Shown: positions 1-64,000 of the stretch, one piece after another
How positions within the stretch are numbered: the first letter of the stretch is position 1
How the letters are laid out: each line of letters opens with the position of its first letter
Source of the DNA: Cupriavidus sp. WGlv3
Lineage (GTDB): Bacteria > Pseudomonadota > Gammaproteobacteria > Burkholderiales > Burkholderiaceae
Length of the DNA stretch: 64,000 bases
Reading direction: 5' to 3'
Assembly (NCBI RefSeq): GCF_023952475.1
Contig: NZ_JALHRX010000013.1
Location: forward strand, 62,001 to 126,000
Made by a program: the position numbers and the translations under genes
Notes under the pieces: generated by a model
What the model saw: the letters and a program-made list of their open reading frames with translations, nothing else
The model's database searches: none
Told to the model about the DNA's origin: nothing

Positions 1-206
1 GGATGGGGCTGCAACGCCATCTCAAGGTGCTGGGGATCTTCGCCCGCCTGTACCACCGCGACGGCAAGGACGGCTACCTCGCCAACCTGCCGCTGGTGAT
101 GAAGTACACGCGCCAGGTGGCCGGGCGCTATACCGAACTGCGCAAGCTGATCCGCCTGCTGGACGCGCTCGAAGGCGTGTCCAGCCCGGCCGGCTATACG
201 TTCTGA
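1..206 (+). CDS. amgK: C-terminal end of a sugar kinase of the aminoglycoside phosphotransferase fold, probably AmgK (5' truncated)
   Basis: Only the last 67 residues are in the window; the reading frame is open from base 3 to the TGA at 204-206. The segment contains LKVLGIFARLYHRDGK and a YLxxLP stretch, typical of the C-terminal lobe of AmgK, the kinase that phosphorylates N-acetylmuramate and N-acetylglucosamine at the anomeric position. The catalytic part lies outside the window, so activity cannot be judged. The partner uridylyltransferase gene murU lies three genes downstream, which supports AmgK rather than another APH-fold kinase. The azlC start follows after only 4 bases, so the genes are probably co-transcribed. 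Confidence 0.75.
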   Translation, partial: MGLQRHLKVLGIFARLYHRDGKDGYLANLPLVMKYTRQVAGRYTELRKLIRLLDALEGVSSPAGYTF

Positions 207-210
207 CGCC

Positions 211-1014
211 ATGCGCGCCGACGCTTCAGGTGCGGACCAGCGGCCTGCGCCCGCCATCACTGCCGCCGGCGAATGGCTGGCGGGTGCGCGCGCGCTCGCG
301 CCGATGCTGCTTGGCGTGGTGCCGTTCGGGCTGATCTACGGCGTGCTGGCGGTCGGCGCCGGCATGCCCGCGTGGCTGGCCTGCGCCATGAGCGCGATCG
401 TGTTCGGCGGCGCCTCGCAGATGATCCTGACCCAGCTGTGGACCGCCGGCACCCCGGCGGTGGTGATCACGCTGACGGTGGCGATGGTCAACCTGCGCCA
501 CGCGCTGTACTCGGCCACCATCGCGCCGACACTGGCGCACCTGCCGCGGCGCTGGAAGGCGCTGATCGCCTACCTGCTGACCGACGAGGCCTTTGCCGCG
601 ATGACGCACCGGCTGGGCGACACCGGCCCGCGCGCCCGCTACCGCCACTGGTATTACTTTGGCGGCGGCTTCGCGCTGTGGGCCAGCTGGCAGCTATCGA
701 CGCTGGCCGGCGTGCTGGTGGGCGCCCAGGTGCCGCGCCACTGGCCACTGGACTTCTTCCTGCCGCTGACCTTTATCGGCATCATCGTGCCGGGCCTCCG
801 GCACCGCTCGCATGTGGCCGCGGCGCTGGCGGCCAGTGCGCTGGCGGTGGCCTGCTACAGCCTGCCGCACAAGCTTGGCCTGATGGTGGCGGCGCTGGGC
901 GGCATCGCCGTCGGCATGCTGGTGCTGGGACGCGGCAACCGCCCGGGGCCCCGCGCCGCCAGCCACGCCGCGGATACCAGCACTGCCAGCACCGCCGGCA
1001 AGGAGGCCGCATGA
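211..1014 (+). CDS. azlC: AzlC family branched-chain amino acid exporter, large subunit
   Basis: This 267-residue integral membrane protein has the AzlC/YgaZ pattern: an early PFGLIYG motif, a small-residue helix with FGGASQ, a polar MVNLRHALYS segment, then several hydrophobic helices. AzlC works with the small subunit AzlD to export branched-chain or related amino acids across the inner membrane. The start is 4 bases after the amgK stop. Its TGA at 1012-1014 overlaps the azlD ATG at 1011 (ATGA), so the two subunits are translationally coupled. The polar, Ala/Thr/Ser-rich last 20 residues are probably cytoplasmic and dispensable. The substrate is inferred from the family only. Confidence 0.88.
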   Translation: MRADASGADQRPAPAITAAGEWLAGARALAPMLLGVVPFGLIYGVLAVGAGMPAWLACAMSAIVFGGASQMILTQLWTAGTPAVVITLTVAMVNLRHALYSATIAPTLAHLPRRWKALIAYLLTDEAFAAMTHRLGDTGPRARYRHWYYFGGGFALWASWQLSTLAGVLVGAQVPRHWPLDFFLPLTFIGIIVPGLRHRSHVAAALAASALAVACYSLPHKLGLMVAALGGIAVGMLVLGRGNRPGPRAASHAADTSTASTAGKEAA

Positions 1015-1337
1015 GCGCGCTGACGCTGCTGTGGGTGTTCCTGGCCGCGGGCCTGGCCACCTTTCTGATCCGCCTGTCGTTCATCGCCGTCGAAGGCCGG
1101 GTGCGGCTGCCGTCGTGGTTCCGCACCGCGCTGCAGTTCGTGCCGGCCGCGATGCTGTCGGCGCTGATCGCGCCCGACCTGCTGATGCAGCAGGGCGAAC
1201 TCGCCCTGACCCCGACCAACGCCAGGCTGGTGGCCGGCGTGGTCGCCATCCTGATTGCCGCACGTACCCGCAGCGTGGGCTGGACCATTGCCGGCGGCAT
1301 GGCCACGCTGCTTGCCCTGGAGGCCCTGTTCCGATGA
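1011..1337 (+). CDS. azlD: AzlD family branched-chain amino acid exporter, small subunit
   Basis: The 108-residue product has about three to four hydrophobic helices and the AzlD/YgaH pattern (TFLIRLSF near residue 20, FVPAAMLSALIAP around residue 45, and a closing ARTRSVGWTIAGGM stretch). It is the obligate partner of AzlC. The ATG at 1011 is preceded by a perfect AGGAGG at 1001-1006 and overlaps the azlC stop by ATGA. Its own stop overlaps the next start in the same way (murU ATG at 1334), making a three-gene translationally coupled string. No regulator of the azl pair is visible nearby. Confidence 0.87.
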   Translation: MSALTLLWVFLAAGLATFLIRLSFIAVEGRVRLPSWFRTALQFVPAAMLSALIAPDLLMQQGELALTPTNARLVAGVVAILIAARTRSVGWTIAGGMATLLALEALFR

Positions 1338-2059
1338 AGGTGATGATTTTTGCCGCCGGCCGCGGCGACCGCATGCGTCCGCTGACCGATGCCTGTCCCA
1401 AGCCGCTGCTGGCGGTGGGCGGCAAGCCGCTGATCGTGTGGAAGATCGAAGCGCTGGCGCGCGCCGGGCTGCGCGACATCGTCATCAACCACGCCTGGCT
1501 GGGCGCGCAGATCGAGGCGGCGCTGGGCGACGGCAGCCGCTTCGGCGTGCGCATCGCCTACTCGGCCGAGGGCGAGGCGCTAGAAACCGCCGGCGGCATC
1601 GCCAAGGCCCTGCCGCTGCTGTCGCACGACCCGGTCCGCGGCGAGATCTTCCTGGCGGTGTCCGGCGACATCTTCTGCGACTACGATTTCCGCGCGCTGC
1701 TGCCGCGCGCGCAGGCGCTGGCGGGCGCGGCGGCACCGCACATGCATCTGGTGATGGTGCCGAACCCGCCGTTCCATCCGCGCGGGGATTTCGCGCTGGA
1801 CGACCACGGCCGGCTCTCGCTAGAGGCCGAGCCGGCCAGCGGCGCGCGCCTCACCTTCGGCAATATCGGGCTGTACGACACCCGGCTGTTTACCGATATC
1901 GTGCCGGGCACGCGGCTGGCGATGACGCCGATCTACCATGCCGGCATCGCCGCCGGCACCGCTACCGGCGAGCGCTTCGACGGGCGCTGGGAGAACGTCG
2001 GCACGCCGGCGCAACTGGCGGACCTCGACGCGATGCTGTCGGCCGCACCAGGGCGCTAG
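1334..2059 (+). CDS. murU: N-acetylmuramate alpha-1-phosphate uridylyltransferase MurU
   Basis: The 241-residue protein is a sugar-1-phosphate nucleotidyltransferase. The N-terminal signature AAGRGDRMRPLTDACPKPLL carries the nucleotide-binding GxGxR loop and the conserved lysine, and an SGDIFCDYDF stretch near residue 115 supplies the metal-binding aspartates. MurU makes UDP-MurNAc from MurNAc-1-phosphate, so cell-wall muropeptide sugars return to peptidoglycan precursors without de novo synthesis (the fosfomycin-bypass route known in Pseudomonas). The kinase AmgK is encoded at the left edge of the window. The start at 1334 overlaps the azlD stop (ATGA), with a GGAGG at 1319-1323. A general glucose-1-phosphate nucleotidyltransferase is the alternative reading, made less likely by the amgK linkage. 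Confidence 0.85.
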   Translation: MKVMIFAAGRGDRMRPLTDACPKPLLAVGGKPLIVWKIEALARAGLRDIVINHAWLGAQIEAALGDGSRFGVRIAYSAEGEALETAGGIAKALPLLSHDPVRGEIFLAVSGDIFCDYDFRALLPRAQALAGAAAPHMHLVMVPNPPFHPRGDFALDDHGRLSLEAEPASGARLTFGNIGLYDTRLFTDIVPGTRLAMTPIYHAGIAAGTATGERFDGRWENVGTPAQLADLDAMLSAAPGR

Positions 2060-2142
2060 CGCGCGCGACTTTGGCGCCACTGGCGCAGCGGCGCCGCCAG
2101 CGGCGGTAGAATCGGCCTGATCCCCCTTATCAGGCCAGACCA

Positions 2143-3555
2143 ATGTCCGCACCCGATCACGCCCACCTCGCCGCCCTCCTCGCCGCCTGCCGCGAACGCC
2201 GCGCCCGAGTGCTGCAGCACCTGCGCGCCGGCGGCGGCGGCGTGGCGATCCTGCCCACGGCGCCGGAAGCCATGCGCAACCGCGACAGCGACTATCCGTA
2301 CCGGCACGACAGCTATTTCTATTACCTGAGCGGCTTCACCGAGCCCGAAGCGGTGCTGGTGCTGGTGGCCGGCGCGCCCGGCGAGCCGGCCGAGGCCGAC
2401 CGCAGCATCCTGTTCTGCCGCCCCAAGCATGAAGAGCGCGAGATCTGGGACGGCTTCCGCTTCGGCCCGGAAGGCGCGCGCGCCGCGTTCGGCTTCGACG
2501 AGGCGCATTCGGTCGAAGAGATCGACGCCACGCTGCCGCCGCTGCTGGCCAACCGCGCGCAGGTAGCCTACCCGCTGGCCGATTCGATCCGCACCGACAT
2601 GCAGATGCGGCGCTGGCTCGACGCGGTGCGCATGCAGGGCCGCGCCGGCGTGGCCGCGCCGTCGGTGGCGCTCGACATCCGCACCCTGCTCGACGAAATG
2701 CGGCTGTTCAAGGATGCCGGCGAGCTGGCCATCATGCGCCGCGCCGCGGCGATTTCCGCCGGCGCCCATGTGCGCGCGATGCAGGCCACCCGCGCCGGCC
2801 TGCGCGAATACCACCTCGAGGCCGAGCTGCTCTATGAATTCCGCCGCCATGGCGCGCAGAGCGTGGCCTACAACTCGATCGTCGCCACCGGGCCCAACGC
2901 CTGCGTGCTGCACTACCGCGCCGGCCCGGCCGAACTGAAGGACGGCGACCTGTGCCTGATCGACGCCGGCTGCGAGCTCGACGGCTACGCCTCGGACATC
3001 ACCCGCACCTTCCCGGTCTCGGGCCGCTTCTCGCCGGCGCAGCGCGAGCTGTATGACCTGGTGGTAGCCGCGCAGCAGGCCGCCATCGCCGAAACCCGCG
3101 CCGGCGTGCCTTACAACGTGCCGCATGACGCCGCCGTGCGCGTGCTGGCCCAGGGCATGCTCGACACCGGCCTGCTCGACCGCAACCAGGAAGGCACGCT
3201 CGACGACGTGCTGGCCAGCGGCAGCTACCGCCGCTTCTACATGCACCGCACCGGCCACTGGCTCGGCATGGATGTCCATGACGTGGGCGAGTACCGCGTG
3301 GCCAGCCACAGCGGCGAGGGCGAGCGGCCGTGGCGGCCGCTGCAGCCCGGCATGGTGCTGACCATCGAGCCAGGCATCTACGTGCGTCCGGCCGAGGACG
3401 TGCCCGAACGCTACTGGCATATCGGCATCCGCATCGAGGACGACGCCGTGGTCACCGAGGGCGACTGCGAGCTGATCACGCGCGGCGTGCCGGTGCTGGC
3501 CGACGAGATCGAAGCGCTGATGCGCGACCGCGCCAGCGCCGGAGGCCAGCGATGA
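2143..3555 (+). CDS. pepP: Xaa-Pro aminopeptidase (aminopeptidase P)
   Basis: The 470-residue protein has an N-terminal aminopeptidase P domain (about residues 1-170) and a C-terminal pita-bread metallopeptidase domain. All five metal ligands of the family are visible: D274 and D285 in the IDAG...SDITRTF segment, H372 in TGHWLG, E409 in TIEPGIY and E432 in GIRIEDD. It removes N-terminal residues preceding proline and is cytoplasmic with two manganese ions. Length matches E. coli PepP plus some 30 residues. A TAGAAT at 2107-2112 could be its -10 element, although no good -35 is seen. The stop overlaps the next gene by ATGA, and the pepP-unknown-ubiH order is the beta-proteobacterial version of the E. 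coli pepP-ubiH linkage. Confidence 0.96.
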   Translation: MSAPDHAHLAALLAACRERRARVLQHLRAGGGGVAILPTAPEAMRNRDSDYPYRHDSYFYYLSGFTEPEAVLVLVAGAPGEPAEADRSILFCRPKHEEREIWDGFRFGPEGARAAFGFDEAHSVEEIDATLPPLLANRAQVAYPLADSIRTDMQMRRWLDAVRMQGRAGVAAPSVALDIRTLLDEMRLFKDAGELAIMRRAAAISAGAHVRAMQATRAGLREYHLEAELLYEFRRHGAQSVAYNSIVATGPNACVLHYRAGPAELKDGDLCLIDAGCELDGYASDITRTFPVSGRFSPAQRELYDLVVAAQQAAIAETRAGVPYNVPHDAAVRVLAQGMLDTGLLDRNQEGTLDDVLASGSYRRFYMHRTGHWLGMDVHDVGEYRVASHSGEGERPWRPLQPGMVLTIEPGIYVRPAEDVPERYWHIGIRIEDDAVVTEGDCELITRGVPVLADEIEALMRDRASAGGQR

Positions 3556-4031
3556 TCAGCTGGCTGCGCAAGATCCTGCCGGGCCAGGGCGGCGCCCGCG
3601 ACCAGGCCGGCAGTGCCCGGCGGCCCGACCCTTCCGAACCGTTCATCGTCAACCTGTACGACGACCGCGTGGTGGTGCACCGCCCCGACGGCCAGCGCGA
3701 GGAGCTCGCCTGGAACGCGCTCGAGCGCGTGGTGGTGCGGGTCTCCGACCGCGCGCCCTGGGCCGGCAGGGCCTGGCTGATCCTGATCGGCGCGCCCGAC
3801 TCGGGCCAGGGCTGCGTGGTGCCGTTCGATGCCGCCAACCATGCCGCGCTGCTGGAGCAGCTGCGCGCGCTGCCGGGCTTCGACCAGCAAAAGCTCGACA
3901 AAGCGCTGCGCGACGCCGCGGCCGGCAAGTCGCGCTCTGACGCGATCTGCTGGAAGCGCGGCGCGCAAGCACAAACCGGAACCGATGCAGATCACGCAGG
4001 AGGCAGTGACGATGCCGGCCCCGCAGCCTGA
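3552..4031 (+). CDS. Conserved hypothetical protein between pepP and ubiH
   Basis: This 159-residue protein starts at the ATG that overlaps the pepP stop (ATGA). It has no signal peptide and no clear transmembrane helix. The middle (about residues 30-100) looks like a compact beta-rich domain, with FIVNLYDDRVVVHRPDG followed by ALERVVVRVSD and AWLILIGAP, and a conserved-looking GFDQQKLDKAL helix follows. The last 30 residues are polar and low in structure. I recognise a protein of this type between pepP and ubiH in related genomes but know no function. Its last 20 bases overlap the ubiH start region, so expression is probably coupled to ubiquinone hydroxylase synthesis. Confidence 0.85.
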   Translation: MISWLRKILPGQGGARDQAGSARRPDPSEPFIVNLYDDRVVVHRPDGQREELAWNALERVVVRVSDRAPWAGRAWLILIGAPDSGQGCVVPFDAANHAALLEQLRALPGFDQQKLDKALRDAAAGKSRSDAICWKRGAQAQTGTDADHAGGSDDAGPAA

Positions 4032-5250
4032 TTCCGAAGGCCCCGCCGATATCGCCATCGTCGGCGGCGGCCCGGTCGGGCTGGCGCTGGCCTGCCAGCT
4101 GTTGCGCACCACCGGCTGGCGCATCTTGCTGGTCGACGCCGCCACGCCGGCGCGCGCGGCGCGCGACCCGCGCGCGATCGCGCTGTCGCACGGCAGCCGC
4201 CAGCTGCTGGAGCAGATCGGCGCATGGCCGGTGCCGGGCAGCCCGATCGAGCATATCCATGTGTCGCAGCGCGGCCGCTTCGGCCATGTCCGCCTGCACC
4301 ATGACGACTACGGCGTGCCCGCGCTCGGCTACGTGGTGCGCTACGGCGAGCTGTGCAACGTGCTCGAGCGCGCGCTGGCGCAGGCCGCGCAGGCGGCCGG
4401 CGAAGGCCAGCTGCGGCGGGTCTTCGAAACCCGCATCGAGCGGATCGAGCAGGATCCGGTGCCGCGCGGCGCGGACGTGGCGGACGCCGGCATCGTGCAT
4501 CTGGAGGGCACCGGCCACGACGGCCAGGCGGCACGGTTTGCCGCGCGCGTGGCGGTGCAGGCCGAGGGCGGGCTGTTCCATGAACAGGCCGCGCACCAGG
4601 GCCGCGGCGCGCGCACGCGCGACTACCGCCAGACCGCGGTGATCGCCCATGTCACCTGCTCGCGCCCGCAGCCCGGCTGGGCCTGGGAGCGCTTTACCGA
4701 GGAAGGCCCGCTGGCGCTGCTGCCGCACGAGGAACATGGCACGCCCGGCTACGCGCTGGTGTGGTGCTGCCCGCCCGAACAGGCCGCGCGCCGCATCGCG
4801 CTGCCGGACGCGCAGTTCGCGGCGGAGCTGGGCCGCGCCTTCGGCGACCGCATGGGCCAGTTCACGCTGGCCGGCAAGCGCCATGCCTTCCCGCTGGGGC
4901 TGAACGCCGCGCCGGTCACGGTCAACGGGCGCGTGGTGGCAGTCGGCAATGCCGCGCAGACGCTCCATCCGGTGGCCGGACAGGGGCTGAACCTGGGCCT
5001 GCGCGATGCGTTTGCGCTGGCCGACTCGCTGCGCGGCGCCTGCAGCCCGCAAGCGCTGCAGGCGTTTGCCGGCCGCCACCGCCTCGACCGCGCCGTCACC
5101 ATCGGCGTGACCGACCTGCTGCCGCGCGTGTTCGGCGTGGCCTACCCGCTCGCGGCCCATGCCCGCGGCGCGTCGCTGGCGGCACTGGCATGCCTGCCGC
5201 CGCTGCGGCACGCGCTGGCGCGCCACATGATGTTCGGCATGCGCCGTTGA
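4012..5250 (+). CDS. ubiH: 2-octaprenyl-6-methoxyphenol hydroxylase (UbiH family FAD monooxygenase)
   Basis: The 412-residue flavoprotein opens with a dinucleotide-binding IVGGGPVGLALA loop, has a DPRAIALSHGS motif near residue 50 and ends with GNAAQTLHPVAGQGLNLGLRDA around residue 310. The GNAAQTLHP variant is the UbiH form rather than the GDAAH form of UbiF or UbiM, so I call UbiH. It hydroxylates the ubiquinone ring using FAD, NAD(P)H and oxygen at the inner membrane face. I chose the ATG at 4012 because AGGAGG at 3998-4003 sits 8 bases upstream; an in-frame ATG at 3985 lacks such a site. The gene starts inside the end of the preceding gene. Other ubiquinone genes (ubiB, ubiJ, ubiE) lie at the far end of the window. 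Confidence 0.92.
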   Translation: MPAPQPDSEGPADIAIVGGGPVGLALACQLLRTTGWRILLVDAATPARAARDPRAIALSHGSRQLLEQIGAWPVPGSPIEHIHVSQRGRFGHVRLHHDDYGVPALGYVVRYGELCNVLERALAQAAQAAGEGQLRRVFETRIERIEQDPVPRGADVADAGIVHLEGTGHDGQAARFAARVAVQAEGGLFHEQAAHQGRGARTRDYRQTAVIAHVTCSRPQPGWAWERFTEEGPLALLPHEEHGTPGYALVWCCPPEQAARRIALPDAQFAAELGRAFGDRMGQFTLAGKRHAFPLGLNAAPVTVNGRVVAVGNAAQTLHPVAGQGLNLGLRDAFALADSLRGACSPQALQAFAGRHRLDRAVTIGVTDLLPRVFGVAYPLAAHARGASLAALACLPPLRHALARHMMFGMRR

Positions 5251-5265
5251 ACGGCTGGCCGCACG

Positions 5266-5293
5266 CTGCCAGTGGCGCTTGCGCCACTGGTAG
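5266..5293. repeat. Near-perfect palindrome / hairpin after ubiH
   Basis: Arms at 5269-5278 and 5281-5290 (CCAGTGGCGC / GCGCCACTGG) are perfect inverted repeats separated by TT, and the stem extends three more pairs to 5266-5293 with one G-U. No T-run follows on either strand, so it is not a classical intrinsic terminator. It lies 16 bases after the ubiH stop and may protect or end that transcript in a Rho-assisted way. The same GGCGCCA word recurs at about 5316-5322. Confidence 0.5.
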
Positions 5294-5344
5294 TGTGGCA
5301 TGGCGCCACAGTCAAATCCGCGCTGCGCCGCGGATGCTCAAATC

Positions 5345-5375
5345 TTGGGCAACCGCGACCGATTGGCGGTAGAAT
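5345..5375 (+). promoter_or_regulatory. Possible dusB-fis promoter
   Basis: A TTGGGC at 5345-5350 and a TAGAAT at 5370-5375 are separated by 19 bases, longer than ideal. A GC-rich CCTGCCC directly follows the -10 element. It would give a leader of roughly 190 bases before dusB. The rest of the 320-base gap from 5251 to 5571 shows the hairpin at 5266-5293 and nothing else I can name. Confidence 0.35.
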
Positions 5376-5571
5376 CCTGCCCTCGCACATGTCCCGATCC
5401 ACCGCCGGCAGTAGTTTCGGCAGGGGCATGTTTTTCCGTTTCGTCTCTGTTTCCTTCCCGCCCCGCACAGACTGTCCCGATCCGTCGCGGCGCATGTCGT
5501 GCGGCGACGCCGGGGCCACCGGGACGGGCCACCAGAATCGCCGCTTCACCGCCACAACCGCCACCACCGCC

Positions 5572-6633
5572 GTGCAGATCGGACCTCACCAACTCCGCAA
5601 CAACCTGTTTGTCGCCCCGATGGCGGGCGTGACGGACCGGCCCTTCCGCCAGCTGTGCAAGCAGCTGGGCGCGGGCTACGCGGTGTCGGAAATGGTCGCG
5701 TCCAACGCCCAGCTGTGGAAGAGCGAGAAGACCATGCGCCGCGCCAACCACGCCGGCGAGGTCGAACCCATCTCGGTGCAGATCGCGGGCGCCGAGCCGT
5801 CGATGATGGCCGAGGCGGCGCGCTACAACGTCGACCGCGGCGCGCAGATCATCGACATCAATATGGGCTGCCCGGCCAAGAAGGTGTGCAACGTCGCCGC
5901 CGGCTCGGCCCTGCTGCAGAACGAGCCGCTGGTGGTGCGCATCGTCGAGGCGGTGGTCGCCGCGGTCGGCGAGCGCGTGCCGGTGACGCTGAAGATCCGC
6001 ACCGGCTGGAACCGCGAAAACCGCAATGCGCTGCGCATCGCGCGCATGGTCGAGGACGCCGGCATCAGCATGCTGACCATCCACGGCCGCACCCGCGCCG
6101 ACCTGTATCACGGCGACGCCGAGTACGAGACCATTGCCGCGGTCAAGGCGGAGCTGTCGATCCCGGTGGTCGCCAACGGCGACATCACCACGCCGCAGAA
6201 AGCCAGGGAGGTGCTGGCGCTGACCGGCGCCGACGCGCTCATGATCGGCCGCGCGGCGCAGGGCCGGCCCTGGCTGTTCCGCGAGATCGAGCACTTCCTG
6301 AAGACCGGCGAGATGCTGCCGTCGCCGGAAGTGGCCGAGATCCGCGCCATCATGAACGCGCACCTGGAAGACCATTACGACTTCTACGGCGAGTTCACCG
6401 GTGTGCGCACCGCGCGCAAGCACATTGCCTGGTACACGCGCGGGCTGCGCGGCGCCAACCTGTTCCGCCACCGCATGAACACGCTGGAAAGCACCGCCGA
6501 GCAGCTGGCGGCGGTCAACGCGTTCTTCGACGAGCAGGCGCAGATTTCCGACCGGCTGGTGTATGTCGACGACGCCGCGCAAGACAAAGACGAAGCGAAC
6601 AACAACAAAAACGGGGAGTTGCTTGCCGCATGA
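5572..6633 (+). CDS. dusB: tRNA-dihydrouridine synthase B
   Basis: The 353-residue FMN enzyme reduces uridine to dihydrouridine in tRNA. It has the Dus signatures VAPMAGVTDRPFR near residue 14 and INMGCPAKKVCN, with the catalytic cysteine at residue 100, followed by TIHGRTR and the FMN-phosphate region VVANGDI ... GRAAQG. I chose the GTG at 5572 because homology to DusB begins there; upstream in-frame ATG codons would add a low-quality extension. The TGA at 6631-6633 overlaps the fis ATG (ATGA). The dusB-fis operon is a classical arrangement, first described in E. coli, and couples Fis synthesis to dusB translation. Confidence 0.93.
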   Translation: MQIGPHQLRNNLFVAPMAGVTDRPFRQLCKQLGAGYAVSEMVASNAQLWKSEKTMRRANHAGEVEPISVQIAGAEPSMMAEAARYNVDRGAQIIDINMGCPAKKVCNVAAGSALLQNEPLVVRIVEAVVAAVGERVPVTLKIRTGWNRENRNALRIARMVEDAGISMLTIHGRTRADLYHGDAEYETIAAVKAELSIPVVANGDITTPQKAREVLALTGADALMIGRAAQGRPWLFREIEHFLKTGEMLPSPEVAEIRAIMNAHLEDHYDFYGEFTGVRTARKHIAWYTRGLRGANLFRHRMNTLESTAEQLAAVNAFFDEQAQISDRLVYVDDAAQDKDEANNNKNGELLAA

Positions 6634-6863
6634 GCCGCAACGCTATCGACCAGTGCATCCGGGAAAGCCTGGATACCTACTTTCGCGACCTGGACGGCGA
6701 AGAGCCGTCGAACATGTACAACATGGTGCTCGAGGCGGTCGAACGGCCGCTGCTGGAAGCCGTGATGGTGCGCGCCGAGCGCAACCAGTCGCTGGCGGCC
6801 GCCTACCTGGGCATCAATCGCAATACGCTGCGCAAGAAGCTGCAGCAGCACGGTTTACTTTGA
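6630..6863 (+). CDS. fis: DNA-binding protein Fis (nucleoid-associated regulator)
   Basis: The 77-residue protein is somewhat shorter than the 98-residue E. coli Fis because the N-terminal beta-hairpin arm region is reduced. The C-terminal half is the Fis helix-turn-helix: [19 protein letters not shown] followed by [15 protein letters not shown]. Fis bends DNA and adjusts transcription of rRNA and many growth-phase genes. GGGAG at 6614-6618 serves as ribosome binding site, and the ATG overlaps the dusB stop. The shortened N-terminus is usual for beta-proteobacterial Fis, so loss of Hin/Gin-type recombination activity is possible but is not shown here. Confidence 0.94.
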
Positions 6864-6885
6864 ATTTGAAGCGTTTCCCACTGCC

Positions 6886-8460
6886 ATGATCAAGCAAGCC
6901 CTACTCTCCGTTTCCGACAAGACCGGCATCGTCGAATTCGCGCGCGAACTGAACGCGCTCGGCGTCACGCTGCTTTCCACCGGCGGCACCGCCAAGCTGC
7001 TGGCCGACAGCGGCCTGCCCGTGACGGAGGTGGCCGACTACACCGGCTTCCCGGAAATGCTCGACGGCCGCGTCAAGACGCTGCATCCGAAGGTGCACGG
7101 CGGCATCCTCGCGCGCCGCGACCTGCCCGAGCACATGGCCGCGCTGGCCGAACACCATATCCCCACCATCGACCTGCTGGTGGTGAACCTGTACCCGTTC
7201 CAGCAAACCGTGGCCAAGGATGACTGCACGCTGCCGGACGCGATCGAGAACATCGACATCGGCGGCCCGACCATGCTGCGCTCGGCGGCCAAGAACCACC
7301 GCGACGTGACCGTGATCGTCGACCCGGCCGACTACGCCGTGGTGCTCGGTGAAATGCGCGCCAACGGCAACAGCGTCGGCTACGACACCAACTTCCGCCT
7401 GGCCACCAAGGTGTTCGCGCACACTGCGCAGTACGACGGCGCCATCACCAACTACCTGACCAGCCTGGGTGCCGACAAGTCGCACCAGGCGCGCAGCGCC
7501 TACCCGCAGACGCTGAACCTGGCCTTCGACAAGGTCCAGGAAATGCGCTATGGCGAGAACCCGCACCAGTCGGCGGCGTTCTACCGCGACCTGAAGGCGG
7601 TCGACGGCGCGCTCGCCAACTACGTGCAGCTGCAGGGCAAGGAGCTGTCGTACAACAACATCGCCGACGCCGATGCCGCGTGGGAGTGCGTGAAGTCGTT
7701 CGACGCCGCCGCGGGCGCAGCCTGCGTCATCATCAAGCATGCCAACCCGTGCGGCGTGGCGCTGGGCGCCAACGCGCTGGAAGCGTATGACAAGGCCTTC
7801 AAGACCGACTCGACCTCGGCCTTCGGCGGCATCATCGCCTTCAACGTCGAGCTGGACGAAGCCGCCGCCCTGGCCGTGGCCAAGCAGTTCGTCGAAGTGC
7901 TGATCGCACCGGCGTTCAGCGCCGCCGCGCGCGCGGTGTTCGCGGCCAAGCAGAACGTGCGGCTGCTGGAGATTCCGCTGGGCAAGGGCATCAACCAGTT
8001 CGACTTCAAGCGCGTCGGCGGCGGCCTGCTGGTGCAGAGTCCCGACGCCAAGAACGTGCAGCCGTCCGAGTTGCGCGTGGTGACGCGCCGCCACCCGACG
8101 CCGAAGGAAATGGACGACCTGATGTTCGCCTGGCGCGTGGCCAAGTTCGTCAAGTCCAACGCCATCGTGTTCTGCGGCGGCGGCATGACGCTGGGCGTAG
8201 GCGCCGGCCAGATGAGCCGCGTCGATTCGGCCCGCATCGCCAGCATCAAGGCGCAGAACGCCGGCCTGACCCTGGCCGGGTCGGCGGTGGCGTCGGACGC
8301 GTTCTTCCCGTTCCGCGACGGCCTGGACGTGGTGGTCGATGCCGGCGCGACCTGCGTGATCCAGCCGGGCGGCTCGATGCGCGATGACGAAGTGATCGCC
8401 GCCGCCGACGAGCGCGGCATTGCCATGGTGCTGACCGGCACGCGGCATTTCCGCCACTAA
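6886..8460 (+). CDS. purH: Bifunctional AICAR transformylase / IMP cyclohydrolase
   Basis: The 524-residue protein carries out the last two steps of purine synthesis: formylation of AICAR with 10-formyl-THF and closure to IMP. The N-terminal MGS-like cyclohydrolase domain spans about residues 1-150, with [11 protein letters not shown] and [13 protein letters not shown]. The C-terminal transformylase domain has the conserved KHANPCGVA and FGGIIAFN motifs and the final GTRHFRH. The gene starts 22 bases after fis and may share its transcript; a clear intrinsic terminator at 8506-8545 ends the unit. Length is normal for PurH. Confidence 0.98.
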
Positions 8461-8505
8461 GCACGGCACGCTCGCGGACTTGCGCAGCAAGGCCGCCGGC
8501 AAACG

Positions 8506-8545
8506 AAGCGGTTTCGCTCCCATGCGGGCAGCGAAACCGCTTTTT
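8506..8545 (+). terminator. Intrinsic terminator after purH
   Basis: A perfect 13-base inverted repeat (8506-8518 and 8530-8542, AAGCGGTTTCGCT / AGCGAAACCGCTT) has an 11-base loop, and the 3' arm runs into five T residues (8541-8545). It lies 45 bases after the purH stop and separates purH from ruvC. Confidence 0.92.
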
Positions 8546-8625
8546 GCTTGGTGCGCCAGCGATGCCGGCGCGAACACCCGCGCAAAAAGCAATACACTAG
8601 CAGCGCCATCCACCCTACCCACCTA

Positions 8626-9171
8626 ATGCGAATCCTAGGCATCGACCCCGGCCTGCGCACCACCGGCTTCGGCGTGATCGAGAAGCAAGGCAACAAGCTT
8701 GCCTACATCGCCTCGGGCACGATCAAGAGCGACGGCAATGCCAACCTGCCCGAACGGCTGAAGACGTTGTACGACGGCATCAGCGAGGTCTCGCGCACCT
8801 ATGCGCCCGACTGCGCGGCGATCGAGAAGGTCTTCGTCAACGTCAACCCGCAGTCCACGCTGCTGCTGGGCCAGGCCCGCGGGGCGGCGATCTGCGGGCT
8901 GGTCGGCTATGGGCTGCCGGTGTTCGAATACACCGCGCTGCAGCTCAAGGTGGCGGTGGTCGGCTATGGCCGCGCCAACAAGGCGCAGGTACAGGAAATG
9001 GTGACGCGGCTGCTGATGCTGCCCGGCCAGCCCGGCAGCGATGCGGCCGATGCGCTGGGCGTGGCGATCTGCCATGCCAACGGCGGCGATACCCTGGGCA
9101 CGCTGGCCGGCCTGGCGCCTGAGCTGGTGCGCAAGGGCATGCGCGTGCGGCGCGGACGCCTGGTCGGCTGA
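8626..9171 (+). CDS. ruvC: Crossover junction endodeoxyribonuclease RuvC
   Basis: The 181-residue nuclease resolves Holliday junctions with RuvAB. The four catalytic acidic residues are visible: D7 in [13 protein letters not shown]67 in AAIEKVF, and D139 and D142 in GSDAADALG. The start at 8626 gives the canonical [10 protein letters not shown]-terminus. It lies downstream of the purH terminator and therefore has its own promoter. A phosphodiesterase lipoprotein gene separates it from ruvA-ruvB, instead of the direct ruvCAB order common elsewhere. Confidence 0.97.
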
Positions 9172-9222
9172 GCGCGACGAGTCTTTTACAATCGGGGCTT
9201 GGTCCCACCACAGGAACGCTGC

Positions 9223-10464
9223 ATGCCTAGCCAGTCCCGACTGCGCGCGCCGCGCCCGCGCGCCGGCCTCTTCCCTGTTCTTGCCGCCCCCGGCCGATGG
9301 CTGTTCCCGGCCGCTGCCGCCGCGGCGTGCGCCGTGCTGATGGCGGGCTGTGCCACCGCACCGCGCCCGAAGCCGGCCACGCCCCCCGCGCCGCCGGCGC
9401 CCGCGCCCGCCCCAAGCGCCGCGCCTGCGGCCGCCGCCCAACCCAGGCCGCTGGTGATCGCGCATCGCGGTGCCAGCGCGCTGCGTCCGGAACATACGCT
9501 GGCAGCCTACGCCAAGGCGATCGAGGATGGCGCCGATGCGATCGAGCCCGACCTCGTCATGACGCGCGACGGCGTGCTGGTGGCGCGCCACGAGAACGAC
9601 ATCACCGGCACCACCAACGTCGCCGAACTGCCGCAGTTCGCCGAGCGCAAGCGCACCAAGGTGATCGACGGCGAGCGCCTGACCGGCTGGTTCACCGAGG
9701 ACTTCACGCTGGCCGAACTGAAGACGCTGCGCGCGCGCGAGCGCATCCCGCGCCTGCGCCCGGCCAATGCGCGCCTGAACGACCAGTTCGAGGTGCCGTC
9801 CTTCGAAGAGATCGTGCGCCTGGCCGAGCAGGCCGCGCTGCGCACCGGCAAACCCGTCGGCATCTATGCGGAACTGAAGCACCCCAGCTATTTTCGCGGC
9901 ATCGGCCTGCCGCTCGAGGACAAGCTCGCAGCGGCGGTGCGGGCGCAGGCCTATCTGCGCAATGCGCCGGTGTTCATCCAGTGTTTCGAGAGCGGCAGCC
10001 TGCGCGCGCTGCGGCGCACGCTGGGCCACGGCCTGCCCAACGTCAGGCTGGTCCAGCTGATCGGCAACCCGCGCAAGGGCCCGGCCGACTGGAAGCTGGC
10101 CGGCGACGGCCGCACCTTCGGCGACATGCTGAGCACGACCGGCCTGCGAGAAGTGGCGGCCTACGCCGACGGCATCGGCCCCGAGAAAAGCAGCATCGTG
10201 CCCCGCGATGCGCAGGGCGCGCTGGGCGCGCCGACGGCGGTGGTGCAGCAGGCCCATGCCGCCGGCCTGTTCGTGCATCCGTACACCTTCCGCCCGGAAA
10301 ACAGCTTCCTGCCCAAGGCCCTGCAGAGCGGCGGCGACGAGGCCACGCGCAGCCCGGCGGGCATGGAGCGCGAGGTGCAGGCCTTCGTCGCGGCCGGCAT
10401 CGACGGCTTCTTCACCGACGACCCGGCGCTGGGCCGGCGCGCTGTCGATACACCTGCACGCTGA
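9223..10464 (+). CDS. Glycerophosphodiester phosphodiesterase family lipoprotein
   Basis: The 413-residue protein starts with a basic, hydrophobic signal ending in a lipobox LMAGC with the acceptor cysteine at residue 43. A Pro/Ala-rich linker (about 44-72) leads to a GDPD barrel. The barrel shows IAHRGAS with the catalytic HR pair, the metal ligands in AIEPDLVMTRDG and the second histidine in VARHE, and closes with GFFTDDP. Such enzymes hydrolyse glycerophosphodiesters to glycerol-3-phosphate and an alcohol. The lipobox puts it in the periplasm, anchored to a membrane. AGGA at 9212-9215 precedes the ATG. It sits between ruvC and ruvA, to which no functional link is evident. The substrate is unknown. 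Confidence 0.9.
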   Translation: MPSQSRLRAPRPRAGLFPVLAAPGRWLFPAAAAAACAVLMAGCATAPRPKPATPPAPPAPAPAPSAAPAAAAQPRPLVIAHRGASALRPEHTLAAYAKAIEDGADAIEPDLVMTRDGVLVARHENDITGTTNVAELPQFAERKRTKVIDGERLTGWFTEDFTLAELKTLRARERIPRLRPANARLNDQFEVPSFEEIVRLAEQAALRTGKPVGIYAELKHPSYFRGIGLPLEDKLAAAVRAQAYLRNAPVFIQCFESGSLRALRRTLGHGLPNVRLVQLIGNPRKGPADWKLAGDGRTFGDMLSTTGLREVAAYADGIGPEKSSIVPRDAQGALGAPTAVVQQAHAAGLFVHPYTFRPENSFLPKALQSGGDEATRSPAGMEREVQAFVAAGIDGFFTDDPALGRRAVDTPAR

Positions 10465-10533
10465 GCCGGCCGGGCGGCCGCCGCGATACACTGGCGGCCG
10501 CCTCTTTCCTGACCTCCTGTTTTTTCCCGCACC

Positions 10534-11115
10534 ATGATCGGACGCATCGCCGGCACCCTTATCGAGAAGAATCCCCCGCACCTGCTGGTCGACTGCCACG
10601 GCGTCGGCTACGAGGTCGACGTGCCGATGAGCACCTTCTACAACCTGCCGGCGATGGGCCAGCCGGTAACCCTGCTGACACAGCTGATCGTGCGCGAGGA
10701 TGCGCACCTGCTGTACGGCTTCGGCAGCGCGGCCGAGCGCAACACCTTCCGCGAGCTGATCAAAATCACCGGCATCGGCGCGCGCATGGCGCTGGCGGTG
10801 CTGTCGGGCATGTCCGTGCCCGAGCTGGCGCAGGCGATCACGCTGCAGGAAGCCGGGCGCCTGACGCGCATCCCCGGCATCGGCAAGAAGACTGCCGAGC
10901 GCCTGCTGCTGGAGCTCAAGGGCAAGCTGGGCGCGGAACTGGGTCACGCGCCCGGCGCGCCGGCGGTGCCCGACAGTGCCGTCGACGTGCTCAATGCGCT
11001 GCTGGCGCTGGGCTACTCGGAAAAGGAGGCCGCTGCGGCGATCAAGCAGGTGCCGGCCGGCACCGGGGTGTCCGAAGGCATCAAGCTGGCGCTCAAGGCG
11101 CTGTCCAAGGCTTGA
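10534..11115 (+). CDS. ruvA: Holliday junction DNA helicase subunit RuvA
   Basis: The 193-residue protein is the junction-recognition subunit that tetramerises on four-way DNA and loads RuvB rings. An N-terminal OB-fold ([20 protein letters not shown]) is followed by two helix-hairpin-helix motifs ([14 protein letters not shown] and [16 protein letters not shown]). A flexible Ala/Pro linker leads to the C-terminal RuvB-binding domain ([19 protein letters not shown]). Length is typical. ruvB follows after 58 bases. Confidence 0.98.
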
Positions 11116-11173
11116 GCTTCGGATTGGCGCGTAGAATGGCGCATTGTTGCCGCTGTCCGGGCCCCTGACCACC

Positions 11174-12238
11174 ATGATCGAAACAGACAAGCTTGCCGCC
11201 CCCGCCCGCGTGATCGCCGCCACCCCCGCCTCGTCGCACGAGGAGGCATTCGAGCGCGCACTGCGGCCCAAGCTGCTGGACGAGTATGTCGGCCAGGAAA
11301 AGGTGCGCGGGCAGCTGGACATCTTCATGCATGCGGCGCGCAAGCGGCGCGAGGCGCTCGACCACGTGCTGCTGTTCGGCCCGCCCGGGCTGGGCAAGAC
11401 CACGCTGGCCCACATCATCGCGCGCGAGATGGGGGTGAACCTGCGCCAGACCTCCGGCCCGGTGCTGGAGCGCCCCGGCGACCTCGCCGCGCTGCTGACC
11501 AACCTCGAAGCCAACGACGTGCTCTTCATCGACGAAATCCACCGGCTCTCGCCGGTAGTCGAGGAAATCCTGTACCCGGCGCTCGAGGACTACCAGATCG
11601 ACATCATGATCGGCGAAGGCCCGGCGGCGCGCTCGGTCAAGCTGGACCTGCAGCCGTTCACGCTGGTGGGCGCCACCACGCGCGCCGGCATGCTGACCAA
11701 CCCGCTGCGCGACCGCTTCGGCATCGTCGCGCGGCTGGAGTTCTACACCGCCGATGAACTGGCCCGCATTGTCAGCCGCTCGGCCCAGCTGCTGCAGGCC
11801 CGCATCGATCCGCAAGGCGCGCTCGAAATCGCCCGGCGCGCGCGCGGCACGCCCCGCATCGCCAACCGGCTGCTGCGCCGGGTGCGTGACTATGCCGAGG
11901 TCAAGGGCGACGGCACCATCACGCGCGAGATGGCGGATGCCGCACTGGCCATGCTCGACGTCGACCGCGTCGGCTTCGACCTGATGGACCGCAAGCTGCT
12001 CGAGGCGGTGCTGCACAAGTTCGGCGGCGGCCCGGTCGGCGTGGACAACCTCGCCGCCGCGATCGGCGAAGAGCGCGACACTATCGAGGACGTGCTCGAA
12101 CCCTACCTGATCCAGCAGGGTTACCTGCAGCGCACCCCGCGCGGGCGCGTGGCCACCGCGGCGGCTTACCGGCATTTCGGCCTGGCCAGCCCGCAAGGCA
12201 TGGCCGGGGGCGCTGACGAACTGCTCGGCGACGCCTGA
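11174..12238 (+). CDS. ruvB: Holliday junction DNA helicase motor subunit RuvB
   Basis: The 354-residue AAA+ ATPase drives branch migration. It shows Walker [10 protein letters not shown], Walker [10 protein letters not shown], the sensor GATTRAG and arginine-bearing RDRFG, and a C-terminal winged helix with [17 protein letters not shown] chose the ATG at 11174 (MIETDKL), the usual RuvB start in this group; an in-frame start at 11144 would add ten residues without homology. It is the last gene of the ruv block. Confidence 0.98.
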
Positions 12239-12434
12239 ACCCGCGCCCGCGACGTGAGCCATGGCGCACACGTCGCAATCAATTAAACGTTTTAAATTCC
12301 CACCCCAAATTTTTTCGAAGTGGATTGCTGGCTGGTGGCCGGTTGTCCACAATGGCTTCATCGGCACCTGCCCGGTGCCATGACGGCTGTGTCCGCCGGG
12401 GCACGGCTCCTTTGCAAACCTGTCAAGGAAAGCC

Positions 12435-13028
12435 ATGATCCGCCAGTGTTCCAGCCTGCTCGCCGCACTTCTCGCCGTGGCCGCGTTCAGCGCCGGCAGT
12501 GCCAACGCCCAGCGCCCGCCGGCGCCGGTCGGCGTGGCCGAAGAAGCGGTCATCAGCGGCAAGATCGTCGATATCGATCCCGAAACCAAGGCGGTGCTGG
12601 TGCAGGGCCCGCGCGGCAATGTGGTCGAGCTGGTGGGCGGCGACGAGGTCCGCAATTTCGGCCAGATCCGCAAGGGCGACATCCTGACCGTGGCGCGCGG
12701 CGCCGCGCTGGTCGCGGCGCTCGAGCCGGTCGACAGCAAGGCGACGGCACTGGCCGAATCGGTCGACCGCACCACGCGTGCGGCCGAGGGCGGCAAGCCC
12801 GGCATCATGCGCGAGATCACCACCACGGTGACCGCGCAGATCACCAAGATTGACCCGGCCAAGCGCCAGCTCACCTTCCGCGGCCCGCGCGAAACGCTGC
12901 GCACGGTCAAGGTCCAGGACCCCGCCATCGATCTGAATGGCATCAAGCAAGGCCAGATGGCCAAGATCGTCTACCGTGAAGTCGTGGCCATTACGGTCAG
13001 GGCGCCAGCGGCAGCCGCAGCAAACTGA
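12435..13028 (+). CDS. Exported protein of unknown function with two internal repeats
   Basis: The 197-residue protein begins with a signal peptide (hydrophobic residues 8-20, cleavage likely after SANA at 25). The mature part has two similar halves. Residues 39-86 (ISGKIVDIDPETKAVLVQG, then QIRKGDIL) align with residues 133-180 (VTAQITKIDPAKRQLTFRG, then GIKQGQMAKI). Each looks like a small beta-barrel resembling the DUF5666-type repeats of periplasmic proteins. AAGGAA at 12425-12430 is the ribosome binding site. It is probably co-transcribed with the SYLF lipoprotein gene 44 bases downstream. I do not recognise the gene and propose no activity. The 196 bases upstream are AT-rich only around 12281-12313. 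Confidence 0.85.
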   Translation: MIRQCSSLLAALLAVAAFSAGSANAQRPPAPVGVAEEAVISGKIVDIDPETKAVLVQGPRGNVVELVGGDEVRNFGQIRKGDILTVARGAALVAALEPVDSKATALAESVDRTTRAAEGGKPGIMREITTTVTAQITKIDPAKRQLTFRGPRETLRTVKVQDPAIDLNGIKQGQMAKIVYREVVAITVRAPAAAAAN

Positions 13029-13072
13029 GCCACTGAATCAGGCGCGGTACTTTTCCCATCAGGAGGTTACCT

Positions 13073-13657
13073 ATGAATCGTCGCCACTTTGTTACCCGGG
13101 TTGCCGGATCGGGCCTGCTCGTTGCGACCGCGATGGCCGCGGGCTGTACCACCACCGGTACCGGCACGTCCAAAGACCCGGTCGCCAAGAAGCAAGAGAT
13201 CGACGCGGGCGTCGACGGCGCGCTGAACCGATTGTTCTCCTCGGCCAATGGCTCGCGCGAGCTGGCGCAGCGCGCGCAGGGCATCCTGGTGTTCCCGCGC
13301 GTACTGGCAGGCGGCTTTATCGTAGGCGCCGAATACGGCGAAGGTGCGTTGCGCTCGAAGGGCGCGACGGTCGGCTACTACAGCACGACACAGGCCTCGG
13401 TCGGGCTGACCGCCGGCGGACAATCCAAGGCCGTCATCATCATGTTCATGACACCCGAGGCTTACAACAAGTTTGTGTCCAGCAAGGGCTGGACCGCGGG
13501 TGCGGATGCCAACGTGGCGGTGGCGAAGATCGGCGCGGACGGCAGGCTCGACACGCTGACCAGCCAGCAGCCGGTGATTGCCTTCGTGCAGACCAACGCC
13601 GGCCTGATGTTCGACGTCTCGGTGAACGGGTCCAAGATCAGCAAGCTGGATATCTGA
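13073..13657 (+). CDS. SYLF/YSC84-domain lipoprotein
   Basis: The 194-residue protein has an N-terminal RRHFV...GSGLLVATAMAAGC segment: a twin-arginine-like start and a lipobox with the cysteine at residue 25. The SYLF (YSC84) lipid-binding domain follows, with the AQGILVFPRVLAGGFIVGAEYGEG core, VGYYS and the ADANVAVAKIG stretch. Eukaryotic SYLF domains bind phosphoinositides; the bacterial proteins are periplasmic or outer-membrane lipoproteins without an assigned task. A perfect AGGAGG at 13061-13066 lies 6 bases before the ATG. A terminator at 13705-13732 follows. Pairing with the preceding exported repeat protein suggests a shared envelope role, which is an inference. Confidence 0.88.
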   Translation: MNRRHFVTRVAGSGLLVATAMAAGCTTTGTGTSKDPVAKKQEIDAGVDGALNRLFSSANGSRELAQRAQGILVFPRVLAGGFIVGAEYGEGALRSKGATVGYYSTTQASVGLTAGGQSKAVIIMFMTPEAYNKFVSSKGWTAGADANVAVAKIGADGRLDTLTSQQPVIAFVQTNAGLMFDVSVNGSKISKLDI

Positions 13658-13704
13658 CATCGCGGCGCTGCCAACCTGGGAGGGTCCGCCCCTCCTGGAC
13701 ACGG

Positions 13705-13732
13705 TTCCCGGCTCAGGCCGGGAATTTCTTTT
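13705..13732 (+). terminator. Intrinsic terminator after the SYLF lipoprotein gene
   Basis: An 8-base perfect stem (TTCCCGGC at 13705-13712, GCCGGGAA at 13717-13724) with a TCAG loop is followed by TTTCTTTT. Confidence 0.88.
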
Positions 13733-13847
13733 GTGGAGCACCCTATCGCTGCGCCACGCTGCGCCGCCCGGCGTGCGCGAACGCGCCGCGTGCTGGCATA
13801 ATCGCGCCCAACCCACTGCGCCAGCGCGCACGCGACCGGGAGCCCCC

Positions 13848-14573
13848 ATGTCAGCCATACCCGCCAGCCCGGCCCACGGCGGCCGCGTCTATCGCTACTA
13901 CGACTTCGTCATGGTGGCCTTCGTCACCGTGCTGCTGTGCTCGAACCTGATCGGCGCGGCCAAGGCGGCGCAGGTGACGCTGCCGCTGATCGGCACGGTC
14001 ACCTTCGGCGCGGGCGTGCTGTTCTTCCCGGTCTCATACATCTTCGGCGACGTGCTGACCGAGGTCTACGGCTACGGGCGCGATCGGCGCGTGGTCTGGG
14101 CCGGCTTTGCCGCGCTGGCCTTCGCCACCTTCATGAGCCTGGTGGTGCTGAACATGCCGGTCGCGCCGTTCATGGCGGATTACCAGAAGAGCCTGCAGGA
14201 CGTATTCGGCAACACCTGGCGCATCGCGCTCGGCTCGCTGATCGCGTTCTGCTGCGGCAGCTTTGCCAATAGTTACGTGCTGGCCAAAATGAAGCTGTGG
14301 ACCGCCGGCCGCTGGCTGTGGACGCGCACCATCGGCTCGACGCTGGCCGGCGAGCTGGTGGACTCGTCGCTGTTCTACGTGATCGCTTTCTACGGCATCT
14401 GGCCGCTGGAGCAGGTGGTCCAGGTGGCGGTGGCGCAGTATGTGCTGAAGACCGGCTGGGAGGTGGTGATGACGCCGGTCACGTACAAGGTGGTGGGCTT
14501 CCTGAAGCGCGCCGAGAACGAAGATTATTTCGACCGGCACACCAACTTCACGCCGTTCCGCGTCAGGGTCTAG
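13848..14573 (+). CDS. Queuosine precursor transporter (VUT/YhhQ family)
   Basis: The 241-residue inner-membrane protein has about six hydrophobic helices. It carries the VUT family pattern, with the YRYYDFVMVAFVTVLLCSN start, GVLFFPVSYIFGDVLTEVYGYG, and GSTLAGELVDSSLFYVIAFYG. E. coli YhhQ imports the queuosine precursors preQ0/preQ1 for tRNA modification; that role is transferred from the family. The ATG at 13848 follows a weak GGGAG. A CATAAT with an upstream TGG (13794-13802) is a possible extended -10 element. The gene is convergent with the phosphatase gene, with only 8 bases between stops. Confidence 0.88.
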   Translation: MSAIPASPAHGGRVYRYYDFVMVAFVTVLLCSNLIGAAKAAQVTLPLIGTVTFGAGVLFFPVSYIFGDVLTEVYGYGRDRRVVWAGFAALAFATFMSLVVLNMPVAPFMADYQKSLQDVFGNTWRIALGSLIAFCCGSFANSYVLAKMKLWTAGRWLWTRTIGSTLAGELVDSSLFYVIAFYGIWPLEQVVQVAVAQYVLKTGWEVVMTPVTYKVVGFLKRAENEDYFDRHTNFTPFRVRV

Positions 14574-14581
14574 CGCCGCGG

Positions 14582-15256
14582 CTAGGGCACGCGCCGGTCC
14601 ACCTCGTCCAGCGCCAGGTTCTCCAGGTGGCTGACGTCGCCCCACTGGGCCAGCGTCAGATGGGTGCTGTCGCTGCGCAGGCGGTTGACGCTGGCATTGA
14701 GCAGTTCGTGCTGGCGTGGCGCTTCCAGCGTCATGCCGGTGGCCTCGCGGTAGAGGCAGTCGAGCACGCCGCCGTGCGCGACCAGCGCGATGCGCTCGCC
14801 CGGATGCCGGCGCGACAGCGCCAGCACCGCGTCGACCGCGCGTTCGTGGAAACCCAGCAGCGACTCGCCCGCGGGCGGCGCGTAATCGGGCACGCGCGCC
14901 TGCCAGCGGGCAAAGTCTTCCGGCAGGTGCTCGGCGACCTCGGCGTAGGTCTTGCCCTGCAGCGCGCCGTAGCTGCGCTCGCGCAGCCGCGCATCGGCGC
15001 GCACCTGCAGCCCCAGTGCCTCGGCCAGCGGCGCGGCGGTTTCCAGCGCGCGCGACAGGTCGCTGGAATACACCGCATCGATCGGCTCGCCCGCCAGCGC
15101 ATCTGCCAGCGCGCGAGCCTGGGCATGGCCGGTCTCGTTCAGCGGAATATCGAGCTGGCCCTGCAGCCGGCGCTCCCGGTTCCAGGCCGTTTCGCCATGG
15201 CGGATCACGATCAGGTGGGTAAAGGCCAGCGAATGCGGCCCGGGGCTTTGCGACAT
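14582..15256 (-). CDS. Histidine phosphatase family protein (phosphoglycerate mutase-like)
   Basis: The 224-residue protein has the branch-1 histidine phosphatase signature IRHGETAWN near residue 18, a second catalytic arginine in YSSDLSRALETA, the acid residue in RLRERSYGALQGK and the second histidine in LVAHGGVLD. Members include GpmB-like phosphatases, alpha-ribazole phosphatase (CobC) and RNA/lipid phosphatases; the substrate cannot be told from the sequence. Annotation as a 2,3-bisphosphoglycerate-dependent mutase would be an over-call. The start at 15256 gives a compact N-terminus directly before the catalytic motif. The upstream PEBP gene ends 83 bases away on the same strand. Confidence 0.9.
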   Translation of the reverse strand: MSQSPGPHSLAFTHLIVIRHGETAWNRERRLQGQLDIPLNETGHAQARALADALAGEPIDAVYSSDLSRALETAAPLAEALGLQVRADARLRERSYGALQGKTYAEVAEHLPEDFARWQARVPDYAPPAGESLLGFHERAVDAVLALSRRHPGERIALVAHGGVLDCLYREATGMTLEAPRQHELLNASVNRLRSDSTHLTLAQWGDVSHLENLALDEVDRRVP

Positions 15257-15339
15257 GCCGTTTCCTTCGGGGTTGCTGCGGGTGCTTGCTTGGGGCCATG
15301 CCGGCCCGGCACCGCGCGGGACGCGGCACCGGCCCGGCT

Positions 15340-15999
15340 TCAGGCCGCCGACGACTTTGCCAGCGTCGGGTTCAGCGTATAGGTGCCGGTCAGGCTGGCC
15401 TGCGCCAGCACGTGGCCCTGGATCGCGTCGCGCACCTGGGTGCCGGTAAAGGTGCCTTCCAGCGGCAGCCGGTCGAGGTCCAGCGCATACAGCGTGAACA
15501 CGTAATGGTGCAGCAGCGCGTCGTTCCACGGCGGGCACGGGCCGTCATAGCCGTAGTAGTCGCCCTTCATGTCGGCATCGCCGGCGAACCAGCCGGTGTA
15601 GTCGTTGATGCCGTGGCGCAGGCCGCCCGCGGTGGCGGTGCCGCCGGTGGCTTCCGGGCCCGGCTTGCCGCGCGCGATCACGCCGTCGCTGTGCGAGCCC
15701 GCGGCGATCGAGGTCAGGCCGGGCGGGATGTCGACCAGCACCCAGTGGAAGAAGTCCACGCGCGGTAGCGAGGCCGGCACTTCGCGGCCTTCCTGGTTGA
15801 CGTCGTCGCCCTTGCTGGGGACGTCGCGGTCGTGGCAGATCAGCACGAACGAGCGCGTCTCGGCCGGCGCGTCTTCCCAGTGCAGGTCGGGATTGCGGTT
15901 GTTCGACAGGGCCACGTGGGCGGCGGCGTCGGGCACGCAGAAGGCGAACTCGCCGGGGATCGGCGCGTTGTCGTTGAAGGACTTGCTCCAGAGTTTCAT
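15340..15999 (-). CDS. YbhB/YbcL family PEBP-like protein
   Basis: The 219-residue protein belongs to the phosphatidylethanolamine-binding protein superfamily. It contains the anion-pocket elements SFVLICHDRDVP (DxDxP type), DFFHWVLVDIPP and YGYDGPCPPWNDALLHHYVFTLYALD. It has no signal peptide and so is probably cytoplasmic. Bacterial members are small-molecule or anion binders of unknown job. It lies between the phosphatase and dtd genes on the same strand, which gives no strong clue. Confidence 0.9.
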   Translation of the reverse strand: MKLWSKSFNDNAPIPGEFAFCVPDAAAHVALSNNRNPDLHWEDAPAETRSFVLICHDRDVPSKGDDVNQEGREVPASLPRVDFFHWVLVDIPPGLTSIAAGSHSDGVIARGKPGPEATGGTATAGGLRHGINDYTGWFAGDADMKGDYYGYDGPCPPWNDALLHHYVFTLYALDLDRLPLEGTFTGTQVRDAIQGHVLAQASLTGTYTLNPTLAKSSAA

Positions 16000-16051
16000 T
16001 TGTCTCTCCTGTCTTGATGCCGCGCCGGGGACGCGGCAGCTTGGAATTGGT

Positions 16052-16513
16052 TCAGGCCGGTGCCACGCGCAGCCAGAACGTGACCGGACCGTCGTTGACG
16101 AGGCTGACCTGCATCATCGCGCCGAACTCGCCGGTCTGCACCTGCGGATGCGCCGCGCGCGCGCGCGCCACGAAATGCTCGTACAGGCGCCGGCCATCCT
16201 CGGGCGAGGCCGCGGGCGTGAAGCTCGGCCGCGTGCCGCTGTTGGTATCGGCCGCGAGCGTGAACTGCGACACCACCAGCAGCCCGCCCGGATTGCCGTT
16301 GCCGTCCATGTTCTGCACCGGCAGGTTCATCTTGCCGTCGGCATCGGAAAACACCCGGTACGACAGCATCTTGGCCAGCAGCCGCTCGGCCTGCGCCTCG
16401 GTGTCGCCGCGCTCGGCGCAGACCAGTGCCAGCAGGCCGGCGCCGATCTCGCCGGTGGTGCGGCCTGCGACCGTGACGCGGGCCTGGGCCACCCGCTGGA
16501 TCAGCGCGATCAT
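16052..16513 (-). CDS. dtd: D-aminoacyl-tRNA deacylase
   Basis: The 153-residue DTD enzyme clears D-amino acids (and glycine mischarged on tRNA-Ala) from tRNA. Its two catalytic signatures are present: SQFTLAADT near residue 82 and the cis Gly-Pro motif NDGPVTFWL near residue 140. It begins 7 bases after the tyrS stop, so it is the second gene of a tyrS-dtd operon. The pairing makes sense because TyrRS readily charges D-tyrosine, the classical DTD substrate. Confidence 0.96.
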
Positions 16514-16520
16514 CGCCGCC

Positions 16521-17762
16521 TCAGGCCAGCGTCACGCGCGCGAAGCGGCGCTTGCCGACCTGCACGACGTAGGTGCCCGCGGCCACCTTGGTGGCCTTGT
16601 CGCTCACGGTGGCGCCGTCGATCTTGACGCCGCCCTGCTCGATATTGCGGTTGGCTTCCGAGGTCGACGGCACCAGGTTGGCCTGCTTGAGCAACTGCGC
16701 GATGCCCAGCGGCGCACCTGCCAGGCTCACCGCCGGGATGTCGTCCGGCACGCCGCCGCGGGCGCGGTGGTTGAAGTCTTCCAGCGCCTTCTCGGCATCG
16801 GCCTGGCTGTGGAAGCGCGCCACGATCTCCTGCGCCAGCAGCACCTTGCAGTCGCGCGGGTTGCGGCCGGCGGCGATCTCCTGCTTCATCAGGTCGATCT
16901 CGCTCATCGGGCGGAACGACAGCAGCGTGAAGTACTGCCACATCAGGTCGTCCGAGATGCTCATCAGCTTGCCGAACATCTCGTTCGGGGCCTCGGTCAC
17001 GCCCACGTAGTTGCCCTTGGACTTGGACATTTTCTCGACCCCGTCCAGGCCCACCAGCAGCGGCATGGTCAGGATGCACTGCGGCTCCTGGCCGTATTCC
17101 TTCTGCAGCTCGCGCCCCACCAGCAGGTTGAACTTCTGGTCGGTGCCGCCCAGCTCCAGGTCGGACTTCAGCGCCACCGAGTCGTAGCCCTGCATCAGCG
17201 GGTAGAGGAACTCGTGCACGGAAATCGGAATCCCGGAGCGGAAGCGCTTGGTGAAGTCGTCGCGCTCCATCATGCGCGCCACGGTGTACTTGGCCGCGAG
17301 CTGGATCATGCCGCGCGCGCCGAGCGGGTCGCACCATTCGCTGTTGTAGCGGATCTCGGTGCGGGCCGGGTCGAGCACCAGGCTGGCCTGGCGGTAGTAG
17401 GTCTGGGCGTTGGCCTCGATCTGCTCGCGCGTGAGCGGCGGGCGCGTGCTGTTGCGGCCCGACGGGTCGCCGATGGTCGAGGTGAAGTCGCCGATCAGGA
17501 AGATCACCTGGTGGCCGAGGTCCTGCAGCTGGCGCAGCTTGTTCAGCACCACGGTGTGGCCGATATGGATGTCGGGCGCGGTCGGGTCCAGGCCCAGCTT
17601 GATGCGCAGCGGCACGCCGGTGGCCTCGCTGCGGGCCAGCTTCTGCGCCCACTCCGCTTCGATCAGCAACTCGTCGCAGCCGCGCCTGGAGACTTCCAGG
17701 GCCTGCATCACCGAGGGCGTCAGGGGGTATTTGGCCGGTGCGGCCGAGGCAACTTCAGTCAT
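16521..17762 (-). CDS. tyrS: Tyrosyl-tRNA synthetase
   Basis: The 413-residue class I synthetase has the HIGH motif at residues 66-69 and KMSKS at 244-248. A C-terminal S4 RNA-binding domain (about residues 345-410) has GGVKIDG ... [15 protein letters not shown]. This is the TyrRS subclass of about 400-430 residues common in beta-proteobacteria. I chose the ATG at 17762 (MTEVASAAP); an upstream in-frame extension lacks homology. A TAAAAT on the minus strand at 17788-17793 is a plausible -10 element 20-30 bases upstream. dtd follows 7 bases downstream. Confidence 0.97.
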
Positions 17763-17826
17763 CACGTAAGTCTTTGAAATACTTGAAATTTTAGGAAATC
17801 TGCCGACAGCCGCCAGGGCCGGATTT

Positions 17827-17835
17827 TGGTATAAT
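17827..17835 (+). promoter_or_regulatory. Extended -10 promoter element for the M23 peptidase-anmK unit
   Basis: TGG followed by a perfect TATAAT at 17830-17835 forms an extended -10 element. No good -35 box sits 17 bases upstream, which fits an extended -10 promoter. The leader to the peptidase start would be about 185 bases and contains a GC-rich hairpin near 17847-17875. Confidence 0.6.
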
Positions 17836-18025
17836 CCGCGTTTCCAGGCGCCAGCGGAAGCCTTTCCGGTGCGCCACTCGTCACTTTGCACAGCACTTTG
17901 CGCAGCAAGGCAGGCGGGCCAAAATTACTGAATACTGAACAGCACGCGCCGCACCTCGGGGGAGGAAGGCAGACGAGACACATCGTCCCCGGCAGCGGGC
18001 TCAGACCAAGGTTGAATTTTACGTG

Positions 18026-19417
18026 ATGTGGTCCAGACTCCGCGAAGTTTTCGCGCGTGAGCTGGTGGTGCTGGTCGATCCGACCAACCCCCAGCATGCG
18101 CGGCGGCGCAAACAACTGACGGCCTCGGTCGGTGCGATCTTCACGCTCGGCATGGCCGCGGCCATGGGTGTCGCACCCCGCAGCGCCTACGACGATCCGC
18201 GCGCGCCCCGCACCCAGCAGGCCCTGCGCATGCCCGACGTGCGCGAACAGCTCGACCAGCTTACCGACAGCCAGGCCGTGTACGTGCGCGAAGAGCGCAT
18301 GCAGCGCGGCGACACCATTGCCACCCTGCTCAAGCGGCTGGGCGTGGACGATGCCGACGCGCAGGCGTTCATCGTCAAGAACCCCACCGCGCGCGGCCTG
18401 TTCAACCTGAACCCGGGCCAGGCGGTGCAGGCGGAAATCGACGAGAGCAACACGCTGGTGTCGCTGCAGGCCAACCTCGGCGGCGACGCCGCGGCCTCGC
18501 GCGAGCTGGTGATCGAGCGCGTGCGCGCCGCCAGCGGCGACACCGCCGCCGCCTACAAGGCCAAGGTGCTGCGCGTCGACAACGACGTGCACTACGAGAT
18601 GGCCTCGGGCGCGATTTCCTCCGGTGGCTTCTTCAAGGCCATGGACGCGGCCAACGTGCCCGACGAAGTGGTGCAGCAGATGCTGTCGATCTTCTCCGGC
18701 GTGATCGACTTCCACCACGACATCGCCGCCGGCGACCGCTTCCGCATCATCTATGAAGCGGGCTTTCGCGACGGCACCTTCGTGCGCAACGGCCGCGTGG
18801 TCGCGCTCGAGCTGATCAACCGCAACCAGCTGCACCAGGCGTTGTGGTTCGCGCCAGAGGGCAGCAAGGACGGCGGCGCCTACTACACTTTCGACGGGCG
18901 CAGCATGAAGCGGCCGTTCCTGCGCTCGCCGGTGGAGTTCTCGCGCGTGTCGTCCGGCTTCGGCGGCCGCGAGCATCCGCTGCATCACGACTGGGCCCAG
19001 CACAAGGGCGTCGATTTCGCCGCCCCCACCGGCACCAAGGTGCTGGCCACCGGGGACGGCGTGGTCGAGTTCGTCGGCCAGCAGAACGGCTACGGCAACA
19101 TCGTCATCCTGTCGCATCCCAACGGCTACTCCACCTACTACGCGCACCTGTCGGGCTTTGCCGGCATGCGCCAGGGGCAGACGGTGCGCCAGGGCCAGCT
19201 GATCGGCTATGTCGGCGCGACCGGCTGGGCCACCGGCCCGCACCTGCACTATGAGTTCCGCTTCAATGACGTGCCGCAGAACCCGCTGACCATCACGCTG
19301 ATGGAATCGCCGGCGCTGACCGGCAAGTCGCGCCAGGAATTCCTGACCTACACCAGCGGGTTGCTCAGCCGCATCAATGCGCTGCGCACCTACAACGTCC
19401 TGACCGCCGCCAACTGA
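18026..19417 (+). CDS. M23 family metallopeptidase (peptidoglycan endopeptidase type)
   Basis: The 463-residue protein has one N-terminal transmembrane or uncleaved signal segment (about residues 30-52), a LysM/OapA-like region around residues 85-150 and a C-terminal LytM domain. The zinc ligands are visible as H326 and D330 in HKGVDF and H408 in HLHYEF; the adjacent H406 is the catalytic histidine. It should face the periplasm and cut peptide crosslinks in peptidoglycan or regulate amidases. GTG at 18023 directly precedes the ATG at 18026; I use the ATG. anmK starts 11 bases after its stop, which links wall turnover to recycling of anhydro-muramic acid. Confidence 0.93.
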
Positions 19418-19428
19418 CCGCGTCCACC

Positions 19429-20568
19429 GTGATTCCCGTGCCCGGCAGCGAACGCTATATCGGCATCATGTCCGGCACCAGCATGGACGGTGCCGACGCG
19501 GTACTGGTCGATTTCAGCGGCGCCCGTCCCGCGGTGCTGGCGGCCGCCAGCCAGCCCTTCCCCGACACGCTGCGCGCCGCCTTCGGCGCGCTGCAGCAAC
19601 CGGGCGAGGACGAGATCCACCGCGAGGCGCTGGCGGCCAATGCGCTGGCGCAGGTCTACGCCGACTGCGTCGCCGCGCTGTTGCGCGAGGCGGGCATCGA
19701 TGCCGCCTCGGTCGCCGCCATCGGCGCCCACGGCCAGACCATCCGCCATCGTCCCGGCCTCTACGACGGCATCGGCTATACCCGCCAGAGCCAGCATCCG
19801 GCGCGGCTGGCGGAGCTGGCCGGCATCGACGTGGTGGCGGACTTCCGCAGCCGCGACCTCGCCGCCGGCGGACAGGGCGCGCCGCTGGTGCCGGCGCTGC
19901 ATCACGCGCTGTTCGGCAGCGACGCCGAGACCCGCGTGGTCTGCAATATCGGCGGCATCTCCAACATCAGCATCCTGCCGGCAGCGGACGGCCCTGTCAG
20001 CGGCCCCATCAGCGGCTTCGACTGCGGGCCGGGCAATGCGCTGCTCGACTACTGGATCGGCCGCCACCGCGGCCTGGCTTTCGACCGCAACGGCGACTGG
20101 GCCGCCAGCGGGCGGGTCGACGCCGCGCTGCTGGCGCAGTGCCTGGCCGAGCCCTATTTCAGCGCGGCGCCGCCCAAGAGCACCGGGCGCGACCTGTTCC
20201 ATCCCGGCTGGCTGGAAGCGCGGCTGGCGGCATTCCCGCAGCTCGCGCCGGCCGACGTGCAGGCCACGCTGGCGGCGCTGACCGCCGAGGCCATCGCGCG
20301 CGACGTGCGCGCCAGCGCGCCCGCCGCGCGGCGGCTGATCGTCTGCGGCGGCGGCGCCCGCAATGCCTTCGTGATGGCGCGGCTGGCGCAGGCCCTGCCC
20401 GGCGTGGCCATCGAGACCTCAGACGACTACGGCGTGCCGGTGTCGCAGGTCGAAGCCATCGCCTTTGCCTGGCTCGCGCGCCAGTGCCTCTTGCGCCTGC
20501 CCGGCAACGTCCCCACCGTGACCGGCGCCGCCGGGCAGCGCGTGCTGGGTGCGATCTACCCGCGCTGA
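19429..20568 (+). CDS. anmK: Anhydro-N-acetylmuramic acid kinase
   Basis: The 379-residue ASKHA-fold kinase opens with [20 protein letters not shown], the phosphate-binding loop of AnmK. It has [12 protein letters not shown] near residue 97, [14 protein letters not shown], and [14 protein letters not shown] with the catalytic aspartate. It opens the anhydro ring and makes MurNAc-6-phosphate from 1,6-anhydroMurNAc. The start is a GTG. It is probably co-transcribed with the M23 peptidase gene. Its 3' end overlaps the convergent LysR gene by 13 bases. With AmgK and MurU in the same window, both kinase entry points to muramic acid recycling are represented. Confidence 0.96.
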
Positions 20569-21473
20569 ACCGCGCCGCCGCCGCCCTCCCCTGCATCGAC
20601 CCAATCCATGAACGCCTGCGCCAGCGGCGATGCCCGCATGGCCGGCGAGTGCGCCAGCACCACACGCTGCGGCGTCACCGGCTCGCGCAGCGGCCGGCAG
20701 GCGATCGGCACGCCGTCGTAGCTGTGGTCGCCCGCGGGCCGCGTGCACGACAGCGCCACCCCATAGCCGTGCGCCACCAGTCCGCGCTGCATCTCGAAGG
20801 TCTGCGTGTACTGGTGCAGCACCGGGTGCAGCCCGTGGGCCCAAAACAATGACAGGAAGTATTCGCGGGTCTGTGGGATGTCCTCGAGGATCAACCGCTC
20901 GGCGGCCAGGTCGGCCAGGCTGACCTCGGCGCTGCTTGCCAGCGGATGGTTGACCGGCAACAGTGCATAGGGCGCCAGTTCCGCCAGCGTGCGGCGCTCG
21001 GTGCGGGCGTCGAGTCCCAGTTCATAGGTCAGCGCCAGCTCCGCCTTGCCGGCCTGCAAGGTGCGATGGACGGTGGCGAGGTCGGCCTCGAACAGCGTCA
21101 CCGAGATGCCGGGATGGCGCTGTCGCAGTCCCGCCAGCAGGCGCGGCACGAAGTACGGGCCCAGGTCCTGGAAGCAGGTCAGCGACAGCTGGCCGCTCAG
21201 GCCCCTGCCTGCACCATCATCGACGGCAAGCCCCGCCGCCAGCGCCAGCACGTCGCGGGCCTTGCCCAGCAGGCGCTGCCCGGCCGGGGTCAGCGACAGC
21301 CCGCGGCTGACCTGCCGCCTGAACAGCGGCTCGCCCAGCGAGTCCTCCAGCTGGGCGATTGCAGTCGATACCGACGGCTGCGACACATGGCGCGCCCGGG
21401 CCGCGGCGCTGATACTGCCGTGCTCGGCGGCGGCGACGAAGTACTCGAGCTGCCGGAAGGAGAAAGGGATCAT
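20556..21473 (-). CDS. LysR family transcriptional regulator divergent from a PhyH dioxygenase gene
   Basis: The 305-residue protein has the LysR winged helix-turn-helix in residues 1-65 ([20 protein letters not shown], then [14 protein letters not shown]) and a periplasmic-binding-like effector domain after about residue 90. It reads away from the PhyH-type oxygenase gene. A perfect 9-base inverted repeat at 21475-21500 begins two bases upstream of its start codon, a typical autoregulatory position. The effector is unknown. The regulator's 3' end overlaps anmK by 13 bases in convergent orientation. Confidence 0.93.
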
Positions 21474-21474
21474 G

Positions 21475-21500
21475 ATTTCCTATATCGCAACATAGGAAAT
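21475..21500. promoter_or_regulatory. Palindromic operator between the LysR and PhyH genes
   Basis: ATTTCCTAT at 21475-21483 and ATAGGAAAT at 21492-21500 are perfect inverted repeats with an 8-base spacer. A third, direct copy (TTTTCCTAT) lies at 21507-21515. The T-N(11)-A logic of LysR sites is met. The position, between divergent genes and next to the regulator start, suggests control of both genes. Confidence 0.72.
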
Positions 21501-21562
21501 ATATGCTTTTCCTATCCTCTGCGCATGGCGATACTGGCGCCATCGCCCCGACACCTATCGCC

Positions 21563-22360
21563 ATGGACATCACCCGGGAACAGATCGACACCTACCAGCG
21601 CGACGGCGTGCTGGTCTTGCGCGGCGCCTTTACCGACTGGGTCGAGCGCTTGCGCGAAGGCTTCGCGCTGAACCTGGCCGAGCCCGGTCCCTTCGCCATC
21701 GAGAACGTGCGCGCCGGCGAGACCGGGCGCTTCTTCGAGGACTATTGCAACTGGCAGCGCATCGCTCCGTTCGCCGCCTTTATCCGCGAATCGGCCGCGG
21801 CCGGTATCGCCGGACGGATCATGCAGTCGCAGGCGGTGCAGGTGTTCCACGAGCACATCCTGGTCAAGGAACCCGGCACCGCCAAGCCGACGCCATGGCA
21901 CCAGGACCTGCCCTACTACTGCGTCGACGGCACCCAGACCGCGAGCTACTGGATTCCGCTGGACCCGGTCACGCAGGCGAACACGCTGCGCGTGGTGGCC
22001 GGCTCGCATCGCTGGCCGCGGCTGGTGCGGCCCAAGCGCTGGGCCAGCAACGAAAACTTCTATGGCGGCGACGATGCCTTCATGGAGATGCCCGACGTGG
22101 AGGACGGCAGCCACACGCTGCTGGCGCCGGAACTGGAACCGGGGGATGCGGTGGTGTTCGACTTCCGCACCGTGCACGGTGCCGCCGGCAATACCGGCAC
22201 CGGACGGCGGCGGGCGTTCTCGGCCCGTTTTCTCGGCGACGACGTGCGCTTCATGCAGCGGCCCGGGCGCACCTCACCGCCGTTCCCGGGCATCGGCCAG
22301 CAGACCGGAGAGCGCCTGCGCGAAGACTGGTTTCCGGTGGTCTGGCGCGCCGCGCAGTAA
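21563..22360 (+). CDS. Phytanoyl-CoA dioxygenase (PhyH) family protein
   Basis: The 265-residue protein is an Fe(II)/2-oxoglutarate oxygenase of the PhyH family. The facial triad is visible: H113 and D115 in WHQDLPYY and H205 in RTVHGAAGN. A following GRRRAFS arginine is the likely 2-oxoglutarate anchor. ASYWIPLDPV and LRVVAGSHRW are typical family blocks. I chose the ATG at 21563 (MDITREQ); an in-frame ATG at 21503 lies inside the operator region. The substrate is unknown, since family members act on acyl-CoAs, ectoine and many natural products. Divergent LysR control suggests an inducible catabolic or modifying role. Confidence 0.9.
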   Translation: MDITREQIDTYQRDGVLVLRGAFTDWVERLREGFALNLAEPGPFAIENVRAGETGRFFEDYCNWQRIAPFAAFIRESAAAGIAGRIMQSQAVQVFHEHILVKEPGTAKPTPWHQDLPYYCVDGTQTASYWIPLDPVTQANTLRVVAGSHRWPRLVRPKRWASNENFYGGDDAFMEMPDVEDGSHTLLAPELEPGDAVVFDFRTVHGAAGNTGTGRRRAFSARFLGDDVRFMQRPGRTSPPFPGIGQQTGERLREDWFPVVWRAAQ

Positions 22361-22375
22361 GCTGGCTCGGCAAAC

Positions 22376-22404
22376 AAAAAACGCACCCGAGGGTGCGTTT
22401 TTTT
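22376..22404. terminator. Bidirectional terminator between the PhyH gene and erpA
   Basis: A stem of A-run plus CGCACCC (22376-22388) pairs with GGGTGCG plus T-run (22391-22404) around a GA loop. U-tracts result on both strands, which suits the two convergent genes. Confidence 0.92.
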
Positions 22405-22420
22405 GTAAAACCGGGATCGC

Positions 22421-22789
22421 TCAGACCGAGAACGACGAGCCGCAACCGCAAGTGGTCGAGGCATTCGGGTTCTTGATCACGAACTGCGCGCCGTTGATGT
22501 CTTCCTTGTAGTCGATCTCGGCGCCGACCAGGTACTGGTAGCTCATCGAGTCGATCAGCAGGGTGACGCCGTTCTTGACCATGGTGGTGTCGTCTTCGTT
22601 GACTTCCTCGTCGAAGGTGAAGCCGTACTGGAAGCCGGAGCAGCCGCCGCCCTGCACGAACACGCGCAGTTTCAGCTCGGCATTGCCCTCTTCCTCGATC
22701 AACTGCTTGACCTTGTCGGCGGCGCTGTCGGTAAAGACGAACGGTGCCGGCACGTCCTCGGTAACGGGTGCCTCTGCGACTGCGTTCAT
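22421..22789 (-). CDS. erpA: Iron-sulfur cluster insertion protein ErpA
   Basis: The 122-residue A-type carrier has the three conserved cysteines C50 ([11 protein letters not shown]), C114 and C116 (TTCGCGSSF) that hold a Fe-S cluster for delivery to apo-enzymes. The N-terminal 15 residues are a variable extension. The ErpA assignment over IscA rests on the acidic [18 protein letters not shown] region and the absence of neighbouring isc genes; SufA/IscA remain less likely alternatives. The upstream neighbour on the same strand is a bactofilin gene about 100 bases away. Confidence 0.93.
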
Positions 22790-22889
22790 GGGGTGTTCTC
22801 CTGTTTAGATACGCCTGTATTCTAAGCGCTACTGGGAAATCGTGCCGAAACCTTGTGTTTTCAAGGGGTTCCCGGCATCGAAGTCGCCG

Positions 22890-23378
22890 CTACGCGGCCT
22901 TTTTAGTGGGACTGGCTGCGGCCGCGGGAGTTTCGCCGGTGGTGGCAGCCTCGCTATCGGCCGCTTCGGTCACTTCGGCCAGCGGCGCCGCCTCGACCAG
23001 GTTCGGCAGCACCTTGACCTCGGCCTGCACCAGCGGCATCAGGCGGCCCTCGACGAGCGCGCCCTGGTGCATTTCGAGCGCGGCATAGCGCACGTCGCCC
23101 AGCACCCGCGCCTGCGGCTGCAGCTCCAGCAGGTCGCCGGCGTGCACCGGGCCCTTGACGGTGCCGTTCAGCACCAGATGGCCGACGCTGATCTCGCCCT
23201 CGACCATGCCCTTCTCGCTGACCACCAGCATGCTGGGCTTGCCCGCCGCGGCGGTCACATTGCCGCGCACGCGCCCGTCCAGGCGAAGGCCGCCGGCAAA
23301 CACCAGGTCGCCGTCGATGGCGGTGTCTTCGCCGATCAGCGTGTCGATCGAAAGGCCTTTCTTCTTGGAAAACAGCAT
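22890..23378 (-). CDS. Bactofilin family protein (polymer-forming cytoskeletal protein)
   Basis: The 162-residue protein has a short basic N-terminus (MLFSKKK). A bactofilin beta-helix core spans about residues 12-115, with repeating hydrophobic-glycine ladders such as TAIDGDLVFAGGLRLDGRVRGNV, EGEISVGHLVLNGTVKGPV and LGDVRYAALEMHQGALVEGRL. A low-complexity Ala/Glu/Thr tail ends in a lysine pair. Bactofilins polymerise without nucleotide and act as membrane-associated scaffolds for cell-wall enzymes or polarity. No peptidase partner gene is adjacent here. Confidence 0.9.
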   Translation of the reverse strand: MLFSKKKGLSIDTLIGEDTAIDGDLVFAGGLRLDGRVRGNVTAAAGKPSMLVVSEKGMVEGEISVGHLVLNGTVKGPVHAGDLLELQPQARVLGDVRYAALEMHQGALVEGRLMPLVQAEVKVLPNLVEAAPLAEVTEAADSEAATTGETPAAAASPTKKAA

Positions 23379-23565
23379 GACTCTCACTCCTCTCTCGTTC
23401 GTGCCAGGCTGGCCTGCCCATGGCGCAACTATGCCGGCAAGCCGGACTTGCCGTCGGCGACAGGGCGTGATTGTAGCCGCGTGCGGCCGGATACCCCACA
23501 AAAGTATGGCGGCCTGCTCACTATGACGGCAGCACCGTGCCGGTTCCGTAGCCCGCCGGGCGAAA

Positions 23566-23594
23566 AAAAACCGCACGGCCAGCGTGCGGTTTTT
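23566..23594. terminator. Terminator downstream of rplM-rpsI
   Basis: AAAAACCGCACG (23566-23577) and CGTGCGGTTTTT (23583-23594) form a 12-base stem around a 5-base loop. The A-run at 23563-23570 gives eight U residues to the minus-strand rpsI transcript. Confidence 0.9.
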
Positions 23595-23638
23595 CTGGTC
23601 TCGCAAAGATCCGGCAGGGCCGGACCCGCGAAAACGCA

Positions 23639-24031
23639 TCAGCGCTTCGAGAACTGCTTGCGACGACGCGCCTTGTGGAAGCCGACCTTCTTACGCTCGA
23701 CTTCACGTGCATCGCGCGTGACGTAGCCAGCCTTCGACAGGGCCGACTTCAGGGTCGCATCGTAGTCGATCAGGGCGCGGGTGATGCCGTGGCGCACTGC
23801 GCCGGCCTGGCCGGTTTCGCCGCCGCCGGTGACGTTGACCTTGATGTCGAACGTTTCAGCGTGAGCGGTCAGTTCCAGCGGCTGGCGCACGATCATCAGC
23901 GAGGTTTCGCGAGCGAAATACTCTTTGATGGGCTTGCCGTTGACGACGATGTCGCCCTTGCCCGACTTGATGAAGACACGTGCCACAGCGCTCTTGCGGC
24001 GGCCAGTACCGTAATTCCAGTTACCGATCAT
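23639..24031 (-). CDS. rpsI: Small ribosomal subunit protein uS9
   Basis: The 130-residue S9 protein has the typical [14 protein letters not shown]-terminus, [15 protein letters not shown] in the middle and the basic C-terminal [11 protein letters not shown] tail that reaches the P-site tRNA. It is the second gene of the conserved rplM-rpsI operon, 12 bases after rplM, and is followed by a strong terminator at 23566-23594. Confidence 0.99.
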
Positions 24032-24043
24032 GGATTGGCCTCC

Positions 24044-24472
24044 TTAGATTTCCAGCGCCTTGGGCTGCTGCGCTTCGTGCGGATGCTCGGCTTCGGCGTA
24101 AACCTTCAGCTTCTTGATCATCGCGTAGCCCAGCGGACCCTTCGGCAGCATGCCCTTGACAGCCTTTTCCAGGGCACGGCCCGGGAAACGCTGCTGCATC
24201 TTGCCGAACGTCGTTTCGTAGATACCGCCCGGGTAACCCGAATGGCGATAGTACTTCTTGTCCGTTTCCTTGGTACCCGTGACACGCAGCTTGGCTGCGT
24301 TGACGATGATGATGTAATCACCGGTGTCGACGTGCGGAGTGAATTCCGGCTTGTGCTTGCCGCGCAGACGGCGTGCCACTTCGCTGGCAACACGGCCGAG
24401 GACTTTGTCCGTCGCGTCAATCACGTACCAGTCGCGCTTTACCTCATGAGGCTTGGCGGAAAAGGTCTTCAT
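24044..24472 (-). CDS. rplM: Large ribosomal subunit protein uL13
   Basis: The 142-residue L13 has the usual [20 protein letters not shown] start, [17 protein letters not shown] and the [16 protein letters not shown]-terminal region. It starts the rplM-rpsI operon. A TATAAT on the minus strand at 24609-24614 is the obvious -10 element and gives a leader of about 130 bases, long enough for autogenous control by L13; I could not identify a specific binding structure. Confidence 0.99.
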
Positions 24473-24608
24473 GATTTTTCCTGACTATTGGTTCGTGCCC
24501 GTAATCCGACTCGCGAAGGCTTGTGCTCGCCCCTGCAAGTCTTGTGGCCCCCCTGAAGGTGGCCGGGTGCTGCTGTCTTCTTCCGCGGGCATGACGGAAA
24601 AGCCCTCG

Positions 24609-24638
24609 ATTATACTGGCGGGCGTGGCGAGCGCACAA
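24609..24638 (-). promoter_or_regulatory. rplM-rpsI promoter
   Basis: Reading the minus strand, TTGTGC (24633-24638) and a perfect TATAAT (24609-24614) are spaced by 18 bases. The element lies between the sRNA terminator at 24732-24762 and rplM, showing that the ribosomal operon does not depend on the upstream transcript. Confidence 0.75.
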
Positions 24639-24731
24639 GCAAAGACTGAAGTTTTCGTCAAGACCGACGCCGATCGCCGCGGTTCTGGGGCCGCCCAAGG
24701 CACTTGCAGGCCAACGGCATTTGTTCAGGCG

Positions 24732-24762
24732 AAAAAAAACCCAAGCGTTTGAGCTTGGGTTT
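24732..24762 (-). terminator. Intrinsic terminator of the candidate small RNA
   Basis: AAACCCAAGC (24737-24746) and GCTTGGGTTT (24753-24762) are perfect 10-base inverted repeats with a 6-base loop. On the minus strand the stem is followed by a run of eight T (24732-24739). On the plus strand only three T follow, so the orientation is clear. Confidence 0.88.
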
Positions 24763-24889
24763 GAATCCACCAAAGGAGGAGGGTGGAGGAGACACCTGGA
24801 GATCGACGGAGGACTTGCGGGCGGTGCGGCGGGCTTGGCCGGGGCTTCAATTTCGCACTCTGGCGCGCTGTCTGCGCCGTCGTTCAATG
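24732..24889 (-). ncRNA. Candidate small RNA with anti-Shine-Dalgarno loop
   Basis: A complete minus-strand transcription unit is visible without an open reading frame of coding character. The promoter is at 24896-24923, and an intrinsic terminator at 24732-24762 ends in eight U residues, giving about 158 nt. Near the 5' end a GGCGC/GCGCC hairpin can form. At 24767-24786 the transcript folds CCACC/GGUGG around the 10-base loop CUCCUCCUUU, exposing a sequence complementary to Shine-Dalgarno sites. More CCUCC words lie at 24785-24789 and 24808-24812. Loops of this CUCCUCC type are known from alpha-proteobacterial sRNAs; I know of no named beta-proteobacterial family at this place. It lies 260 bases upstream of rplM, which has its own promoter. 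An attenuated rplM leader is the main alternative. Confidence 0.6.
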
Positions 24890-24895
24890 ATTGGA

Positions 24896-24923
24896 ATTAT
24901 ACCTAGGGTTTGCCCGGATGCAA
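24896..24923 (-). promoter_or_regulatory. Sigma-70 promoter of the candidate small RNA
   Basis: On the minus strand TTGCAT (24918-24923) and a perfect TATAAT (24896-24901) are separated by 16 bases. The expected start is near 24889. Confidence 0.75.
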
Positions 24924-24938
24924 GGGAAATTTGCACTG

Positions 24939-24963
24939 CGAAATATGATTTCGTATTACGAAA
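24939..24963. promoter_or_regulatory. Two overlapping palindromes upstream of the small-RNA promoter
   Basis: CGAAAT-ATG-ATTTCG (24939-24953) and TTTCGTA-T-TACGAAA (24949-24963) are both perfect and share the central TTTCG. Three alternating CGAAA half-sites result, about one helical turn apart. Relative to the predicted sRNA start they cover about -50 to -74, an activator-like position. I cannot name the regulator. Confidence 0.6.
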
Positions 24964-25188
24964 CGTTACCGGGGACTGCTCGGCTTGAATCGATACCTTA
25001 AAAATCAATTACTTACAGAACAAAGGAAGGTGTCATCCCAACGACATACTAGAGGAAACCCTCAGGTTTTCTAAGGTTATCGGCGCCGATGCCCCGAACT
25101 TGAGCTTGCCATATACTGGGAAAAGCAAGATTCGAGATCACGCGCTTGTGATCACAAACCGACAAAACGAAGCACAGGAACGAACAAA

Positions 25189-25611
25189 ATGGAATGCAAA
25201 GTAACATGGATGGGCGCCGACGGCATGAGCTTCGTTGCCCAGACCGGCAGCGGCCATATCGTTGCCATGGACGGCGCTCCCGAAGGTGGTGGCCACAACC
25301 TGGCCCCGCGACCCATGGAAATGGTGCTACTGGGCACCGGCGGCTGCACCGCCTATGACGTGGTGCTGATCCTCAAGCGCGGCCGCCAGGACGTTACCGG
25401 CTGCAGCGTGCAGCTGCAGGCCGAACGAGCCGGCGAAGATCCCAAGGTGTTCACCCGTATCAACTTCCATTTTGTGGTCACCGGCAAGAATCTCAACCCC
25501 GCCACGGTCGAGCGCGCGATCAAGCTGTCGCACGAGAAGTACTGCTCGGCGTCGATCATGCTGGCCAAGACGGCCGAGATCACGCACACGCTGCAAATCG
25601 TCGAAGGCTGA
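25189..25611 (+). CDS. OsmC family protein
   Basis: The 140-residue protein belongs to the OsmC/Ohr superfamily of thiol peroxidases. The family helix carries LLGTGGCTAYDVVLILKRGRQD with the first redox cysteine at residue 45. The second lies in SHEKYCSASIML near residue 123. This is the YhfA-like branch rather than Ohr, judged by length and the GGCTAYDV form. It would reduce organic or fatty-acid peroxides in the cytoplasm. AGGA at 25175-25178 precedes the ATG. TATACT at 25112-25117 is a possible -10 element with a poor -35. A small inverted repeat GATCAC/GTGATC (25136-25153) lies between promoter and start. Confidence 0.9.
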   Translation: MECKVTWMGADGMSFVAQTGSGHIVAMDGAPEGGGHNLAPRPMEMVLLGTGGCTAYDVVLILKRGRQDVTGCSVQLQAERAGEDPKVFTRINFHFVVTGKNLNPATVERAIKLSHEKYCSASIMLAKTAEITHTLQIVEG

Positions 25612-25666
25612 TGGAAGTTTGGCCGGCCCGGTGCGCCGCGCGGGCGCCGGGTCGTGCCGATGACTG

Positions 25667-26010
25667 AAGCAAAGCAGGCCGATAAGCCGGATTCTGTGCG
25701 CCCCGCCCGCCTTGCGGCGCGCGGCGCGTGACAACCATTCCTCTAGGCCGGCTGTTACCAGCCGGCTCCAGCTCCCTACCCGCAGACTCAGCGGGCCGCT
25801 TCATCGCCTGCCTATTTGGGATTGCTCCAGGTGGAGGTTACCGCGTTTCACCCTTCCCGCCGGGCGAACCCGGCGGCAAGACTCGTCTCTGTGGCCCTAT
25901 TCCGCACGTTGCCGTGGATGGCTGTTAGCCAACACCCTGCCCTGTGGAGTCCGGACTTTCCTCCCCCTGCACCTTGCGGTGCAGGCAGCGGTTGCCTGGC
26001 CTGCTTTGCG
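25667..26010 (-). ncRNA. rnpB: RNase P RNA (type A)
   Basis: The minus strand contains the universal RNase P RNA core: GGAAAGTCCGGACTCC near the 5' side and ACAGAATCCGGCTTAT near the 3' side. The terminal P1 helix is visible as AAAGCAGGCC (25998-26007) pairing with GGCCTGCTTT (25671-25680). The RNA is the catalytic subunit that matures tRNA 5' ends. Its 5' end near 26010 fits a -10 element TAGACT at 26017-26022. The promoter therefore lies just beyond the end of the DUF3025 gene, with its -35 region touching that gene. The 3' end may be a few bases off. Confidence 0.95.
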
Positions 26011-26016
26011 GCCCGC

Positions 26017-26022
26017 AGTCTA
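26017..26022 (-). promoter_or_regulatory. -10 element of rnpB
   Basis: TAGACT on the minus strand lies 7 bases before the predicted RNA 5' end. No convincing -35 hexamer is seen upstream; the 17-base position (26040-26045) reads CGGCAA. Confidence 0.45.
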
Positions 26023-26051
26023 ACACCGATTGCTGCCGCTTGCCGGCCGCT

Positions 26052-26888
26052 TCAGCCGGCCTCGCGGTCGCGGCGCCGGCCGGGACGGAATACGGTGGCA
26101 TCGGCGTAGAAGTCCGGGTCCGCGTTGTCCTCGCACCAGCCCGGGATGCCCATCACCGGCAGCGGCGCAAAGCTGCGTCCGCCCCGCAACGTCCCGGCAT
26201 CGGCGGCGGACTGCAGTGACCCGGCAAGCACCGCATCGAGCGCGGCATCGCCCGGCACGAGCGGCAGTGTCCACGCATGCGCCGTCACCGACTTGTACGG
26301 CTGCACCAGTTTTTCAAGCAAGGCGTGGCCGAACGGCACCACCGCGCAGCCGGCTTCCCACGCGAAGCGGGCATCAACAAACAGTGACTTCCAGTCAAAG
26401 CCCCTGAGCGCCGTGCTCATGCCGGCGTCCGTGCTGAGGAACAGCACCGCGTTCTCGTCGAACAGCGTCGCCGCGTCGCGCACGCCACCGCGCGTGGTCT
26501 GTACGCCGTCGCGGGCGATGACATCGGACTGGATCTGGTTGAGCGCGCGCTTGGCCTGGGGAAAATGCAGCCAGATCAGCGCGTTGAAGAAATCGTGGAG
26601 ATTGTCGCGGGTGGGGACTGCGCCGGTGGCGTCGATATGCGCTTCATAGGCGCTGCCGGCCGGCAGCGCCTGCTGCGCGATAAAGCGCAGCGGCAGCCCG
26701 CGCGCAGTGCGCAGGTCCAGTGCCGCGGCGCGGGCATCGAGCGCGCTGCGCAGGTCGGCACCACCCTGCACTGCCGCCGCCAGCGCGGCGCCGTGTGCGG
26801 CAAAAGGCCGGAACCACGGCCGGGACCAGTCGATCCCGGCCAGCGCGCCGGCGAAGTGCTCGCCGGCCGCGGTCTGCTGGGTGCGCAA
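26052..26888 (-). CDS. DUF3025 domain-containing protein
   Basis: The 278-residue protein matches the DUF3025 pattern I know from beta- and gamma-proteobacteria: GIDWSRPWFRPF at the N-terminus, YEAHIDATGAVPTRDNLHDFFNALIWLHFPQAKRALN in segments around residues 80-115, and VPFGHALLEKLVQPYKSVTAHAW near residue 200. No signal peptide or transmembrane helix is present. The function is unknown. It starts 4 bases after the pyrC stop, so the two are probably co-transcribed, and rnpB follows directly on the same strand. Confidence 0.88.
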   Translation of the reverse strand: MRTQQTAAGEHFAGALAGIDWSRPWFRPFAAHGAALAAAVQGGADLRSALDARAAALDLRTARGLPLRFIAQQALPAGSAYEAHIDATGAVPTRDNLHDFFNALIWLHFPQAKRALNQIQSDVIARDGVQTTRGGVRDAATLFDENAVLFLSTDAGMSTALRGFDWKSLFVDARFAWEAGCAVVPFGHALLEKLVQPYKSVTAHAWTLPLVPGDAALDAVLAGSLQSAADAGTLRGGRSFAPLPVMGIPGWCEDNADPDFYADATVFRPGRRRDREAG

Positions 26889-26892
26889 GGCG

Positions 26893-27927
26893 TCAGCGTG
26901 CCTTCCAGCGCAGTGTCTCGCCGCCGCGCAGCGGCACCAGCGTGGTGTCGCCGTAAGGCAGCTCGGCCGGCAGTTGCCAGTCTTCGCGCTCCAGCGTCAG
27001 CGTGCCGGTGTTGCGCGGCAGGCCGTAGAAGGCCGGGCCGTTGAAACTGGCGAAGGCTTCCAGCTTGTCGAGTGCGCCGGCGGCGTCGAAGGCTTCGGCA
27101 TACAGCTCCATCGCATGCAGCGCGGTATAGCAGCCGGCGCAACCGCAGGCGTGCTCCTTCAGGCCGCGCGCGTGCGGCGCGCTGTCCGTACCCAGGAAGA
27201 AGCGCTCGCTGCCGGAGGTGGCGGCCGCCACCAGAGCCTCGCGGTGGGTTTCGCGCTTCAGCACCGGGAGGCAGTAGTAGTGCGGGCGGATGCCGCCGGT
27301 GAAGAGGGCGTTGCGGTTGTAGAGCAGGTGGTGCGCGGTGATGGTGGCGCCGACCGGGGCGCTCGCGTCGCGCACGTACTGCGCCGCATCCTTCGTGGTG
27401 ATGTGCTCGAACACCACCTTCAGCTCGGGCATGTCGCGGCGCAGCGGCGTCATCACTTGCTCGATGAAGACGGCCTCGCGGTCGAAGATGTCGATGGCCG
27501 GGTCGGTGACTTCGCCGTGCACCAGCAGCGGCAGGCCGGCGCGCTGCATCGCTTCCAGCGCGGGATAGCAGCGGCGGATATCGGTCACGCCGGCGTCGCT
27601 GTTGGTGGTGGCGCCCGCCGGGTACAGCTTGACGCCGTGCACGAAGCCGCTGGCCTTGGCGGCCGCGATTTCCTCTGCACTGGTGTTGTCGGTCAGGTAC
27701 AGCGTCATCAGCGGCTCGAACTGCATGCCGGCCGGCAGCGCCGCCAGGATGCGGGCGCGATAGGCCTGTGCCTGCGTCACCGTGGTCACCGGTGGCTTCA
27801 GGTTGGGCATGACGATGGCGCGGGCGAACTGGCGGGCGGTGTCGGGCAGCACGGCAGCCAGCGCCGCGCCGTCGCGCAGGTGCAGGTGCCAGTCGTCCGG
27901 GCGGGTGATGGTGAGCTTCTGGGTCAT
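26893..27927 (-). CDS. pyrC: Dihydroorotase
   Basis: The 344-residue class II dihydroorotase closes carbamoyl-aspartate to dihydroorotate in pyrimidine synthesis. Zinc ligands are visible: the HxH pair in [10 protein letters not shown], the carbamylated lysine in [15 protein letters not shown], the histidines in LLVHGEVTD and VFEHITTK, and the aspartate in FLGTDSAPH. Length equals E. coli PyrC. It precedes the DUF3025 gene by 4 bases and follows the glycerate kinase gene by 46 bases on the same strand. Confidence 0.98.
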
Positions 27928-27973
27928 GGCTAGCTTGGGGCCGGCCGCGGGCGGCGGCGGGCGTTCGTCGAAA

Positions 27974-29281
27974 TCAGAGAATCAGGATGGCGCGGTAGTC
28001 GTTGACGTTGGTGCGGGTCGGGCCGGTGACCACCAGGTCGCCGATGGCATCGAACAGGCCCCAGGCGTCGTGCGCGTCCAGCTGGCGCTGGCCCGGCAGG
28101 CCGGCGGCTTCAGCCCGCGCCAGCGTGGTCGGGTCGGCCAGCGCGCCGGCGTTATCTTCCGAGCCGTCGATGCCGTCGGTGTCGGCGGCGATCGCATGCA
28201 CTTCGGGCATGCCTGCCAGTTCGACCGCCAGCGACAGCAGGAACTCCGAGCACCGCCCGCCGCGCGCCTTGGTGGCGCCGCCACCGGCCGGCAAAGTGAC
28301 CGTGCACTCACCTCCGGAAATCAGCGCCACGGGCGTGGCGAACGGCGCATTGTACGCGCGAATCTCGCGCACCAGCGCCGCATAGACGCGGGCCACCTCG
28401 CACGCCTCGCCCGTGACCGTGTCGCCCAGCACAACCGGCGTGATGCCGCGTTCGCGGAACAGCGCGGCGGCGGCCTCGAGACTGCCGTGCGCGGTGGCGA
28501 TCATGATGTTGTCGACACGATCGAACAAGGGATCGCCGGGCTTGGGCGTTTCCGCCACCTCGCCACGCGCGCCGCGTTCCAGGTGGGACTGCACGCTGGC
28601 CGGCACCTGCGCGCCATAGCGGCGCAGGATCTGCAGCGCGTCATCGAACGTGCTCGGGTCCGCCACGGTCGGGCCCGAGGCAATCGCGCTGGGATCGTCG
28701 CCGGCCACGTCCGAGACGATCAGCGTGGTCACCGGCGCCTGGCTCGCCTGCGCCAGCCGCCCGCCCTGGATGCGCGAGATATGCTTGCGCACGATGTTCA
28801 TGTCGGTGATCGGCGCGCCACAGCGCAGCAACTCCCGGGTGGTCGCCTTCAGGTCGGCCATCGGGATGCCCTCGGCCGGCAGCGACAGCAGGCTCGAGCC
28901 GCCGCCCGAGACCAGCACCAGCAGCCGGTCCTGCGGCGTCAGCGACTGCACCGCCCTCAGGATCTCGGCCGCCGCCTGCTCGCCCGACTCGTCGGGCACC
29001 GGATGGCCGGCCTCGATCACGCGGATATGGTCGGTCGGCATGCCGTGCGCGTAGCGCGTGACCACCAGCCCCTCCAGCGTGGCCTGGCCGGCGTAGGCGC
29101 GCTCGACCGCCGCGGCCATCGACGCCGCGGCCTTGCCCGCGCCCACCACCAGCGTGCGCCCGCCGGCGTGCGGCGGCGGCAGGTGCTGCGCGACGATCTG
29201 CAGCGGGTCGGCCGCCGCCACCGCGGCGTGGAAGGTCTCGAGCAGCAGTGCGCGGGCGTCCCCCGCGAACGCGGCGCTCAC
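27974..29281 (-). CDS. Glycerate 2-kinase (GckA/TtuD, MOFRL-domain family)
   Basis: The 435-residue protein has the N-terminal DUF4147/GckA domain ([17 protein letters not shown] near residue 45, [12 protein letters not shown] near 125, [16 protein letters not shown] near 165). The C-terminal MOFRL domain has [21 protein letters not shown] and [15 protein letters not shown]. This family phosphorylates D-glycerate to 2-phosphoglycerate, although older entries call it hydroxypyruvate reductase. The start is a GTG that overlaps the stop of the upstream dehydrogenase gene (GTGA). Together they can carry tartrate or related acids to glycolysis. Confidence 0.9.
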
Positions 29282-30351
29282 AGCGCCTCCGCGATGGCGC
29301 GGCCCAAGTCGGCGGTACCGGCCTTGCCGCCGATGTCGCGCGTCAGCGGCGCGTGCTCCGGCCCGGCCGCCAGCACCTGTTCGATCGCGCCCAGCACGGC
29401 GGCGCCGGCCTCGTCATGGCCAAGGTGCTCCAGCATCATGGCGCCGCACCAGATCTGCCCGATCGGGTTGGCCACGCCGCGCCCGGCAATGTCCGGGGCC
29501 GAGCCGTGCACCGGCTCGAACAGGCTGGGGAAGGTGCGGTCCGGATTGATGTTGCCGGACGGCGCGATGCCGATGGTGCCGGTGCAGGCCGGGCCCAGGT
29601 CGGACAGGATGTCGCCGAACAGGTTGCTCGCCACCACCACGTCGAACCAGTCCGGATGCTGGACGAAATGCGCGGTCAGGATGTCGATGTGGTACTTGTC
29701 GACCTGGATGCCGGGGTAATGCGCCGCCATCGCCTCGACCCGCTCGTCCCAGTACGGCATCGTGATCGAGATGCCGTTGGACTTGGTCGCCGAGGTCAGG
29801 TGCTTCTTCGGACGCTTCTGGGCCAGTTCAAAGGCGAACTTCAGGATGCGGTCGACGCCGGTGCGGCTCATCACGGTTTCCTGCACCACGATCTCGCGCT
29901 CGGTGCCGGGGAACATGCGACCGCCGATGCTGGAGTATTCGCCCTCGGTGTTCTCGCGCACCACGTAGAAATCGATGTCGCCGGGCTGGCGGCCGGCCAG
30001 CGGGCTGCGGATGCCCGGCATCAGCCGCACCGGGCGCAGGTTGACGTACTGGTCGAACGAACGGCGGAACTGCAGCAGCGAACCCCACAGCGAAACATGG
30101 TCGGGCACCGTGTCCGGCCAGCCGACCGCGCCGAAGTAGATGGCGTCGTACCTGACCAGCGTGTCGAACCAGTCGTCCGGCAGCATCTTGCCGTGGCGGG
30201 CGTAGTAGTCGCAGCTGGAAAAATCGAAGTGATCCCACTGGAAATCGATGCCGAAACGGCGCGCCGCGGCGTCCATCACGCGGATGCCCTCGGGCATGAC
30301 TTCCGTGCCGATTCCGTCTCCGGGAATCACGGCAATCTTGTATTGGCTCAT
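29278..30351 (-). CDS. Tartrate dehydrogenase / D-malate dehydrogenase (decarboxylating)
   Basis: The 357-residue protein belongs to the isopropylmalate/isocitrate dehydrogenase superfamily, with IAVIPGDGIGTEV at the N-terminus. It shows the tartrate/D-malate branch marks: DHVSLWGSLLQFRRSFDQYVNLRP, YVVRENTEGEYSSIGG, and the metal/NAD region SNLFGDILSDL and EPVHGSAPDIAG. Such enzymes oxidise D-malate, meso- or L-tartrate with NAD and Mn; tartrate decarboxylation can yield D-glycerate, the substrate of the co-transcribed kinase. The ATG at 30351 gives MSQYKIAVIPGDG. It is divergent from the amidotransferase gene over 136 bases. Confidence 0.9.
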   Translation of the reverse strand: MSQYKIAVIPGDGIGTEVMPEGIRVMDAAARRFGIDFQWDHFDFSSCDYYARHGKMLPDDWFDTLVRYDAIYFGAVGWPDTVPDHVSLWGSLLQFRRSFDQYVNLRPVRLMPGIRSPLAGRQPGDIDFYVVRENTEGEYSSIGGRMFPGTEREIVVQETVMSRTGVDRILKFAFELAQKRPKKHLTSATKSNGISITMPYWDERVEAMAAHYPGIQVDKYHIDILTAHFVQHPDWFDVVVASNLFGDILSDLGPACTGTIGIAPSGNINPDRTFPSLFEPVHGSAPDIAGRGVANPIGQIWCGAMMLEHLGHDEAGAAVLGAIEQVLAAGPEHAPLTRDIGGKAGTADLGRAIAEAL

Positions 30352-30487
30352 CGTTCTCGGGATTGCTAGCAGGTAGGGTGGCGCCGGGGTTGGTTCCCTT
30401 CGGCTTGCTTGGCAGCGGCGCGGGCGCGCGGGATAATGCCTGCATTCTATTGCAAAGCGGCAGCCCCCTGCCGACCGGTGCCCCGAC

Positions 30488-31318
30488 ATGTGCCAGCTGC
30501 TAGGCATGAACTGCGCCACGCCGACCGACGTGACGTTCTCCTTCACCGGCTTTGCCGCGCGCGGAGGCCTGACCGACCACCACGCCGACGGCTTCGGTGT
30601 CGCCTTCTTCGAAGACAAGGCCTGCCGCCTGTTCATCGACAACCAGTCCGCCGGCACCTCGCCGGTGGCGGACCTGATCAAGCGCTATCCGATCAAGTCC
30701 AAGAACGTCATCTCGCACATCCGCAAGGCCACGCAGGGCACCGTGCTGCTGGAGAACTGCCACCCCTTCATGCGCGAGCTGTGGGGCCGGCACTGGATCT
30801 TCGCCCACAACGGCGACCTGCACGGCTTCACCCCGTTCCTGTCCGGCGTCTACCAGCCGGTGGGCGACACCGACAGCGAACTGGCCTTCTGCACGCTGAT
30901 GCAGGGCTTGCGCAAGCGCTTCCCGGGCTCGCAGCCGCCGCTGAACGAACTCGGCCACGCGCTGGCCGACATCACCCGCGAGATCACGCTGCACGGCGTG
31001 TTCAACTACCTGCTGTGCAACGGGCAGGCGCTGTTCGCGCACTGCTCGACCCGCCTCTACTACATCGTGCGGCAATGGCCGTTCTCGACCGCGCACCTGA
31101 TCGACGCCGACCTGTCGATCGACTTCGCGCAGGTCACCACGCCCGACGACCGCGTCGCCGTGATCGCGACCGCGCCGCTGACCGACAACGAGACCTGGAC
31201 CCAGTTCGCCCCGGGCGAGCTGATCATGTTCGAGCACGGGCGTCCGACCATGACGCTTGCCGTGCCGATCCCGCCCGAAGTCCAGGCCAAGAACGCTGCC
31301 AATACCGCCTGTACCTGA
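30488..31318 (+). CDS. Class II glutamine amidotransferase (YafJ-like)
   Basis: The 276-residue protein starts MCQLLGMNC, so after Met removal Cys2 is the N-terminal nucleophile of a class II amidotransferase. Further glutaminase blocks are DHHADGFGVAFFED, VISHIRKATQG, FAHNGDLHGF and GDTDSELAFC. No synthetase domain is attached, so the acceptor of the ammonia is unknown; E. coli YafJ has the same design. A bidirectional terminator follows at 31338-31361. Confidence 0.92.
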   Translation: MCQLLGMNCATPTDVTFSFTGFAARGGLTDHHADGFGVAFFEDKACRLFIDNQSAGTSPVADLIKRYPIKSKNVISHIRKATQGTVLLENCHPFMRELWGRHWIFAHNGDLHGFTPFLSGVYQPVGDTDSELAFCTLMQGLRKRFPGSQPPLNELGHALADITREITLHGVFNYLLCNGQALFAHCSTRLYYIVRQWPFSTAHLIDADLSIDFAQVTTPDDRVAVIATAPLTDNETWTQFAPGELIMFEHGRPTMTLAVPIPPEVQAKNAANTACT

Positions 31319-31337
31319 GCCATCCGGCACAAAGGAA

Positions 31338-31361
31338 AAAGGGACGCCGAGGCGTCCCTTT
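31338..31361. terminator. Bidirectional terminator between the amidotransferase gene and gltL
   Basis: AAAGGGACGCC (31338-31348) and GGCGTCCCTTT (31351-31361) form an 11-base stem with a GA loop. The minus strand gains five U residues and so ends the glt operon; the plus strand gains three. Confidence 0.88.
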
Positions 31362-31381
31362 CCATATGGCTCGCAGTTCGT

Positions 31382-32116
31382 TCAGTGATGCAGGATCTTC
31401 GACAGGAACTGCCTGGCGCGCTCCGAGCGGTGCTCGATATCGCCGAAGAACTCTTCCTTGTCGGCGTCCTCGACGATCTTGCCCTGGTCCATGAAGATCA
31501 CGCGGTTGGCCACCTTGCGCGCGAAACCCATCTCGTGGGTCACGCACATCATGGTCATGCCTTCCTGCGCCAGCTGCACCATCACGTCCAGCACTTCGTT
31601 GACCATCTCCGGGTCCAGCGCCGAGGTGGGCTCGTCGAACAGCATGCAGATCGGATCCATCGACAGCGCGCGCGCGATCGCCACGCGCTGCTGCTGGCCG
31701 CCCGACAGCTGGCCGGGGTACTTCTCGGCCTGGCTCTTCAGGCCCACGCGCTCCAGGTACTTCATGCCCTTGGTCATGGCCTCTTCCTTGGAACGGCCGA
31801 GCACCTTCATCTGCGCGATGGTGAGGTTCTCGGTGATCGACAGGTGCGGGAACAGCTCGAAGTTCTGGAACACCATGCCGACGCGCGAGCGCAGCTTGGG
31901 CAGGTTGGTCTTGGGATTGCCCACCGAGGTGCCGTCGACCAGGATGTCGCCCTTCTGGAACGGCTCGAGCGCATTGACGGTCTTGATCAGCGTGGACTTT
32001 CCCGAGCCCGACGGGCCGCACACCACCACCACTTCACCCTTGGCAACCTTGGTGGTGCAGTCGGTCAGCACCTGGAAGGAGCCGTACCACTTGGAAACGT
32101 TATTGATTTCGATCAT
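31382..32116 (-). CDS. gltL: Glutamate/aspartate ABC transporter ATPase GltL
   Basis: The 244-residue ATPase has Walker [10 protein letters not shown] near residue 35, the Q-loop FQNFELFPH typical of polar amino-acid importers, the LSGGQQQR signature, Walker [13 protein letters not shown] and the H-loop VTHEMGFA. It powers the GltJK permease for uptake of glutamate and aspartate. The ATG at 32116 overlaps the gltK stop (ATGA). It is the last gene of the operon and is followed by the terminator at 31338-31361. Confidence 0.96.
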
Positions 32117-32796
32117 ACAGCCACCTTTTTCTGGTAACGCTTGACCAGCAGCGAAGCGGAGAAACAAATGATGAAGTACACCAGGCCGGCGAACAGCAGC
32201 ATCTCGACGATACGGCCGTCGCGCTCGCCAATGCCGTAGGCCTGGCCGAAGAAGTCAGCCAGCGCGCTCACGTACACCAGCGAGGTATCCTGGAACAGGA
32301 TGATGCCCTGCGTCAGCAGCAGCGGCACCATGTTGCGGAACGCCTGCGGCAGGATCACCAGCCGCATCGACTGTCCGTAGGTCATGCCCAGCGCCTGCGC
32401 AGCGAACATCTGCCCGCGCGACACGCTCTGGATCCCCGCCCGGATGATCTCGGAGTAATACGCCGCCTCGAACAGCGCGAACGCGACCAGCGCCGAGGTC
32501 ATGCGCAGGTCGGTCGCCGGCGACAGGTTGAAGATGCCCTGCAGCACCTGCGGGATGATCAGGAAGAACCACAACAGCACCATCACCAGCGGGATCGAAC
32601 GGAAGATGGTCACGTACCCCTGCGCGAACCAGTTCAGCAGCCGGAACGACGACAGCCGCATCATCGCCAGGATGGTGCCCCAGATGATGCCGACCACCAC
32701 CGCGGTGACGGTGATCTTCAGCGAGACCATCATGCCCTCGCCCAGGACATGCAGCGTGGCCGGGTTGATCGAGGTGAAATCGAAGGAATAAGCCAT
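32113..32796 (-). CDS. gltK: Glutamate/aspartate ABC transporter permease GltK
   Basis: The 227-residue permease has about five helices and the EAA loop typical of polar amino-acid importers ([21 protein letters not shown]). The N-terminal half has [11 protein letters not shown] and [14 protein letters not shown]. It forms the channel heterodimer with GltJ. It lies 9 bases after gltJ and overlaps gltL by four bases. Confidence 0.95.
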
Positions 32797-32805
32797 GGCG
32801 CCCCC

Positions 32806-33534
32806 TTACTTGCCGCCGATAAAGCCGGGCACGCGCGTGCGGGCCTCGACCCAGCGCATCACCAGCATGACCGTGACGTTGATCAGCGCGTACATCAGCG
32901 TGACCGCGATGAACGATTCATACGGACGCGCGGTGTAGTCCACCAGCTGGCGCCCCTGCGCGGCCAGCTCCAGCAGGCCGATGGTCGACGCCACCGCCGA
33001 GTTCTTGAAGATGTTCAGGAACTCGGAAGTCAGCGGCGGCACGATCACGCGGAACGCCATCGGCAGCAGCACGTGGCGGTACGTCTGCGGCAGCGTGAAG
33101 CCCATCGCCAGGCCCGCGTTCTTCTGCCCGCGCGCCAGCGAGTTGATGCCGGAGCGCACCTGCTCGCACACCCGCGCGGCGGTAAACGTCCCCAGGCACA
33201 GCATGGCGGCCAGGAACTGCTGCGCGAACGGGTTCATCTGCTTGATCGCCTCGCCGCCGGGCAGCAGCTCGGGCGCGACGAAGTACCAGATGAACAGCTG
33301 CACCAGCAGCGGGATGTTGCGGAAAATCTCGACATAGGTGGCGGCAATGCCGGCCAGCCATTTGTTCGGCACCGTGCGCAGCACGCCGAGCACCGAGCCG
33401 ATGGCCAGGGCAATGACCCAGGACGAAAGCCCCAGCGCGAGCGTGACCTTGAGGCCGGAGATCATCCAGTCCAGGTAGGTCTCGTTCTGGGCGGCCTGTT
33501 CGAGGAAAACTCCCCAATGCCAGTTGTAGTTCAT
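32806..33534 (-). CDS. gltJ: Glutamate/aspartate ABC transporter permease GltJ
   Basis: The 242-residue permease has the longer periplasmic loop characteristic of GltJ (VAPELLPGGEAIKQMNPFAQQF around residues 85-108), FRNIPLLVQLFIW and an EAA loop (AMGFTLPQTYRHVLLPMAFR). It pairs with GltK. A hairpin with a U-run lies in the 63 bases between gltI and this gene, so its expression is probably below that of the binding protein. Confidence 0.95.
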   Translation of the reverse strand: MNYNWHWGVFLEQAAQNETYLDWMISGLKVTLALGLSSWVIALAIGSVLGVLRTVPNKWLAGIAATYVEIFRNIPLLVQLFIWYFVAPELLPGGEAIKQMNPFAQQFLAAMLCLGTFTAARVCEQVRSGINSLARGQKNAGLAMGFTLPQTYRHVLLPMAFRVIVPPLTSEFLNIFKNSAVASTIGLLELAAQGRQLVDYTARPYESFIAVTLMYALINVTVMLVMRWVEARTRVPGFIGGK

Positions 33535-33545
33535 GTTGCGTCCTC

Positions 33546-33577
33546 AAAAAGAAACGGAAGGACGAGCCTTCCGTTTC
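33546..33577 (-). terminator. Intercistronic terminator/attenuator between gltI and gltJ
   Basis: GAAACGGAAGG (33551-33561) and CCTTCCGTTTC (33567-33577) form a perfect 11-base stem with a 5-base loop. On the minus strand it is followed by five T (33546-33550). It lies 20 bases after the gltI stop. Confidence 0.85.
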
Positions 33578-33597
33578 GCAGTGCTGTCAACGGCAGG

Positions 33598-34497
33598 TCA
33601 GTCCAGCGCCTTGTCGTTAGGCGCCTTGATCAGCGTCTTCATGTCTTCGGACAGCGGGAAGTCCAGGTTCAGGCCCTTGGGCGGAACCGGTTGCATGAAC
33701 CACTTGGTGTACAGGGTGTTGATCGAGCCGTCCTTCATCATGCCGGAGATCACGGTATCGGACAGCTTCTTGAACTGCGGGTCGTCCTTGCGGATCATGC
33801 AGCCGTAGGACTCGCGCGATTGCGGCTTGCCCACCACGATCCAGTCGGCCGGGTTCTTGGCCTTGGCGCGTTCGCCGTAGAGCAGCGCGTCGTCCATCAT
33901 GAAGGCGACCGCGCGGCCCGATTCCAGCGTCAGGAACGACTGGCCGTGGTCCTTGGTGCTGATGATGTTCACGCCCAGCTTCTGGTCGTCATTCATCTTG
34001 CGCAGCAGGCGCTCCGACGTGGTGCCGGCGGTGGTGACGACGTTCTTGCCCTTCAGGTCGGCCCAGTCCTTGATGCCGGCATCCTTCTTCACCATGATGC
34101 GCGTGCCGATGATGAAGATGGAGTTGGTGAAGGCGACCTGCTTCTGGCGTTCCAGGTTATTGGTGGTCGAGCCGCACTCGATATCGATGGTGCCGTTCTG
34201 CAGCAGCGTGATGCGGTTCTGCGAGGTGATCGGGATTTCCTTGACCTGCAGGTTCGGCAGCTTCAGCTGGTCCTTGATGGCTTCCACGATCTTCATGTTG
34301 ATATCGTAGGAATAGCCGACCTGGCGCACGCCGCCGAGGTTGTAGTTGAACGGAATCGACGATTCACGCACGCCGAGCGTGATGACGCCGGTGTCCTTGA
34401 TCTTCTTCAGCGTGCCCGTCAGTTGTTCGGCTGCCTGTGCCGTCCCGCACATTACGCCCCCGGCAATCATCAGGGCAGCCAACTTGGCGAAATTCAT
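33598..34497 (-). CDS. gltI: Glutamate/aspartate ABC transporter periplasmic binding protein GltI
   Basis: The 299-residue protein has a signal peptide (hydrophobic residues 5-18, cleavage after AQA at 22) and the bacterial extracellular solute-binding family 3 fold. It carries GVRESSIPFNYN near the start of the mature domain, IPITSQNRITLLQNGTIDIECGSTTNN (in two pieces) for ligand binding, and GTTSERLL. Two cysteines in the mature protein may form a disulfide, as in E. coli GltI. AAGGAGA lies 5 bases before the ATG. It is the first gene of gltIJKL and sits next to gdhA, joining glutamate uptake with oxidation. Confidence 0.96.
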   Translation of the reverse strand: MNFAKLAALMIAGGVMCGTAQAAEQLTGTLKKIKDTGVITLGVRESSIPFNYNLGGVRQVGYSYDINMKIVEAIKDQLKLPNLQVKEIPITSQNRITLLQNGTIDIECGSTTNNLERQKQVAFTNSIFIIGTRIMVKKDAGIKDWADLKGKNVVTTAGTTSERLLRKMNDDQKLGVNIISTKDHGQSFLTLESGRAVAFMMDDALLYGERAKAKNPADWIVVGKPQSRESYGCMIRKDDPQFKKLSDTVISGMMKDGSINTLYTKWFMQPVPPKGLNLDFPLSEDMKTLIKAPNDKALD

Positions 34498-34560
34498 AAC
34501 ATCTCCTTGACCATGAAGAGAAAGCGGGATTCTAAGAATAAAACCCCCACTGGTGAAACA

Positions 34561-34586
34561 GTATTGCGCAGCATCCGCCGCAATAC
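34561..34586. repeat. Inverted repeat upstream of gltI
   Basis: GTATTGCG (34561-34568) and CGCAATAC (34579-34586) are perfect 8-base arms with a 10-base loop, 64 bases upstream of the gltI start. Flanking AAAACCC (from about 34539) and GGGTTTT (near 34591) can extend it as a bulged stem. It could be an operator or a leader structure; I cannot decide. Confidence 0.45.
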
Positions 34587-34651
34587 AACTGGGTTTTCTC
34601 CTAGAACCCCACTTCGGGGCAATCCGTGCGCAGCGCGTCCGGATACGACAA

Positions 34652-34681
34652 CGCGGTCTCCGGCGCTTGCCGGAGACCGCG
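34652..34681. repeat. Strong hairpin downstream of gdhA
   Basis: A 13-base perfect stem (34652-34664 with 34669-34681, core GCGGTCTCCGGC) has a GCTT loop and lies about 80 bases after the gdhA stop. No U-run follows on the minus strand, so it is not a classical terminator; it may stabilise the gdhA 3' end or act with Rho. Confidence 0.5.
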
Positions 34682-34763
34682 TCTGACGGTCATGAAGCCG
34701 GGGTCCGGGACGATTATTGCGCCGCACCATACGAGTGCCTCGCCCCGGTCCTGCCTGCCCCGA

Positions 34764-36071
34764 TCAGGGGTACAGGCCGCGCATTTCGCGCGCCTGCAGG
34801 ATCCGCGTACAGGCCACGATGAACGCCGCCGTGCGCAGCGTCACCTTGTTTTCCTGTGCCACTTGCCAGATTGCCCGGAAGGCTTCTTGCATGATCCGTA
34901 CCAGGCGCTGGTTGATCTCCTCCTCGGTCCAGAAGAAGCTGGAGAAATCCTGCACCCATTCGAAGTAGGACACGGTCACACCGCCGGCGTTGGCAATCAC
35001 GTCGGGGCAGACCAGGATATTGCGCTCGCGCAGGATGTCGTCGGCCTGCGGCGTGGTCGGGCCGTTGGCGCCCTCGATCACCAGCTTTGCCGTGATCTTC
35101 GGCGCGTTTTCGGCGGTAATCTGGCCTTCCAGCGCGGCCGGGATCAGGATGTCGCAATCGACTTCCCAGAATTGCTCGCTCCGCAGGACTTCGCCGCGGA
35201 AGCCGTCGATGGTGCCGCTGTGCGAGGCGTATTCCATCATCGCCGGCACGTCCAGGCCGGCCGGGTCGAACAGCGTGGTGCGATGGTCCTGCACCGCCAC
35301 CACCTTGGCACCGGCCTCATGGAACAGCTTGGCGGCGACGGCGCCGACGTTGCCGAAGCCCTGCACCGCCACGCGCGCGCCCTTGACCTCGAGGCCGATA
35401 TTGCGCGCGGCCTCGGAGCCGACCACGAACACGCCGCGGCCGGTGGCCTCGTGGCGGCCCAGCGAGCCACCCAGCGAGATCGGCTTGCCGGTCACGACGC
35501 CGGTCGCGGTGCTGCCCGAGTTCATCGAATAGGTGTCCATCATCCACGCCATCACCTGTGCGTTGGTGTTGACGTCCGGCGCCGGGATGTCCTTGCTCGG
35601 CCCGATGATGATGTTGATTTCGCTGGTGTAGCGGCGCGTCAGGCGTTCCAGCTCGGCGTGCGACAGCGTGCGCGGGTCGACGCGGATGCCGCCCTTGGCA
35701 CCGCCGTACGGCACGTTGACCGCTGCGTTCTTCACCGACATCCAGGCCGACAGCGCCATCACCTCGGACAGCGTCACGTCCTGGTGGAAGCGCACGCCGC
35801 CCTTGCCCGGGCCACGCGACAGGTTGTGCTGCACCCGGTAGCCCTCGAAATGGGCGATGGTGCCGTTATCGAGCTCGATAGGAACGTCGACGATCATCGC
35901 GCGCTTGGGGCGCTTCAGGGTCTCGACCCAGCGCGCCAGCGAGCCCAGGTAGGGCGTGACGCGGTCGACTTGCTGCAGGTAGATGCCCCAGGGGCCGAGG
36001 TTGTCGGCGTTGAGGTAGGACGGGAGTGCGTGCTTTTGGCCAGCAGTGTTGGTCGGTGCTGCGGAGGACAT
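34764..36071 (-). CDS. gdhA: NAD(P)-dependent glutamate dehydrogenase
   Basis: The 435-residue enzyme converts glutamate to 2-oxoglutarate and ammonia. It shows [18 protein letters not shown] with substrate lysines, the catalytic-lysine motif [29 protein letters not shown] and the dinucleotide fold [14 protein letters not shown]. The 420-450 residue hexameric form of this type usually prefers NAD and works catabolically, which fits the adjacent glutamate importer. I chose the ATG at 36071 (MSSAAPTN) rather than one 21 codons upstream. A perfect LysR-type inverted repeat lies at 36152-36172, about 80 bases upstream, directly after the LysR gene on the same strand. Confidence 0.95.
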
Positions 36072-36151
36072 CGGGGTGGGTTCCGGGGTGGAAGATGGGC
36101 GCAAGCTTAGGCTTGGCGGCCGCTCGGAATCCAATGCCGTTTGTTCATCGG

Positions 36152-36172
36152 GTTATGCAAGACGCGCATAAC
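36152..36172. promoter_or_regulatory. LysR-type binding site upstream of gdhA
   Basis: GTTATGC (36152-36158) and GCATAAC (36166-36172) are perfect 7-base inverted repeats with a 7-base spacer and contain the T-N(11)-A core. It sits in the 117-base gap between the LysR gene and gdhA, making gdhA the likely target. Confidence 0.65.
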
Positions 36173-36188
36173 GTTGGGAAAAACATCG

Positions 36189-37133
36189 CTACGCCGAGGT
36201 CAACGTCCCCCACACCTGGTCCACCAGTTGCCGCTTGCGCCGCGCCCCGGCGCGCCGTTCTCCGCCGTTCTCGCCCGGCTTCTCCCGATACAACCGGATT
36301 TCCATGTCGATCGACAGCGGCAGGCCACGCGCCGACTCGGCCCGCACCAGCCGCCCCGCCGCGACGTCGTCGCGTACCGCGCTTTCGGGCAGGAAGGCCA
36401 TGCCGTGGCCGGACAGCGCCATCACCTTGAGCGCTTCGGCCATGTCGGTCTCGTAGCATTTGTCCAGCTTGAGCGCCTCGGCGGTTTCGGCCAGCAGCAG
36501 GTCTACCATGCGGCCGAGGAAGGCGTTGGGCGTATAGCTGAGGAACGGCACCGGCTTCTTGTCGGTGCCCGGCAGCCGGAATTGCGGCTTGCCGGCGGGG
36601 TCCGGCACGCTATAGGGCGAGAGCCGTTCGGTGCCCAGCACCAGCATGTCGTAGCGCGCGGGATCGAGCTGGATGGCCTGGCGCGCGTGGTGGTAGACCA
36701 TCACCAGGTCGCAGCCGCCTTCGACCAGCATCAGCACCGCGTCATGGACATTGAGCGCGCGCAGCCGGCATGGCAGCGTGCCGAGCTTGCGCTCCAGCGC
36801 CTTGAGCCATTCCGGGAAGAAGGTCAGCGACAGCGTATGCGGCACCGCGAATTCCAGCACCTGCGCATTGGCCGAGCGCTGGCCGCGCATCAGCGCGCGG
36901 GTTTCGCTGACCTGCGCCAGCATCGCCAGGGCCTGCTCGTAGAACACCTTGCCGGCCGGGGTCAGGCTGGTGGGATAGCTCGAGCGGTCGATCAGCTCGG
37001 TGCCCACCCACGCCTCCAGCGACTGGATCCGGCGCGAGAAAGCCGGCTGCGTGACGTGGCGCAGTTCGGCCGAGCGCGAGAAGCTGTGCGTCTCGGCCAG
37101 GCTGACGAAGTCTTCAAGCCATTTGATTTCCAT
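36189..37133 (-). CDS. LysR family regulator upstream of gdhA (HypT/YjiE-like)
   Basis: The 314-residue regulator has a LysR helix-turn-helix in residues 1-62 (MEIKWLEDFVSLAETHSFSR, then HVTQPAFSRRIQSLE). The N-terminus closely resembles HypT (YjiE/QseD), the hypochlorite-responsive regulator of E. coli, which oxidises methionines to become active. A HypT role here is an inference. The effector domain has cysteines and methionines, for example CYETDMAEALKVMALSGHGMAF in its latter half. It is transcribed toward gdhA, and an LTTR-type palindrome lies between the two. Confidence 0.9.
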   Translation of the reverse strand: MEIKWLEDFVSLAETHSFSRSAELRHVTQPAFSRRIQSLEAWVGTELIDRSSYPTSLTPAGKVFYEQALAMLAQVSETRALMRGQRSANAQVLEFAVPHTLSLTFFPEWLKALERKLGTLPCRLRALNVHDAVLMLVEGGCDLVMVYHHARQAIQLDPARYDMLVLGTERLSPYSVPDPAGKPQFRLPGTDKKPVPFLSYTPNAFLGRMVDLLLAETAEALKLDKCYETDMAEALKVMALSGHGMAFLPESAVRDDVAAGRLVRAESARGLPLSIDMEIRLYREKPGENGGERRAGARRKRQLVDQVWGTLTSA

Positions 37134-37177
37134 GACGCGGATTATCCACCGGCGCGCGGCGCTTCGCCAGCCGCCGC

Positions 37178-37243
37178 CTAGCCCCGGTGGGCCCAGCCGG
37201 TCATGCGTTTCTCCACCACCGCGAACAGTTCGGACATCGCCAT
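37178..37243 (-). pseudogene. Possible remnant of an ABC permease C-terminus
   Basis: The minus strand encodes 21 residues ending in a TAG at 37178-37180 and beginning at an ATG at 37241-37243, with the stretch MSELFAVVEKRMTGWAHRG. This resembles the cytoplasmic tail after the last helix of nitrate/sulfonate-type ABC permeases. An in-frame TGA lies a few codons further upstream, so no full gene remains. The match is from memory of such tails and is weak. Confidence 0.25.
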
Positions 37244-37280
37244 GATCGCAACGGGTCAGGCAAGGCCAACGGCATCTCGC

Positions 37281-39179
37281 TCAGGCGTCCTGGGTGGCGT
37301 CGCCCACGTCGAGCGCGAGCGCCTCGCCGCCGACGGCGTCGCCGCCCCTAGCGGCGGCGCGCGCCTGGATGTCCCACATCTCGGCATAGCGCCCGCCAGC
37401 GCGCATCAGCTGCGCATGGGTGCCGCGCTCGACGATGCGGCCGTGATCCATCACCAGGATCTGGTCGGCATGGACCACGGTGGAAAGCCGGTGCGCGATC
37501 AGCAGCGTGGTGCGGTTCTGCGCCAGGCGCATCAGCTCGGCCTGGATCGCCTGCTCGGTGCGCGAATCCAGCGCCGAGGTCGCTTCGTCGAACACCAGCA
37601 CCGGCGGGTTCTTCAGCAGCGTGCGCGCGATCGCCACGCGCTGCTTCTCGCCGCCGGACAGCTTCAGGCCGCGCTCGCCCACGGGCGTGTCGTAACCCTG
37701 CGGCAGCTCGCGGATAAAGGCGTCGATCTGCGCCGCCTGCGCCGCGGCGATGACCTCGTCGCGGGTCGCGTCGGGACGGCCGTAGGCGATGTTGTAGTAG
37801 ATGCTGTCGTTGAACAGCACGGTGTCCTGCGGGACGATGCCGATGGCGCGGCGCAGGCTGTCCTGGGTGATCGCGCGGATGTCCTGGCCATCGATCTCGA
37901 TCGCGCCGCCGCCGACGTCGTAGAAGCGGAACAGCAGCCGCGCCAGCGTCGACTTGCCCGAACCGCTGTGCCCCACCACCGCGGTGGTGCTGCCCGCCGC
38001 AATGGTGAAATCCACGCCGTCCAGGATCAGGCGGTCGGACTCGTAGCTGAAGCGCACGTCGCGGAAGCGCACCTGCGCGCCGCCGACCCGCAGCGCCGGC
38101 GCGTCCGGCACGTCGGCCACCTCCTGGTGCGTGCCGAGCAGCACGAACATGCGGTCCATGTCGGTGGTGGCCTGCTTGATCTCGCGGTAGATCACGCCGA
38201 GGAAGTTCAGCGGGATATAGAGCTGGATCATCAGCGTGTTGACCAGCACCAGGTCGCCCAGCGTCAGCTTGCCGTCAACCACGCCCACCGTGGCGCGCCA
38301 CAGGATCAGGATCAGGCCGATGGCGATGATGGCCTGCTGGCCGAAGTTCAGGAACGACAGCGAGTTCTGCGAGCGGATCGCCGCCGTGCGGTACTTGCGC
38401 AGGTTTTCGTCGTAGCGCTGCGCCTCGTAGGCTTCGTTGCCGAAGTACTTGACGGTCTCGAAGTTCAGCAGCGAATCGATCGCCTTCTGGTTGGCGCGCG
38501 AATCGAGCTCGTTCATGCGGCGGCGGAAGTGCGTGCGCCATTCCGTCACCACGATGGTGAAGACGATATAGCCCACCAGCGCGCAGCCGGTAATGGCGGC
38601 GAACCAGATGTCGTAGTGCAGGATGAAGAAGCCGATCACCAGCGCCATTTCCACCAGCGTGGGCAGGATGCTGTACAGCGAATACGAGATCAGCGACTGG
38701 ATGCCGCGCGTGCCGCGCTCGATGTCGCGGCTCATGCCGCCAGTCTGGCGGTCCAGGTGGAAGCGCAGCGACAGCGCATGCAGGTGCTGGAACACCTGCA
38801 GTGCAATCTCGCGCACGGCGCTCTGCGTGACCTTGGAAAAGAGGATTTCCCGCAACTCGGTGAACAGCGTCGCGGACAGGCGCAGCATGCCGTAGGCGAC
38901 GATCAGCCCGACCGGCACCACCAGCAGCGCGCGCGGATCGCCCGCGGTGATGTTCATGCTGTCGATCAGCCGCTTCATCAGCACCGGCACGCCCAGGTTG
39001 GCCACCTTGGCCGCCACCAGGCAGGCCAGCGCCAGCATCACGCGCCACTTGTAGTGCCAGACGTAGGGCAGCAGGTTGCGGACGGTCTGCCAGTCGCTGC
39101 GGGGCGCGCGCTGGCCGGGAAAGAGCTTGACCGAGGCAGCGTCGGGAGCCTGCTCGGCGGTCGTGGAATAGCGGCGCAT
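37281..39179 (-). CDS. Atm1-type ABC exporter (fused membrane and ATPase domains)
   Basis: The 632-residue half-transporter has six helices (about residues 40-320) with the Atm1 family marks: LRFHLDRQTGGMSRDIERGT near residue 140 and LNFETVKYFGNE, and FLNFGQQ near residue 275. An ATPase domain has Walker [11 protein letters not shown], signature LSGGEKQRVAI and Walker B VLVFDEATSALD. Bacterial Atm1 proteins export glutathione conjugates, polysulfides or heavy-metal complexes; Mitochondrial Atm1 serves Fe-S assembly outside the matrix. The extra 40-residue N-terminus is polar. The C-terminal tail after the ATPase is low complexity. It is divergent from the thioesterase gene. Confidence 0.92.
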   Translation of the reverse strand: MRRYSTTAEQAPDAASVKLFPGQRAPRSDWQTVRNLLPYVWHYKWRVMLALACLVAAKVANLGVPVLMKRLIDSMNITAGDPRALLVVPVGLIVAYGMLRLSATLFTELREILFSKVTQSAVREIALQVFQHLHALSLRFHLDRQTGGMSRDIERGTRGIQSLISYSLYSILPTLVEMALVIGFFILHYDIWFAAITGCALVGYIVFTIVVTEWRTHFRRRMNELDSRANQKAIDSLLNFETVKYFGNEAYEAQRYDENLRKYRTAAIRSQNSLSFLNFGQQAIIAIGLILILWRATVGVVDGKLTLGDLVLVNTLMIQLYIPLNFLGVIYREIKQATTDMDRMFVLLGTHQEVADVPDAPALRVGGAQVRFRDVRFSYESDRLILDGVDFTIAAGSTTAVVGHSGSGKSTLARLLFRFYDVGGGAIEIDGQDIRAITQDSLRRAIGIVPQDTVLFNDSIYYNIAYGRPDATRDEVIAAAQAAQIDAFIRELPQGYDTPVGERGLKLSGGEKQRVAIARTLLKNPPVLVFDEATSALDSRTEQAIQAELMRLAQNRTTLLIAHRLSTVVHADQILVMDHGRIVERGTHAQLMRAGGRYAEMWDIQARAAARGGDAVGGEALALDVGDATQDA

Positions 39180-39293
39180 ACGTTAGAATCCGGGCCAATG
39201 CGCGATTGTCGCAGAGATCGCGTTGCGCGGCTGGCGAAGGGTCTTTCGCTGCCACGCCCATCCCCATCCCTCAGCAGTCCACCGCATACCGCC

Positions 39294-39698
39294 ATGAACG
39301 CTCCCCATACCGTCCCCGCCCTGCCCGCCGGCAAGAATCCCGCGCTGCGCGTGGTACCGATGCCCGCGGACGCCAACGTACATGGCGACGTGTTCGGCGG
39401 CTGGATCATGTCGCAGGTGGATATCGCCGGCTCGATCCCGGCGGTCGAACGCGCGCAGGGGCGCGTCGCCACCGTTGCGGTCAATTCCTTCCTGTTCAAG
39501 CACCCGGTGTTCGTCGGCGACCTGGTAAGTTTCTACGCCGATATCGTCAAGACTGGCCGCACCTCGATCACGGTCGAGGTCGAGGTCTATGCGCAGCGCA
39601 TGCGCCACAGCAACGAGATCGTCAAGGTGACGGAGGCCACACTGACCTACGTGGCCACGGACGAGTCGCGCCAGCCGCGCGTGTTGCCGACGGCTTGA
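39294..39698 (+). CDS. Acyl-CoA thioesterase (YciA-like hotdog fold)
   Basis: The 134-residue hotdog protein has the YciA/ACOT pattern: ANVHGDVFGGWIMSQVDIAGS with the catalytic aspartate, VAVNSFLFKHPVFVGDLVSFYA, and a late VKVTEATLTYVA. It hydrolyses short- to medium-chain acyl-CoAs in the cytoplasm. I chose the ATG at 39294. The beta-oxidation operon ends convergently 44 bases downstream, so the gene sits beside enzymes that handle the same thioesters. Confidence 0.93.
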   Translation: MNAPHTVPALPAGKNPALRVVPMPADANVHGDVFGGWIMSQVDIAGSIPAVERAQGRVATVAVNSFLFKHPVFVGDLVSFYADIVKTGRTSITVEVEVYAQRMRHSNEIVKVTEATLTYVATDESRQPRVLPTA

Positions 39699-39742
39699 GG
39701 GCGCGGTCGACCTTGCTGGCGGTTTGCGCCTCTCTCAGCCCC

Positions 39743-40519
39743 TTACACAAACTTCATAAAATCCGGCTTCCGCTTCTCGAAGAACGCGCTGAACGCCTCC
39801 TTCGCCTCCGGCGCCACCAGCATGCGCCGGAACACCGCGCCCTCGTCGGCCATCTGCTTCTCCACTTCCGCCAGCGCCCCCGCCTTCATCAGGCGCTTGG
39901 TCTCGCGCAGCGACGACGCCGGCAAGGCCGCCAGCTTGCGTGCCTGCGCCAGCGCGAAGTCGTGCAGCTCGGCCACCGGCAGCACCCGCGTCACCAGCCC
40001 GATCTCCAGTGCCTCCTGCGCGCTGAAGGCCTCGCCCAGCAGCAGCTTCTCGGCCGCACGCTGGTAGCCGACCAGGCGCGGCAGCAGCAGACTGCTCGCG
40101 GCCTCGGGGCACAGCCCCAGCTGCACGAACGGCAGCGACAGCTTGGCGGTGTCGGACGCGTAGACCAGGTCGCAGTGCAGCAGCAGGGTGGTGCCCACGC
40201 CCACCGCCGCGCCGCTGACCGCTGCCACCACCGGCTTGCTGGCATGGCTGATCTGGTACAGGAACTGGAACACCGGGGCGGCTTCGGCGCCCTCGCCCGC
40301 GCCCGGCGGGCGCTGCATGAAATCCTCGAGGTCGTTGCCGGCGGTGAAGATCTCGGGCTTGCCGCGCAGCAGGATGGCGCGCACGGCGGGATCGGTGTCG
40401 GCCGCGCGCAGCGCGTCGGCCAGCGACTGGTACATCGCCGCGGTGATGGCGTTCTTCTTGTCGATGCGGTCGAACTCGAGCGTCAGGATGCCTTGCTCGA
40501 TGCTGGTACGGATGCTCAT
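39743..40519 (-). CDS. Enoyl-CoA hydratase/isomerase family protein
   Basis: The 258-residue crotonase-fold enzyme has the oxyanion-hole segments IFTAGNDLEDF near residue 60 and SGAAVGVGTTLLLHCDLVYAS near residue 105, followed by FVQLGLCPEAASSLLLPRLVG. The second catalytic glutamate position of classical hydratases is replaced by the PEAASS form, typical of the isomerase or PaaG-like branch. The exact reaction (hydration or enoyl shift) is therefore open. It is the last gene of the beta-oxidation operon, 20 bases after the DegV-family gene. Confidence 0.92.
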   Translation of the reverse strand: MSIRTSIEQGILTLEFDRIDKKNAITAAMYQSLADALRAADTDPAVRAILLRGKPEIFTAGNDLEDFMQRPPGAGEGAEAAPVFQFLYQISHASKPVVAAVSGAAVGVGTTLLLHCDLVYASDTAKLSLPFVQLGLCPEAASSLLLPRLVGYQRAAEKLLLGEAFSAQEALEIGLVTRVLPVAELHDFALAQARKLAALPASSLRETKRLMKAGALAEVEKQMADEGAVFRRMLVAPEAKEAFSAFFEKRKPDFMKFV

Positions 40520-40539
40520 GGTGTCCTCGTCTGTGGGAA

Positions 40540-41496
40540 TTATTCGAAAGGCGTCGGCGACTCGGCAAGATAGCTGAGCCCGAACGCGCGCGCGCCGACA
40601 TTCAGCGCCACCGTCAGGCTCATCGGCGCCAGCATCAGCTCGACGCCGTGGCTGCGCGCGGTATTCGCCAGCGACTGGTAGGCCGGCATCGCGCGCACCT
40701 CGTCCAGCGGGCCCGCGTAGCACGCCGCGATCGCCGGCACCAGCAGGTCGCCGGCGCGCAGGCATTGCTCGGCATGCTGCAGCACGCGGCGCCTGCCCTC
40801 TTCGGAGCCGCGCGCCCTGGCGATGGCTTCGGTCTGGCCACGATGCATATGCACCACGGGGCGGAGGTTGAACGCGCTGCCCATCACGTAGCGGCCCCAG
40901 GTGATGCTGCCCTCTCCCTTCTGCCGAGCGCGGGTGTACAGGTAGAGCAGTTCGTCCGGCACCAGGAACATGTGGGCGGCATCGCGCAGGCGCGTTTCCA
41001 CGGCCTCGCGTACGACTTGCGGACTGGCACCGTCCAGCGCCATGCGCGCGGCTTCGCGCACGATCAGCGCCTGGCCCGGACCGATCGCGCCGGTGTCGAC
41101 CACGGTCAGGTCGAACAGCCCCGATCGTCCCGCTTCCCTGCGCAGCCGCACGCTGCGCGCCACGGTGCCGATCACCGCGCCGCTGGCATGCGCATACAGC
41201 TTGCTGCGCGTGCTGGCGATGGTGAACAGGATGGCGCGGTCGCACTGCGCGACCACGTTGCGCAGCAGGTGCTCCTCCAGCTCGCGCTCGACCATCGGCA
41301 CCGATTCGGCATAGTGGTCCTGGCGGCCGACCAGGTATTGCTGGTAGAGCCGCGGCAGCGCGTCTTCGTCGCGCGTGTCGGCGACGAAGTGCTCGCCGGC
41401 GCGGATGCGGAACGGAATGGTGTGGACCTTCAGCGCGGCCATGACATCGCGTGGCAAGTCGCACGCGGCGTCGGCCAGGATGGCTGTCTCCTGCAT
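40540..41496 (-). CDS. DegV family protein (fatty-acid binding) in the beta-oxidation operon
   Basis: The 318-residue protein follows the DegV layout: TAILADAACDLP at the N-terminus, ILFTIASTRSKLYAHA near residue 90, VVDTGAIGPGQALIVREAARMA near residue 130 and a variable second domain. DegV proteins bind a fatty acid between two domains; in Firmicutes they act as FakB with the kinase FakA. No FakA partner is seen here. A GGAGGAG site precedes the ATG at 41496. Placement between thiolase and enoyl-CoA hydratase genes supports a fatty-acid carrier or sensor role, which is an inference. Confidence 0.85.
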   Translation of the reverse strand: MQETAILADAACDLPRDVMAALKVHTIPFRIRAGEHFVADTRDEDALPRLYQQYLVGRQDHYAESVPMVERELEEHLLRNVVAQCDRAILFTIASTRSKLYAHASGAVIGTVARSVRLRREAGRSGLFDLTVVDTGAIGPGQALIVREAARMALDGASPQVVREAVETRLRDAAHMFLVPDELLYLYTRARQKGEGSITWGRYVMGSAFNLRPVVHMHRGQTEAIARARGSEEGRRRVLQHAEQCLRAGDLLVPAIAACYAGPLDEVRAMPAYQSLANTARSHGVELMLAPMSLTVALNVGARAFGLSYLAESPTPFE

Positions 41497-41608
41497 ATTG
41501 TGTCTCCTCCCCTGCTGGTGACCCGCGTCGCGGGCGGCAGCCCCCGGTACTGCTTTCTTCACCTGATGCAGAAGGGCGGGATGGCCCCGGGCCATCCCGC
41601 AGGCGCGT

Positions 41609-42805
41609 TTATACGCGCTCGAAGATGCCTGCGGCGCCCATGCCCGTGCCGACGCACATGGTGACCATGCCGTACTTCAGGTTGTGGCGGCGCAGCGCGT
41701 GCACCACCGTGGCCGAGCGGATCGCACCGGTGGCACCGAGCGGGTGGCCCAGCGCGATCGCGCCGCCCATGCGGTTGACCCGGGCGGGATCCAGCTGCAG
41801 GTCGCGCATCACCGCCAGCGACTGCGCGGCGAAGGCTTCGTTCAGCTCGATCCAGTCCAGCTGGTCCTGGCTCAGGTCCGCCGCCTTCAGCGCCGCCGGG
41901 ATCGCCTCCTTGGGGCCGATGCCCATGATCTCGGGCGGCACGCCGCGCACCGCGAACGAGACGAAGCGCGCCAGCGGCACCAGGTTGAACTGCTTCAGGA
42001 TCTTCTCCGAGACCAGGATCAGCGCGCCGGCGCCGTCGGAGGTCTGCGAGCTGTTGCCGGCGGTGACGCTGCCCTTGTTGGCAAACACCGGGCGCAGCTT
42101 GCCCAGCCCCTCGAGCGAGGTATCCGGGCGCGGGCCTTCATCCAGCGCGATGGTGCGGGTCTTCACGCTGACCTGGCCGCTGGCGAGGTCGGGGAAGCGC
42201 TCGATGGTCTCGACCGGCGTGATCTCGTCGCGGAACTCGCCCGCCTGCTGCGCGGCGATGGCCTTCTGGTGCGACGCCAGCGAGAACGCGTCCTGGTCCT
42301 CGCGGCTGACCTGCCACTGCTGCGCCACCTTCTCGGCGGTCAGGCCCATGCCGTAGGCAATGCCGACGTTCTCGTCGCGGGTAAAGATTTCCGGCGACAT
42401 CGACGGCGTGTTGCCCATCATCGGCACCATGCTCATCGATTCCACGCCGGCGGCGATCATCACGTCGGACTCGCCCACGCGGATGCGGTCGGCGGCCATC
42501 GCCACCGCGCTCAGGCCCGAGGCACAGAAGCGGTTCACGGTGATGCCGCCGACCGTGTTCGGCAGCCCCGACAGCAGCGCGCCGATGCGGGCCACGTTCA
42601 GGCCCTGCTGGGCCTCAGGGATGGCGCAGCCGACGATGGCGTCTTCGATCAGTTTCGGATCCAGGTTCGGCACCTGTGCCACCGCGGCCTTCAGGATGGT
42701 GGCCAGCAGGTCGTCCGGGCGCGTGTGCTTGAACGCGCCCTTGGGGGCCTTGCCGATCGGCGAGCGGGTGGCCGCAACGATGTATGCGTCTTGCAGTTGT
42801 TTCAT
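41609..42805 (-). CDS. Acetyl-CoA acyltransferase (beta-ketothiolase, FadA type)
   Basis: The 398-residue thiolase has the nucleophilic cysteine in NRFCASGLSAV near residue 90, the NEAFA motif, the histidine in GGAIALGHPLGATGA and the second cysteine in CVGTGMGAAGIFE. It cleaves 3-ketoacyl-CoA to acetyl-CoA and a shortened acyl-CoA. The start at 42805 (MKQLQDAYIVAATRSPIGK) gives the standard N-terminus. It lies 22 bases after the HAD/ECH fusion gene, its functional partner. Confidence 0.95.
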   Translation of the reverse strand: MKQLQDAYIVAATRSPIGKAPKGAFKHTRPDDLLATILKAAVAQVPNLDPKLIEDAIVGCAIPEAQQGLNVARIGALLSGLPNTVGGITVNRFCASGLSAVAMAADRIRVGESDVMIAAGVESMSMVPMMGNTPSMSPEIFTRDENVGIAYGMGLTAEKVAQQWQVSREDQDAFSLASHQKAIAAQQAGEFRDEITPVETIERFPDLASGQVSVKTRTIALDEGPRPDTSLEGLGKLRPVFANKGSVTAGNSSQTSDGAGALILVSEKILKQFNLVPLARFVSFAVRGVPPEIMGIGPKEAIPAALKAADLSQDQLDWIELNEAFAAQSLAVMRDLQLDPARVNRMGGAIALGHPLGATGAIRSATVVHALRRHNLKYGMVTMCVGTGMGAAGIFERV

Positions 42806-42827
42806 GATGTCGGTTCCTCGCTTGCCT

Positions 42828-45251
42828 TTAGTTGCGCACCGGCTTGCCGGTCTGCAGCATGCCCATGATGCGCTCCTGCGTCTTGCCGGTACCCAGCAGG
42901 TCGACAAAAGCCTTACGTTCGAGCGCCAGCAGCCATTCCTCGCTGACCAGCGCACCGGCGTCGACGTCGCCGCCGCACACCACTTCGGCGATGCGGGTGG
43001 CGATCAGGAAATCGTGCGCCGAGATAAAGCCGCCGTCGCGCATGTTGACCAGCGACGCCTTGATGGTGGCCACGCCGGAACGGCCGGCAACCGGGATCAG
43101 CGTCGGCAGCGGCGCGCGGTAGCCAGCGTCGGCCAGCGCGCGCACCGCGTTCTGCGCCACGTACAGCAGCTCATGCACGTTGAAGACGATCTGGTCGGAC
43201 GGCTGCAGGTAGCCCATCTGGCGCGCTTCGAGCGCCGAGGCCGAGACCTTGGCCATGGCCGCGCTCTGGAAGCGGCTGGTCAGGAACTGCAGATAGTTGG
43301 TGCTGCCCGCGGCCTGCGCTGCGCGCGCGGCCGCCAGCGCGGATTCCTTCAGGCCGCCGCCGGCCGGCACCAGGCCCACGCCCACCTCGACCAGGCCGAT
43401 ATAGGTTTCCAGCGCGGCCACGCGCGCGGCCGAGTGCAACATCAGCTCGCAGCCGCCGCCCAGCGCAATGCCCGACGCCGCCGATACCACCGGCACCGCG
43501 GCGTACTTCACGCGCATCATGCCGTCCTGGAATTTCTTCACGAACGGCTCGATGCCCTTGGCGCCGCCCATCATGAAGGCGGGCATCGCCGCTTCCAGGT
43601 TGGCGCCCGCCGAGAACGGGCCGCCCGGCGCGCCCAGCTGCAGCGAGGTCGGCTGCCACACCACCAGGCCCTTGTAGCCGGCCTCGGCCAGGTCGATGGC
43701 GCGGGTCAGGCCGTCGATCACGTCAGGCCCGATGGTGTTCATCTTGCTCTTGAACGAAACCACCAGTACGTCGTCCTGGCCCTCGCCCACCCAGATGCGC
43801 ACCGCGTCGTTCTCTTCGACGGTGCGGCCGGCCTTGCGCGGATCGGCCGCGGCGGTGCCCTGGAGGGCGGCGCGGAAGGCCTGGCGCTGATACACCGGCA
43901 GCGTGCTGCGCGCGACGAACGACTGCGTCGCGGGCGACCACGAACCGGCCGCCGCGTGCACGCCCTGGTTGTCGGCGACCGGGCCGGAGAATACCCACGC
44001 CGGCAGCGGCGCGCCCGACAGCGCCTTGCCGCCCTCGACGTCTTCCTTGACCCACTCGGCCACCTGCTTCCAGCCGGCCGCCTGCCAGTCCTCGAACGGG
44101 CCCGAGTTCCAGCCGAAGCCCCAGCGGATCGCCAGGTCGATATCGGCGGCCGAGCCGGCGATCTGCTCCAGGTACACGGCGATGTAGTGGAACACGTCGC
44201 GGAACACCGCCCACAGGAACTGCGCCTGCGGGTTGGTCGACTCGCGCAGCAGCCGGATGCGCTCGGCCGGTTCCTTCTTCAGCATGCGCACCACGATCTC
44301 GTCGGCCTTCTTGCCGGCATCGACATACTGGCCGGTGCTGGCGTCGAGCACCTTGATCGCCTTGCCTTCCTTCTTGTAGAAGCCGGCGCCGGTCTTCTGC
44401 CCGAGCGCGCCCGCGTCGACCAGGCCCTTGAGCACGGCCGGGGTCTGGTACACCGGCGCGAACGGGTCGTCGTGCAGGTTGTCCTGCATGGTCTTGATCA
44501 CGTGCGCCATGGTGTCCAGGCCGACCACGTCCGCGGTGCGGAAGGTCGCGGACTTGGCGCGGCCCAGCTTGGCACCGGTCAGGTCGTCGACCACGTCGAA
44601 CGGGATGCCGAACTTCTGGGCCTCGGCGAACACCGCGAGGATCGAGAAGATGCCGACGCGGTTGGCGATGAAGTTGGGCGTGTCCTTGGCCCGCACCACG
44701 CCCTTGCCGAGCGTGGTGGTCAGGAAGGCTTCCAGCTGGTCGAGGATCTGCGGCCGCGTGGTCGCGGTCGGGATCAGCTCGACCAGGTGCATGTAGCGCG
44801 GCGGGTTGAAGAAGTGCACGCCGCAGAAACGCGACTTCAGGTCATCATCGAACCCGTCGGACAGCGCGGTGATCGACAGGCCCGACGTATTGGTGGCGAA
44901 GATCGCGTGCGAGGCCAGATGCGGCGCGACCTTCTTGTACAGGTCGTGCTTCCAGTCCATGCGCTCGGCGATCGCCTCGATCACCAGATCGCATTCCTTG
45001 AGCAGGGCGATATCGTCTTCGTAATTGGCCGCCTGAATCAGGCCGGCCTCTTCCTTCAGACCCAGCGGCGCGGGCGACAGCTTCTTCAGGTTATCGATGG
45101 CGCGCAGCGCGATGCCGTTCTTAAGGCCTTCTTTCGCAGGCAGGTCGAACAGCACCACGGGCACGCGCGCGTTGATCAGGTGGGCGGCAATCTGCGCGCC
45201 CATGACGCCGGCACCCAGCACGGCGACTTTCTTGACGATGAAATTGGACAT
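42828..45251 (-). CDS. fadB: 3-hydroxyacyl-CoA dehydrogenase / enoyl-CoA hydratase fusion protein (FadB-type)
   Basis: The 807-residue bifunctional enzyme has the NAD-binding hydroxyacyl-CoA dehydrogenase domains first: VAVLGAGVMGAQIAAHL at the N-terminus, NTSGLSITAL and HFFNPPRYMHLVELI near residue 135. The enoyl-CoA hydratase module is last (VSAASGIALGGGCELMLHSAARVAA near residue 590, VEVGVGLVPAGGG). This domain order is opposite to E. coli FadB, where the hydratase comes first, and is the usual form in Burkholderiales. It performs hydration and oxidation steps of beta-oxidation. A thiolase gene follows 22 bases downstream. Confidence 0.95.
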   Translation of the reverse strand: MSNFIVKKVAVLGAGVMGAQIAAHLINARVPVVLFDLPAKEGLKNGIALRAIDNLKKLSPAPLGLKEEAGLIQAANYEDDIALLKECDLVIEAIAERMDWKHDLYKKVAPHLASHAIFATNTSGLSITALSDGFDDDLKSRFCGVHFFNPPRYMHLVELIPTATTRPQILDQLEAFLTTTLGKGVVRAKDTPNFIANRVGIFSILAVFAEAQKFGIPFDVVDDLTGAKLGRAKSATFRTADVVGLDTMAHVIKTMQDNLHDDPFAPVYQTPAVLKGLVDAGALGQKTGAGFYKKEGKAIKVLDASTGQYVDAGKKADEIVVRMLKKEPAERIRLLRESTNPQAQFLWAVFRDVFHYIAVYLEQIAGSAADIDLAIRWGFGWNSGPFEDWQAAGWKQVAEWVKEDVEGGKALSGAPLPAWVFSGPVADNQGVHAAAGSWSPATQSFVARSTLPVYQRQAFRAALQGTAAADPRKAGRTVEENDAVRIWVGEGQDDVLVVSFKSKMNTIGPDVIDGLTRAIDLAEAGYKGLVVWQPTSLQLGAPGGPFSAGANLEAAMPAFMMGGAKGIEPFVKKFQDGMMRVKYAAVPVVSAASGIALGGGCELMLHSAARVAALETYIGLVEVGVGLVPAGGGLKESALAAARAAQAAGSTNYLQFLTSRFQSAAMAKVSASALEARQMGYLQPSDQIVFNVHELLYVAQNAVRALADAGYRAPLPTLIPVAGRSGVATIKASLVNMRDGGFISAHDFLIATRIAEVVCGGDVDAGALVSEEWLLALERKAFVDLLGTGKTQERIMGMLQTGKPVRN

Positions 45252-45327
45252 GCTCGCTCCTGGATTAGTGAGCGTTAGACAGATGCGAGGCCGCCGTTCC
45301 CGGAGCGGAACGGCGGATAGAGTCGAC

Positions 45328-47115
45328 TCAGAACAGGTCTGCGTCCAGCGCCATCAGCGACGCCGAACCCGCGCGCGCCTTGCGGATCTCGCCGGCGGTT
45401 TCCGGCAGCAGCTTGGCAAAGTAGAAGCGCGCCGTGGCCAGCTTGGCGGTGTAGAACTTGTCGCCGCTGGCTTCCTTCTCCAGCGCGACCTTGGCCATGC
45501 GGGCCCAGAAGTAGGCGAACACCAGGTGGCCCACCACGCGCAGGTACGGCACCGCGGCGGCGCCGACTTCGTCGGCGTTGCCCATCGCCTTCATGCCGAT
45601 TTCCATGGTCAGCTTCTGCACCTTGTCGCCCAGGTCGGCCAGCGGGTTGACGAACTCCTGCATGGCTTCATTGGTGCCTTCGGCCTCGACGAATTCCTGC
45701 ACGATCTTGCCGAAGGCCTTCATCCTGGCGCCCATGTCGCCCAGGATCTTGCGGCCCAGCAGGTCCAGCGCCTGGATCGTGTTGGTGCCTTCGTAGATCA
45801 TGTTGATGCGGGCGTCGCGCACGTATTGCTCCATGCCCCATTCGGAGATGTAGCCGTGGCCGCCGAACACCTGCATGCCCTCGTTGGTCGAGGTGAAGGC
45901 GTTGTCGGTCAGGAACGCCTTGATCACCGGCGTCAGCAGCGCGACCAGGTCCCCGGCCTGCTTGCGCACGGCCTCGTCCGGGTGCGACAGCTCGCGGTCG
46001 ATCTGCAGCGCGGTCCAGTAGCTGAAGGCGCGGCCGCCTTCGGCGTAGGCGCGCTGGGTCAGCAGCATGCGGCGCACGTCGGGGTGCACGATGATCGGGT
46101 CGGCGGCCTTCTCGGGTGCCTTGGGGCCGGTCAGCGCGCGCATCTGCAGGCGGTCCTTGGCGTAGGCCACAGAGTTCTGGTACGCCACCTCAGTCAGGCC
46201 CAGCCCCTGTGCACCGACACCCAGGCGCGCGGCATTCATCATCACGAACATGGCGTTCAGGCCCTTGTTGGGCTCGCCCACCATCCAGCCGCGCGCGCCA
46301 TCCAGGTTCATCACGCAGGTGGCGTTGCCGTGGATGCCCATCTTGTGCTCGATCGAGCCGCACTGGATGCCATTGCGCTCACCCGGGTTGCCGCTGGCAT
46401 CGGGGATGAACTTGGGCACCACGAACAGCGAGATGCCCTTGGTGCCGGCGGGCGCGTCCGGCAGGCGCGCCAGCACCAGGTGGATGATGTTCTCGGCCAG
46501 GTCGTGCTCGCCGGCGGAGATGAAGATCTTGGTGCCGGTGATCAGGTAGGAGCCGTCGGCCTGGGGCTCGGCCTTGCTGCGCAGGATGCCCAGGTCGGTG
46601 CCGCAATGCGGCTCGGTCAGGCACATGGTGCCGGTCCACACGCCGGACACCAGCTTGGGCAGGTAGGTCTGCTGCAGCTCGGGGGTGCCGTGTGCGTGCA
46701 GGGCCTCATAGGCGCCGTGCGACAGGCCGGGGTACATGGTCCAGGCCTGGTTGGCCGAGTTCAGCATCTCGTAGACCACGTTGTTGACCACGATCGGCAG
46801 GCCCTGGCCGCCGAAGGCCGGGTCGCACGCCAGCGCCGGCCAGCCGGCCTCGACGTACTGCTGGTAGGCTTCCTTGAAGCCGGTGGGCGCCTTGACCACG
46901 CCGTCGCCGACATAGGTGCAGCCTTCGCGGTCGCCCACCTGGTTGAGCGGGAACACCACGTCCGAGCAGAACTTGCCGGCTTCCTCGATGACCTGGTTGA
47001 TGGTGTCCGCGTCGATGTCCGCGTGCGGCGGCATCGCCTTGAGTTCGGCTTCGGCGCCGAGCAGTTCATGGAGCACGAACTGCATGTCGCGCAACGGTGC
47101 GGTGTACTGGCCCAT
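45328..47115 (-). CDS. Acyl-CoA dehydrogenase (long C-terminal type)
   Basis: The 595-residue flavoprotein does the first step of beta-oxidation. It shows GLSHGAYEALHAHG, MCLTEPHCGTDLGILRS near residue 155, the FAD/ETF region ITGTKIFISAGEHD, and the catalytic-base segment INMIYEGTNTIQALDLLGRKIL near residue 430. A C-terminal extension of about 130 residues follows, as in the AidB/FadE-like long dehydrogenases of this group. AAGGAG lies 7 bases before the ATG at 47115. It follows the tetR gene by 75 bases and precedes the fusion gene by 76 bases. Confidence 0.94.
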   Translation of the reverse strand: MGQYTAPLRDMQFVLHELLGAEAELKAMPPHADIDADTINQVIEEAGKFCSDVVFPLNQVGDREGCTYVGDGVVKAPTGFKEAYQQYVEAGWPALACDPAFGGQGLPIVVNNVVYEMLNSANQAWTMYPGLSHGAYEALHAHGTPELQQTYLPKLVSGVWTGTMCLTEPHCGTDLGILRSKAEPQADGSYLITGTKIFISAGEHDLAENIIHLVLARLPDAPAGTKGISLFVVPKFIPDASGNPGERNGIQCGSIEHKMGIHGNATCVMNLDGARGWMVGEPNKGLNAMFVMMNAARLGVGAQGLGLTEVAYQNSVAYAKDRLQMRALTGPKAPEKAADPIIVHPDVRRMLLTQRAYAEGGRAFSYWTALQIDRELSHPDEAVRKQAGDLVALLTPVIKAFLTDNAFTSTNEGMQVFGGHGYISEWGMEQYVRDARINMIYEGTNTIQALDLLGRKILGDMGARMKAFGKIVQEFVEAEGTNEAMQEFVNPLADLGDKVQKLTMEIGMKAMGNADEVGAAAVPYLRVVGHLVFAYFWARMAKVALEKEASGDKFYTAKLATARFYFAKLLPETAGEIRKARAGSASLMALDADLF

Positions 47116-47190
47116 CAGAGACTCCTTGGAGTTGTGCGATGCCGCCACGCCGCCCGTCCCGCTTGCGCGCGACGGCCCGACCGGGCGACC

Positions 47191-47832
47191 TCAGGTACGG
47201 TAAGACTGAATCAGTTTGTTGAGCGCGACCATGGCAAGCTCGGCGCTGTCAGGCAGGCGCAGGAAACGGGCGTCATGATGCAAGCCTAGTTCAAGGCTGT
47301 ACATCTCGAACAGCATCAGGCGCGGATCGCAGTCCGCACGCAGGTGCCCCTCTTCCTTGGCCTGGTTGATGGCGCGGGTCAGCGCTGCCCGCCAGATGGT
47401 GACGCTCTTGACCAGCTCGTCACGCACCAGGCTGCCGGCACGGTCGTCGTACTCCACCGCGCCGCTGATGTAGATGCATCCCGTCGTCACTTCCTGGATG
47501 CGCTTCTCCATCCAGCGCCGCACCATCGACCACAGCCGGGGCAGTCCGCGCGGCTCCTGCAGCGAGGGATAGAACACCTCCTGCTCGAACCGGCGGTGAT
47601 ACTCCCGCACCACCTCCACCTGCAGGTCCTCGCGCGAACCGAAATGCGCGAACACGCCGCTCTTGCTCATCTGCATGCGTTCCGCGAGCAGCCCGATGGT
47701 GAGACCTTCGAGCCCGTCGCGGGACGACAATTCCAGTGCGGCATCCAGAATCGCCACGCGCGTCATCTCGCCCTTGCGCATGGGCGAGGGGGACGAAGCG
47801 GCGGATTCGAGACGGGCTGACTGGTGTCGCAT
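47191..47832 (-). CDS. TetR family regulator of the beta-oxidation operon (FadP-like)
   Basis: The 213-residue regulator has a TetR helix-turn-helix around residues 25-70 (RVAILDAALELSSRDGLEGL, then LLAERMQMSKSGVFAHFGS) and a helical ligand domain. It is the first gene of the operon for fatty-acid oxidation, so an acyl-CoA is the likely ligand; FadP in beta-proteobacteria is the known analogue, a name I transfer by context only. The start at 47832 has a GGAG 7 bases upstream. A palindrome at 47960-47971 overlaps the predicted transcription start, which suggests autorepression together with the whole operon. Confidence 0.9.
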   Translation of the reverse strand: MRHQSARLESAASSPSPMRKGEMTRVAILDAALELSSRDGLEGLTIGLLAERMQMSKSGVFAHFGSREDLQVEVVREYHRRFEQEVFYPSLQEPRGLPRLWSMVRRWMEKRIQEVTTGCIYISGAVEYDDRAGSLVRDELVKSVTIWRAALTRAINQAKEEGHLRADCDPRLMLFEMYSLELGLHHDARFLRLPDSAELAMVALNKLIQSYRT

Positions 47833-47959
47833 GTTTTTTCTCCGTTCTGCGGGGCCTTCTGCGGCCCTGCGTATGACCCTGACGTTGCATTCATTGCTTG
47901 CGGGCGGCCGGCGGATTTGCCGGTGCATACCGCGAATGCACGCAGTCTAAGCCAAAAAA

Positions 47960-47971
47960 GAACGGTCGTTC
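47960..47971. promoter_or_regulatory. Palindromic operator of the tetR/beta-oxidation operon
   Basis: GAACG-GT-CGTTC is a perfect 5-base inverted repeat with a 2-base centre. It lies 3 bases downstream of the predicted -10 element, where a bound TetR dimer would block transcription. Confidence 0.65.
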
Positions 47972-47973
47972 AG

Positions 47974-48002
47974 ATTATTCTGGCGCGACACCTGCCCATC
48001 AA
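47974..48002 (-). promoter_or_regulatory. Promoter of the tetR/beta-oxidation operon
   Basis: On the minus strand TTGATG (47997-48002) and AATAAT (47974-47979) are spaced by exactly 17 bases. The start would be near 47967, inside the palindrome, with a leader of about 135 bases to tetR. The remaining bases 48003-48128 show nothing I can name. Confidence 0.6.
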
Positions 48003-48128
48003 GCTTTTAATTAGACCGCTGTTTCTAAACGGACTGCATTGCAGCATGTCCGCCAGCGGCCGCGCTGCCACCGGTTGCAGCGTGAGCGTTGCGGCATGGC
48101 AGCAAACGCACACCATACGTGCGCCGCT

Positions 48129-49427
48129 TCAGTAGCGGCCGGTGACGCCGGCGATGATCACGCCCAGCCGCAGCAGCATGTAGGCCGCCCAGTTGGCCAG
48201 GCGGTGCAGCGGCGAGCGCCGTGCATGCGCGTCGGGCAGCACCCGTACGCTGCGGTGCGCAATGGCTCGCTCCAGCGCTTCGCGCAGTTCAGCGGCGAAG
48301 GCCGCATCATAAACGGCAACGTTGGCCTCGCGCGCGAGCAGCAGGCTGAAGGGGTCCATGTTGCTCGACCCAACCGTGGCCCAGGCCTCGTCGACCACGC
48401 CGACCTTGGCATGCAGGAAGCTCTCGGCGTACTCGTAGATCTCGACGCCGGCCTCGAGTAACGAGGCATAGAGCGCATGGGTGGCGTAGTGTTGCAGCCG
48501 GTATTCGACCATGCCTTGCAGCAGCAGCCGCACGCGCACGCCGCGCTCGCGGCAGGCCAGCAAGGCGCGCCGCATCTTGTGGCCGGGCAGGAAGTAGGCG
48601 TTGGCCAGGATCACGTCGTGGCGCGCGGCACCCAGCGCGCGCAGGTATTCGCGCTCGATGGTGCGGCGGTTGCGCAGGTTGTCGCGCAGCAGCAGCGCGG
48701 CGCGGATGCCGCCGGTCGCTTCCGGGCGCGGCGGCAGGTCGGTCACCAGCGGGTAGTCGGCGACCGCCGCGGCGCGCTCGCTGCCGCGCGTCTCGCGCAG
48801 CGACAGCCGCCACCACAGCCGCTCCGACGACAGCGCGATGCGGTCCACCAGCGGCCCGCTGACCTGCACCGCGAAGTCATAGCGCGGCCCCAGGTTGGCG
48901 CCTTCGAAGGGTCCGTGGTTGTGATCGTCGATGATGTTGATGCCGCCGACGAAGGCGACATGGCGGTCGATCACGGCGAGCTTGCGGTGGAGCCGGCGCA
49001 GGTGGCGCCGCGCCAGGCGGAAACCGCGCAGGGCGCGGTAGACCCGCAGCCGCACGCCGCCCGCGCGCAGCCGCTCGGCCAGTTCGGCGGGCATGTCGCC
49101 GGCGCCGAAGCCGTCCACCGTCACGCGCACCGCGACCCCGCGCGCGGCGGCACGGATCAGCGCGTCGGCGACGGCGCGGCCGACCTCGTCGTCGGCATAG
49201 ATGTAGGTTTCCAGAATGACCTGGAACGCGGCCTGGTCGATCGCGGCGATCAGCGCCGGAAAAAAGTCCTGGCCGCCGTGCAGCAGCCGAACGGTATTGC
49301 CGGTGGTGGGCTTGCCGCGACGCCAGGCCCAGCGCAGCATGTGGTGGCGATAGGTCGGCTCGCCGGTGGTGGCGGAGTCGTGCACCGGGGCGTCCTCGGC
49401 CTGGGCGGAGTGGGAGATCCGTGACAT
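48129..49427 (-). CDS. Cardiolipin synthase-like phospholipase D family protein (ClsB type)
   Basis: The 432-residue protein has two HKD motifs of the phospholipase D superfamily: HRKLAVIDRHVAFVGGIN near residue 150 and HAKVGVVDEAWATVGSSNMD near residue 340. An N-terminal NTVRLLHGGQDFFPALIAAID block and the absence of N-terminal membrane helices fit the ClsB branch, which condenses phosphatidylglycerol with another phospholipid. A C-terminal hydrophobic stretch (YMLLRLGVIIAGVTG) may anchor it. I chose the ATG at 49427. It is divergent from mobB. Confidence 0.9.
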   Translation of the reverse strand: MSRISHSAQAEDAPVHDSATTGEPTYRHHMLRWAWRRGKPTTGNTVRLLHGGQDFFPALIAAIDQAAFQVILETYIYADDEVGRAVADALIRAAARGVAVRVTVDGFGAGDMPAELAERLRAGGVRLRVYRALRGFRLARRHLRRLHRKLAVIDRHVAFVGGINIIDDHNHGPFEGANLGPRYDFAVQVSGPLVDRIALSSERLWWRLSLRETRGSERAAAVADYPLVTDLPPRPEATGGIRAALLLRDNLRNRRTIEREYLRALGAARHDVILANAYFLPGHKMRRALLACRERGVRVRLLLQGMVEYRLQHYATHALYASLLEAGVEIYEYAESFLHAKVGVVDEAWATVGSSNMDPFSLLLAREANVAVYDAAFAAELREALERAIAHRSVRVLPDAHARRSPLHRLANWAAYMLLRLGVIIAGVTGRY

Positions 49428-49564
49428 GCCGTGATTATCGGACAGTTTGCGGCGTGCAAGGCGCCGCCTGCACATTGGCCCGCGGATCTCTGCTATCGTC
49501 GATGCCGATGCGCTGCGCGCCGATACCGGCGACCAGGCAGACTCCCGACGCCCCTACGGAAACC

Positions 49565-50098
49565 ATGGTGAAGGTATTCGGCATTACCGGTTCGTCCGGC
49601 AGCGGCAAGACCACGCTGCTGGACCAGCTCATCCCCTGCTTCGTCGGCGCCGGCCTGCGCGTGGCCGGCGTCAAGCACACCCACCACGGCTTCGATCCCG
49701 ACACGCCCGGCAAGGATTCGTGGCGCATGCGCGCGGCCGGCTGCGCCAACGTCGTGCTGGTCGGCGCGCGCCACCTGACGCTGATGCGCCATTACCCCGA
49801 GTCCCTGCCTTCGCCCGAGCTCGACGATGCGCTCGCGGTGCTGCCGCCCGATACTGACCTGGTGCTGGTGGAAGGCTACAAGCGCAGCGATTTTCCCAAG
49901 CTGGAGGTGTTCCGTCCCGCGCTGGGCCGCGCGCCGCTGTGGGACGAGGTGCCGGGCGTGGTGGCCGTGGCGAGCGACGATCCCGCTACCGTCGCCGCCA
50001 TGACCACGCTGCCGGTGCTGGACCTGAACGATGCGCTGGCGGTGTTCGCCTTTATCCGCGACTATCCCCTCCCCGGCCCCGAGAGCGGCGCGGGCTGA
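49565..50098 (+). CDS. mobB: Molybdopterin-guanine dinucleotide biosynthesis adaptor MobB
   Basis: The 177-residue GTP-binding protein has the P-loop GITGSSGSGKTTLLDQ at the N-terminus, KHTHHGFDPDTPGKDSWRMRAAG near residue 40 and DLVLVEGYKRSDFPKLEVFR near residue 100, all hallmarks of MobB. It assists MobA in attaching GMP to molybdopterin but is usually dispensable. No other molybdenum cofactor gene is in the window. The stop is 12 bases from the convergent EEP-family gene. Confidence 0.95.
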   Translation: MVKVFGITGSSGSGKTTLLDQLIPCFVGAGLRVAGVKHTHHGFDPDTPGKDSWRMRAAGCANVVLVGARHLTLMRHYPESLPSPELDDALAVLPPDTDLVLVEGYKRSDFPKLEVFRPALGRAPLWDEVPGVVAVASDDPATVAAMTTLPVLDLNDALAVFAFIRDYPLPGPESGAG

Positions 50099-50110
50099 CC
50101 TCGGGCGTCC

Positions 50111-50893
50111 TCAGGCGGCCTTGTCCGCGGGCGCGTCCCGCTCCACCATTTCGCCCAGCGGATGGCCGAGCTCCGCCACCAGCGGCACGTGGTCGGAGCG
50201 TTGCGCCCAGTCGCGGCCGGTCAGCGCGTGGGCGCGCTCGATCTCGTAGCCGCGCACATAGATGCGGTCGAGCTGCCACCACGGCATATGGCTGGGAAAG
50301 GTATGCAGCCGCGCGCCGCGCGCGTGCGAGGCCTCGACCGCGCCCAGCGTATTGCAAATCTGCGCGTCGAGCCGGTGGTTCCAGTCGTTGAAGTCGCCGG
50401 CGATCACCAGCGGCACGCCCGCCGGCACCACATTCTGCACCCGCTCCACCAGAGCCTCGGCCTGGCGCGCACGGCTGCGCGCAAACAGGCCGAAATGCAC
50501 GCAGATCAGGTGGGTCTCGACGCCGTGCACGTCCGCCACCGCATGTAGCAGCCCGCGCTGCTCGAAGCGGTGGTCGGAAATGTCGAGGTTCTCGGACATC
50601 AGGATCGGATGGCGCGACAGGATCGCGTTGCCGTGATGGCCGTAGTCATAGACCGCATTGCGGCCGTAGACCGAATGCGGATAGGCGTCGGTGGCGAGGT
50701 AGTTGAGCTGGGTGTGTTCCGGGTCGAACAGCGCCGCGGCCACCAGCCGGTCGTTGCGGTCCTGCACTTCCTGCAGGAAGACGATGTCCGCGTCCATCGC
50801 GTGCAGGCCGGCACGCACGTTCTGGATGCGCGGGCGCCGCGCGAAGCCGGTCACTCCCTTGTGGATGTTGTAGGTGACCACGCGCAGCTTCAT
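50111..50893 (-). CDS. Endonuclease/exonuclease/phosphatase family protein
   Basis: The 260-residue protein has the EEP fold signatures: TYNIHKGV with the metal asparagine, FLQEVQDR with the metal glutamate, GNAILSRHPI, VIAGDFNDW with the catalytic aspartate, and RSDHVPLVAEL with the terminal catalytic histidine. Members hydrolyse phosphodiesters in DNA, RNA or lipids. The ATG overlaps the nudB stop (ATGA), so the two are coupled, which makes a phosphohydrolase pair. The substrate is unknown. Confidence 0.9.
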   Translation of the reverse strand: MKLRVVTYNIHKGVTGFARRPRIQNVRAGLHAMDADIVFLQEVQDRNDRLVAAALFDPEHTQLNYLATDAYPHSVYGRNAVYDYGHHGNAILSRHPILMSENLDISDHRFEQRGLLHAVADVHGVETHLICVHFGLFARSRARQAEALVERVQNVVPAGVPLVIAGDFNDWNHRLDAQICNTLGAVEASHARGARLHTFPSHMPWWQLDRIYVRGYEIERAHALTGRDWAQRSDHVPLVAELGHPLGEMVERDAPADKAA

Positions 50894-51408
50894 GGCTGCC
50901 CTCCTACGGCGGCGTGGCGGCCGGCATCGCTGCCCGTCGCTTCCACTGCGCCCGGCGCGACGGCACCGGCGGCGCGCCACGCCAGCTGGTGGATGGCGTC
51001 GGCATTGCTGCTGGAAAAGCATTGCTGCGCCGCCTGTTGCCACGGCAGCCACTTGTATTGCAGGTGTTCGCGTGGCGCCAGCGTCACCGGCAGCGCCTCG
51101 GCCACGCGCAGGCCGAACCAGTGCTCGGTATTGCGCGTGACGCCTTCGGCGTAGCGGTGGCGCCACTGCGGGTAGATGTCGTACTGGATGGCATGGCCCC
51201 AGTCGGTGAGCTGGTGTTCGCCGGCGATGATGCCGGTTTCTTCCGCGACTTCGCGCGCGGCGGTCAGGGCCAGGGGTTCATCGAGGGTATCGAGGCTGCC
51301 GGTGACGGACTGCCAGAACCCGGGGCGATCGGCGCGTTCCAGCAGCAAGACTTGAAGATCTGGCGTGTAAATCACCACCAGCACGGATTCCGGGATCTTG
51401 TGTGACAT
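50890..51408 (-). CDS. nudB: Dihydroneopterin triphosphate diphosphatase
   Basis: The 172-residue Nudix hydrolase has the Nudix box GSLDTLDEPLALTAAREVAEETGI near residues 37-60. NudB-specific regions follow: PESVLVVIYTPDLQVLLLERAD at the N-terminus, and TRNTEHWFGLRV and LAPREHLQYKWLPWQQAAQ later. It removes pyrophosphate from dihydroneopterin triphosphate in folate synthesis. The last 25 residues are an Ala/Gly-rich extension beyond the Nudix fold. The gene lies downstream of aspS on the same strand, as in several beta-proteobacteria. Confidence 0.92.
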   Translation of the reverse strand: MSHKIPESVLVVIYTPDLQVLLLERADRPGFWQSVTGSLDTLDEPLALTAAREVAEETGIIAGEHQLTDWGHAIQYDIYPQWRHRYAEGVTRNTEHWFGLRVAEALPVTLAPREHLQYKWLPWQQAAQQCFSSSNADAIHQLAWRAAGAVAPGAVEATGSDAGRHAAVGGQP

Positions 51409-51511
51409 GGGTCTGGGCCAAAGGACAAACCCAAGGATAGCGCAGGCGCGCGCGCTTGCCACGGGAAAGCGCCGCGGCGCCTGTGCGCGGGCGCCGCAAC
51501 TTCCGGCCGGA

Positions 51512-52429
51512 TCAGGCGGCGCTGCGCGCGCCCTGCATGCCGTGCGGGGCCAGGTAGGGCTCGCTGCTGCCGTGGCGCTGCCAGGTGTCGAACACCTGCG
51601 GCGATTCGCCATGGCCCCAGGCCGCGCGCAGTTGCTCCATCAGCGGCGCCAGCGCGTGGCGGTAGCGCCTGGAGGCGGCATGCGCGTGGGTGGCCAGGGC
51701 CTCGGCGCGCTGGCGCGCTTCGCCCTGCAGCCGCATGCGTTCCTGCGCGATTTCCTTCTCGCGCTGGCCCAGCGTGTTGTACTTCTGGATCAGGAAGCGC
51801 TGGTAATCGCCGCCATCCATGCCCTGCGCCGCCTGCGCGTTGACCTGCTCGAAGCGCAGCACGATGCTGCCGGTTTCCTGCTCGATATGGGCGGCCTCGC
51901 CGTCCAGCGCCTGCAGCGCCTCGTGTACGCGCTGGGCGTCGCGGCGCAGCGCCTGCACCTGCGCGGCCTCGTCCTCGAACACGCGCTGCGCATCGAGGTA
52001 GGCCTGCACCACCGGTTGCGGCGCCACCACCAGCAGCGGATCGGCGCCGTCGGCGCGCTGGCCGGCAAGCAGGGCATCGTCGGCCAGGCGCAGGTTGCCC
52101 AGTTCGTCGAGCCAGCGCCCGCGCGTCATCACCACGCCGACGGTGTCCAGCGCCAGCCGCCGCAAGGCCTCGGCGCGCTGCATCTCGACCGGCTCGGCCG
52201 CCGCCTGGGGCGACGCCGCCTGCACGGCATGGGCGATATCGGGCACGCAGGCGGCGACCGTGGTCGCCACGGATTCGGACATCGCCTGCGCCGCGCGGCG
52301 CTGGGCGCGGCGCAGCTCGAAGCGTGCCAGCAGCATCATGATCAGTCCGGCCGCCAGCCAGGTCAGGATGGTTTCCTGGTGGGCCAGCAGGAACTGGCGG
52401 ATCAGTTCGGTATCCAGGTTCAGGTTCAC
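51512..52429 (-). CDS. Hypothetical membrane-anchored coiled-coil protein
   Basis: The 305-residue protein has a single transmembrane helix near residues 20-37 (ILTWLAAGLIMMLLARF) followed by a basic RRAQRRAA stretch, so the bulk is probably cytoplasmic. From about residue 140 to 270 it is rich in Ala, Gln, Glu and Arg with heptad-like spacing (for example QREKEIAQERMRLQGEARQR), suggesting a coiled coil. The C-terminal 30 residues are unstructured. I do not recognise it. It lies between aspS and nudB, about 100-200 bases from each. Confidence 0.8.
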   Translation of the reverse strand: MNLNLDTELIRQFLLAHQETILTWLAAGLIMMLLARFELRRAQRRAAQAMSESVATTVAACVPDIAHAVQAASPQAAAEPVEMQRAEALRRLALDTVGVVMTRGRWLDELGNLRLADDALLAGQRADGADPLLVVAPQPVVQAYLDAQRVFEDEAAQVQALRRDAQRVHEALQALDGEAAHIEQETGSIVLRFEQVNAQAAQGMDGGDYQRFLIQKYNTLGQREKEIAQERMRLQGEARQRAEALATHAHAASRRYRHALAPLMEQLRAAWGHGESPQVFDTWQRHGSSEPYLAPHGMQGARSAA

Positions 52430-52578
52430 GAATTTCCTCCCGAGTGCCGGGAACCTTCATGACAGGGCCCCTCGGCAAATTGCGTGTCAAAGGAAGGAGA
52501 CCGACCCGCCGCCGCCTTCGTTCCGACCGGTAACAAATCGAAACCAATGCGCCGCTCCGCCAGCATTGCGCATAAAGA

Positions 52579-52608
52579 AAGAAAGCCGCGCAATCGCGCG
52601 GCTTTCTT
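52579..52608 (-). terminator. Terminator downstream of aspS
   Basis: AAGAAAGCCGCGC (52579-52591) and GCGCGGCTTTCTT (52596-52608) form a perfect 13-base stem with a 4-base loop. On the minus strand a T-rich tract (TTTCTTTCTTTA) follows. It lies about 25 bases after the aspS stop. Confidence 0.85.
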
Positions 52609-52632
52609 GCGGATCGAACCACCCGGACCGGG

Positions 52633-54438
52633 TCAGGCGTTGGGCTTGGGCTCGGCGGTGCGCAGGCGGATATGCAGCTCGCGCAGCTGCTTCTCGTCGA
52701 CCGAGCTCGGCGCCTGCGTCAGCAGGTCCTGGGCGCGCTGGGTCTTGGGGAAGGCGATCACGTCGCGGATCGAGTCGGCGCCGGCCATCATCGTGACGAT
52801 GCGGTCCAGGCCGAAGGCCAGGCCGCCGTGCGGGGGCGCGCCGTACTGCAGCGCGTCGAGCAGGTAGCCGAACTTGGCGCGGGCTTCGTCGTCGTTGATC
52901 TTGAGCGCGCGGAACACCTTGCTCTGGATGTCCGAGCGATAGATACGGACCGAGCCGCCGCCCATTTCCCAGCCGTTCAGCACCATGTCGTAGGCCTTGG
53001 CCACGCACTTGCCCGGATCGGTCTCGAGGTATTCCAGGTGCTCGTCCTTGGGGCTGGTGAACGGGTGGTGCATCGCCACCCAGCGTGCGTCTTCCTCGTC
53101 GTATTCGAACATCGGGAAGTCCACCACCCACAGCGGCTTCCAGGCGTCTTCGAACAGGCCGTTGGCCTTGCCGAAGTCCGAATGGCCGACCTTCAGGCGC
53201 AGCGCGCCGATCGAGTCGTTGACCACCTTGGCCTTGTCGGCGCCGAAGAAGATGATGTCGCCGTCCTGCGCGCCGGTGCGCTTCAGGATCTCGGCAATGG
53301 CGGCGTCGTGCAGGTTCTTGACGATCGGCGATTGCAGGCCGTCGCGGCCCTTGGCGACTTCGTTGACCTTGATCCAGGCCAGGCCCTTGGCGCCGTAAAT
53401 GCCGACGAACTGGGTGTAGGCGTCGATCTCGCCGCGCGAGATGGCGCCGCCGCCCGGCACGCGCAGGCCGACCACGCGGCCGTTGTCGCTGTTGGCCGGG
53501 CCCGAGAACACCTTGAAGTCGACGTCCTTCATCACCTCGGTCAGCTCGGTGAATTCCAGCTTGACGCGCAGGTCAGGCTTGTCCGAGCCGAAGCGGGCCA
53601 TGGCTTCGCGGAATTCCATCACCGGGAAGGCGCCGAGGTCGACGTCGATGGCGTTCTTGAACACCGTGCACATCATGCCCTCGAACAGGTCGCGGATCTC
53701 CTGCTCGCTCAGGAACGAGGTCTCGCAGTCGATCTGCGTGAACTCGGGCTGGCGGTCGGCGCGCAGGTCTTCATCGCGGAAGCACTTGGTGATCTGGTAG
53801 TAACGGTCGAAGCCCGACACCATCAGCATCTGCTTGAAGATCTGCGGCGATTGCGGCAGCGCGAAGAAGTGGCCCGGGTTCACCCGCGACGGCACCAGGT
53901 AGTCGCGCGCGCCTTCAGGCGTGCTCTTGCCCAGCATCGGGGTCTCGATGTCGATGAAGCCCTGTGCATCGAGGAACTTGCGCACTTCCATCGCCACCTT
54001 GTAGCGCAGGCGCAGGTTGTATTGCATCTGCGGGCGGCGCAGGTCGAGCACGCGGTGCGTCAGGCGCGTGGTTTCCGACAGGTTGTCGTCGTCGAGCTGG
54101 AACGGCGGCGTGACCGACGGGTTCAGCACGGTCAGCTCGTGGCACAGCACCTCGATCTTGCCCGAGGTCAGGTTGGCGTTCTCGGTGCCGGCCGGACGCG
54201 GGCGCACCTTGCCGGTGATACGGATGCAGAACTCGTTGCGGATCTCTTCCGCGGCCTTGAACATCTCGGGGCGATCCGGGTCGCACACCACCTGCACCAG
54301 GCCCTCGCGGTCGCGCAGGTCGATGAAGATCACGCCGCCATGGTCGCGGCGGCGCTGGACCCAGCCCGTCAGGGCCACTTCCTGGCCCGAGAATTGTTCG
54401 GTCACCAGACCGCAGTAGTGAGTACGCATGGAGGACAT
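52633..54438 (-). CDS. aspS: Aspartyl-tRNA synthetase
   Basis: The 601-residue class IIb synthetase has the N-terminal OB-fold anticodon domain ([23 protein letters not shown]). The catalytic domain carries motif 2 around [19 protein letters not shown] and motif 3 [13 protein letters not shown], with the bacterial GAD insertion (about residues 290-420) between them. Length is normal for bacterial AspRS. Organisms of this group often use a non-discriminating AspRS that also charges tRNA-Asn; the sequence alone does not settle that here. I chose the ATG at 54438 ([10 protein letters not shown]); the alternative at 54429 is three codons shorter. Neither has a clear ribosome binding site. Confidence 0.97.
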
Positions 54439-54503
54439 AAGGAGATTCCCGGTAAAACGCGGCTGCCCGATTGCATCGCGCAGCCCGTGATCAGTTTGGA
54501 GGC

Positions 54504-55226
54504 TCAAGGATCGGTCGTCTGGACCGGCTCCTCGCTGCTGGACCTGCCGGCCGCACTCGCCGCGCTGGACGGAGCTGCCGGCCGGGGCGCGGTGCCGTTC
54601 TTGCGCGGCAATTCCGCCGGTGCCACCACGCCCATCGAGACGATGTACTTGAGCGCGGCGTCGACGGTCATGTCGAGTTCGATGGTGTCGGCCTTGGGCA
54701 TCATCAGGAAGAAGCCCGAGGTCGGATTGGGGGTGGTCGGCACGTAGACGCTGACGTATTCGCCTTGCAGGTGGTTCTGCACGTCGCCGCCGGGGCGTCC
54801 GGTCAGGAAGGCGATGGTCCACGAGCCCTCGCGCGGGTACTGCACCAGCAGCGCCTTGCGGAAGGCATTGCCCGACGACGACAGCAGCGTGTCCGAGACC
54901 TGCTTGACGCTGGTGTAGATCGGGCCCACCACCGGGATATGGCCCAGCAGCGCTTCCCACCAGCGCACCAGGCGCTGGCCGATGAAGTTATGCGCCAGCA
55001 GCCCGACCAGCAGGATGAACAGCAGCGTCAGGATCGCGCCCAGGCCGGTCACGCGCTTGCCGAACATCAGCCGGTCCGGCCGCCAGGCCTCGGGCAGCAG
55101 CGCCAGGCTCTGGTCCATCGTGCCGATGATCAGGCTCAGCACCCACAGCGTGATGCCCAGCGGCACCAGTACCAGCAGCCCGGTCAGGAACCAGGTTTTG
55201 AGGGCGGAAGTCTTCTTGGCTACCAC
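54504..55226 (-). CDS. DUF502 domain-containing membrane protein
   Basis: The 240-residue protein has two transmembrane helices (about residues 9-35 and 60-85) and the DUF502 core with [37 protein letters not shown] near residue 100 and [14 protein letters not shown] near residue 160. A Ser/Pro/Ala-rich tail follows. I use the GTG at 55226, 14 bases after the fmdB stop; an upstream in-frame start overlapping fmdB cannot be excluded. The fmdB-DUF502-aspS order is conserved in this group. Function is unknown. Confidence 0.88.
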
Positions 55227-55240
55227 GGGGCGGGTCCGGC

Positions 55241-55588
55241 TCAGTGGCAGGCGCAGGCGCTGCCGCAACCGCCGGCGGCCGGCGCCGAGGTAGCCGCAGC
55301 GGTGCCGGTCGACGACGATTCAGCCGCCGCCGGCGCGCTGGCCGCAGCCGCAGTGCCGCCAGTTGCGCCGGTTGCAGCAGGCGCACCGGCGCCGCCGCCG
55401 CTGCCACCGCGGAAGTCGGTCACGTACCAGCCCGAGCCCTTGAGCTGGAAGCCGGCAGCGGTCAGCTGCTTCTTGAACGCGCCGGCGGCGCCGCAGGACG
55501 GGCAGTCCGTCAGCGGGGCATCGCTCATTTTCTGCAGCACATCGCGCCCGTGGCCGCAGGCGTCGCAACGGTAGGCATAGATCGGCAT
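55241..55588 (-). CDS. FmdB family zinc-ribbon protein with cysteine-rich tail
   Basis: The 115-residue protein begins with the FmdB zinc ribbon: MPIYAYRCDACGHGRDVLQK and DCPSCGAAGAFKKQ supply four zinc-binding cysteines. A GWYVTDFRGG segment follows. A glycine/alanine-rich linker of about 45 residues leads to a C-terminal GGCGSACACH with three more cysteines and a histidine, a second possible metal site. The FmdB domain is often called a regulatory protein, but its role is not established. It precedes the DUF502 gene and aspS. Confidence 0.9.
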   Translation of the reverse strand: MPIYAYRCDACGHGRDVLQKMSDAPLTDCPSCGAAGAFKKQLTAAGFQLKGSGWYVTDFRGGSGGGAGAPAATGATGGTAAAASAPAAAESSSTGTAAATSAPAAGGCGSACACH

Positions 55589-55752
55589 GGTGTTATTTCG
55601 CGAGAGAACTTGGGAATCGGTACCAGGGCGGACATCGCCGCGCGCCGGGGCGGCTGCGGGAATATCCCGCGCGGCGATGCAAAGCCTTGAATTATAAACC
55701 GTTCCGGGGCTGCCTGATCGGCGGAAATAAGGGGGTGGGCGCCCCCGCGCGC

Positions 55753-57189
55753 TCAGGCGATATGGACTTCCTTGACCGGCGCGTGATCTGCAATCCACTG
55801 CGGCAGCAGCGAACCGATCACCATGCCGCTGACCGAGAACAGCAGGCCCACCATCTGCGGCGGCACCACGGCATCGGCAAAGGCGACCTCGCAGGTCAGC
55901 CAGGACGACAGCCCCAGCAGGATCGCGGCCAGCCCGCCCTGGCGGGTGGCGTGCTTCCAGAACATGCCGAAGGCCAGCGGCACGAACGACGACACCAGCG
56001 TGACCTTGTAGGCATTTTCGACCATATGGAAGATCGACAGGTGCGAGTTCAGCGCGAACAGCGTCACCAGCGTCGTGAACACCAGCACCACGGCCTGCAT
56101 CACGCGCAGGAACTGCTTGTCGTCGAGATGGCGGAAGTACGGCCGCAGGATGTTTTCGGCAAAGGTCACCGACGGCGCCAGCAGCGTCGCCGAGGCGCAA
56201 CTCTTGATCGCCGACAGCAGCGCGCCAAAGAACATCACCTGGGCGAACATCGGCGCGTGCTGCAGGATCAGCTGCGGCAGGATCAGCTGCGAGTCGGTGT
56301 CGATGTATTTCGCCACCATGCCCGGATCGATCAGCGTGGCCGAGTATGCCAGGAACATCGGGATAAAGGCGAAGCAGAAGTACAGCACGCCGCCCAGCAC
56401 CGAAGCGCGCCCGGCGATCTGCTCGGTGCGCGACGAGGTCACCCGCTGGAACACGTCCTGCTGCGGGATCGAGCCCAGCATCATGGTGAACAGCGCCGCG
56501 GCGAAGCCGATGATCTGCACGAAATCGAGCGACGGCAGGAATTCGAACTTGCCGGCCGCGGCCGCGTGCGAGACCACCGCCGTCACGCCGCCGGCCTGGC
56601 CGCTGACCTCGTAGCCGATATACATCATGCCGATCACGATGATGATCATCTGGATGAAGTCGGTGATCGCCACCGACCACATGCCGCCGAACAACGTATA
56701 GACCAGCACGCTGGCGGCGCCGATCATCATGCCGGCCTCCTGCGACAGCGCGCCGTCCGACACGGTATAGAACACCAGCCCCAGGGCCTTGATCTGCGCC
56801 GCGACCCAGCCCAGGTAGGAGACCACGATGCACAGCGTGGTCAGCACCTCGGCCAGCCGGCCATAGCGGTTATGGTAGTAGTCGCCGATGGTCAGCAGGT
56901 TCATCCGGTACAGCGGCCGGGCAAAGAACAGGCCCACCAGGATCAGGCACAGCGACGACCCGAACGGGTCGGACACCACGCCCGACAAGCCTTCCTTCAG
57001 AAACACGGCGGGGATGCCCAGCACGGTCTCCGAGCCGAACCAGGTGGCGAAGACGGTGGCGGTGACGATATGGAACGGCAGGCTGCGCCCGGCGACGGCG
57101 AAATCGGTGGTGTTGCGCACGCGCAGCGCCGCCCACAGGCCGATGCCGACCGAGATTACCCAGTAGATGATGACAAACCAGATCAGCAT
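55753..57189 (-). CDS. Sodium:solute symporter family protein
   Basis: The 478-residue protein has about 12-13 hydrophobic helices and SSS-family features: an N-terminal VISVGIGLWAALRVRNTTDFAVAGRSLPF with the unwound substrate region, TWFGSETVLGIPAVFLKEG near residue 50, and IPQQDVFQRVTSSR near residue 245. It imports a solute with sodium; proline, carboxylates or ureides are all possible and I cannot choose. It is monocistronic between the fmdB gene (164-base gap) and the methyltransferase gene, with a terminator for the latter at 57406-57443. Confidence 0.9.
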   Translation of the reverse strand: MLIWFVIIYWVISVGIGLWAALRVRNTTDFAVAGRSLPFHIVTATVFATWFGSETVLGIPAVFLKEGLSGVVSDPFGSSLCLILVGLFFARPLYRMNLLTIGDYYHNRYGRLAEVLTTLCIVVSYLGWVAAQIKALGLVFYTVSDGALSQEAGMMIGAASVLVYTLFGGMWSVAITDFIQMIIIVIGMMYIGYEVSGQAGGVTAVVSHAAAAGKFEFLPSLDFVQIIGFAAALFTMMLGSIPQQDVFQRVTSSRTEQIAGRASVLGGVLYFCFAFIPMFLAYSATLIDPGMVAKYIDTDSQLILPQLILQHAPMFAQVMFFGALLSAIKSCASATLLAPSVTFAENILRPYFRHLDDKQFLRVMQAVVLVFTTLVTLFALNSHLSIFHMVENAYKVTLVSSFVPLAFGMFWKHATRQGGLAAILLGLSSWLTCEVAFADAVVPPQMVGLLFSVSGMVIGSLLPQWIADHAPVKEVHIA

Positions 57190-57405
57190 GCCGCTGCCCT
57201 ATGCAGAAGGTGCCCTTGTGGCGAGAAACCGAATGCCGGGCGGCTGGGCGCTGGCGCGCGCGCGGTAGCCCGGAGTCCAATTCATCGGTCGGGGCCGCAT
57301 ATCGGGGTGCCTGGCGCTGTCCCGACGAGGCGGGCAACGCGGCGGGGGCCCGCGGTCGTAGCCGAATCAAAACGCGGATTATAGCGACGCAGACCCGCAC
57401 GGGCG

Positions 57406-57443
57406 AAAAAAATTCCCCGCTGGCGCGAATGCGCCACGCGGGG
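57406..57443 (-). terminator. Terminator after the methyltransferase gene
   Basis: CCCCGC-TGGCGC (57415-57426) pairs with GCGCCA-(C)-GCGGGG (57431-57443) with one bulged base. On the minus strand it is followed by AA and seven T (57406-57412). Confidence 0.87.
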
Positions 57444-57481
57444 CACCGCCTGCGCCACAGCGCGGCCGGCCGGAGGCGGCT

Positions 57482-58102
57482 TCAGGCGCCGCGCCGGCGC
57501 CATACCTGCCAGCGCTCCTGCCCCTGGAACACCGGCAGCGGCGCGGCCGAGGGGCGGTCCTCGATGCGCTCGAAGGCCGGCCCGAGCAGCGCATCGAGCT
57601 CTGCTTCCGGCATCGCGAACGGCGGTCCGCCACGGTTCTCGCCCAGGTAGAAGTAGCCAGCCAGCAGCCCGCCCGGCGGCAGCAGCTCGGCCACGCGGGC
57701 GCCATAGGCCGCGCGCAGCGCCGGCGGCAGCGCGCACAGGAAGGCGCGCTCGTAGATCAGCTCGCACGCCGGCTGCGGCGTGAAGGCGAAGAAATCGCCC
57801 TGCTGCACCACCGCCCCGGCCGGCCCTAGCGCGCGTCGCGCCGACGCCACTGCCTGCGGCGAGAAGTCGATCGCCGTCACCGGCCAGCCGCGCTCGAACA
57901 GCCACGCCGCCTCCCAGCCGTTGCCGCAGCCGGGCACCAGCGTGGGACACGGCTGGCGGCCCTCGATAAAGCTGCGGAATTCCTCGGGCACGCCGCCCAG
58001 GTCCCAGGGCGTGAAGCCCTCCCTGAAGCGCTCGTCCCAGAACGCCGGGTCGCCGGCATTGCGCGTGGTAAAGCCGGGCACCGGCCTGGTGGTATCGCCC
58101 AT
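57482..58102 (-). CDS. TPMT-family S-adenosylmethionine-dependent methyltransferase
   Basis: The 206-residue protein has the thiopurine methyltransferase layout: FWDERFREGFTPWDLGG near the N-terminus, the SAM loop LVPGCGNGWEAAWLFERG near residue 56, VTAIDFSPQAV, GDFFAF and ELIYERAFLCALPP near residue 113. Bacterial members methylate thiols, selenium or tellurium compounds or halides. The substrate is not evident. It lies 36 bases after ubiB on the same strand, but a ubiquinone role is unlikely because UbiG and UbiE do those methylations. Confidence 0.9.
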   Translation of the reverse strand: MGDTTRPVPGFTTRNAGDPAFWDERFREGFTPWDLGGVPEEFRSFIEGRQPCPTLVPGCGNGWEAAWLFERGWPVTAIDFSPQAVASARRALGPAGAVVQQGDFFAFTPQPACELIYERAFLCALPPALRAAYGARVAELLPPGGLLAGYFYLGENRGGPPFAMPEAELDALLGPAFERIEDRPSAAPLPVFQGQERWQVWRRRGA

Positions 58103-58138
58103 GGGTCTGTCTCCGTCCTTTGTGGTATTGGCCTGCGC

Positions 58139-59716
58139 CTACCAGTAGCCCGCCCAGCCCAGCACGTGCGTGAGCACGATGCCGGCGACGAAGCCGCCCA
58201 CCAGCAGCACCGCGGTGCCGAGCAGCCGGTTGGTGCGGCGCTGCTCGGCCACCAGCTGCGCCAGCAGCTTGTCCTGCTCGCCGTTGCCGGCCAGCGCGCG
58301 CCGCTCCAGGAACTGGTGTGCCAGCCGCGGGAAGTCCGGCAGCATCTTGGCCCATTGCGGCGCTTCGACCTTGACCCGTTCCCAGGCGCCCTTCCAGCCC
58401 ACCTGCTCGTACATCCAGCGCTCCAGGAACGGCTTGGCGGTCTTCCACAGGTCCAGGTCCGGATCGAGCTGGCGGCCCAGACCTTCGATATTGAGCAGAG
58501 TCTTCTGCAGCAGCACCAGCTGCGGCTGGATCTCAACGTTGAAGCGGCGCGAGGTCTGGAACAGGCGCATCAGCACCATGCCCAGCGAGATTTCCTTGAG
58601 CGGCTTGTCGAAGTACGGCTCGCAGCAGGCGCGCACCGCGCTTTCCAGTTCCTCAACCCGGGTCTCGGGCGGGACCCAGCCGGATTCCACGTGCAGCAGC
58701 GCCACACGGTGGTAGTCGCGGCGGAAGAAGGCGATGAAGTTCTGCGCCAGGTAGTTCTTGTCGAACTCGGACAGCGCGCCGACGATGCCGAAGTCGAGCG
58801 CGATATAGCGGCCGAAGGTCTCGGGCTGCACTGACACCAGGATGTTGCCCGGGTGCATGTCGGCGTGGAAGAAGCCGTCGCGGAACACCTGGGTGAAGAA
58901 GATCTCGACGCCCTCTTCCGCCAGCTGGTGCATGTCGACGCCGGCGGCCTTGAGCGATTCGGTGCGCGAGATCGGGATGCCGTGCATGCGCTCCATCACG
59001 AACACCGTGCTGCTGCACCAGTCCCAGAACACCTCGGGCACCAGCAGCAGGTTGGTATCGGCAAAGTTGCGGCGCAGCTGGCTGGCGTTGGCCGCCTCGA
59101 TCATCAGGTCGAGTTCGTCGTGCAGGTATTTGTCGAACTCGGCCACCACCTCGCGCGGCTTCAGGCGCTTGCCGTCGGCCCAGAAGCGCTCGAGCCAGGT
59201 GGCCATGTCGCGCATCAGCGCCAGGTCGCTGTCGATCACCGGCAGCATGCCGGGGCGCAGCACCTTCACCGCGACCTCGCGCCCGTGGCTGGGGCCGCCC
59301 TTGAGCGTGGCGAAGTGAACTTGCGCGATCGACGCGCTCGCCACCGGCTGGTGCTCGAAGGTCTCGAACAGCTGCTCCAGCGGCCGCCCGAGCGAGCGCT
59401 CGATGATCCTGACCGCCACCGCCGAATCGAACGGCGGCACCTGGTCTTGCAGCTTGGCCAGCTCGTCGGCAATGTCCGGCGGCATCAGGTCGCGCCGGGT
59501 CGACAGCACCTGGCCGAACTTGACGAAGATCGGGCCCAGCCGCGTCAGCGCCAGCCGCAGCCGCACGCCGCGTGGCACGTCGAGCTTGCGCCCGATGGTG
59601 ATGACCCGTACCAGGAAGCGGATCCTGCGGCTGCTGAAGCCCGAGAGCACCAGCTCGTCCAGGCCGTAGTAGAGGATGACGAAAAGGATCTTGCCAAGGC
59701 GCAGGAGGCGGGTCAT
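58139..59716 (-). CDS. ubiB: UbiB, atypical kinase/ATPase for ubiquinone biosynthesis
   Basis: The 525-residue ADCK/UbiB family protein has the [14 protein letters not shown] motif (KxGQ) near residue 65, the alanine-rich nucleotide loop ASASIAQVH in place of a glycine-rich loop, [11 protein letters not shown] near residue 285 and the metal-binding LDFGIVG. Two C-terminal transmembrane helices are expected, and a final [24 protein letters not shown] is clear. UbiB is thought to extract lipid intermediates from the membrane for the Ubi enzymes using ATP. ubiJ lies 67 bases upstream. Confidence 0.96.
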
Positions 59717-59783
59717 TCGGGAGTCTTCACGGAGCCGGGCAGGCAGTCGGTGGATGGTCGGAAGGAAGCGCGGCTGGGCCGGC

Positions 59784-60482
59784 TCAGCGGTGCGGCGACG
59801 GCAGCTTGCCGGACGGGCCGGCCTGGCCGGACGGGCCCGGCGCGGGCGGCGTGCCGCCGCGCTCCAGGCGCTCGAGCCGCTTCTCCAGCCGCGCCAGGCG
59901 GTCGCGCAGCCGGCCCACGTCGGCGCCGAACTCGTCCAGCGCGGCGTGGCGCACCAGCGTCGGCTGCTCGTCGAGCAGGTAGTCGGTGACGTTGTCGACC
60001 AGCGCCCGGCCCACGCGCGTGGCCTGCTCATGGACCTGGCGCGCGCCATCGACCACGCGCTGCGCCACGCTGTCGCTGACCGGCCCGCCCAGGATGCCGC
60101 GCAGCGCGCGCGACAGGTCCTCGGCGGCGTCCCAGCGCAGGTTGCGCGCCAGCGTCGAAACCGTGTTGGCCAGCTCGGCATCGCCCTCGATGCGCACATG
60201 GCGCATGGCGGCGGCCTGGCCGCCTTCGGCCACGTCGGCGGCCACCAGCGGCCACTGCTGCACCGGCACGCGCAGCGTCACCGCGGGCGCCTCGGCCGCG
60301 GGCGCCAGTTCGGTGCAGCCGTGCTCGGTCACCTTCAGCGACAGCTCGAAGGCGGCGGCATCGAAACGGATCACGCGTCCGGCAAACGGCGCCAGCTGGT
60401 TGCGGGCCCACGGCTCCTGCTCGAGCAGGTGGTTCAGTGCCGAGACGGCAGGCGTGGCCAGGGCGGAAGGCAGAGTATTCAT
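59784..60482 (-). CDS. ubiJ: UbiJ, SCP2-domain lipid carrier of the ubiquinone complex
   Basis: The 232-residue protein has an SCP2-like lipid-binding domain in about residues 10-110 ([27 protein letters not shown] and [34 protein letters not shown]-like). A charged [19 protein letters not shown] helix ends the protein, as UbiJ needs for pairing with UbiK. A Pro/Gly-rich tail follows. UbiJ binds ubiquinone intermediates inside the cytosolic Ubi complex. The ubiJ-ubiB order is the same as in E. coli. ubiK is not in the window. Confidence 0.92.
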
Positions 60483-60533
60483 GACAGCGCGGTAGGCGGG
60501 CAGGCGGCGACGCGCGGGACCGGCGTCGCAAAC

Positions 60534-60561
60534 AAAAAGGCCCACGCTTTCGCGTGGGCCT
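60534..60561 (-). terminator. Terminator after the Tim44-like gene
   Basis: AGGCCCACGC (60538-60547) and GCGTGGGCCT (60552-60561) form a 10-base stem with a TTTC loop. On the minus strand it runs into five T (60534-60538, partly in the stem). Confidence 0.87.
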
Positions 60562-60609
60562 CCATTCTAAGCTACTCCCCCCGGCGCATCACCGCCGCGG
60601 GGTGCGGCA

Positions 60610-61581
60610 TCAGGACTCTTGCTGGATCCCGGCCAGCAGCCAGCCGCCGCTGCCGGAGACCGGCTTGGCCAGGTTCCAGACCTCGCCGAACGGCTGCGCC
60701 GCCTCGCCCGCCTTCTCGCGGATCATGCCCGAGAAACGCACGCTGGCAACGTGCTGGGCCGGCGACGACTCGATGCCGAGCAACTGGGCTTCGAGCGTGA
60801 CCACGTCGGTCTTGTTGACCTCGACGCCGCGCTCGGCCAGGTCCATCTTGATCTCGGCGAACATCTCCGGCGTGGTGAACTCGCGGATGTCGTCCAGGTT
60901 GCCGGCATCCCAGGCGGCCTGCAGGCGCACGAAGTGGACCTTGGCGTTGCGCAGGAAGGAATCGGCGTCGAAGTCGGCCGGCACGCCCCACGGCTGCTGC
61001 GCCACGGAACCCGCAACAGCGGCGCCAGCGGCGGCACCGGCGGCGGGCAGAACCGGGCTGCCCGACACCGGCGGCGTCGGCTCACCGCGGAACATCGGCT
61101 CCGCGTTGCGGCCGAGGTTCGGCGCGCCACCGGCACCGGCGTAGGCCGGCTGCGCGGTGCGCTTGCTGCCGCCGCGGAACTTGCGGATCAGCCAGATCGC
61201 GGCAAAGGCCACCAGCGCGATCAGGATCAGGTTGGACAGGAAGGTCAGCGCCGCGCCGCCCAGGCCGAAGTGCGACAACAGCCAGCCAATGCCCAGGCCG
61301 GCAGCGATGCCGCCCAGGATGCCGCCCCAGTTGCGCTTGGGCGCCGCGGCCGCGGCCGCGCCGGCTGCCCCGGCGGTGGCCGGTGCCGCCTGCTGTGCAG
61401 GTTGCTGCGCCTGCTGCGTGGGCGAGGTGGGCTGGGTCTGCTGGCGCTGGGTCACCGACTCGGACTGCTTGCCGATGCTGCGCGAGCCGCCCATGCGCTT
61501 GGCCTCGGCGTCGAACGCCATGCCGACGGCCAGCGCCGTGACCAGCGACCCCACCAGGAATTTTCCACGAATTGACGACAT
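60610..61581 (-). CDS. Tim44-like domain membrane protein
   Basis: The 323-residue protein has an N-terminal signal or anchor (residues 8-27). A Gln/Thr/Pro/Ala-rich segment to about residue 85 leads to a glycine-rich hydrophobic region (GGILGGIAAGLGIGWLLSHFG) and a clear helix (LTFLSNLILIALVAFAAIWLI). The C-terminal Tim44-like domain (about residues 190-320) has FLRNAKVHFVRLQAAWDAGNLDDIREFTTPEMFAEI. Tim44 domains bind lipids and proteins in mitochondria; the bacterial role is unknown. It lies between ubiE and ubiJ on the same strand, which suggests a link to membrane quinone assembly by position only. Confidence 0.88.
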   Translation of the reverse strand: MSSIRGKFLVGSLVTALAVGMAFDAEAKRMGGSRSIGKQSESVTQRQQTQPTSPTQQAQQPAQQAAPATAGAAGAAAAAAPKRNWGGILGGIAAGLGIGWLLSHFGLGGAALTFLSNLILIALVAFAAIWLIRKFRGGSKRTAQPAYAGAGGAPNLGRNAEPMFRGEPTPPVSGSPVLPAAGAAAGAAVAGSVAQQPWGVPADFDADSFLRNAKVHFVRLQAAWDAGNLDDIREFTTPEMFAEIKMDLAERGVEVNKTDVVTLEAQLLGIESSPAQHVASVRFSGMIREKAGEAAQPFGEVWNLAKPVSGSGGWLLAGIQQES

Positions 61582-61643
61582 ATGCTGTTATCCCCTGTCA
61601 GTTTCACCCCAGATGTGGGTGAGCATGGCGAATTCAAGTGTTC

Positions 61644-62375
61644 TTAATACTTGCGCCCGACGTGGAGCGCCACCACTCCGGCCGTCAGATTGAAGTATTC
61701 GACATTCTCCAGGCCCGCATGTTCCATTAAGCGTACAAGCGAAACCTGGTCTGGATGCATTCTGATCGATTCCGCGAGATAGCGATAGCTCGGGGCATCC
61801 CCTGCCACGCGCTCGCCCAGCCACGGCAGCACCTTGAAAGAATAGACGTCGTAGGCCTTCTCCAGCGGTTTCCAGACCTTGGAGAACTCCAGCACCATGA
61901 CCTTGCCGCCCGGCTTGACCACGCGGCGCATCTCGGCCAGTGCGGCTTCCTTGTGCGTCATGTTGCGCAGGCCGAAGGCGACCGTGACCAGGTCGAAGTA
62001 GTTGTCGGGGAACGGAATCTTCTCGGCGTCGCACAGCGCCACCGGCGTGACGATGCCTTTGTTGAGCAGCCGGTCGCGGCCCACGCGCAGCATCGACTCG
62101 TTGATGTCGGTCAGCCAGACCTGCCCGGTCGGGCCGGCCTGTTTCGCGAACGCCTTGGCCAGGTCGCCGGTGCCGCCGGCGATGTCCAGCACCTTGTGGC
62201 CGGGGCGCACCCCGGCCTGCGCGATGGTGAACATCTTCCACAGCCGGTGCATGCCGCCCGACATCAGGTCGTTCATCACGTCGTACTTGCTGGCCACCGA
62301 ATGGAACACGCCGGCAACCTTGCCGGCCTTTTCCGTTTCGTCGACCTTTTCGAACCCGAAGTGGGTTTCACTCAT
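61644..62375 (-). CDS. ubiE: Bifunctional demethylmenaquinone / 2-methoxy-6-polyprenyl-benzoquinol methylase
   Basis: The 243-residue methyltransferase has the UbiE signature at the N-terminus ([20 protein letters not shown], then [17 protein letters not shown]). The SAM loop is [14 protein letters not shown] near residue 67, with [20 protein letters not shown] near residue 130 and the C-terminal [15 protein letters not shown]. It C-methylates the quinone ring. The gene starts 31 bases after the DUF971 gene and precedes the Tim44-like gene by 62 bases. Confidence 0.97.
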
Positions 62376-62406
62376 CTTTCAAGACTCCAGGATTGTCGGG
62401 GGCGGC

Positions 62407-62823
62407 TCAGTGATGGCCGCAGCCGTGCCCGCCGCCGGAGGCGGGCATCGGGGTGTCGCGATCGGCGCCGGCGGCTGCCAGGCGCTGCAGGTAGTCCTGC
62501 CACAGCGCGTCCTGGTTGTCGCCCAGGCGGTACAGCAGGTCCCAGGAATAGATGCCGGTGTCGTGGCCGTCGGAAAAGCGGATCTGGATGGCGTAGTTGC
62601 CGACCGGCTCCACCGCGTCGACGCCGACCTCGCGCTTGCCGGTCTGCAGCACCTCCTGCCCAGGGCCATGGCCCTGGACTTCGGCGGAGGGCGAATACAC
62701 GCGCAGCAGCTCGAACGGCAGCCGGAAGCTGCGGCCGTTGTCGAAGCCGATCTCGAGCACGCGTGATTGCGTGTGGACCGTCAGCGCGGTGGGATGGGGG
62801 GTGTCTTTTTCCAGGCCTGCCAT
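62407..62823 (-). CDS. DUF971 domain protein with histidine/cysteine-rich tail
   Basis: The 138-residue protein is a DUF971 (gamma-butyrobetaine hydroxylase N-terminal-like) domain: LTVHTQSRVLEIGFDNGRSF, LPFELLRVYSPSAEVQGHG near residue 40 and YAIQIRFSDGHDTGIYSWDLLYRLG near residue 85. The C-terminus SGGGHGCGHH looks metal-binding. DUF971 is also found fused to Fe-S scaffold ATPases in plants and to oxygenases, so an iron-related role is a reasonable guess and no more. It precedes ubiE by 31 bases and probably shares its transcript. Confidence 0.9.
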   Translation of the reverse strand: MAGLEKDTPHPTALTVHTQSRVLEIGFDNGRSFRLPFELLRVYSPSAEVQGHGPGQEVLQTGKREVGVDAVEPVGNYAIQIRFSDGHDTGIYSWDLLYRLGDNQDALWQDYLQRLAAAGADRDTPMPASGGGHGCGHH

Positions 62824-62902
62824 GGTGATCGCGGCCCGGTGACGGGCGCTTGTGAGGGTGATTGCCGCATGATGCCGCGCCGGCTGCCGCGGCAGCCCCG
62901 CA

Positions 62903-64000
62903 TCACGCTTCGCATACGACCCGATAGCTTACCCCAGGCTCGCCGGCTTGCGCAGCCCGGGCCGCTTCGCCATCCTGCGGCACATAGCGCAGCCGGCGCT
63001 GGTGGAAGGCCGCCACGGTGCTGCGGTGCGCAATGCTGACGATCGCCGTCTGCGGCAGCTGCTCCACCATCAGCTGGTACATGGCGCGTTCGGTGTCTTC
63101 GTCCAGCGCGCTGGTGGCTTCGTCGAGAAACAGGTAGTCCGGCCGCTGCAGCAGCGCGCGCGCAAAGGCCAGGCGCTGCTGCTCCCCCGGCGACAGCCGC
63201 AGCGACCAGTTGTCGAACACGTCGAGCTGGTCCGCCAGCGCCGCCAGCCGGGTCTGCCGCAGCGCCGCCTGCAGCACGTCCTTGCCGTGTTCGGTGCCGG
63301 CGTCCGGGTAGGCCAGCGCATCGGCCAGCGTGCCGATCGGCAGGTAGCTGCGCTGCGGCAGGAACAGCCGGCGCGCGCCCTCCGGCATGGTCACGGTGCC
63401 GCTGCCGTACGGCCAGATCCCGGCCAGCGCGCGGAACAGCACGCTCTTGCCGCAGCCCGACGGGCCGCTGACCAGCCAGCGCTCGCCCGGCGCCACCGCC
63501 AGCGAGAACGGCGCCACCAGCGGCCGCTGGCCCACCGCGGCGCCGCGCGCGGCGCGCACCGGCAAGGCCAGCGCCAGGCTGTCGATGGCGATGCCGTCCT
63601 GCGGCTTGCCGTGGTACGCCACCTCGATATCGCAGCTGCCGTCCTGCGACGCCTCCTGCCGCTCGGCCACGCGGATCGCTTCCTGGAAGTCGATCAGGCG
63701 GTTGGCCGCCGCCTTCCAGCCCACCAGCGTGGCGTAGTTGTCGACGAACCATGACAACGCACCCTGCACCTGTCCAAACGCGGAACTGATCTGCATCAGC
63801 CCGCCCAGCGTCATCTTGCCGGCAAAGTAGCGCGGCGCCGCCACCAGGATCGGGAAGATAATGGCGAACTGCGCGTAGCCCGAGCTGACGAAGTTCAGCC
63901 GCCGCGTGTACAGCATCAACTGGTTCCAGTTGGCCCGAATGCGGTCGAAGCGTGCGCGCAAGCCGGCCTTTTCAGTCGGTTCGCCTCGATACAGCGCCAC
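62903..64000 (-). CDS. ABC transporter, membrane plus ATPase (YddA/SbmA-type), 5' truncated
   Basis: The last 365 residues are present; the N-terminal helices lie beyond the right edge. The visible membrane part contains FDRIRANWNQLMLYTRRLNF, PYILVAAPRYFAG-like FPILVAAPRYFAGKMTLGGLMQ and ALSWFVDNYATL, the form of the SbmA/BacA and ABCD-type exporters. The ATPase domain has Walker A SGPSGCGKSVLFRALAG, signature LSPGEQQRLAFARALL and Walker B YLFLDEATSALDED. Members move peptides, vitamins or acyl chains. The substrate is unknown. It lies upstream of the DUF971 gene by 79 bases on the same strand. Confidence 0.88.
   Translation of the reverse strand: MALYRGEPTEKAGLRARFDRIRANWNQLMLYTRRLNFVSSGYAQFAIIFPILVAAPRYFAGKMTLGGLMQISSAFGQVQGALSWFVDNYATLVGWKAAANRLIDFQEAIRVAERQEASQDGSCDIEVAYHGKPQDGIAIDSLALALPVRAARGAAVGQRPLVAPFSLAVAPGERWLVSGPSGCGKSVLFRALAGIWPYGSGTVTMPEGARRLFLPQRSYLPIGTLADALAYPDAGTEHGKDVLQAALRQTRLAALADQLDVFDNWSLRLSPGEQQRLAFARALLQRPDYLFLDEATSALDEDTERAMYQLMVEQLPQTAIVSIAHRSTVAAFHQRRLRYVPQDGEAARAAQAGEPGVSYRVVCEA

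Follow-up and report, generated by a model that had tools for sequence, protein, structure and literature searches.

A Cupriavidus copy of the RF02278 double-hairpin small RNA between osmC and rplM, with CU-rich strands that fit ribosome-binding sites

Burkholderia cenocepacia has four homologues of the Rfam family RF02278, ncS03, ncS05, ncS27 and ncS62, which have been termed 'double-hairpin RNAs' and whose unpaired segments, rich in C and U, are complementary to ribosome-binding sites (PMC5688073). Levels of ncS27 are higher in stationary-phase, starved and biofilm cells as well as in glucose medium, and its overexpression slowed growth (PMC5688073). The ncS27 gene sits between BCAL3348a and BCAL3349 (PMC4603805), and work from 2019, as reported by PMC10987360, describes NcS27 as conserved in Burkholderiales and acting on amino-acid and carbohydrate use. 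In Bordetella pertussis, S17 has a sigma-A promoter, is processed by RNase E from 190 to 67 nt and associates with Hfq; it represses BP2158 by pairing with the 5′ UTR, which compensatory mutations in Site 1 have demonstrated, Site 3 contributing a minor part (PMC11722255). Four family members are listed for Herbaspirillum (PMC7011215). A transcription start site study of C. metallidurans under copper and control conditions gave 35 putative sRNAs and states that the B. cenocepacia and B. pertussis sRNAs were not detected (PMC7563307).

The window, by which we mean the whole stretch of 64,000 nucleotides of Cupriavidus sp. WGlv3 DNA analysed here, carries an sRNA gene on its minus strand. A sequence-only reading had described this gene as a TTGCAT-16-TATAAT promoter, a hairpin and a terminator with eight U, and its coordinates and anatomy were upheld by direct reading, folding and conservation. 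The elements of the gene are as follows, all on the minus strand.

24918-24923: −35 element TTGCAT, by direct reading of the sequence.
24896-24901: −10 element TATAAT, perfect, by direct reading of the sequence.
24732-24888: putative primary transcript of about 157 nt, from A 24888 to the end of the U run, deduced from promoter and terminator.
24795-24888: variable 5′ leader, 94 nt in the window, with no conserved reading frame.
24732-24794: conserved core of 63 nt, equal to Rfam RF02278 and likely the mature short form (Rfam match and fold z; processing by analogy with S17S, 67 nt, and ncS27).
24782-24794: Site 1, UGUCUCCUCCACC, complement GGUGGAGGAGACA; the first 7 nt are unpaired and the remainder lies inside hairpin 1.
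24766-24787: hairpin 1, UCCACC/GGUGGA, with loop CUCCUCCUUU (Site 2), from the fold.
24737-24762: terminator stem-loop, from the fold, with the U run at 24739-24732 (eight T).

The core reads UGUCUCC-UCCACC-CUCCUCCUUU-GGUGGA-UUC, followed by a 10-bp terminator stem and the U run. In the promoter, TTGCAT and TATAAT are separated by a 16-nt spacer, and the RNA is likely to start at A 24888. A consensus promoter scan of the window did not pick up this promoter, because TTGCAT matches TTGACA at only three of six bases. TTGC and TATAAT were nevertheless invariant among the 32 distinct sequences obtained from 34 Cupriavidus-group loci. This set consists of 30 loci from a genus search together with C. 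gilardii, C. lacunae, Cupriavidus sp. amp6 and 'Ralstonia sp. 25mfcol4.1', with none dropped; the loci were excised with an exact core expression, and the invariance of the core in their alignment is partly by construction.

A further conserved element lies upstream of the −35 element, at 24924-24965 on the minus strand. It consists of the palindrome TTTCGTAATACGAAA at 24949-24963 followed by ATTTCGCA-N-TGCAAATTT. The pattern TTTC..A.T...AAT was found upstream of the −35 element in 51 of 96 loci, compared with 0.3 percent of mononucleotide shuffles, and the element is possibly a regulator site. A genome search with the palindrome TTTCGYANTRCGAAA gave one other site only, in an uninformative context, and we therefore propose no regulator.

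In Rfam release 15, positions 24731-24794 (minus strand) matched RF02278, Betaproteobacteria_toxic_sRNA, whose gathering score is 50, with 70.6 bits (E 3.2e-12). The match is full length (1-64 of 64) and takes in both hairpins, the CU-rich 5′ end and loop, and the U-tail. The traits of the family are found here: two hairpins, the second a Rho-independent terminator, and an unpaired CU-rich anti-Shine-Dalgarno 5′ end and loop. The window sRNA is a member of a family that has been catalogued and, in part, studied, that of the 'toxic small RNA' or double-hairpin RNAs; to the Rfam core the window adds a long upstream leader. The match above the gathering score overturns the description of this RNA as undescribed. 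The statement that no beta-proteobacterial counterpart had been described falls as well, in view of the published accounts of B. cenocepacia ncS27 with its homologues (PMC5688073) and of B. pertussis S17 (PMC11722255).

Other families matched less well. Neisseria NmsRb (RF02877), which is also beta-proteobacterial and has a CU-rich loop, showed weak similarity (25.1 bits, below its gathering score of 52), and the window sRNA is not a member of it. Matches to the anti-hemB and ncS16 families were likewise below their gathering scores. The CUCCUCC-loop sRNAs of alpha-proteobacteria have a CU-rich anti-Shine-Dalgarno loop; no alpha-proteobacterial sRNA family was present among the five Rfam matches of the window sRNA at E ≤ 1.

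RF02278 was matched at E ≤ 0.001 in all 60 genomes at the genus level, the source genome included (58 over the cut-off), and in 187 of 200 at the family level (182 over the cut-off). At the order level 80 of 120 genomes matched, 49 of them over the cut-off, and at the class level 83 of 274, with three over it. Weak matches are under-counted in searches of more than 40 genomes, because these use stricter filters. None of 14 control genomes contained RF02278. The source genome has five matches at E ≤ 0.001 (70.6, 53.5, 46.8, 36 and 33.1 bits), two of which are over the cut-off. Four of these are paralogues of the window sRNA (L002 to L005), the 36- and 33.1-bit ones being weak; L002 and L003 retain the 5′ end GTCTCCTCCACC, and their loops differ. 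These further copies could share or carry the sRNA function.

Among the published relatives, ncS27 is of the same family and is the only one of the four B. cenocepacia homologues that is made as a longer precursor and has a processing site. It differs in length, 92 nt against about 157 nt here, with a leader of about 30 nt (by subtraction) against 94 nt. In the window and in named Burkholderia genomes the sRNA gene lies between osmC-like and rplM genes in the same orientation as rplM, and the J2315 gene is known by its locus tags. To judge from gene order, the ncS27 locus is probably this same osmC-rplM locus, which would make ncS27 a putative strict orthologue. S17 resembles the window sRNA in the TTGCAT −35 element that precedes S17/S17S, and, by description rather than letter by letter, in its precursor of about 190 nt, mature form of about 67 nt and conserved CU-rich 5′ end (PMC11722255). 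Unlike the window sRNA it is not found at rplM, its neighbours being a glycosyltransferase gene and coq7, and its level is linked to Bvg (PMC11722255).

To evaluate the structure, the core and the full RNA were folded alongside shuffled sequences. For the 63-nt core the folding energy was −23.1 kcal/mol (z −4.93), and none of 200 shuffles was as good. The full 159-nt RNA was less striking (z −2.09, six of 200 shuffles as good), and the folding signal therefore sits in the 3′ 63 nt. UGUCUCC and the loop CUCCUCCUUU are unpaired in the predicted fold, and CU-rich stretches are also present in relatives. From 130 rplM-locus sequences we parsed 96 cores, 68 of them distinct; the core expression missed L106 and L145, although both carry the core. 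GTCTCCTCCACC, whose first nine bases the search expression prescribes, was exact in 93 of the 96 loci, and the 27-nt stretch up to GGTGG was exact in 53.

Conservation of hairpin and terminator in relatives, the lack of which the sequence-only reading had named as a refuting result, was confirmed in all 68 distinct cores, with at least five pairs in hairpin 1 and at least six in the terminator. Pairs were counted by folding each sequence, because a MAFFT alignment set the terminator arms out of register. Several pair types occurred at four positions of the terminator. Core positions 1-9 being fixed by the search expression, variation in hairpin 1 was seen at position 11, where 67 cores have C-G and one T-A, and at position 12, with C-G in 65, T-G in one and no pair in two. 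The terminator is thus well supported by covariation, but there is little covariation evidence for hairpin 1, which is nearly invariant, so that its support is mainly sequence conservation.

The leader ranged from 61 to 118 nt across the 34 loci. Further CCUCC words had been noted upstream in the RNA, and one is indeed present in the window at 24812-24808 (minus strand), but such a word occurs in the leaders of only 19 of the 34 loci and is therefore not constant, unlike the CU words of the core. The RNA had also been judged to lack coding character, and no conserved reading frame was found in the 34 loci. Open frames do exist in the window, for example one of 147 aa from the TTG at 24887; frames open from a conserved leader TTG or GTG in most of the 34 loci, with 36-44 aa from the GTG in seven of them, and S17L of B. 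pertussis bears a putative 32-aa ORF (PMC11722255). A dual-function RNA whose leader encodes a small protein could be proposed on these grounds. However, the frames from conserved starts stand in all three phases relative to the core (TTG 14, 10 and 8; GTG 14, 12 and 7 of the 34 loci) and their stops are scattered, 3 to 286 codons on, as expected of GC-rich non-coding DNA. The GTG frame of the window has three codons, and one of 33 leaders contained a frame of 15 aa or more that begins with ATG. We consider a protein-coding leader scarcely credible.

The sRNA gene is bordered by the following features.

24044-24472, minus strand: rplM (ribosomal protein L13), downstream neighbour; Pfam PF00572, E 2e-46.
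24609-24638, minus strand: rplM promoter TTGTGC-18-TATAAT, separate from the sRNA and conserved in relatives.
25189-25611, plus strand: OsmC-family gene, divergent upstream neighbour; Pfam PF02566, E 5e-18.

The identity of rpsI, like that of rplM, was confirmed with Pfam. RNase P RNA (RF00010, 246.7 bits) is encoded at 25667-26007 on the minus strand, and it was also found upstream of the sRNA in seven of ten sRNA-bearing named loci, as well as in L087 and L106.

The sRNA was flanked by osmC and rplM in 29 of 30 fetched genus loci, the remaining one lying at a contig edge. The best 80 of 589 named rplM loci were also examined. A core upstream of rplM on the osmC side was found by pattern in 48 of these 80, leaving out one pattern match without the hairpin (L123), and an Rfam scan of the remaining 32 added one more (L151). 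Thirteen pattern-positive loci were also scanned with Rfam, and all 13 were over the cut-off. By pattern and Rfam together, the sRNA is present upstream of rplM in 49 of the best 80 of 589 loci, among them loci of Burkholderia and Ralstonia, two of the genera for which a covariance-model search had been suggested. RF02278 is 712-738 nt upstream of rplM, and osmC is on its far side, in four named Burkholderia loci, of which one is from B. aenigmatica; in four other Burkholderia sp. records the core is 278-286 nt from rplM by pattern. Published accounts of relatives, as far as their open-licence text was available, do not name rplM as a neighbour of family members, and so do not contradict the earlier view that the position beside rplM is an undescribed detail.

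RF02278 at the gathering score was absent from 31 of the best 80 of 589 named rplM loci, although some of these contigs end near rplM (L102 and L112, for example). All 11 sampled Massilia, Duganella, Rugamonas and Janthinobacterium rplM loci lacked it, and in eight of them the osmC-rplM gap is 223-244 nt. The other negative loci were mostly further Oxalobacteraceae-type or unclassified assemblies, with two from Paraburkholderia. The Massilia-type loci suggest either that the sRNA was lost or that the ancestral state was different.

An element directly upstream of rplM and on the same strand, with its position relative to rplM retained in many relatives, might be the 5′ leader or attenuator of rplM, its terminator regulating read-through and so controlling L13 synthesis. 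Between the terminator and the start codon, however, lies a conserved promoter of rplM itself: CTTGT(G/A) and TATA(A/C)T were found 120-179 nt before the rplM start in all 33 loci with rplM (34 were examined, L030 having no rplM). Read-through from the sRNA is therefore not needed for rplM, and the sRNA is best read as a separate transcription unit. The distance of 712-738 nt in the four named Burkholderia loci, the situation of Rfam paralogues elsewhere in the source genome and the published homologues, which are independent sRNAs, also speak against an attenuator, and the 31 loci without RF02278 indicate that rplM does not need the sRNA. We regard control of L13 synthesis by this element as very improbable. 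The gene is instead a discrete, conserved sRNA gene with CU-rich single strands that fit Shine-Dalgarno regions, as had been proposed.

To look for candidate targets, as the sequence-only reading had suggested, the genome was searched for Site 1 complements at ribosome-binding sites. GGAGGAGACA-N0-9-ATG occurred at 13 sites and the reversed control at none, and these 13 gene starts are predicted targets. Each of the 13 ATGs begins an open frame; one frame has 71 aa and the other 12 have 282 aa or more. The 12 longer genes were assigned with Pfam, and nine of them were transporters or catabolic enzymes by our own sorting. The types comprise AMP-binding acyl-CoA synthetase, TctC receptor, three MFS transporters, branched-chain permease, periplasmic receptor, TauD dioxygenase, FAD-binding monooxygenase, Gcw_chp, YCF48-like protein and DegV. 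One predicted site lies in the window.

41494-41510, minus strand: predicted target site GGAGGAGACACAATATG, with GGAGGAGACA before the DegV-family gene at 40543-41496 (minus strand).

Predicted duplexes of the targets with the first 24 nt of the core ranged from −19.6 to −28.9 kcal/mol, the RNA's own folding being ignored. The Site 2 complement AGGAGGAGG-N0-9-ATG gave five genome sites against two in its control, which is no clear enrichment. Since this complement shows hardly any enrichment, and the one S17 target proven by mutation pairs with Sites 1 and 3 instead of the hairpin 1 loop, the role of that loop is uncertain.

As GGAGGAGACA is itself like a Shine-Dalgarno sequence, the reversed control is a control for chance only. 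A fairer comparison used the complement of the 5′ end UGUCUCC, GGAGACA, in a 464-kb sample made up of the window and 20 stretches. Before the ATGs of frames with 150 aa or more, GGAGACA was the commonest GGAGnnn (24 of 140), and it was absent before the ATGs of frames shorter than 30 aa (0 of 59; Fisher P 0.0002); the permuted tail GGAGAAC occurred eight and three times respectively. Removal of duplicates left 23 GGAGACA starts, of which 17 precede uptake or catabolic genes, compared with seven of 17 controls (20 drawn at random, 17 scanned; P 0.039), targets and controls having been sorted by the author and not blind. A TPMT-family methyltransferase gene at 57485-58102 (minus strand) also has a GGAGACA ribosome-binding site.

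CUCCUCC pairs with any strong Shine-Dalgarno sequence, and the family owes its name to its ability to inhibit growth of E. coli (PMC5688073). The sRNA might then act as a general brake on growth that binds any GGAGG and has no defined regulon. Yet the Site 1 matches run past the Shine-Dalgarno sequence into GACA, the GACA tail is enriched, and starts with this tail favour uptake and catabolic genes in the comparison above, although by the author's categories. S17S, moreover, is reported to be not similarly toxic and hardly affected growth of E. coli (PMC11722255). A general brake is thus unlikely, if less so than the two alternatives already discussed.

GGAGACA-ATG was also counted in larger sets. 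The source genome has 288 GGAGACA sites and 128 GGAGAAC sites. When the 120 genomes of the order set are ranked by GGAGACA-ATG density, the top nine all exceed the RF02278 cut-off, as do 11 of the top 12. Median densities per Mb were 13.3 in genomes over the cut-off (n=49), 7.9 in those with weak matches (n=31) and 10.1 in those with none (n=40). The difference between the first and last groups gave P 0.006 without phylogenetic correction; as genomes with weak matches fall below non-carriers, presence versus absence gives no clean split. Counterexamples were found among the 274 class genomes, on which the permuted control GGAGAAC was run: two genomes (G353 and G262) have 135 and 97 GGAGACA-ATG sites and no RF02278 at E ≤ 0.001. 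We found no paper linking GGAGACA with Shine-Dalgarno sequences in the open-licence literature, which does not show the tag to be unpublished. It is conceivable, though we hold it to be somewhat doubtful, that the UGUCUCC 5′ end has shaped ribosome-binding sites genome-wide, with GGAGACA as an 'address' on uptake and catabolic genes forming a global nutrient-uptake regulon in carrier-rich Burkholderiales.

Taken together, we favour, with a probability of roughly 0.87, the reading that the window holds the Cupriavidus-group copy of a trans-acting RF02278 sRNA, whose leader is presumably cut off and whose CU-rich strands would block the ribosome-binding sites of uptake and catabolic genes. Judging from the promoter and terminator, a housekeeping-sigma promoter would give an RNA of about 157 nt that ends at the intrinsic terminator. 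By analogy with S17 and ncS27, an endonuclease, presumably RNase E, would cut off the leader to leave the core of about 63 nt with 5′ UGUCUCC, and Hfq is its putative partner. Pairing of the unpaired CU-rich stretches, chiefly the 5′ end, with GGAGG(AGACA) would then cover ribosome-binding sites and prevent translation. Repression of transporters and catabolic enzymes may then lower nutrient uptake during slow growth, a direction suggested by the NcS27 and S17 work. The non-detection of the B. cenocepacia and B. pertussis sRNAs in C. metallidurans under copper and control conditions (PMC7563307) speaks against this reading. The translational regulator proposed by the sequence-only reading is thus most likely a repressor of translation.

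The novelty of the locus is low, and the ribosome-binding-site tag is the part worth following. With the claim of novelty corrected, the locus takes its place in a family that has experimental anchors, and its mechanism can therefore be stated rather than guessed. The published picture is extended by a conserved osmC-sRNA-rplM locus, by leader lengths that differ between relatives and by a possible GGAGACA tag at ribosome-binding sites, which would allow direct prediction of the regulon. If the tag is real, one RNA family and a shared ribosome-binding-site tag would go together, and the members of the regulon could be read from sequence.
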